IMG/VR virus record: IMGVR_UViG_3300008339_007645
Location: 1-21,834 of that record
Source: a virus
Direction: 5' to 3' (one strand)
Length of the DNA: 21,834 nucleotides
Positions 1 to 21,834 of this stretch are shown piece by piece. Numbering within the stretch: the stretch's first letter is position 1; each line of letters starts with the position of its first letter. Both the position numbers and the translations under genes were made by a program. The notes below the pieces were generated by a model that saw only the letters and a program-made list of their open reading frames with translations, was not told the origin of the DNA and ran no database searches.

Positions 1-128
1 TGGCTCGGATCCACGCCTATCGCTCTGGCATCTTCCAACTGATCGACGTACCAGAGAAAGAGTTACCTAAGCGAAAAAAGCAACTACTAGCAGAAGGCTA
101 CGTCATCTCCCACGTCGAGATGGTTTGA
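1..128 (+). CDS. C-terminal end of an unidentified gene (5' end outside window)
   Basis: An open frame enters from the left edge (first full codon at base 3) and ends at TGA 126-128, giving the last 41 residues of a protein. The tail is mixed polar and basic (PKRKKQ) and ends in HVEMV. I do not recognise it. A hairpin follows 35 nt downstream and the next gene comes in from the opposite strand, so this is the last gene of a rightward unit. There is no start codon in view, so the length and function are unknown. Confidence 0.6.
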   Translation, partial: ARIHAYRSGIFQLIDVPEKELPKRKKQLLAEGYVISHVEMV

Positions 129-163
129 CGCTAAGATTCTGCGTGAAGTTCCCACAACTTCTC

Positions 164-191
164 GGAGGGCCGCTCGAAAGGGCGGCTTTCC
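164..191. terminator. Hairpin between convergent genes, possible bidirectional terminator
   Basis: GGAGGGCCGC (164-173) pairs with GCGGCTTTCC (182-191) over 10 bp, two of them G-T, around an 8-nt loop. It sits between the stop of the rightward gene (128) and the stop of the leftward 893-codon gene (212). The U-run after the stem is weak (TGCATCTTT), so termination efficiency is uncertain. Confidence 0.55.
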
Positions 192-211
192 TGCATCTTT
201 AAGAAGTCAGA

Positions 212-2893
212 TTACCGCCCAGTTAAGAACTCAGTCAGGCCAAGATCACCGCGCCAGATGTTGCGCTGCTCGTTAGCTAGGTCCACACGTCTTTGTAGCT
301 CGTTGCGCTTTTGCCGACGTTGCATCTCAGCACGCTGTGCTGGATTCAACGGACGAATCTGGGGAATGACAGCGGGACGAGAACCGAGGTTACGTCGTGT
401 GGGCGCAACAGTTTCCCGAGCAATCACTAAATCTCGGACTTTATTAAAGGAAGAACCGCTCTGCCAACCATAGTCAGGCCCTGCCCAGTACACAGTCTTA
501 CCGTTTTGTACAGCAGGTGTTCCTATAGCTCGTTGTAAATTTGTTGCGACAGGAGCAGCTCTGTTTGCAACACCAGTTCTGGGTGCGGTGCCGATCGTCT
601 GCCGAAGTTTGGGAACAATACCTTCACCAGTCTGTTGCCTCACAACTTCATTCAAAGCGCGAGTACCAGCAACCCCAACCATGCCAGCGCCAATACCGGG
701 AGCTAAAGGAGCAGCGACCGGCGTGGCTAAAACAGCAGCAGAAGCCGCAGCAGCAGGAAGACTCTGCACAAACTCGGTTGCCATCTGCCTACCCATTCCC
801 GCAGGCCCCTGTTGATACCCTGTTCGAATTGCTTCAGGACTAGGGATAAGATCAGCCGCGCCGGGAAGGAGAGCAGAAGGGGCTCGTTTAATCCCGGCAG
901 TCAACTCTCGTGCGCCTGCCACGGCGGCGTTTATCGGATCTACTGAGTAATAACTGCGTTTGTACGTGTCCTTGCCTTCAGACAACGGTGCGCGGAAAGG
1001 CTGAATAGGTACAGTGGATCCGGTATCAGGATCTATGTATCCGTACTGACCTTGAACAGTGTCGGCACCAAAACCCATTTTTTGATACCAAAGTGCTCTT
1101 TTGTTACCGGATTCTGGTCGGTTCCTAGTGGACTCATTACTCGCTGGATTGTTTCTAACGACAGCACCTAAAGGAAGGCCTCGTCTAAAGTTATTAGTTA
1201 CAAAGTTCATAATATCTTGCTTCACTTCCGGCGGAGCATTTACATCACCATAAGAATCGTTTACAGTAAAGTCGATGTTATATACCCCGGCATAAGGTTT
1301 ATCTTCAAGCATTTTTAACACAGACTCATTCATGTCTCTAGAGTACAACGCATAAGCGTTTGGGTCTCTATTTATATCTACTCTGTACGGTTTACCCTCA
1401 TTAGAATAAAATGTCTCAGAAATAACAGGTTCAAAATCATCAGGTATATACGGTTGATCGAAAAAACTTAGTTTTTCTAGAGCTTTATCGTACGTCCCAC
1501 CTAGATTTGAATACTCCCCTCCGCCCACGCCTGCTGTTCTTGTGGGAACGTCAATAAGATTCTCTCTAGCTTCTTGTATATAACTACGTATAAAGTCCTC
1601 AGCTGCCTTTTTTACTTTCTGATTTCGTATATTTACTAGAGAATTGTTAGCCAACCGAGCTACTGCCGTAGGAATCCCTTCATTACGCACAGAACTCCTA
1701 AACGAGTTACGTACGTCAGCGAGATTTGGGTCGTCAAGTGAAATAGACTTTAACCCTGCATTTATATCCTCTAAAACACCGTAGGGTAACTTTTCATAAG
1801 ATTTTGGAATATAATCACTATAGTATTTGTTTAAATCTTCTTTTGATATTCGACTACCTTGAGCGTACCCTTCTAATACACGGGATACCTCAGGGTACTC
1901 ACCGGCAAACTTATAGACCTCACTAGCAGATCTTCCATCATAATCAGCGTTACGAGCACTGTTCTTCTTTCTAAGAGCTTCAGCTTCAGTATCGTAAGCG
2001 TCGGTGGGCAGGCTACGGTTATATCTAAGGTAGTTATATACATAGTCAGAATCAAAGCTCGGATTGTTTTGAAGCCTTCCTAAGCGTTCGGCAAATTCAC
2101 CGGGAAACGAAGCAGAATCTCCGCTACCGATTTCAGTAACACCTAAATCATTTCTATTAATTAGAGTTCTAAAATACTCATTATCATAATCACCAGGAAT
2201 CTCTACCTCGATAGGAGCGTTTAAAGCAGACGATCCAAAACGTTGGTTTAAGTTTTGCCCAGCTCTAACCAAAGGGTCGTTAGATAGATTTAGCTCAGAC
2301 TGACGTGCAAATTTTGAAACAACATCAGGTCTTTGAAGAAACTCAATATCAGCGCTTAAAATATCAGGGCTCAAGTTAACGGCTGTTTGAGCTGTCCGCT
2401 CAAAAGGACTAAGTTCATTCGTTAAACCTCCGCCGCCAATTGACGTGCGATAACGCTTACCCGTGGTTGGGTCGGGGATTCCACGGCTAAGTAAGGTAGA
2501 AATATTTTTTAAGTGACTTCGGCTCCCATAAGCTCCAGGCGTTTCCCCAAAAAGCTGCCTTAGAGAATAAGCATCCTCTAAAGCAGACATATCAGAGGGA
2601 TGAACCGAGCTAAGATCCTGTACAAGTTTAGGATTACCTCTTATATCTCTTTTTACTCTAAAAGCGTTTTGAAATGCTGTAGCATCGTCTAACCGATTTC
2701 CAGCTTCGTCGAACGTGATATTGCCTAAAAGACCCCTTAAATTGCGCGGATCATCAAAAAAGTTAGTACGTCTTTGAGTTGTATAAGAAGATTCAGTAAA
2801 CGGTATCTCCAGTTGATACCCATACACATTACCTAAAGGCTGTATATCCGCAGAATCAACGAAACTGCGCCAGTTTTCTCTACCTTCAGGCAC
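212..2893 (-). CDS. Large protein of unknown function, possible virion/internal protein (893 aa)
   Basis: Long leftward gene. The only usable start is GTG at 2893: an in-frame TAG lies four codons upstream (TAG GTA TCT AAA GTG), and the first internal Met is near residue 100. No convincing Shine-Dalgarno is present. The first two thirds are polar, rich in Asn, Ser, Tyr and Asp. Residues about 596-610 contain NKRALWYQKMGFG, which recalls the C-terminal R-x-x-x-Y-x-K-x-GFG stretch of GNAT acetyltransferases, but no full GNAT domain is evident. Residues about 705-745 form an Ala/Gly/Pro-rich hydrophobic stretch that could enter a membrane. The last 80 residues are Arg/Gln-rich and probably helical. 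Size plus this hydrophobic-then-basic tail suggests an internal or ejected virion protein, but that is inference. The 5' two thirds are clearly more AT-rich than the 3' third, so the gene may be mosaic. Confidence 0.75.
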   Translation of the reverse strand: MPEGRENWRSFVDSADIQPLGNVYGYQLEIPFTESSYTTQRRTNFFDDPRNLRGLLGNITFDEAGNRLDDATAFQNAFRVKRDIRGNPKLVQDLSSVHPSDMSALEDAYSLRQLFGETPGAYGSRSHLKNISTLLSRGIPDPTTGKRYRTSIGGGGLTNELSPFERTAQTAVNLSPDILSADIEFLQRPDVVSKFARQSELNLSNDPLVRAGQNLNQRFGSSALNAPIEVEIPGDYDNEYFRTLINRNDLGVTEIGSGDSASFPGEFAERLGRLQNNPSFDSDYVYNYLRYNRSLPTDAYDTEAEALRKKNSARNADYDGRSASEVYKFAGEYPEVSRVLEGYAQGSRISKEDLNKYYSDYIPKSYEKLPYGVLEDINAGLKSISLDDPNLADVRNSFRSSVRNEGIPTAVARLANNSLVNIRNQKVKKAAEDFIRSYIQEARENLIDVPTRTAGVGGGEYSNLGGTYDKALEKLSFFDQPYIPDDFEPVISETFYSNEGKPYRVDINRDPNAYALYSRDMNESVLKMLEDKPYAGVYNIDFTVNDSYGDVNAPPEVKQDIMNFVTNNFRRGLPLGAVVRNNPASNESTRNRPESGNKRALWYQKMGFGADTVQGQYGYIDPDTGSTVPIQPFRAPLSEGKDTYKRSYYSVDPINAAVAGARELTAGIKRAPSALLPGAADLIPSPEAIRTGYQQGPAGMGRQMATEFVQSLPAAAASAAVLATPVAAPLAPGIGAGMVGVAGTRALNEVVRQQTGEGIVPKLRQTIGTAPRTGVANRAAPVATNLQRAIGTPAVQNGKTVYWAGPDYGWQSGSSFNKVRDLVIARETVAPTRRNLGSRPAVIPQIRPLNPAQRAEMQRRQKRNELQRRVDLANEQRNIWRGDLGLTEFLTGR

Positions 2894-2931
2894 TTTAGAT
2901 ACCTATATCTATAAATAGAGTCTACAACGAA

Positions 2932-2971
2932 CACCCACGGCTGGGCTCGAACCAGCGACCGACCGCTTAGA
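2932..2971 (-). pseudogene. 3' half of a tRNA gene (T-arm, acceptor strand, half of the anticodon loop)
   Basis: Read leftward: loop remnant TCTAA (2971-2967), anticodon-stem strand GCGGT, 5-nt variable loop CGGTC, a perfect T-arm GCTGG-TTCGAGC-CCAGC (2956-2940), acceptor strand CGTGGGT (2939-2933) and discriminator G (2932). A 5' half would need ACCGC and ACCCACG on this strand. Neither occurs up to the intact tRNA at 3448. The loop remnant TCTAA matches that of the neighbouring tRNA-Arg(UCU), so an Arg tRNA is the best guess. The fragment begins inside the anticodon loop and its TAA is the stop codon of the HNH gene. It could be a tRNA cut by insertion of that gene, the 3' exon of an interrupted tRNA, or an attP-type tRNA end. 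Confidence 0.75.
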
Positions 2972-3428
2972 TCTTAGGTAATACGCCAGACTTCGCACAA
3001 TTACTACGATACGCCTCAACATCAAAAACTTCATTAACAGTATGTTTAATTAAACTATTATACGAAATACCTGTAGCAGATTGAGCTTCTCTGCACGTTT
3101 TATACACGACGCCGTTAATAATCCACTTCTTACGCCTATTTAATGCCGAGTTTAAATGTACTGAACGTGAATCCCAGTAGTTATCTTTATTACTTCCGGC
3201 ACAAAGGTGCGAAGGATTAACACACCGACAATTATGACAAAGGTGCCTAACTAAAACTGAAGATTCAATAAAACCGAAGTGGAGATAATATGAATATCTG
3301 TGTGCGAGCCAATAACGTTTATTAACCATAAGCTGACCGTAGCCAGCACTATTTGTACTCTTTTGCCAAACCCAACACTCAGACTCTGAAGATACTTTTA
3401 CAGAAGATAAAAGACGTTCCAAAGACAT
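2967..3428 (-). CDS. HNH homing endonuclease (HNH_3 type) with NUMOD-like C-terminal domain
   Basis: 153 residues, ATG at 3428. The N-terminal part has the HNH_3-type lead-in C-W-x-W (18-21) and a G-Y-G motif, then R-H-L-C-x-N-x-R-C-V-N-P-S-H-L at 61-75. His62 is the expected general base, Asn71 and His74 complete the HNH, and Cys64 and Cys69 can bind structural zinc. Asn83 fits the last N of the motif. Residues about 102-130 (INGVVYKTCREAQSATG and onward) resemble the NUMOD1/IENR1 DNA-binding repeat found in homing endonucleases. The gene lies in the 20-nt gap after an intact tRNA-Arg, and its stop codon is part of a half-tRNA, so it probably inserted into or between phage tRNA genes. There is no Shine-Dalgarno. 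A TATAAT sits only a few bases before the ATG. The family call is firm and activity is unknown. Confidence 0.88.
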   Translation of the reverse strand: MSLERLLSSVKVSSESECWVWQKSTNSAGYGQLMVNKRYWLAHRYSYYLHFGFIESSVLVRHLCHNCRCVNPSHLCAGSNKDNYWDSRSVHLNSALNRRKKWIINGVVYKTCREAQSATGISYNSLIKHTVNEVFDVEAYRSNCAKSGVLPKI

Positions 3429-3447
3429 ACAAATTATATAGTGTAAA

Positions 3448-3520
3448 CACGCTCGGAGGGATTCGAACCCCCATGAGGCATCTTAGAAGGATGCTGCCTA
3501 ATCCATTCGGCCACGAGCGC
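3448..3520 (-). tRNA. tRNA-Arg (UCU anticodon)
   Basis: A full cloverleaf can be drawn on the minus strand: acceptor GCGCTCG/CGAGCGT (one G-T pair), D-arm GGCC...GGC, anticodon stem GCATC/GATGC around loop CTTCTAA (anticodon TCT), variable loop CTCAT, and T-arm GGGGG-TTCGAAT-CCCTC. The discriminator is G. CCA is not encoded (GTTTAC follows). UCU reads AGA and, by wobble, AGG codons. A phage would carry this tRNA to supplement a host poor in it. It is transcribed in the same direction as, and 20 nt before, the HNH gene. Confidence 0.95.
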
Positions 3521-3583
3521 ATAACTGTAGCTAAACAAATCGCGCACAAGACACGACGAGCTAACTGCAGCGAGACAAACAGC

Positions 3584-3790
3584 TTACCGGAAAGACGGAA
3601 CGTCCCCAAGCGCGTTCAAATACTGTTTCAGAAACACTTTGGCAGCGGACGTGGCGACAAAAGGATCGTCTGGAGCGTCCGCAAACTCCTCAACAACCAG
3701 TCCAAGCGAAGCTTCAGGACCGTAAGCTCGCACGATGTCGCCAAACCGCACGTCCGACAACGACTGATCAGCTTCTTGCCCTAACGCCAC
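3584..3790 (-). CDS. Small acidic hypothetical protein (68 aa)
   Basis: GTG start at 3790 preceded by AGGGGA about 12 nt upstream. The frame ends at TAA 3584, 63 nt before the tRNA-Arg. The protein is acidic in its middle (VVEEFADAPDD) with a likely helical C-terminal half (ATSAAKVFLKQYLNALG). Its composition looks like a real soluble protein. I do not recognise the family. It is probably the first gene of the leftward transcript that continues through the tRNA and HNH gene. Alternative frames over this stretch run through the tRNA and are not credible. Confidence 0.6.
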   Translation of the reverse strand: MALGQEADQSLSDVRFGDIVRAYGPEASLGLVVEEFADAPDDPFVATSAAKVFLKQYLNALGDVPSFR

Positions 3791-3852
3791 GCGGCAAATC
3801 CCCTAAAAAACCCTTGCTGTCAGTCTAATCGACCTAGTGATTCTCGATTTTT

Positions 3853-3948
3853 GAAGTATTAACTGAAAAGCTGCACGAGCTAATACTTCGGAATGGATGG
3901 CCCAGCCGTGAAACGCCTCAAGGACGTACAGGGGACTGGGCTCTTGAG
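3853..3948. ncRNA. Candidate structured RNA with a 9-bp stem and a possible pseudoknot
   Basis: GAAGTATTA (3853-3861) pairs with TAATACTTC (3881-3889). Directly after it, GCCCAG (3900-3905) pairs with CTGGGC (3936-3941), while CTCAAG (3917-3922) pairs with CTTGAG (3943-3948). These last two stems interlock, which is an H-type pseudoknot topology. All three are perfect. The stretch has no credible gene and lies just upstream of the leftward 68-codon gene. The strand is undecided because the pairing exists on both. It could be a leader RNA, an independent small RNA, or DNA-level repeats. Confidence 0.4.
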
Positions 3949-4029
3949 TAGTGACCCCCAGGTTTGAGCTTCCGTGGAGAGGCTTAGGAGGTGTTACTGG
4001 TTAAACTTTAGCCAAAAACCTAACGCATT

Positions 4030-4060
4030 CCTAATTTGAGTCAAATTAGGAGCAAATTAG
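4030..4060. promoter_or_regulatory. 21-bp perfect palindrome plus a third half-site, likely operator
   Basis: CCTAATTTGA (4030-4039) and TCAAATTAGG (4041-4050) are perfect inverted copies around a single G. A third partial copy, CAAATTAG, follows at 4053-4060. This is the layout of a dimeric repressor operator with an extra half-site. It lies between the small leftward gene ending at 4068 and the leftward unit that starts at 3790, so it could control the latter. Confidence 0.55.
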
Positions 4061-4067
4061 AAGTTAG

Positions 4068-4205
4068 TCAGACCTCGCGTAGCGCATCACGCAACGCTTC
4101 CCGCAGGTTTGCCGCCAAAAACCCGTTTTTGACCCGCTCAGCAACGGCAAGGGCCGCTTCAAGCTTGCGAATACGCTCCTCTTTAGTGCCAGTCATAGGG
4201 CTCAT
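4068..4205 (-). CDS. Small helical hypothetical protein (45 aa)
   Basis: A leftward frame from ATG 4205 (or ATG 4196) to TGA 4068-4070. The protein reads like a single charged amphipathic helix: after MSPMTGTKEERIRKLEAAL comes another Ala/Arg/Glu-rich stretch ending LREALRDALREV. The codon pattern and heptad-like hydrophobic spacing favour a real gene, but no Shine-Dalgarno precedes either ATG. Function unknown. It is the only plausible gene in the 1.9-kb gap between the leftward and rightward blocks. Confidence 0.45.
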   Translation of the reverse strand: MSPMTGTKEERIRKLEAALAVAERVKNGFLAANLREALRDALREV

Positions 4206-4514
4206 AGAAGACTAAAAATATTCTAGGCAGCATTTCCGCGCCGAAATTTTTTTCTAGGCGCCTAAGTCACCGTACGCACATAAAAAACAGCACCCCATAA
4301 AGACTTGAAAGGCGCATTTGGCAGTAGCCACGCGGCGTTTTGCGCATTTGCGCCCCTGTTACTATGCTGATACCAGAGATTTTGACCCCGTTTTACCCGC
4401 TCGCTACCAAAAACCTTCTCGCCGCCCCCGACGTGAAACGCGCGCGTATAAAAAAAAGGCCGATTGCGGTGAGCTATAACAACCGGAGTGCAATCGTAAT
4501 CGTAAGCATAAGCT

Positions 4515-4577
4515 TATACAAACCAGTTAGCTATTCTTTATACTTTGTGAGTTAGCTACAACAACGTATCTGTTGTA
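4515..4577 (+). promoter_or_regulatory. Candidate sigma70-type promoter flanked by GTTAGCTA repeats
   Basis: TATACA (4515-4520) and TATACT (4539-4544) are spaced 18 bp apart, reasonable -35 and -10 matches for rightward transcription. The octamer GTTAGCTA occurs at 4526-4533 (spacer) and again at 4551-4558 (near the predicted start), 25 bp apart, as expected for a regulator site. A 7-bp hairpin, TACAACA/TGTTGTA (4557-4563 with 4571-4577), would open the transcript. The transcript would run into the GC-rich, gene-poor stretch that follows. Confidence 0.45.
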
Positions 4578-4586
4578 TCACACTAT

Positions 4587-4711
4587 GGGGGGGGGGTGCC
4601 TGAGTTATTTATAAACGCGTGCGTGCGCGTGGGCGCGTGCGTGTGTGCGTGCGTGTGCCCGCATGTGTGCGTGTGTGCGCGTTACATACGCGGGTGCGTG
4701 TGCGTGTGCGC
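4587..4711. repeat. Ten-G run followed by ~98 bp of alternating purine/pyrimidine (Z-DNA-prone)
   Basis: Ten consecutive Gs at 4587-4596. From about 4614 to 4711 the sequence is almost entirely alternating GT/GC/AC steps with only a few phase breaks, the sequence class that adopts left-handed Z-DNA under negative supercoiling. Open frames over it give Val/Cys/Ala/Arg repeats and are not genes. It lies in the region between the leftward and rightward blocks, where a supercoil-sensitive element or replication feature is plausible. Confidence 0.8.
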
Positions 4712-4719
4712 AGTTCCTT

Positions 4720-5120
4720 CCCTGCCCTTGCCCCAACCCCATGGGAGTGTGCCAATCGGCAAACCGTCACAAGCTTGCGGAACGGGGGATCCTGCTGTGA
4801 TCAAACTGGGCACAAGCCGATCGGGGAAGCCGAGAGGCCAGACATAGGACCGCAGTCGCGACGACCGTGGCCCGTTGGCGTGTAGACCTAGCGTCCGCAG
4901 AAAGTATTCCTTCGGGGAGAGATTGCGGGTGGCCGGTATGAAACCAACGTGGCCGCGTAGCGATATGCGTAACCCCCCTGAGGCTAGTAGCCAGACAGAG
5001 GACATCGGAACTCCGACTAACGACCCTCTGCGCACTAGAACCCTCCGCTCACCCGGTTTGGCCTGCGTGTCAAGCTAAGGGAAGCCTGAGGCTAGTGTCT
5101 TGCCCGAAAGGCCCTTACGT
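4720..5120. other. GC-rich gene-free stretch with many hairpins; candidate large noncoding RNA
   Basis: No credible gene. Pairings visible by eye include TGCC-AATC-GGCA (about 4751-4762), GGCT-AGT-AGCC (about 4983-4993), and CAGAGG...CCTCTG enclosing TCGG-AACT-CCGA (about 4996-5030). A three-way junction is also possible: AAGG (5077-5080) with CCTT (5113-5116) around AGCC-TGA-GGCT and GCC-CGAAA-GGC. The 12-mer CCTGAGGCTAGT is repeated exactly at 4977-4988 and 5085-5096. It is richer in GC than its surroundings and lies downstream of a promoter-like sequence. Giant phage RNAs such as GOLLD and ROOL also occur in such gene-poor, tRNA-near places, but I cannot show homology. Confidence 0.4.
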
Positions 5121-5143
5121 TGCGTCCGTTAGTTACATTAACC

Positions 5144-5417
5144 CTATACTGTCCGCGTATAGTTTAGAGGGGCAAACGTAGGTTCTACTTTACATGGAAC
5201 TGATTTTATCATCCCGGATTATACGTTAGGCTTTGTAAGTTTAATGTAACTTCAATACGCTACTGTCAGCGAGCACAATGTATCTACATTGTCAGCGTGC
5301 AGGTTAGTTACAGTGGCACACTGTACCTATAGCTAACTGGTTTGGTTATTGTAACCACGCCGGTCTGCATTGTTTCCCACTGAGCGGTAGTCTCACGATG
5401 GCGAGACAATGTATCTA
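5144..5417. repeat. Cluster of inverted repeats and ACAATGTATCTA iterons
   Basis: Five perfect inverted repeats occur in 270 bp: CTATAC/GTATAG (5144-5162), ACAATGTA-TC-TACATTGT (5275-5292), TACAGTG-GCA-CACTGTA (5309-5325), TGGTTA-TTG-TAACCA (5343-5357) and GTCTC/GAGAC (5390-5407). The 12-mer ACAATGTATCTA is repeated at 5275-5286 and 5406-5417, and TACATTGTC at 5285-5293 and 5514-5522. No gene overlaps. Such a density of dyads and direct repeats suits an origin or multi-operator control region, or several hairpins of a leader RNA. Confidence 0.6.
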
Positions 5418-5522
5418 AGCCTAGGTAACTGTGTGATCTGTAGTTAATCTGTGCGCTGATTATGTTTCACGCATACTGTCAGGCTGACTCTTTATGGGGG
5501 GCCTGATTAAATGTACATTGTC

Positions 5523-5601
5523 GGCAGACTGGATCATTCTTTGATCATGCATTGATCCTTTGTGATCATGACGCTATCCTTCCAACTGTATCTAGTCTGC
5601 C
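5523..5601. promoter_or_regulatory. Phased GATC array inside a 12-bp inverted repeat
   Basis: GATC occurs at 5532, 5543, 5554 and 5564, spaced 11, 11 and 10 bp, so all four face the same side of the helix. The array is enclosed by GGCAGACTGGAT (5523-5534) and ATCTAGTCTGCC with an extra A at its left (5590-5601), which pair over 12 bp with one G-T. GATCA-TGCAT-TGATC forms a dyad within it. TTGATC (5553-5558) and TATCCT (5575-5580), 16 bp apart, could be a promoter for the small-gene block, putting the array over its -35 region. Possible roles are a repressor operator, a methylation-sensitive switch, or part of an origin. Confidence 0.5.
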
Positions 5602-5604
5602 TAC

Positions 5605-5660
5605 ATTGATTCTCTCCCGCAGGATGTTTCATACATCTTGCCTGAGGGATTCACCCTCAC
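5605..5660 (+). ncRNA. Structured RNA element, copy A (two hairpins)
   Basis: Starts with ATTGATTCTCTCCCG. Hairpin 1 is GCAGGATGT-TTCAT-ACATCTTGC (9 bp, one G-T), and hairpin 2 is TGAGGG-ATTCA-CCCTCA. Copy B at 6057-6110 keeps the flanks and hairpin 2 exactly but has a different hairpin-1 stem that still pairs perfectly, so the structure rather than the sequence is conserved. The element ends 31 nt before the ATG of a 26-codon gene, with GGTGA just before that ATG. It is likely a cis-acting leader element. I do not match it to a known riboswitch. Confidence 0.7.
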
Positions 5661-5691
5661 AAATCCACTTTGCATTAACAGGTGATTCATC

Positions 5692-5772
5692 ATGACTGCC
5701 AAGCAAATCGAAGCCATTGCACGTAAAGCTGCGGGCCTTCAGCGTAAGCAAGCGGCCAAACTTCCCCGCTGA
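5692..5772 (+). CDS. Short basic peptide (26 aa) downstream of RNA element A
   Basis: ATG 5692 to TGA 5770-5772, with AGGTGA six nt before the ATG. The peptide is Lys/Arg/Ala/Gln-rich (MTAKQIEAIARKAAGLQRKQ, then AAKLPR), likely one amphipathic basic helix. It is the first frame after structured RNA element A. It might be a real small protein that binds nucleic acid, or a leader peptide whose translation is controlled by the element. The good ribosome site, unusual in this block, argues that it is translated. Confidence 0.6.
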   Translation: MTAKQIEAIARKAAGLQRKQAAKLPR

Positions 5773-5777
5773 TCTAT

Positions 5778-5786
5778 AACTAACCC
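5778..5786 (+). repeat. AACTAACC intergenic motif, site 1
   Basis: AACTAACCC lies just after the stop of the 26-codon gene and 25 nt before ATG 5803. The same motif recurs at 6399-6407, 6958-6966, 7212-7220 and 7833-7841, always after a stop codon, and 24-25 nt before the next ATG in the first four cases. TAACTAA gives stops in two frames. It could be a processing site, a translation element or a stop spacer. Confidence 0.65.
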
Positions 5787-5802
5787 ATCGCAACTTAATC
5801 TC

Positions 5803-6057
5803 ATGAACTACCGCGCTCCTATTGTTGTCGATGATGTCATCAATGATGACGTTGCAAATCTACTGACTGATGCACAATGGCGTTGGTTTGCGATTCAATC
5901 CACGCGGCTCAATAAGTCTGTTCGGGATTTGATTCTGCAAATGAAACCTATGGTTGAGCAGATCAATGATGAGTCAAATGAAGTTTATCTGTTTGGTTAT
6001 CTGCCTAACTGCAATCTGTATGGTTGCGTTAGACCGGACGGATCTTCTCACACTTAA
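5803..6057 (+). CDS. Hypothetical small phage protein (84 aa)
   Basis: ATG 5803 to TAA 6055-6057. The leader from the AACTAACCC motif to the ATG has no Shine-Dalgarno. The N-terminal part is acidic (VVDDVINDDVANLL), the middle helical with aromatic residues (LTDAQWRWFAIQ), and the C-terminus has two Cys in a short beta-like stretch (YLPNCNLYGCV). The stretch LTD-x-Q followed by R-W is also seen in the protein at 6658, possibly by common descent. No membrane segment. Function unknown. The final A of its stop codon is the first base of RNA element B. Confidence 0.7.
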   Translation: MNYRAPIVVDDVINDDVANLLTDAQWRWFAIQSTRLNKSVRDLILQMKPMVEQINDESNEVYLFGYLPNCNLYGCVRPDGSSHT

Positions 6058-6110
6058 TTGATTCTCTCCCGGTGGGATTATGTATCCCACCCTGAGGGAT
6101 TCACCCTCAC
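6057..6110 (+). ncRNA. Structured RNA element, copy B (two hairpins)
   Basis: ATTGATTCTCTCCCG, then hairpin 1 GGTGGGAT-TATGT-ATCCCACC (8 perfect pairs), then hairpin 2 TGAGGG-ATTCA-CCCTCA, identical to copy A. Hairpin 1 differs from copy A at most stem positions on both strands, so the changes are compensatory. Downstream, CCAGC (6124-6128) can pair with GCTGG (6135-6139), which overlaps the GGTGA ribosome site of the next gene (ATG 6148). Translation could therefore be gated. Confidence 0.7.
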
Positions 6111-6147
6111 TTGTTGTTAGCTGCCAGCTCAATCGCTGGTGAATGTT

Positions 6148-6393
6148 ATGACCATGTGGCCCAGTGAAGTTGCGCAACTGTGCAAGGAATACACCGGCAA
6201 GGTGTACATCCGCCGCGAACGTATCAACCAAGGGGGATACATTCGGGGTGGTGTTTACTTTGGTTGTGGTGCGCCTTTGTATTATGTGCAGGATGAAGAT
6301 GGATTGTGGGATGACTACATCCGCGCATCCGATCGTGATGACGCTGTAGCTATTGTGCGCCAACGTTATCCGATAGCACAGATCAAACGCTGA
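6148..6393 (+). CDS. Hypothetical small protein downstream of RNA element B (81 aa)
   Basis: I choose ATG 6148 because GGTGA (6138-6142) lies 5 nt upstream, the same arrangement as the gene after element A. A GTG at 6139 would place the ribosome site inside the gene. The protein begins MTMWPSEVAQLC and has a basic patch (VYIRRERINQGG), a Gly/Tyr-rich beta-like middle (GGVYFGCGAPLYYVQDEDG) and a helical C-terminus. It looks like a small globular alpha/beta protein with no membrane segment. Family not recognised. TGA is followed within 5 nt by the AACTAACCC motif. Confidence 0.7.
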   Translation: MTMWPSEVAQLCKEYTGKVYIRRERINQGGYIRGGVYFGCGAPLYYVQDEDGLWDDYIRASDRDDAVAIVRQRYPIAQIKR

Positions 6394-6398
6394 CTTTT

Positions 6399-6407
6399 AA
6401 CTAACCC
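6399..6407 (+). repeat. AACTAACC intergenic motif, site 2
   Basis: AACTAACCC 5 nt after a TGA stop and 25 nt before ATG 6424. The leader between them is A/C-rich with no Shine-Dalgarno. Confidence 0.65.
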
Positions 6408-6423
6408 AACTCGCATACAGATC

Positions 6424-6609
6424 ATGTTTAACATCATTCAAACTGTGCATCATGATGACGGCAAACAACCTAGCTGCGGATGGTATAGATCATTCGATGA
6501 CATTTACAGCGCCCTTGACTTCTGCCACGCGATGAACTGTGGTAACGCAGACAAGAATCAACGTAACGATTCAATCCCCATTACGTATCACGTAGAGTAT
6601 CACGGCTGA
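6424..6609 (+). CDS. Hypothetical small protein (61 aa)
   Basis: ATG 6424 to TGA 6607-6609. No Shine-Dalgarno; the start follows the motif at 6399. The protein is rich in His, Asp, Cys and Asn (VHHDDGKQPSCGWYRSFDD), with Cys near residues 18, 34 and 39. A zinc site is possible but no spacing matches a known finger. The pattern (short strand, turn, helix SFDDIYSALDFCHA, final strand ITYHVEYH) suggests a compact alpha/beta fold. I do not recognise the family. Confidence 0.65.
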   Translation: MFNIIQTVHHDDGKQPSCGWYRSFDDIYSALDFCHAMNCGNADKNQRNDSIPITYHVEYHG

Positions 6610-6657
6610 CACAATCAGCAAAGCTCTATCATCATTCTTCCCGCATTACTTAACACC

Positions 6658-6924
6658 ATGAACCGCACTTTCCGCAATCGTATTAACCAAGAGTCCATCA
6701 ATACTGTGATGGATGTATTCCATTCGTTTGTATGTATGCTGACGGATGAACAACTACAGCGTTGGTGGGCTAATAGCGTGGTGACAATCCGCGCATTGTC
6801 TAATAGTGTCGATAAGGATACAGAGCAGACGCAACAGTTTATCCGTGAGGAACAACTGAAGCGCGACATCATCGAAGGGGTTTGTTTGTCTCGGCGCGTT
6901 GCATTGGCCACGCCTGATTATTGA
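6658..6924 (+). CDS. Hypothetical helical small protein (88 aa)
   Basis: ATG 6658 to TGA 6922-6924, with leader TACTTAACACC and no Shine-Dalgarno. Predicted almost all-helical, with LTDEQLQRWWANSVVTIRAL and a charged second half (REEQLKRDIIEGVCLSRR). The LTD-x-Q...R-W stretch resembles the middle of the protein at 5803. No catalytic motif seen. A hairpin of the recurrent CCGC-TTC-GCGG type follows within 6 nt. Confidence 0.7.
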   Translation: MNRTFRNRINQESINTVMDVFHSFVCMLTDEQLQRWWANSVVTIRALSNSVDKDTEQTQQFIREEQLKRDIIEGVCLSRRVALATPDY

Positions 6925-6929
6925 TCGGT

Positions 6930-6947
6930 TCCGCTTCGCGGAGCGCC
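6930..6947 (+). repeat. Recurrent intergenic hairpin, copy 1
   Basis: TCCGC-TTC-GCGGA followed by GCGCC. The same form recurs at 7844-7862 (loop TAAC) and 8835-8852. All three are between genes and keep the trailing GCGCC. There is no U-run, so they are more likely mRNA stability or processing elements, or weak terminators. Confidence 0.6.
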
Positions 6948-6957
6948 GTACACATTT

Positions 6958-6966
6958 AACTAACCC
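6958..6966 (+). repeat. AACTAACC intergenic motif, site 3
   Basis: AACTAACCC 24 nt before ATG 6982, after the recurrent hairpin. The leader to the ATG is A/C-rich (CAACTGCACATTCACA). Confidence 0.65.
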
Positions 6967-6981
6967 AACTGCACATTCACA

Positions 6982-7212
6982 ATGCCTACAAACTTTCTCA
7001 TTTACATGGATCGTGGTGGAAACATGCAACAACTGCGGACAGAGCAATGGGTATGTAAAACGCATCCATACTTTATACGATACAGGAGTAATCGCCCTGT
7101 ATCTTATAGAGGCCCTGCAAATGTAGTAGCAGGAAACATCGGTAAGGATTCTGTCTGGTGTTATGCAACTAGCAAGTTTGTTCCACTCTCTAACTTAAAG
7201 CAAGAGCACTGA
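6982..7212 (+). CDS. Hypothetical basic small protein (76 aa)
   Basis: ATG 6982 to TGA 7210-7212, whose last A begins the next AACTAACC motif. No Shine-Dalgarno. The protein is basic and rich in Tyr, Arg, Gln and Asn, with short beta-like segments (NFLIYMDRGG, QWVCKTHPYFIRYRS) and two separated Cys. No membrane segment or known motif. A competing frame from 6899 would overlap the upstream gene and lacks similar context, so this frame is preferred. Confidence 0.65.
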   Translation: MPTNFLIYMDRGGNMQQLRTEQWVCKTHPYFIRYRSNRPVSYRGPANVVAGNIGKDSVWCYATSKFVPLSNLKQEH

Positions 7213-7220
7213 ACTAACCT
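7212..7220 (+). repeat. AACTAACC intergenic motif, site 4
   Basis: AACTAACCT overlapping the last base of the previous stop codon and 24 nt before ATG 7236. The leader (ATTCACACCATCACA) is purine-poor and has no Shine-Dalgarno. Confidence 0.65.
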
Positions 7221-7235
7221 ATTCACACCATCACA

Positions 7236-7415
7236 ATGTCATTCAAACTCTACAAAGTCAGTGCCACCTATAAACCTGAGTATCAGTCTCAAACTGTTAT
7301 CGGGTGTGGCATGGTTTGCTACACACAATCCGATGCACAAGAGTGGAAGGAACGTTACTTCTATGATCCCAAGGTGCAGGATGTAACTGTAACTGTAGAG
7401 AGTTACGGTAGCTGA
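7236..7415 (+). CDS. Hypothetical small protein (59 aa)
   Basis: ATG 7236 to TGA 7413-7415, a short frame easily missed. Support comes from the AACTAACCT motif exactly 24 nt before the ATG, as in its neighbours, and from a sensible composition. The protein has an N-terminal strand (MSFKLYKVSATYKP), a helical middle (TQSDAQEWKERYFYD) and a C-terminal strand (VQDVTVTVESYG). This alternating layout suggests a small alpha/beta domain. Its stop codon lies inside the stem of the structured RNA that follows. Confidence 0.7.
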   Translation: MSFKLYKVSATYKPEYQSQTVIGCGMVCYTQSDAQEWKERYFYDPKVQDVTVTVESYGS

Positions 7416-7457
7416 TCCGTTAAAGCGGGAGGCTAGGTGCAATCCCTGGCCCAGCTA
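7409..7457 (+). ncRNA. Candidate three-way-junction RNA with a T-arm-like hairpin
   Basis: TAGCTG (7409-7414) pairs with CAGCTA (7452-7457), enclosing CCG/CGG (7417-7419 with 7426-7428) and the 7-bp hairpin GGCTAGG-TGCAATC-CCTGGCC (7431-7451). The 7-nt loop resembles a tRNA T-loop. The structure overlaps the stop codon of the 59-codon gene and is followed at once by a terminator-like hairpin, as in a small RNA or attenuator. It could also be a degenerate tRNA. Confidence 0.4.
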
Positions 7458-7459
7458 TT

Positions 7460-7491
7460 GCCTCACACTGTATAGTGTGGGGCTTTCATGT
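7460..7491 (+). terminator. Hairpin terminator
   Basis: GCCTCACACT (7460-7469) pairs with AGTGTGGGGC (7474-7483) over 10 bp (one G-T) around GTAT, followed by TTTCATGT. The tail is short on U. It ends the first part of the small-gene block, just before the first gene with a full AGGAGG ribosome site. Confidence 0.55.
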
Positions 7492-7521
7492 CACATTATC
7501 ACTCACAGGAGGATTGTCACA

Positions 7522-7827
7522 GTGACCCTAACGATCAAGACTAACAACAAGCCACGGCAGACTGTACCGGGTTTTGTGTTGTTCAACAATCAAGCTGTGC
7601 GCTCACAGTTTGACTTCCTCACGGATGAGGAATTCCGTGATGAGTCGTTCGTTAAATACCACGGCTGGTGGTATTCAATGGGAGACTTTCTGTGCGTATC
7701 TAATAAGTACGATCCCGACTTTAAGGGCTGGGATGGATACCATAGCGACAGTTATTTCAGCGGCGTACTTATGAAGTGGGCCGATGAGTCCGGCGAGGAA
7801 GTAATCATGGGCCGTTACTATTCCTGA
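7522..7827 (+). CDS. Hypothetical protein with strong ribosome site (101 aa)
   Basis: I place the start at GTG 7522 because AGGAGG (7507-7512) lies 9 nt upstream. The longer frame from 7477 would begin inside the terminator hairpin. The mature protein has a basic beginning (LTIKTNNKPRQ), then an acidic, aromatic-rich region (FLTDEEFRDESFV, HGWWYSMGDFLCV, FKGWDGYHSDSYF). It is soluble, with no obvious metal site. Family not recognised. TGA is followed by the AACTAACCT motif and a recurrent hairpin. Confidence 0.75.
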   Translation: MTLTIKTNNKPRQTVPGFVLFNNQAVRSQFDFLTDEEFRDESFVKYHGWWYSMGDFLCVSNKYDPDFKGWDGYHSDSYFSGVLMKWADESGEEVIMGRYYS

Positions 7828-7832
7828 CCTTT

Positions 7833-7841
7833 AACTAACCT
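7833..7841 (+). repeat. AACTAACC intergenic motif, site 5
   Basis: AACTAACCT 5 nt after TGA 7827. Here a hairpin intervenes, so the next ATG (7900) is 67 nt away instead of 24-25. Confidence 0.6.
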
Positions 7842-7843
7842 AG

Positions 7844-7862
7844 TCCCGCTAACGCGGGGCGC
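7844..7862 (+). repeat. Recurrent intergenic hairpin, copy 2
   Basis: CCCGC-TAAC-GCGGG followed by GCGCC, closely matching the copy at 8835. Only the loop differs, which fits a conserved RNA stem. An unstructured A/C-rich leader of about 38 nt follows before ATG 7900. Confidence 0.6.
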
Positions 7863-7899
7863 CCTTCATACAATACCAACACAATCACACTTCATCATC

Positions 7900-8253
7900 A
7901 TGCGTAAGATCGAACAGCAAATGATCGCAGCAATCAACGAGCGCCGCGATTGGCGTCTCGATAATACAGAAGTCCAATGCATCAACTTCCCACACGGAGA
8001 TACAACCATCGACAGAATCTATGTAAGACTGCACGGTTCAACCATTGCAATCATCGACCCTAACAACATTGACGTGTCTGATTGTGGATGGCAAACACCA
8101 ACAACAAAGTCGCGTCTTAATGCACTCCTGCATACATACTGTGGCGCAGGTATCTACCAGAAGAATCACACTTGGTACGCACATGCTGAGGGTGAAACTG
8201 ATTGGGAGATTGAACGTGGCTCGCGTCAACTGTTCTACCGGGGCGAACAATGA
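7900..8253 (+). CDS. Conserved phage hypothetical protein (117 aa)
   Basis: ATG 7900 to TGA 8251-8253, overlapping the next gene by ATGA. The layout W-x-x-x-N-T-x-V near residue 20, then V-R-L-H-G-S-T-I-A (43-51) and GWQTPTTKSRLNALL (64-78) matches, from memory, a family of small proteins common in tailed phages. No biochemical role is known to me. The family alternates strands (short beta hairpin with RLHG) with a final helix that begins at the SRLNALL motif. No membrane segment. The leader lacks a Shine-Dalgarno. Confidence 0.75.
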   Translation: MRKIEQQMIAAINERRDWRLDNTEVQCINFPHGDTTIDRIYVRLHGSTIAIIDPNNIDVSDCGWQTPTTKSRLNALLHTYCGAGIYQKNHTWYAHAEGETDWEIERGSRQLFYRGEQ

Positions 8254-8603
8254 CTAACAGAATGACCCGCGCACAATGGATGAATGTTGCATTGTGCCCT
8301 TGTCAACGTGCGCAGGATTTAACCACGCTGGCGTGCAACATCCCGACTAGGGAAAATGTAGAACTCTATCTAAGAGAACGTGAATCACAAAGGCTAGCGA
8401 CCGACTTAGCTTATGCTGCCCACATCCAATTAATCGAGACACTCAAGTATCAAGCAACAGCAGCTATGTCTGACTGCTGGGAACGTAGACACATAGATGC
8501 TATGGTTAATCTATGTGAGTACGTGGCAGTTACTTATCCCTTGATGTATCAACAGATCAAACACATTCACGAACACTTCATCAACAAACAGGAGGACATG
8601 TGA
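8250..8603 (+). CDS. Helical hypothetical protein, W-x-N-x-A-x-C family (117 aa)
   Basis: ATG 8250 overlaps the stop of the upstream gene (ATGA), so the two are probably translationally coupled. Almost all helix is predicted. Residues 9-25 (QWMNVALCPCQRAQDL) share the signature W-[LM]-N-[IV]-A-x-C-x-x-x-R-x-x-D with the protein at 9203, which suggests they are distant paralogs. The Cys-Pro-Cys and several His could bind metal, but no known finger spacing is seen. Function unknown. AGGAGG near its end serves the next gene. Confidence 0.7.
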   Translation: MTNRMTRAQWMNVALCPCQRAQDLTTLACNIPTRENVELYLRERESQRLATDLAYAAHIQLIETLKYQATAAMSDCWERRHIDAMVNLCEYVAVTYPLMYQQIKHIHEHFINKQEDM

Positions 8604-8833
8604 TGCACACCATCGAGAACATCACACTGCACAATGACAACCTTATCGTCTACGCGATAGTCGAAGACATCAACATCGTAAGTTATGCAACCTTCCGTGA
8701 TCCCATAGAGTATGGGCCAGCGTATTGCTGGGCATCCATACAGTTCGGCGAGGATCTTCCCTTACCTGTGGATCTTAAGGAACTTGACTTGTATCTAAAG
8801 GATGCAGAATGGTTCCTCGATGAGTGTGATTAG
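8603..8833 (+). CDS. Acidic hypothetical protein (76 aa)
   Basis: ATG 8603 is chosen because AGGAGG (8590-8595) lies 7 nt upstream; GTG 8600 is possible but too close. The start overlaps the previous stop by one base (TGATG). The protein is very acidic (VEDINIV, EDLPLPVDLKELDLYLKDAE, DECD at the end), with beta-like N-terminal strands and a C-terminal helix. Small acidic phage early proteins are sometimes DNA mimics or inhibitors of host enzymes, but nothing here proves that. Confidence 0.7.
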   Translation: MHTIENITLHNDNLIVYAIVEDINIVSYATFRDPIEYGPAYCWASIQFGEDLPLPVDLKELDLYLKDAEWFLDECD

Positions 8834-8834
8834 T

Positions 8835-8852
8835 CCCGCTTCGCGGGGCGCC
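8835..8852 (+). repeat. Recurrent intergenic hairpin, copy 3
   Basis: CCCGC-TTC-GCGGG followed by GCGCC, directly after the TAG stop of the preceding gene. Same design as the copies at 6930 and 7844. Confidence 0.6.
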
Positions 8853-8889
8853 AAACACACAACAACCTAGCACACATTCACATCACACA

Positions 8890-9063
8890 ATGCACACAAC
8901 CATGCTCTACATCCAACGCCGCCAAGGTCGTCAACTCGAAACTGTTGACGAATGTAAAACGCGCAGTGAAGCTAACTTCCTTCGCTCAGAATACACACTG
9001 GCAGATCCTTCCGCCAACTACTACATCAGCCACCGCGCTTGCAAGAACTGGAGCAACAACTAA
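8890..9063 (+). CDS. Conserved small phage protein (57 aa)
   Basis: ATG 8890 to TAA 9061-9063. A short frame supported by a recognisable pattern: LETVDEC-x-TRSEAN, then LADPSANYYISHRACKNW at the C-terminus. Many tailed-phage genomes carry tiny proteins with this order (TVDEF...A..L..EY..AD....YY.S.R.C..W), all of unknown function. The ending packs a Tyr pair, Ser, Arg and Cys. The leader is A/C-rich (ATTCACATCACACA) with no Shine-Dalgarno. Its final A is shared with the next ATG. Confidence 0.75.
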   Translation: MHTTMLYIQRRQGRQLETVDECKTRSEANFLRSEYTLADPSANYYISHRACKNWSNN

Positions 9064-9200
9064 TGTCACAACCTAATAACAACCGTATGCTTCGCCTCAT
9101 TGGTGTGGCAATCATCGCAGCGTCAATCGTTACCTTTAACATCGCTGCATTTGCGCTAGGCGTACTCCTCCTCATCATCGGTCAAATCACTAAATCCTGA
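9063..9200 (+). CDS. Small membrane protein (45 aa)
   Basis: ATG 9063 overlaps the stop codon of the upstream gene (TAATG). After a polar, Asn-rich start and one Arg pair, about 33 residues are strongly hydrophobic (LIGVAIIAASIVTFNIAAFA, then LGVLLLIIG) and the tail is QITKS. This fits one long or two short membrane segments in the cytoplasmic membrane. Small phage membrane peptides include holin-like and superinfection-exclusion proteins, but no specific call is possible. Confidence 0.65.
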   Translation: MSQPNNNRMLRLIGVAIIAASIVTFNIAAFALGVLLLIIGQITKS

Positions 9201-9202
9201 AC

Positions 9203-9403
9203 ATGAACGCATCCGATTGGCTCAACATCGCTAAGTGCAACAGCAAGCGTATGTTTGACGACAAAGAACGTATCTATACTCTATGTCACACCAGCCAACA
9301 CGAACGATGGCAAGAGGTGTATGCTACTACGAGGCTTGCCCTTGCGCAGGCCAAACGTGCGTCCTACTTAGCTACAGAATCCAAACTCAATGGCACTGTT
9401 TGA
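9203..9403 (+). CDS. Helical hypothetical protein, W-x-N-x-A-x-C family (66 aa)
   Basis: ATG 9203 lies two bases after the previous stop. It begins MNASDWLNIAKCNSKRMFDD, sharing the W-x-N-x-A-x-C-x-x-x-R-x-x-D signature with residues 10-24 of the protein at 8250. The rest is helical and Ala/Arg-rich (RLALAQAKRASYLATESK), again similar in character. The two may be diverged duplicates. The final 14 nt overlap the next gene. Function unknown. Confidence 0.7.
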   Translation: MNASDWLNIAKCNSKRMFDDKERIYTLCHTSQHERWQEVYATTRLALAQAKRASYLATESKLNGTV

Positions 9404-9722
9404 AATCGACCCCAACCCTCCAATGAATACACCGATCGACTTCACCGAACCTACATGTACGGTTCGCGCCATGCACCTGTCTACCGCCCACGCTCCCAGC
9501 GAGGAGGCACTAAAGGATGAGAAGTTCGGCCCTATCTATGAAGGTAAGGGCGGCTTTGGTTGTATCTACTTCGTCCCTGAGAACCTAGATGATCTGCACG
9601 AGATTGATCCACCTGCATGGATCTTTCCAATCCTTGCGCACGCACTTGAGTTCAACTATGACTATGTACTTTTAGATGGCGACGGCCCAGTGCTTAAGAA
9701 CTTTAAGATCTACCCCTGGTAA
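9390..9722 (+). CDS. DUF5983-like protein (110 aa)
   Basis: ATG 9390, overlapping the upstream gene by 14 nt. The layout fits the DUF5983 family as I remember it: an early strand with H-L-S-T-A-H (residues about 28-33), a central G-x-x-x-Y-V-P (GGFGCIYFVPENLDDL), a helix (PILAHALEFNYDYV) and the terminal L-D-G-D-G-P-V-L...Y-P-W. DUF5983 proteins occur in phages, plasmids and integrative elements, often in accessory regions. The biochemical role is not established. No membrane segment or signal peptide. The family call rests on motif order only. Confidence 0.65.
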   Translation: MALFEIDPNPPMNTPIDFTEPTCTVRAMHLSTAHAPSEEALKDEKFGPIYEGKGGFGCIYFVPENLDDLHEIDPPAWIFPILAHALEFNYDYVLLDGDGPVLKNFKIYPW

Positions 9723-9785
9723 GAAAGATGATAGATGATAGTGAACCCCCCGCCCCCTACAATCCAATCAACCGCAAACCTATGA

Positions 9786-10004
9786 ATGTATCTCTACAAA
9801 CTTCGGTGGGCACACTTCGACACACTGGATGAGTACGAGGACATGAAAATGTGTCAGCAAATCGCACACACAGAATGGATTGCTGACTCACACGAACACC
9901 TTATCGAACAAATAGAGGAGGCCAACAAACACAAAGTAAAGTCAATCAGCTACATGTGTTCCTTTGATAAACCCGAACAAAGATCTAAAGGTGGGGAAAC
10001 ATAG
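9786..10004 (+). CDS. Acidic helical hypothetical protein (72 aa)
   Basis: ATG 9786 to TAG 10002-10004, without a Shine-Dalgarno. The protein starts with a short strand (YLYKLRWAHF), then acidic helices (TLDEYEDMKMCQQIAHTEWI, HEHLIEQIEEAN), and ends with a strand and basic tail. Several His and two Cys are present but no known metal site. A second frame (9728-9832) overlaps its start; see rejected items. Its last 14 nt overlap the zinc-ribbon gene. Confidence 0.65.
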   Translation: MYLYKLRWAHFDTLDEYEDMKMCQQIAHTEWIADSHEHLIEQIEEANKHKVKSISYMCSFDKPEQRSKGGET

Positions 10005-10269
10005 CAAGACACAAGCACAATGCCCTGAATGTAGCTCAACGATACACAAAATCGTTGCAACTCACATCTTTGATGACGGCACAAGATTACGTCGCAAACA
10101 CTGTCAAGATTGCGGCGCACGCTTCTACACAGCGCAACCTATCGAACACGTATTAAACCCAGGTCAAGTTACATGGATTAGAGAAGATAAGACGAAAAGA
10201 ACGTCTTACCCTGTATTGCACGGAACTTTCAGCACTCAATTCAACGCTACAAACACGAACAACCAATGA
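9991..10269 (+). CDS. Zinc-ribbon protein resembling the NrdR N-terminal domain (92 aa)
   Basis: GTG 9991 is my choice. A TTG at 9964 would extend the overlap with the previous gene to 41 nt. Residues 11-41 hold C-P-E-C...C-Q-D-C, with the intervening FDDGTRLRRKHCQDCGARF closely following the NrdR zinc ribbon (DG-x-x-x-R-R-x-x-C-x-x-C-G-x-R-F). NrdR represses ribonucleotide reductase genes, binding DNA through this ribbon and ATP/dATP through a cone domain. No ATP-cone is present here: the remaining 50 residues are basic and then Asn/Thr-rich. It may be a stand-alone DNA-binding ribbon that mimics or competes with NrdR. Gene overlaps the next by ATGA. Confidence 0.75.
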   Translation: MGKHSKTQAQCPECSSTIHKIVATHIFDDGTRLRRKHCQDCGARFYTAQPIEHVLNPGQVTWIREDKTKRTSYPVLHGTFSTQFNATNTNNQ

Positions 10270-10496
10270 CAGACTTTGATTACATGGATCGCTTTCAACT
10301 GACGGAAGCGATGATTAGATACGGTGGCGGTTTCTACCAGAAACTAGCAGCCGCTATGCGATCCGCTGATGCAGGAAACTTCCAACGAATCCTCACAGCA
10401 TTTCCTGAGATTCTTGAACAATACGGTCCCGAATCTCGGTTCTATAAATCCGCCAAATCAATCACAGATGACCCGACTTGGCCCGACCCAAAGTAA
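10266..10496 (+). CDS. Conserved phage hypothetical protein (76 aa)
   Basis: ATG 10266 in an ATGA overlap with the zinc-ribbon gene. The central stretch RYGGGFYQKLAAAMRSADAG followed by NFQRILTAFPEILEQYG matches the pattern of a short helical protein seen in many phages and prophages (GG-x-F-x-x-x-L-x-x-A...A-D-x-x-N-x-x-x-x-x-x-x-AFPE). The C-terminus is DDPTWPDPK. It is probably a two-helix soluble protein of unknown function. Confidence 0.7.
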   Translation: MTDFDYMDRFQLTEAMIRYGGGFYQKLAAAMRSADAGNFQRILTAFPEILEQYGPESRFYKSAKSITDDPTWPDPK

Positions 10497-10507
10497 ATCT
10501 CAAACCC

Positions 10508-10672
10508 GTGGCTCAACCATTCAGCCCACGCCGCTTATGTAAAACCTTAGCTGTGTGGTTACTTCAGGGCGCGGCTTTTGTGGTGGGATTCTGCACCGCA
10601 ATCGCCGCGTCCATTTATGTATCTCATTCAATCGACAAGAACCTTCCGCCCCCTTCACACAAATCACAGTAG
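10508..10672 (+). CDS. Small membrane protein (54 aa)
   Basis: GTG 10508, 12 nt after the upstream stop, is preferred to TTG 10478, which would overlap the previous gene. A short basic N-terminus (PFSPRRLCK) is followed by about 23 hydrophobic residues (LAVWLLQGAAFVVGFCTAIA and on), then a polar, Pro-rich tail. This fits a single-pass inner-membrane protein with its positive side in the cytoplasm. It could also be a signal peptide with a short exported tail. Role unknown. Confidence 0.6.
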   Translation: MAQPFSPRRLCKTLAVWLLQGAAFVVGFCTAIAASIYVSHSIDKNLPPPSHKSQ

Positions 10673-10683
10673 GATTAAAGGTC

Positions 10684-10884
10684 ATGCGCGTTACTCTGAT
10701 GATTATTGGCGTTTTTACTGGGGCTCTGCTGGGCCTGGCAGCCGTGCAATCTAGCCAGAATCGAACCGTGGAGGAAAGTTGTAACCCTGAGACGCACAAG
10801 GTTGTCTACATCCGAAACGCGATTGTAGACCAAGCTGTGTGTGTTAAACCAGAGCACTCCTATTTATTGCCTAGAGTCATGTGA
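10684..10884 (+). CDS. Small exported or membrane-anchored protein (66 aa)
   Basis: ATG 10684, preceded by AGGATTAAAGG; the longer frame from 10555 overlaps the upstream gene and is less likely. Residues 1-22 (MRVTLMIIGVFTGALLGLAA) form a signal peptide or anchor. The outer part has two Cys separated by 23 residues (ESCNPETH...QAVCVKPEH) that could form a disulfide in the periplasm. No lipobox. With the gene before it, it forms a pair of small envelope proteins. Such pairs in phages can serve in lysis or exclusion, but this is not shown here. Confidence 0.65.
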   Translation: MRVTLMIIGVFTGALLGLAAVQSSQNRTVEESCNPETHKVVYIRNAIVDQAVCVKPEHSYLLPRVM

Positions 10885-11033
10885 TCCTAAGCGCCGCACA
10901 GAACTGTAACTAATGTGATTGCCCAGCGAAAATTACGTTAAGTTAGTGCTCTATAGAAGAAAGTATTGAAATTCTATTTATGAGCGGCTGAGCTTTCTTT
11001 ACAGCACCTTAAAGAAACGTCTAAAGGAAGGTG

Positions 11034-11084
11034 ATGCACGATACAGAATGGTACAGTACCCAGGTCAATCCAACTCACCGATGA
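11034..11084 (+). CDS. 16-codon leader peptide coupled to the next gene
   Basis: AAGGAAGG ends a few bases before ATG 11034, and the frame encodes MHDTEWYSTQVNPTHR, stopping at TGA 11082-11084. That stop overlaps ATG 11081 of the following gene (ATGA). The strong ribosome site therefore loads ribosomes onto a tiny frame and could pass them to the downstream gene by termination-reinitiation. Alternatively the downstream gene starts at ATG 11048 and this frame is incidental. Confidence 0.4.
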   Translation: MHDTEWYSTQVNPTHR

Positions 11085-11254
11085 CAACGTTGAAAACTCC
11101 TCAGCGAGAATTCGACATCTTCACCAAAGAAGGTGGAGCGTGGCACTTTGCCGAGCGGATTCAAGCGACAACGCTTGATGAAGCTAAAAACATGTATCTA
11201 AGGCAAAACCGTAGACTTGCTGTGTGGGAGGTGACTGCTTACCCCAGAAAGTAG
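11081..11254 (+). CDS. Hypothetical small protein (57 aa, or 68 aa from ATG 11048)
   Basis: Two in-frame starts exist, ATG 11048 and ATG 11081. I prefer 11081 because the ribosome site lies too far from 11048 and the 16-codon leader frame ends exactly on it. The protein has two strands and a helix: REFDIFTKEGGAWHFAERIQ, then TTLDEAKNMYLRQN, then RRLAVWEVTAYPRK. This order resembles a small alpha/beta sensor-like domain, but I do not know the family. Confidence 0.65.
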   Translation: MTTLKTPQREFDIFTKEGGAWHFAERIQATTLDEAKNMYLRQNRRLAVWEVTAYPRK

Positions 11255-11263
11255 TCCTCGCCA

Positions 11264-11332
11264 CGGCGGGACTGGCTGTCCATCTGTGCTCCCTTGCCGG
11301 GTGTGCGTGGGGTTCGATTCCCTCACCGCCGA
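11264..11332 (+). ncRNA. tRNA-like element (acceptor-like stem plus T-arm-like hairpin)
   Basis: CGGCGG (11264-11269) pairs with CCGCCG (11326-11331), spanning 68 nt as in a tRNA. Near the 3' end is GTGGGG-TTCGATTC-CCTCAC with the T-loop signature GGTTCGATTCC. A middle hairpin, GTGCTCCC/GGGTGTGC around TTGCC (one mismatch, two G-T), sits where an anticodon arm would. No D-arm can be drawn, and the T-loop is 8 nt if the outer pairs are used. So it is either a decayed tRNA or a tRNA mimic. It precedes the promoter of the AAA+/VWA operon. Confidence 0.45.
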
Positions 11333-11335
11333 TCA

Positions 11336-11367
11336 CCTAGCTATCTAGGGCACTTGTATGGTATGAT
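11336..11367 (+). promoter_or_regulatory. Extended -10 promoter with an overlapping dyad, upstream of the AAA+/VWA operon
   Basis: TGG-TATGAT (11359-11367) is a good extended -10. No clear -35 is present, which extended -10 promoters tolerate. The dyad CCTAG-CTAT-CTAGG (11336-11349) falls at the -35 position, well placed for a repressor or activator. The predicted start would lie about 11374, leaving a leader of about 50 nt before ATG 11423. Confidence 0.5.
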
Positions 11368-11422
11368 GAGCCAAGGCGGCACCGGCCTTTAACGCGGAGC
11401 ATTCTCTTCACAGAGTATCCAC

Positions 11423-11845
11423 ATGATTACCTCCAATCAACTTTACGATCTCGGTCTACTTGCGGCTCAGAGCTTCAACGAATACGACCTTGCGTCTGTT
11501 GCTCTCGAAGAATCTTTCGGCACGGAGCATAAGGCGACCAAGGGTAATCTTCTCCGCGATGTAACGATCGCTGAGAAGGAGGGACTCGATCTCTCTGTAT
11601 TTAGTGGAGCGGATAGCCGCTTTAAGTTCCCCGATTTCAATACGAACATTGTCGTTCGTATCTACAAGGAACCGACTCCCCACGCCAAACTTGCCAAACT
11701 TGCTGCGGCAGTTGAGGCTAAGGAAGCTGAGCTGAAAATCGCCAAGATGAAGCTCAAGCACGCAACGGAGGAACTTATTGCCAAGGGCGAGTGTGATGAA
11801 ATCACTGCTCGCGTTGGTCTTGCTTTCACTCGTCTCTCTAAGTAA
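11423..11845 (+). CDS. Coiled-coil protein, first gene of the AAA+/VWA operon (140 aa)
   Basis: ATG 11423 to TAA 11843-11845. The N-terminal 70 residues look globular (DLGLLAAQSFNEYDLASVAL, VFSGADSRFKFPDFNTNIVV). Residues about 85-120 are a charged heptad-like helix (HAKLAKLAAAVEAKEAELKI, then AKMKLKHATEELIAKG), typical of a coiled coil. No enzymatic motif. As first gene of an operon with an AAA+ ATPase and VWA protein, it may be a substrate, adaptor or structural partner of that machine. TAACTAAC overlaps its stop. No strong Shine-Dalgarno. Confidence 0.75.
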   Translation: MITSNQLYDLGLLAAQSFNEYDLASVALEESFGTEHKATKGNLLRDVTIAEKEGLDLSVFSGADSRFKFPDFNTNIVVRIYKEPTPHAKLAKLAAAVEAKEAELKIAKMKLKHATEELIAKGECDEITARVGLAFTRLSK

Positions 11846-11854
11846 CTAACAGTC

Positions 11855-13051
11855 ATGACCAGCCACTACCTGCTTTCCTGCTCCATTTCGGCCAACATCC
11901 GTCAATCAGTTCAGATCAAGTTTGACGATCTTAAACTTCCTCAATCGGTGATTGATACGCTCGTCAAGAGCAACACCGTCAGCATTCGCCCTCACCTGAG
12001 CAATGCTCTCAAAGAAGAACTTGATTCGCTGCGCGTACTTCAGCGCGAACTGTATGATTCTTACTGCATTCATTACGGTGACTGCCACTTTGTTACTAAT
12101 AACTACTTTGACAGTGCTAACAAGCTGATCAAGTGCATTAAGGCAGAAGCTAAAGAAGCTAACGAACGTCTTGCTCGTTTGTGGGAGTCTGAGTACACCA
12201 AATGGCAGGAGACTACTGGTAACATCCTGCGCCCGCTGTTCTCTGATGACGCAGAGTTTAACATTGCGTTCGCGGCATACATGAGGATCTTCCCGACAAA
12301 GGAAGAGTATCGTGCGCCCATCAGGGTCTCGGTCCTGGGTCCGTTGCCTACCACGCTGGCCAAGGTCGATGCTCCGGTTAGTGGTGACATCGAAAGCGTT
12401 ATCGCTTACGAAAACAACATCAACACCGCAGGAATCCTGCAAGCTGCAAAAGCTCAGGCAGCAGATAGAGCTCTCATGATGGGAGCCGAACTGATTGACG
12501 ATCTTGATTGCCGTGGGGCAGACAAGGTAGGCAAGCAGCAGGTCGGTAGCGAGAAGAAACGTGGTTCCTGGGAGATTACAGCTAACAAGCTGAAGCTCAT
12601 TGCCGACTCAGTTCCAGGTTTTGAGAATCTTGCCACGCTGGCTACTGAACTTCTCGAAACTGGTAAAGACATGGGCGCACCTGCCGCTCAGATTCGCACC
12701 AAAGCAACAGAGAAGTTCTACCAACTTCAGGACACAATTAAGGCAGAGCTTGAGCAGATCTGTAACAATCGGGACTCCTCTCGCGGACTAGAGAAACTCA
12801 AAGAGTCTTTGTCTCTGTCTAACAAGTACAAACAACTCTGCGAGCGGATCAAGACTGCCGAAAACTCTAACGTCTTGAACCTCCTCACTCCTGAGGTCAA
12901 TCTTGAGCTTGATGTTTACGAACAGCGGGCCAAGCATCTTCGCAAGCTGCTGAATCAGCGTAAAGAACTGATTCAAGCTGCAAGCGGCGAAGGTCTGGAC
13001 GACCTGATCGCTGAGATCACGGAAAAACCAGAAACTGAACCTGACTTCTGA
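11855..13051 (+). CDS. Large helical protein of the AAA+/VWA operon, possibly DUF3150-like (398 aa)
   Basis: ATG 11855, 9 nt after the previous stop. The N-terminal 60 residues are strand-rich (SHYLLSCSISANIRQSVQIK). The middle is Ala/Glu/Lys-rich helix (KLIKCIKAEAKEANERLARL), and the last 130 residues are long helices likely to form coiled coils (ELEQICNNRDSSRG, YEQRAKHLRKLLNQRKELIQ) with an acidic tail. The order of genes, a helical protein followed by a MoxR-type ATPase and VWA protein, recalls clusters that carry DUF3150 proteins, but I cannot confirm the family. It probably binds the ATPase or VWA protein. The stop TGA overlaps the next ATG by one base. Confidence 0.75.
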   Translation: MTSHYLLSCSISANIRQSVQIKFDDLKLPQSVIDTLVKSNTVSIRPHLSNALKEELDSLRVLQRELYDSYCIHYGDCHFVTNNYFDSANKLIKCIKAEAKEANERLARLWESEYTKWQETTGNILRPLFSDDAEFNIAFAAYMRIFPTKEEYRAPIRVSVLGPLPTTLAKVDAPVSGDIESVIAYENNINTAGILQAAKAQAADRALMMGAELIDDLDCRGADKVGKQQVGSEKKRGSWEITANKLKLIADSVPGFENLATLATELLETGKDMGAPAAQIRTKATEKFYQLQDTIKAELEQICNNRDSSRGLEKLKESLSLSNKYKQLCERIKTAENSNVLNLLTPEVNLELDVYEQRAKHLRKLLNQRKELIQAASGEGLDDLIAEITEKPETEPDF

Positions 13052-13272
13052 TGGAGCGTAAGGTCTGGGTTATTCAGTCTGAGCAAGGGTTCCTCAAAGA
13101 CATCAACGTTTTTACGAGGAACCCTGAGGATGCAGTAGTGTTCTCATGCTTACAGTCTGCTTTCGATAAGTTCATCGCAATCAGCGGGGCCTTGAACAGC
13201 GAATGCTGGATCAACTCGGCCCTACTTTCTTTCCCACGGCAACAACCCTACATTCACATTCACGACAAATGA
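13051..13272 (+). CDS. Small hypothetical protein in the AAA+/VWA operon (73 aa)
   Basis: ATG 13051 overlaps the upstream stop by one base (TGATG), and its own TGA overlaps the ATPase start (ATGA). Translation of all three is probably coupled. The protein has an N-terminal strand (KVWVIQSEQGFL), a helix (EDAVVFSCLQSAFDKFIAI) and a His-rich end (PYIHIHDK). No known motif. Its fixed place between the helical protein and the ATPase suggests a subunit or regulator of the complex. Confidence 0.7.
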   Translation: MERKVWVIQSEQGFLKDINVFTRNPEDAVVFSCLQSAFDKFIAISGALNSECWINSALLSFPRQQPYIHIHDK

Positions 13273-14465
13273 ACGACACTCTCTTCGCCAAGCTTCAGAA
13301 CTTTCGAGTTGCTCTCAACAATGCACACCTAGAACGGTCCAGCATCATTGATGGTCTGCTTGCAACGATTATCAGCAAGCAAAACGCTTTCCTCCTGGGT
13401 CTCCCCGGTACAGGTAAGTCCGATCTGATTCGGTCGATCTGTTCTGGCATCGAAGGCGTTAACTACTTTGGTTATCTTCTTAGCCCCACTACTGATCCTT
13501 CCGAACTGTTTGGCCCCGTAGCAGTGACCAAACTTCTCAACGATGAATACACCCGTGATGTTGACGGCTACCTGCCTTCCGCACACGTAGCGTTTCTCGA
13601 TGAGCTGTTCCGTGGTAGCTCTGCCATCCTCAACTCCCTGCTGACTCTCCTCAACGAACGGACGTTCAACAACGGCAAGCAGACAATCACCACGCCGATT
13701 CAATCCATCGTTGCCGCTACAAATAGTTGGCCTGATGAGGAGTCGTTGCAAGCTTTCGGTGATCGCTTCCTGTTCCGACCGACTGTTGACTCGCTGCAAA
13801 AGCCTTCCTCTAAAGACAAGCTCGATAAGTGGGCGCTAGGCATCAAGGCCAGACCGGAGGTCGGTGTTCACTTGAGTCTTGAGGATCTTAAAGCCCTACA
13901 AGAGGAAGTACATAGCGTAATGATCCACGAGAACTTTATAGAAAAGTTCTCGAATGTGTGTGAGCTTCTCGATCAGCGCAACATTCGTATCTCCGATCGG
14001 CGCCGCGTGCAGATCCTTAAGTTCCTGCGGGCTTGGGCACTTGTACAGGGCGACGACATGATCTTCCCTGAGCATCTTCACGGCTCACTGGTTCACATCG
14101 TTTACCAAACTGAGGAAGACAAATCAACCGTACAAGAGGTTGTCGATCAGGAAGTCCCTTCCGCATCGAAGATCTTTGGCGATGGCAAGAGGGCAGCCGC
14201 TGCTCTCATGAATGACTTCATGGCTGAACGTTCCAAACTCGCTAACACCGACAGAGGACTCGGTACACTGAATGACTTCGTACAAAACCTTGAGCGCAGC
14301 TACAAAGACATCTGCGTTGTGTACAACAAGATCAATGAGATCTTGGATAGCAACCGCATTAAACTGACAGCGGCTGAACGCAGCCGGGGCGTCAAGTTGC
14401 TTCAACAGATCGAAGCACACAAACAAACTATGGCCTTCTCTCTCAGCGAAATCAAAGGTAAATGA
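13269..14465 (+). CDS. RavA-type MoxR AAA+ ATPase (398 aa)
   Basis: ATG 13269 in an ATGA overlap; a longer frame from 13203 lies inside the upstream gene. Walker A GLPGTGKS (44-51), Walker B HVAFLDE (106-112, Asp111/Glu112), sensor 1 in VAATNSWPDE (Asn152) and arginine-containing DRF (166) are all present. Between them, EVFGP-like SELFGPVAV and LPSAHVAFLDELFRGSSAIL then LNSLLTLLNER follow the RavA pattern far better than the CobS pattern found in many cyanophages. RavA hexamers remodel protein complexes, with the VWA protein ViaA as adaptor. Here the C-terminal 200 residues are helical, and I see no clear RavA LARA domain (RavA is about 500 residues). The VWA partner follows immediately. Family and likely ATPase activity are well supported. 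The substrate is unknown. Confidence 0.92.
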   Translation: MNDTLFAKLQNFRVALNNAHLERSSIIDGLLATIISKQNAFLLGLPGTGKSDLIRSICSGIEGVNYFGYLLSPTTDPSELFGPVAVTKLLNDEYTRDVDGYLPSAHVAFLDELFRGSSAILNSLLTLLNERTFNNGKQTITTPIQSIVAATNSWPDEESLQAFGDRFLFRPTVDSLQKPSSKDKLDKWALGIKARPEVGVHLSLEDLKALQEEVHSVMIHENFIEKFSNVCELLDQRNIRISDRRRVQILKFLRAWALVQGDDMIFPEHLHGSLVHIVYQTEEDKSTVQEVVDQEVPSASKIFGDGKRAAAALMNDFMAERSKLANTDRGLGTLNDFVQNLERSYKDICVVYNKINEILDSNRIKLTAAERSRGVKLLQQIEAHKQTMAFSLSEIKGK

Positions 14466-16012
14466 TCATGAACACTCGAAGCGAATTCATGCGGCTTGTA
14501 AATAACGAGCCGCTGACTCTTTCCTGCTCCCCGATCGCAGACTTCCTTTGGGAAGACTTTGTACGCGAAGCTCGCCCGATCGTTAAGTATCTAGAAACTC
14601 AGTACAACATCAAGCAGCTTTGCAGATTCGGCAAAGAAGTATTTGATCGTTTGTACACGGCAGATCAAGTCAACTGGCTGGTCAGCGAGGAAGAGTACGA
14701 GGACTTTTTCCGTGCTAAGTGCAACGGTGAGTCGCCCACGCTGCCGCAGGGTTTCAAACCAGAAAATTCATTCTGGTGGATGTTGATGGGCGAGCTGTCG
14801 AATGCGGCAGCGTGGCCTGAGTTGTTGAGCCGATGCGTTGGCGATCAGTTCAACGCAGGCAACAACGCAGTCAACATCATCAACCAACTAGCGGAGGCTA
14901 TTGAACAAGCCATCCACCAGCAACAACTTGATCACAAAACGATCTTCCAAGCAGCACAAGAACTTGAGAAGCTGCGAGAAGAATTCAAGCAAGCCGTAGC
15001 TGAAGGTAACGAACAGGCTGCAAACGAGGCAAGGCAGAAAGGTAAGCAACTTGGTAACAAGATTATTGAGAGTGCGATGAACGGACTACAGCCCATCCAG
15101 GGACAGCTCGATGAGATTGTCGATAAGACAATTCAGCAGAGCGATGAGCTGAATGATGCGATGTCAAACCTGTGGGGCTCTCAGCCAGGTAAAGGTAAGG
15201 ACGCCGGAAACCTTGAAGAGAAGCGTCAACTTGCCGCGAAGCTCAAGAACAATCGGAATCTCAAGAATCTGGCAAAGAACCTGGGCGCACTTAAGCGAAC
15301 ATGGATTCAGCGTAAGCGAGCGAAACGAAGCAAGGAAACTTACTCCGCTATCGTCGGCGCCAGATTCAGTAACGACATCACTAAAGCGTTCTCCACTGAA
15401 CTTGCCCTAGCCAACACAGCGGAGGGCCGCGCATTATTTGCTCTCAAGTATTCACAGAAAACTCTGCTCACAAAAGACTATGAAGCTGATTCTAAAAACC
15501 TGAACAAAGGTCCGATCATCATGTACATCGATGTTTCCGGCTCGATGAGAGGCGATAGAGACATCTGGAGTAAAGCTATCGCCTTCATCATTGCTGACGA
15601 AGCGCTGAAAGAAAAGCGTGAAGTCTACGTGCATCTATTCGACACACTAATCTCAGAGTCCGTTACGCTCAAAGGAAATCGTAAAAACAATGAGGAGTTG
15701 ATTAACTTCATTCAGCGTTGGACCTTAGGTGGAGGAACCCAATTCAATGCTGTTATCAGCCACGCGGTTCTCAACCTCAAGAAGCACACACAAACTGACG
15801 TTCTTATGATCACAGATGGACATTCGTTCGCCGACTCCATGGCCGTGCGTCGCTTGCAAGCAGCCAAAGCAGAGACAGGCGCACAGTGGGCAACTGTGTG
15901 CCTTGAAATGGATCCCCCAGAGGTCTGCTACGAGTTCAGCGACGACGTGTTTCGGGTCGACATCAACAAGCCGGGGGATGCTGTCGATGCCATACAAAAG
16001 AGCCTCCGCTAG
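14462..16012 (+). CDS. ViaA-type VWA domain protein, partner of the MoxR ATPase (516 aa)
   Basis: ATG 14462 overlaps the ATPase stop (ATGA); ATG 14468 is also possible. Residues 1-150 are helical with many aromatics. About 150-290 are long Gln/Glu/Lys-rich helices (QAAQELEKLREEFKQAVAEG) ending in a very basic segment (KRTWIQRKRAKRSK). The C-terminal VWA domain has a complete MIDAS: D-V-S-G-S-M (Asp357, Ser359, Ser361), Thr426 in GGGTQF and Asp452 in ITDGHS. This order, helical N-terminal part then C-terminal VWA, matches ViaA. A metal-bound VWA would present substrate or partner to the AAA+ ring. ViaA/RavA in E. coli acts on respiratory and iron-sulfur systems; whether this pair has a related target is unknown. 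Confidence 0.9.
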   Translation: MIMNTRSEFMRLVNNEPLTLSCSPIADFLWEDFVREARPIVKYLETQYNIKQLCRFGKEVFDRLYTADQVNWLVSEEEYEDFFRAKCNGESPTLPQGFKPENSFWWMLMGELSNAAAWPELLSRCVGDQFNAGNNAVNIINQLAEAIEQAIHQQQLDHKTIFQAAQELEKLREEFKQAVAEGNEQAANEARQKGKQLGNKIIESAMNGLQPIQGQLDEIVDKTIQQSDELNDAMSNLWGSQPGKGKDAGNLEEKRQLAAKLKNNRNLKNLAKNLGALKRTWIQRKRAKRSKETYSAIVGARFSNDITKAFSTELALANTAEGRALFALKYSQKTLLTKDYEADSKNLNKGPIIMYIDVSGSMRGDRDIWSKAIAFIIADEALKEKREVYVHLFDTLISESVTLKGNRKNNEELINFIQRWTLGGGTQFNAVISHAVLNLKKHTQTDVLMITDGHSFADSMAVRRLQAAKAETGAQWATVCLEMDPPEVCYEFSDDVFRVDINKPGDAVDAIQKSLR

Positions 16013-16051
16013 GGGCTCTATTGACTCACTGCTTGACTTCTGTGGTATCTT
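15999..16051 (+). promoter_or_regulatory. Hairpin over the VWA stop codon, then a possible promoter
   Basis: AGAGCCTC (15999-16006) pairs with GGGGCTCT (16012-16019), 8 bp with one G-T, overlapping the TAG stop. There is no U-run, so termination is doubtful. TTGACT follows at 16021-16026 and again at 16033-16038. With GTATCT at 16045-16050 (18 bp from the first) this gives a moderate sigma70 match that could drive the 266-codon gene. AGGAGGCTCCT just after is self-complementary and precedes no frame. Confidence 0.35.
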
Positions 16052-16114
16052 TCAGGAGGCTCCTCATCCGGGGCCGCGACAGCCCGTGATCAACCTGTTT
16101 TGAACACACTCGAA

Positions 16115-16915
16115 ATGTCTAACTTTCAGTTCACCCTCCAAGATCAACCGATCACAGAAAAGGAGGCAGAGGCGCTTGTATCTCTGTCTGGTTCATCTGA
16201 TTCCCCAATCAAGATCGAACTGACCAAACTTGTAAAGATTCAAAAGCTGAACACGAAGCAACTGTTCAAGCTGGCGATCGAAAAGAAAGACGAAAACCTT
16301 GCACAACTGGCTTACAAGCTTTCGGTTGCTCCGACCGCTAAAGCAATCACATCCACGCAGCGTCGGAATGGGGTTCCACATCAGATTCCCGAGGACAAAC
16401 TGACAACGGAACAAGTGATTGGAACGCTGTGCCGCACCCGCGCCTTGTGGGTTGCTGGAACTTCAATCATTCTGTGGGCAGTGTACCAAGCTGAAAAGTC
16501 TGGCGAAGAACAGACAATTAAAAGTGTCAGCGAACAGTTTGTGAATCACGCATGGTTCGATGATCTCGTGCCTGAGAACTGTGTAATCTTCGACGGGTTT
16601 ACACAGGCAGCTAGCACCACAAAAGCATGGGAAGCTGTAGTTTCAAAGAAAGATCGCGGCCATCGGGGAACTTACCACGAAGGGCCTGTTTACTCTGGCG
16701 TGCGAGCTGGTCTGGCCTGGGCCAAAGCACACAAGCTTATTGAAACGGAAGAGGCAATCTCTTACGGAGCACTGAGCGGTAAGAAGAACACCGTGGCAGA
16801 TCACACGCAACGGAAATACTACAAGATCCTCCCTACACAGTTCGGAGCGGAGACGATGAAAGAGTGGTCCGACTGTATCGATGTTGCAGTGAACTACTTC
16901 TTCACCATGCGGTAA
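16115..16915 (+). CDS. Hypothetical protein upstream of DNA polymerase (266 aa)
   Basis: ATG 16115 is preferred to TTG 16100. No Shine-Dalgarno. Residues 1-90 are charged and helical, with short acidic/basic alternation (ELTKLVKIQKLNTKQLFKLA). Residues about 105-250 look globular with many aromatics (LWVAGTSIILWAVYQ, YHEGPVYSGVRAGLAWAKAH) and an NYFF end. No P-loop, zinc or nuclease motif seen. It sits between the AAA+/VWA operon and DNA polymerase and is closed off by a strong terminator, so it may be its own unit. I do not recognise the family. Confidence 0.75.
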   Translation: MSNFQFTLQDQPITEKEAEALVSLSGSSDSPIKIELTKLVKIQKLNTKQLFKLAIEKKDENLAQLAYKLSVAPTAKAITSTQRRNGVPHQIPEDKLTTEQVIGTLCRTRALWVAGTSIILWAVYQAEKSGEEQTIKSVSEQFVNHAWFDDLVPENCVIFDGFTQAASTTKAWEAVVSKKDRGHRGTYHEGPVYSGVRAGLAWAKAHKLIETEEAISYGALSGKKNTVADHTQRKYYKILPTQFGAETMKEWSDCIDVAVNYFFTMR

Positions 16916-16936
16916 GCGGCTAGCCTACAGACCATC

Positions 16937-16964
16937 AAGCCCAGTTCGATCTGGGCTTTTTTCA
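16937..16964 (+). terminator. Strong intrinsic terminator
   Basis: AAGCCCAG (16937-16944) pairs with CTGGGCTT (16951-16958) around TTCGAT, followed by an unbroken T-run. This is a textbook rho-independent terminator. It ends only about 12 nt before the ATG of DNA polymerase, so the U-tract is part of the polymerase leader. Confidence 0.9.
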
Positions 16965-16974
16965 TCTTCTTACT

Positions 16975-18870
16975 ATGAACGTCAGCTATTTAAAAACACA
17001 GGAAGCAGCGTTAGATGCGCTGGCTGAATTGAAAGCAATCTCAAAACTGTGTGTCGATACAGAAACCACGGGGCTCCAACCTGGGCTAGCTAAACCGCGC
17101 CTGATCCAGCTCTGTAACACAGACGCAGCAGACGGCAACAGAACTATTTATGTATTTGATTTATTCAAAACGAGTGTGGTCGATGAACTGAAGGAGCTGC
17201 TGGAAAGTCGCGAGCTGCTGATCTTCCATAACGCAAATTTTGACCTTCAGTTCCTGCTGTATTTAGGTATAGATTTTAAAGGCAAGATCTTCGACACGTA
17301 TGTTGCTGAACGGGTCTTGCGGTCGGGATTCAAAGAACAGAAGGTCAGCCCCAAGATCGGCAAGGTTTACTTTGCAGACGTATCCTGCTCACTGAAAGCT
17401 GTAGCAGAACGGCGCCTGGGCATCCTGCTCGATAAGGAGCAACAGGTATCCGATTGGAGCGTAGAGGATTTGTCACTCGATCAGATCGAATACTCAGCCA
17501 CGGACGTTGACGTGCTGCCGTCGATCGCAGCCGAACAGCTAGCGGAACTGAAGGAAGAGAATCTTCTAGGGGTTTATAGCATCGAGAGCAAGTGCATCCG
17601 CCCCGTGGCTCGTATGTGCAGCGTTGGATTCAAGATCGATGTAGGCAAACTTCAAACCCTCAAAGTCAAATTACTTAAAGAGCTGGAAGACAAAACAAAT
17701 GAGTTTATATTCAGTTTGGATAGGCGTTTGCCTGATGATAGTAAGCTTCCCCGCAACGCTGCTGGAGAGCTGCAGATCGGAAAGAAAGCGAAGAAGGAGT
17801 TCAACCCAGGCAGCCCTACTCAAGTAATCAACGCCTTTACACTGTGCGGCATAGAGCTTCCAATAAACGCTTCGACAAAGAAACCTACTTTAAATCAAAT
17901 CGCACTCGCTGAATTTGACAGTCAAGATGAGACGCTAGAGCTTTATCGGAGTCGAACTAAGATCGAAACAAAGTTGGAGCACGTTGAGAAAATCCTTAGC
18001 AACATTCATCCACTAACCCACCGCCTCCACGCGGGCTACAACCAAGTCGGCGCAAACTCTGGTCGATTCACGTCCAGCGGCTCAGGCAAGACAACCAAGA
18101 AAGAGGCAAAAACAGTTTTCTCAATCAACATCCAGCAAGTTCCTAGGGATAAAGAGTTTAGACAGTGCTTTGTAGCAAATGATGGCTACAAACTTGTTAT
18201 ATGCGACTGGGCTCAGATCGAATTACGATTGGCGGCGCAGCTCGTCAATATTCCTCAAATGAGGCAGGCGTTCCGCGAAAAGATTGACCTGCACACCATG
18301 ACGGCAAGCCTGATCTACAAAAAACCGATTGATGAAGTCACCAAGGATGAAAGACAGGACGGCAAAACACTGAACTTCGCCCTGCTATATGGTATGGGGT
18401 ACAGAAAATACAAGACATACGCAGCACAGAGCGGCAAGATAATTTCGCTGTCGGAAGCGAAGATCGCCCACGCAGCGTTCCATACGGCTTACCCGACGTT
18501 GCGAGCATGGCACCAGGAGCGGGCCGATCTAATCCGCGATGGTTGGGCTTACATCCGAACAGCCTGTGGGCGCCGCCGTCTACTTAGTTACGATGATGCA
18601 ACAATGATGGCTAGCGCTAATACCTTGATCCAAGGTTCTGGTGCAGACATCCTCAAGCTCGCAATCGCTGAACTTGGAGAACACATCACAGATGACGTAC
18701 GCCTAGTTGCATGTGTACACGACGAACTGGTGCTTGAGGTAAGAGCAGATCAAGCAGAAAAGTATAGAGAAGTATTAGAAAGTATAATGATTAAAGCAGC
18801 AAAATTTGTGCTTAAAGACGTGCCAGCAGAAGCAGACGCAAACGTAGGAACGACTTGGGCGGATAAATAA
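16975..18870 (+). CDS. polA: Family A DNA polymerase with 3'-5' exonuclease (631 aa)
   Basis: Proofreading domain first: Exo I Asp28 and Glu30 (CVDTETTG), Exo II Asn86 and Asp90 (FHNANFD), and Exo III Tyr173 and Asp177 (YSATD). Polymerase motifs follow: SGRFTSS (362-368), motif A Asp411 (CDWAQIELRLA), motif B Lys464-Phe468-Tyr472 (GKTLNFALLYG), and motif C HDE 582-584 (CVHDELVLE). There is no 5'-nuclease domain, so it is about 630 residues rather than the 930 of bacterial Pol I, as is usual for phage replicases. Phe468 corresponds to E. coli Phe762, which disfavours dideoxynucleotides. The ATG follows a terminator with no Shine-Dalgarno, so how it is transcribed is unclear. SSB-like and HNH-type genes lie downstream. 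Confidence 0.97.
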   Translation: MNVSYLKTQEAALDALAELKAISKLCVDTETTGLQPGLAKPRLIQLCNTDAADGNRTIYVFDLFKTSVVDELKELLESRELLIFHNANFDLQFLLYLGIDFKGKIFDTYVAERVLRSGFKEQKVSPKIGKVYFADVSCSLKAVAERRLGILLDKEQQVSDWSVEDLSLDQIEYSATDVDVLPSIAAEQLAELKEENLLGVYSIESKCIRPVARMCSVGFKIDVGKLQTLKVKLLKELEDKTNEFIFSLDRRLPDDSKLPRNAAGELQIGKKAKKEFNPGSPTQVINAFTLCGIELPINASTKKPTLNQIALAEFDSQDETLELYRSRTKIETKLEHVEKILSNIHPLTHRLHAGYNQVGANSGRFTSSGSGKTTKKEAKTVFSINIQQVPRDKEFRQCFVANDGYKLVICDWAQIELRLAAQLVNIPQMRQAFREKIDLHTMTASLIYKKPIDEVTKDERQDGKTLNFALLYGMGYRKYKTYAAQSGKIISLSEAKIAHAAFHTAYPTLRAWHQERADLIRDGWAYIRTACGRRRLLSYDDATMMASANTLIQGSGADILKLAIAELGEHITDDVRLVACVHDELVLEVRADQAEKYREVLESIMIKAAKFVLKDVPAEADANVGTTWADK

Positions 18871-18891
18871 ATACGCTCACGAAACTAAAGT

Positions 18892-18914
18892 GCGGTAAAC
18901 GAGCGGCCTACCGC
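18892..18914 (+). terminator. Weak hairpin after DNA polymerase
   Basis: GCGGTA (18892-18897) pairs with TACCGC (18909-18914) around an 11-nt loop, followed by TTACAATTT. The stem is short and the tail mixed, so it is at best a weak terminator or processing site. Confidence 0.35.
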
Positions 18915-18954
18915 TTACAATTTAAAGAGAACGGTTTAGCGCCCCACGAACTCA

Positions 18955-19806
18955 ATGGATGCCACCGCCACGGGATTTGAATACCCGACGATGATTCAAC
19001 AGTTTTATAATCCCAAATCCTCTCGGGGGAGTCGGTTAGGGCGTGGGACAGACCTGGCCTCGACCATGGTTCAATACGGTTCGGCAGGCGGGGGATCGAT
19101 CCCGAATATCACTGTAAGCCCTACATTCTCAGATATTGGAAATCCCTTCGTCAGCGCAGGAGGAGGAAATATAGAAGTAGGGGACATTGCTTTACCGACA
19201 GGAGGCGGCAGTACAACGGGCGGAACGGGAACCAACCGACCTCGCCAACCTAACCAGACCCCCGGTACTGACCGGCCTCGACGCCCCGGCGGCGGCAGAG
19301 AAGGCGGCGGCAGAGAAGGCGGCGGCAGAGAAGGCGGCGGCAGAGAGGGAGTCGGAACCACGCTAAACGTGGGTGCCGCACTTCGAGAAGCAATGAAAAA
19401 GGGTCAATCAAAAGACCCGCGTGTAACTAGATCGGAGCTTAAATCGATCTACAAAGAATCCGGTTTAGGTGCTGAGGGATTCAGAGATTTTCTCTTCGAC
19501 GGCGAAGTAAAGCAGACAAAGAAAACACCGCTGGGTGATAAAGCCTATGACTTCTTAAACAGACAACTCGGAAAGGTTGGCGCAAAACCAATCCCTGAGG
19601 TAGAAGTTATCCGTACGCCGGATCCCAGAAAAGTGGGGCCAAACAAAAGAGATCTGCAAAACAAAGGCGTAATCGGTTTGATTAATTTAGCGGGCAAACC
19701 AGGTACGACTAACTTAAAAAACTTCCCGCAACAACAAACTGGAAGCAACAAAAAGTCGGATGCTAAGAAGAGAGCAGAAGCTAAGTCAAGTAAAAAGAAA
19801 AGGTAA
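18955..19806 (+). CDS. Low-complexity Gly/Arg-rich protein with basic tail (283 aa)
   Basis: ATG 18955, no clear Shine-Dalgarno. Residues 1-110 are Gly/Ser/Thr/Pro-rich and apparently disordered. Residues 112-131 are four GGGRE repeats, encoded by four 15-bp repeats. Residues about 135-215 look folded and helical (LREAMKKGQSKDPRVTRSEL, AEGFRDFLFDG). The last 30 residues are Lys/Ser/Ala-rich (KKSDAKKRAEAKSSKKKR). A disordered Gly-rich front plus very basic end fits a nucleic-acid-binding or virion-associated protein, but the function is not recognisable. A strong terminator follows it. Confidence 0.75.
   Translation: MDATATGFEYPTMIQQFYNPKSSRGSRLGRGTDLASTMVQYGSAGGGSIPNITVSPTFSDIGNPFVSAGGGNIEVGDIALPTGGGSTTGGTGTNRPRQPNQTPGTDRPRRPGGGREGGGREGGGREGGGREGVGTTLNVGAALREAMKKGQSKDPRVTRSELKSIYKESGLGAEGFRDFLFDGEVKQTKKTPLGDKAYDFLNRQLGKVGAKPIPEVEVIRTPDPRKVGPNKRDLQNKGVIGLINLAGKPGTTNLKNFPQQQTGSNKKSDAKKRAEAKSSKKKR
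19288..19347 (+). repeat. Four tandem 15-bp repeats within the Gly/Arg-rich gene
   Basis: GGCGGCGGCAGAGAA is repeated at 19288, 19303, 19318 and 19333 (the last ends in G), encoding four GGGRE units. The copies are nearly identical, so the array is young or kept uniform, and repeat number may vary by slippage. Confidence 0.9.
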
Positions 19807-19831
19807 ACCGCCGCTCAACAACCTAAAACCC

Positions 19832-19866
19832 AAGCCCGTCTGGTACACTCCAGGCGGGCTTTAAAT
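19832..19866 (+). terminator. Intrinsic terminator
   Basis: AAGCCCGTCTGG (19832-19843) pairs with CCAGGCGGGCTT (19850-19861) over 12 bp with one T-G, loop TACACT, then TTTAAATT. It closes the Gly/Arg-rich gene and lies only about 7-10 nt before the ATG of the next gene, the same arrangement as at 16937-16975. Confidence 0.85.
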
Positions 19867-19870
19867 TGAA

Positions 19871-20410
19871 ATGGACGCAGCGTCAATCAAACTAGCAGAA
19901 GATAAAGAAATCTACACCCTAAAAATAGGTGCGCTGTACCATGGTTTAGTTTGGGACGCACAAGAACAAACACTTCACATCACAGACGATGGGGTAGCCA
20001 CGGCGCTCCAGGCTGCAAACACTGCGCGGAAACTAAAAAAATATAAAGATACAGGTGAGGCTCCGAAGAAAAAACAGGCGCCCCGCAAGAACACAGATAA
20101 AGTTAAAAAGACAAAACCCGTCAAGCTCTACTCCGAATCGGAAATGGCCGGAATGACGCACCTGCGTTTCCGAGAGGCGTGGGTCATATTGAACCTCAAA
20201 GGGCTCTACGTAGAAACGTCACTGACGGCAACCAAAGTCGTCAAGTACAGCAAGAACCGAGACAAAGCACAGGTATTCAGAACATACGAAGAAGCTAGTA
20301 TGCTAGCTAAAACTTTAGACAGTGTACATGCAGTTGGACATACACTAAAACGATTCTTTATTGAAAGCACAAATCCAGACCCGATCAGAGAACCTAAAGC
20401 ATTCTGGTGA
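19871..20410 (+). CDS. Basic hypothetical protein in the replication region (179 aa)
   Basis: ATG 19871 lies just after a terminator and has no Shine-Dalgarno. An N-terminal strand-rich part (EIYTLKIGALYHGLVWDAQE) is followed by a very basic linker (residues about 56-85: KKYKDTGEAPKKKQAPRKN then TDKVKKTKP) and a C-terminal helix/strand part (FREAWVILNLKGLYVETSL). The Lys-rich linker suggests DNA or RNA binding. No catalytic motif. The stop overlaps GTG of the next gene (GTGA), so the two are coupled. Confidence 0.7.
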   Translation: MDAASIKLAEDKEIYTLKIGALYHGLVWDAQEQTLHITDDGVATALQAANTARKLKKYKDTGEAPKKKQAPRKNTDKVKKTKPVKLYSESEMAGMTHLRFREAWVILNLKGLYVETSLTATKVVKYSKNRDKAQVFRTYEEASMLAKTLDSVHAVGHTLKRFFIESTNPDPIREPKAFW

Positions 20411-20958
20411 AGAACTACACACTAAAAGTACACAAAGACACAAAAACCCTAAAGCTAAGTCTCGAAGCCAACGAAAGCGGCCACGCGCAGGCGCAAGCTG
20501 CGGACATCTGCCGAGCTTTACAGGCCAGCTCATATCAACTCGACTATGCCGAAGCAAGACCGACGCACCTAGCTGAGTTATTTAAAAAGTTGGCTGTCAA
20601 TGACTTCAAACACAACGAGTGTTTTTTATGGAAGGGGCGCAACGATAAAGATGGCTACCCCTGTATCTATGTGTTCAAGGACCGGCTGTATGTCCGAAGT
20701 GTCATCCTTAAATACTTGGACATCCCAAAAGAAGACTCCCACCTGAGACTCACTTGCGGCAACCGCGACTGTGTCAACCCGTTCCACTTCAGCTACGCGG
20801 AAAGAAAAAACGAGAAGCTGACAGGCGGGGATACCCGGATGCTGCTAGCCTACGCAAGCCAAGGCGTCAGTGTCACACAGATTGCCAAGGCTTTTAACGT
20901 CCATCGCTCAACCATCTACAGGAAACTAGAACGTGAACGTCTTCACTCTCGGTCTTAG
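20407..20958 (+). CDS. HNH-derived protein with C-terminal helix-turn-helix, catalytic His missing (183 aa)
   Basis: GTG 20407 in a GTGA overlap. Residues 70-130 carry an HNH_3-type core: C-x-L-W-K-G near 72-77, a G-Y-P turn, then RLTCGNRDCVNPFHF (114-128). Aligned without gaps to the HNH enzyme at 2967 (RHLCHNCRCVNPSHL), every zinc and fold position is kept (Cys117, Cys122, Asn124, His127), but the general-base His is replaced by Leu115. Residues 152-176 (QGVSVTQIAKAFNVHRSTIY) are a clear helix-turn-helix of the resolvase/HTH_23 kind. It is therefore probably not a nuclease but a DNA-binding regulator built on an HNH fold. The N-terminal 50 residues are unassigned. Confidence 0.82.
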   Translation: MKNYTLKVHKDTKTLKLSLEANESGHAQAQAADICRALQASSYQLDYAEARPTHLAELFKKLAVNDFKHNECFLWKGRNDKDGYPCIYVFKDRLYVRSVILKYLDIPKEDSHLRLTCGNRDCVNPFHFSYAERKNEKLTGGDTRMLLAYASQGVSVTQIAKAFNVHRSTIYRKLERERLHSRS

Positions 20959-21577
20959 AGTCACAGGAACAGCCAACGAATCAGACGGAATCATCGATGT
21001 CATTGCAGAATCACTGCCAGCATCCGATCGCCGCATCCCAACCAAAGTCCAACTGAAACAAAAGAAAGATCACTACGTAGGCAAACTTCTCCAGAACCTG
21101 CAAGCTGACGAAACTTGTCTAGCTATCGGCCCGACAAAACCCACACCCGATGGGGTGCTGATCATGCAACCTATGCTGATCGTAACTAAGGAGAACTTTG
21201 ATGATCTCCTGGCGATCAACATGTTCATGGCCACGGGTGGCCTTGGGCCGAAAGCCGATGAGGTCGAACTGGAAGACACGACTGTAACCAACAGGTCTCT
21301 CGCGTGGCAGAACGACGAGAAAGAAACCAGTTGGTTCAAGCTCAGCGCATTTGGGGAACTGTCGAAACAGTTATCCGAACTGGCGCCCGGTACGCCCACA
21401 ATCGCCGTGGGTAAAGTTTCCAGTTCCACTAAAGACGAAAAGACTTTCCTGAACTACACCGTCGACCGCATTCTCTACCTTCCGAAGTCCACTCGTAGCG
21501 CACCCAAGAAAGCCGCCGATCCTGAAAAAGGTAAAGTCGCCGCTGCTGCTCTCGGTTCTATCGATTTCTCTCTCTGA
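20933..21577 (+). CDS. SSB-like (OB-fold) protein (214 aa)
   Basis: GTG 20933 overlaps the upstream gene by 26 nt; no better start is nearby. Residues 134-184 (SWFKLSAFGELSKQLSELAP then GTPTIAVGKVS and VDRILYLP) follow the SSB OB-fold order: W-F, A-F-G, a helix, G-x-x-x-x-V-G-x, and a final strand ending LP. The C-terminal 30 residues are Lys/Ala/Pro-rich and end GSIDFSL, a degenerate version of the acidic DDDIPF tip that binds partner proteins in bacterial SSBs. It probably coats single-stranded DNA for the polymerase encoded upstream. The N-terminal 100 residues may be a second, diverged OB-fold. The SSB assignment rests on motif order. Confidence 0.65.
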   Translation: MNVFTLGLRVTGTANESDGIIDVIAESLPASDRRIPTKVQLKQKKDHYVGKLLQNLQADETCLAIGPTKPTPDGVLIMQPMLIVTKENFDDLLAINMFMATGGLGPKADEVELEDTTVTNRSLAWQNDEKETSWFKLSAFGELSKQLSELAPGTPTIAVGKVSSSTKDEKTFLNYTVDRILYLPKSTRSAPKKAADPEKGKVAAAALGSIDFSL

Positions 21578-21586
21578 TTTACGATC

Positions 21587-21834
21587 ATGGTTTTTATTGC
21601 TGGCAATTTTGAGGCTGACGAAATCCTCTGTAACGTCCCTCCGCACACTCTTCGAATTGATCTTCAGGCCCGGCGCTGGAAATCTGATGTCGACTCTGAA
21701 GCTGCCATTGTCGACGCAAACGACAACGGTATTCCGATTGAATTTATCCTGCTTGGCTTTACCCCGTTTTTCGGAAACTTGGGTATGCGGAACGGCGAGG
21801 AGTTCATTCGGATTGCTTACATCGGTGTGACGCC
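21587..21834 (+). CDS. N-terminal part of an unidentified protein (3' end outside window)
   Basis: ATG 21587, 10 nt after the previous stop, open through the window end (82 codons). The sequence begins MVFIAGNFEADEILCNVPPH and is rich in hydrophobic and acidic residues; later FILLGFTPFFGNLGMRNGEE appears. Its position right after the SSB-like gene suggests a replication or recombination role. No motif is complete enough to name it. Confidence 0.7.
   Translation, partial: MVFIAGNFEADEILCNVPPHTLRIDLQARRWKSDVDSEAAIVDANDNGIPIEFILLGFTPFFGNLGMRNGEEFIRIAYIGVT

Follow-up and report, generated by a model that had tools for sequence, protein, structure and literature searches.

A structured RNA element absent from Rfam, with two possible helices that have one strand in common, in uncultured phages related to a Synechococcus phage

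The window, i.e. the whole stretch of 21,834 nucleotides of viral DNA that was analysed, contains two copies of a short element, each upstream of a small ORF. Three strands (S1, S2 and S3) and an inner hairpin (hairpin 1) are distinguished in each copy; the coordinates are collected in Table 1. Both copies were found at the positions, and with the hairpin 1 stems and 5-nt loops, given for them in an earlier note on this DNA, and the flank and the second hairpin were, as described there, of the same sequence in copy 1 and copy 2. The 18-mer CTGAGGGATTCACCCTCA occurs only twice in the window, both times at the element copies, as compared with 0.02 occurrences expected in shuffled sequences. The small gene and the GGTGA motif that the note placed downstream of each copy were likewise present; the distance from the second hairpin to the downstream ATG was 32 nt in one copy and 38 nt in the other. 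The 26-codon ORF downstream of copy 1 was also observed 3′ of the element in loci L003/L126.

Table 1. Positions of the two element copies and adjoining features in the window
Feature	Position	Strand	Remarks
Copy 1, UGA at the 5′ edge of the element	5607-5609	+	Ends a 13-codon ORF (5568-5609), which is not conserved
Copy 1, strand S1 GAUUCUCUC	5608-5616	+	U5610 is the position of the maintained mismatch
Copy 1, hairpin 1, GCAGGATGT-TTCAT-ACATCTTGC	5619-5641	+	
Copy 1, strand S2 GAGGGAUUC	5644-5652	+	Partner is S1 (helix P1) or S3 (hairpin 2)
Copy 1, strand S3 CCCUC	5654-5658	+	Hairpin 2 is 5643-5659
Copy 1, downstream 26-codon ORF MTAKQIEAIARKAAGLQRKQAAKLPR	5692-5772	+	SD AGGTGA at 5680
Copy 2, TAA of the upstream gene (6055-6057), then UGA of the element (6059-6061)	6055-6061	+	
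Copy 2, strand S1 GAUUCUCUC	6060-6068	+	
Copy 2, hairpin 1, GGTGGGAT-TATGT-ATCCCACC	6071-6091	+	
Copy 2, strand S2 GAGGGAUUC	6094-6102	+	
Copy 2, strand S3 CCCUC	6104-6108	+	Hairpin 2 is 6093-6109, followed by CTTGTTGTTA; scored terminator-like
Third hairpin CCAGC/GCTGG	6124-6142	+	SD GGTGA (6138-6142) at the 3′ arm; restricted to the phage group of the window
81-codon ORF downstream of copy 2	6148-6393	+	Function unknown

The third hairpin, whose 3′ arm bears the SD, was observed 3′ of the element not only in the window but also in loci L129, L131, L154, L204, L026 and L003. Its arms vary between copies (CCAGC/GCTGG, CTCAC/GTGAG, CCCGTC/GGCGGG), while the pairing is retained. Another intergenic motif, TTAACTAACCCAAC, recurs between small genes at window positions 5776, 6397, 6956 and 7831; when up to three mismatches were allowed, 7 matches were obtained in the window versus 1.6 expected. 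Further upstream, a tRNA-Arg (tct) at 3447-3521 (-) adjoins an HNH endonuclease gene at 2967-3428 (-), and a match to the abiF RNA family lies at 3954-3991 (-), with a score of 38.2 against a gathering score of 37 and with non-standard pairs in its stem. A low-complexity stretch rich in CAC/GTG (4596-4770) is situated within a region of about 1.5 kb without clear genes.

In folding calculations each copy was more stable than 200 of 200 shuffles (z = -5.0 and -4.6). The minimum-energy fold of both copies was a single long hairpin, formed by pairing of the left flank GAUUCUCUC with GAGGGAUUC around hairpin 1. The two successive hairpins proposed in the earlier note were thus not obtained as the fold, as pairing of the left flank with GAGGGA excludes the second one. 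The identical flanks were present as the note had said; that they are the strands of an outer helix (P1, S1 with S2), which encloses hairpin 1, had been overlooked.

Further members were collected by several routes. An exact pattern of the flanks led to 7 further viral contigs and a looser pattern to 43 stretches. Loci fetched via the downstream gene family, a route independent of the RNA, contained more divergent copies in the same place. A covariance-model search of the kind suggested earlier, with only hairpin 1 paired, recovered variant copies that none of the patterns had specified. About 98 distinct element sequences were collected, all from viral contigs, with one to five copies per contig; contigs of 78-87 kb still contained just one or two. 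Matches in L118, L120, L122, L124 and L125 were discarded, as they scored 15.7 and resembled chance coding sequence. An exact-pattern scan of 84,980 bacterial and archaeal genomes revealed no family member. With the looser pattern, 34 matches were obtained in 257 Gb of such genomes; all of them lacked the family's hairpin 1, and their number was at about chance level. A host-borne element was therefore rejected, and the 34 matches constitute a negative control for the looser pattern.

The carriers are a group of uncultured water-dwelling phages. GenBank phages gave no DNA match to the element, and none was detectable in Synechococcus phage S-EIV1 or in stretches of four other phages with common flanking genes. 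S-EIV1 is the nearest cultured relative (terminase 53% identity, primase 34%), and since it has no detectable copy of the element itself, the host of the window's phage is one that we infer. In the searches made, the family was encountered solely in uncultured phage lineages that are relatives of a Synechococcus phage.

Rfam 15 covariance models gave no match up to E = 5 in window 5400-6300. At the gathering score, the window and seven other loci contained only tRNA, abiF and Phage_DGR matches, all of them elsewhere. A known Rfam family, which the earlier note had named as a refutation, was thus found neither in gathering-score nor in permissive searches. The latter also gave no match to the glutamine riboswitches (glnA, Downstream-peptide), in agreement with the note, although these have in common with the element the setting in cyanobacteria or cyanophages and a short ORF, here downstream of copy 1. 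The structured RNA motifs wcaG, manA and PhotoRC-II have been described from cyanophages and marine samples (PMC2864571). These precede metabolic or photosynthesis genes, whereas the element precedes small early genes and an SSB-like gene, and none of the three matched it in the Rfam searches. No description of the element was found in a literature search, whose reach mostly did not extend to subscription journals. As judged from sequence, the two window copies are members of an RNA family absent from Rfam; the family is solid, its mechanism is not. The earlier proposal of a new, covarying structured RNA was thereby borne out, while the local duplication it described proved to be part of a widespread phage family.

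In the alignment, 98.9% of hairpin 1 cells were able to pair, the covariation score was 1.164 versus 0.266 in shuffled alignments, and all six tested pairs changed on both sides. When P1 and hairpin 1 were considered together in 63 sequences, 99.9% were paired and 8 of 14 pairs had changed on both sides, while slid registers reduced pairing to 32-61%. Copies with a broken hairpin 1, the other refutation named beforehand, thus do not occur, 98.9-99.9% of cells being paired. For the cleanest test, GA, CTCTCCC, CTGAGGG and TC were the only fixed letters, and hairpin 1 and positions 4, 5, 47 and 48 were left free; two scans with free hairpin 1 letters yielded 68 distinct matches, and hairpin 1 was present in all 68. 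Most P1 pairs are invariant, including a U.G wobble in the core, but pair 5-47 varies (UA 40, CG 14, GC 5, AU 2, UG 2 and AC 5 among the 68 matches). Beside it, mismatch 4.48 never formed a pair in the 63 aligned sequences and was pyrimidine-pyrimidine in 68 of 68 scan matches. Because parts of the P1 core were fixed in the scan patterns, some of its invariance stems from ascertainment; CUCUC and GAGGG were nonetheless retained in loci that had been retrieved through protein relationship. On the coding strand, 58 G.U but only 2 A.C combinations were counted in hairpin 1 of the 98 sequences, and 16 of the 98 loops were cUUCGg. Both observations indicate a sense-strand RNA and would be unexpected for a DNA hairpin or for the opposite strand. 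By comparative evidence, hairpin 1 and the enclosing P1 are conserved as an RNA structure.

The second hairpin (hairpin 2) is formed by the same GAGGG of S2 paired with the downstream CCCUC of S3, so that P1 and hairpin 2 are mutually exclusive. That hairpin is identical in both window copies, as noted earlier, but its competition with the outer helix had been missed. CCCTC was found no more than 18 nt from S2 in 68 of 80 elements, compared with 3.5 in shuffles, and two copies (L029:10125 and L114:2565) have retained S3 despite a hairpin inserted between S2 and S3. In computed energies, the median difference between the two states was 1.9 kcal/mol in favour of P1, which won in 70 of 78 cases. 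Since the GAGGG core of S2 is invariant, the S2:S3 core allows no covariation test; at the one testable edge position, S2 position 47 against S3, covariation was not significant (p = 0.06) and is not claimed. In AT-rich and mid-GC contigs, the 8 nt after S3 contained a mean of 4.1 T, as compared with 2.3 later on, and at least 5 T were present in 39 of 85 such copies but in none of 17 GC-rich copies. As hairpin 2 is short and the GC-rich contigs are without a U-rich stretch, it is not clearly a terminator. A triple helix of CUCCC on GAGGG-CCCUC (S1.S2-S3) was considered and rejected, because the variants CTCAA, CTCAC and CTCCT break the triplex and keep P1.

The copies are placed between early genes, with 16-48 nt (median 29) from S3 to the next start codon. 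Where a gene ends just upstream, the first bases of the element are also part of that gene's stop codon in 62 of 86 copies (56 UGA, 6 UAG), so that a terminating ribosome would cover S1; this arrangement had been missed in the earlier note. The overlap could also be an economy of space. For about 29 copies no gene end lies directly upstream, and in only some of these does a short ORF end on the element; a leader peptide for copy 1 (5568-5609) was rejected, as it is not conserved in L126. In two contigs (G004 and G012) the first copy is situated at the 5′ end of an early replication operon, ahead of polA (DNA polymerase), VWA and MoxR genes. Coherent target genes that might hint at the ligand of a riboswitch were not found: the downstream genes are unrelated and mostly of unknown function, one being SSB-like just under the Pfam cut-off and one carrying DUF7222.

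Just upstream of the first copy, window 5532-5568 contains GATC(A) tandem repeats with a spacing of 10-11 bp (GATC at 5532, 5543, 5554 and 5564), and such repeats also precede about 25 first-in-operon copies on other contigs. The array is iteron-like, perhaps the site of a promoter regulator or a replication origin. The gene at window 7477-7827 is a homologue of one that, in about 30 related loci, has the element in front of it; upstream of the window's homologue the element is absent and a different hairpin, CCTCACACT/AGTGTGGGG, was found.

The earlier suggestion of a cis-regulatory or processing element agrees with a structured RNA before genes, while a regulatory role is something we infer from sequence. 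It is quite possible, if short of an even chance, that the element, in the sense orientation within early phage transcripts, acts in cis as a bistable, attenuator-like switch. With S1 free, P1 would form, and both S3 and the pyrimidine-rich sequence that precedes the next ribosome site would be left single-stranded. With S1 masked, be it by a ribosome that terminates on the upstream gene or by a bound protein, S2 would pair with S3; the resulting hairpin 2, just ahead of the next gene, might alter how that gene is transcribed or translated, or its stability. P1 is weakened by the U.G wobble, which never varies, and by the pyrimidine mismatch, and a balance between the two states would thereby be preserved. 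The abundance of U behind S3 in the AT-rich and the mid-GC contigs would fit attenuation. That S1, S2, S3 or the loop of hairpin 2 directly masks the SD or the start codon was not supported: in constrained folding the fold state had no effect on the predicted accessibility of either, and complementarity of S3 and the hairpin 2 loop to their own RBS was not significant when RBS partners were permuted.

In ribosome-controlled attenuators, such as the leaders of amino-acid operons, a middle strand pairs either way and the hairpin of the third strand forms when the first is masked. The element appears to have a similar arrangement, with a strand beside an ORF stop codon, a middle strand with two partners and a third-strand hairpin. 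Two exclusive potential helices with one common strand were found, the exclusivity following from sequence, and an ORF ends at the first strand in the 62 intergenic copies mentioned above but not in most first-in-operon copies. Attenuators differ in that a leader peptide is encoded upstream, where the element usually follows an ordinary gene; the element is, moreover, repeated and situated between cistrons, and as a terminator its hairpin 2 is weak at best. In its fullest form, the switch would be a family of attenuators between cistrons, each sensing whether translation of the preceding gene has just been completed and adjusting the early gene that follows; they would have been copied along the operon, and their flawed helix would balance the folds. 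This we regard as unlikely to hold as a whole. Ribosome sensing is hardest to reconcile with the copies that no gene precedes, for which a protein ligand would be the better explanation.

A protein ligand is the basis of a somewhat unlikely alternative, an operator at which a phage or host RNA-binding protein would recognise P1 (CUCUC/GAGGG with its U.G wobble and pyrimidine mismatch) and repress or stabilise early mRNAs, with S3 as an accessory or competitor. The core of P1 does not vary among the 63 sequences, although the helix would tolerate other base pairs, and the mismatch is retained without exception, both being typical of sequence-specific recognition; unrelated downstream genes are also what a common regulator would have. 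However, no common candidate regulator was found among the compared contigs, which are incomplete genomes, and an operator alone leaves the retention of CCCUC at a floating distance unexplained.

An RNA acting on RNA polymerase without a protein partner, by which early transcription would pass terminators, is distinctly unlikely. The precedent is the put RNA of phage HK022, of about 70 nt and two stem-loops and located downstream of early promoters (PMC9378689). It acts via the beta-prime zinc-binding domain of RNA polymerase. The element is of similar size, likewise belongs to a phage early transcript, could form two stem-loops (in the hairpin 2 state) and opens the early operon with its first copies, as in G004 and G012; no sigma-70-type promoter was found in window 5000-6400. 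In contrast to put RNA, P1 encloses hairpin 1 and excludes hairpin 2, the element is repeated between genes, and the phages belong to another host group. For antitermination, as many as five copies at intervals of a few hundred bases would be redundant, and put does not predict the stop-codon overlap. Membership in neither class is claimed; the logic of the element resembles that of attenuators and its setting that of put RNA.

A processing or stability hairpin between cistrons, serving as an RNase III site or as a 5′ or 3′ stabiliser of mRNA, would agree with a long, imperfect, intergenic hairpin directly after stop codons and with stable cUUCGg loops, but is improbable, because generic cleavage needs neither strong conservation of primary sequence nor a retained S3. 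A DNA-level site (single-strand hairpin, cruciform, recombination site or replication signal), to which the GATC array adjoining first copies and resembling a binding or origin region might point, is very improbable given the tolerance of G.U but not A.C (58 versus 2), the UUCG tetraloops and the position on the coding strand just before start codons.

The covariation is strong enough for certainty on the structure, and the maintained mismatch represents an unusually clean case of selection against base pairing. Together with the overlap of stop codons, the common-strand design of the putative switch provides a specific, testable hypothesis on how the order of early gene expression may be set in these phages.
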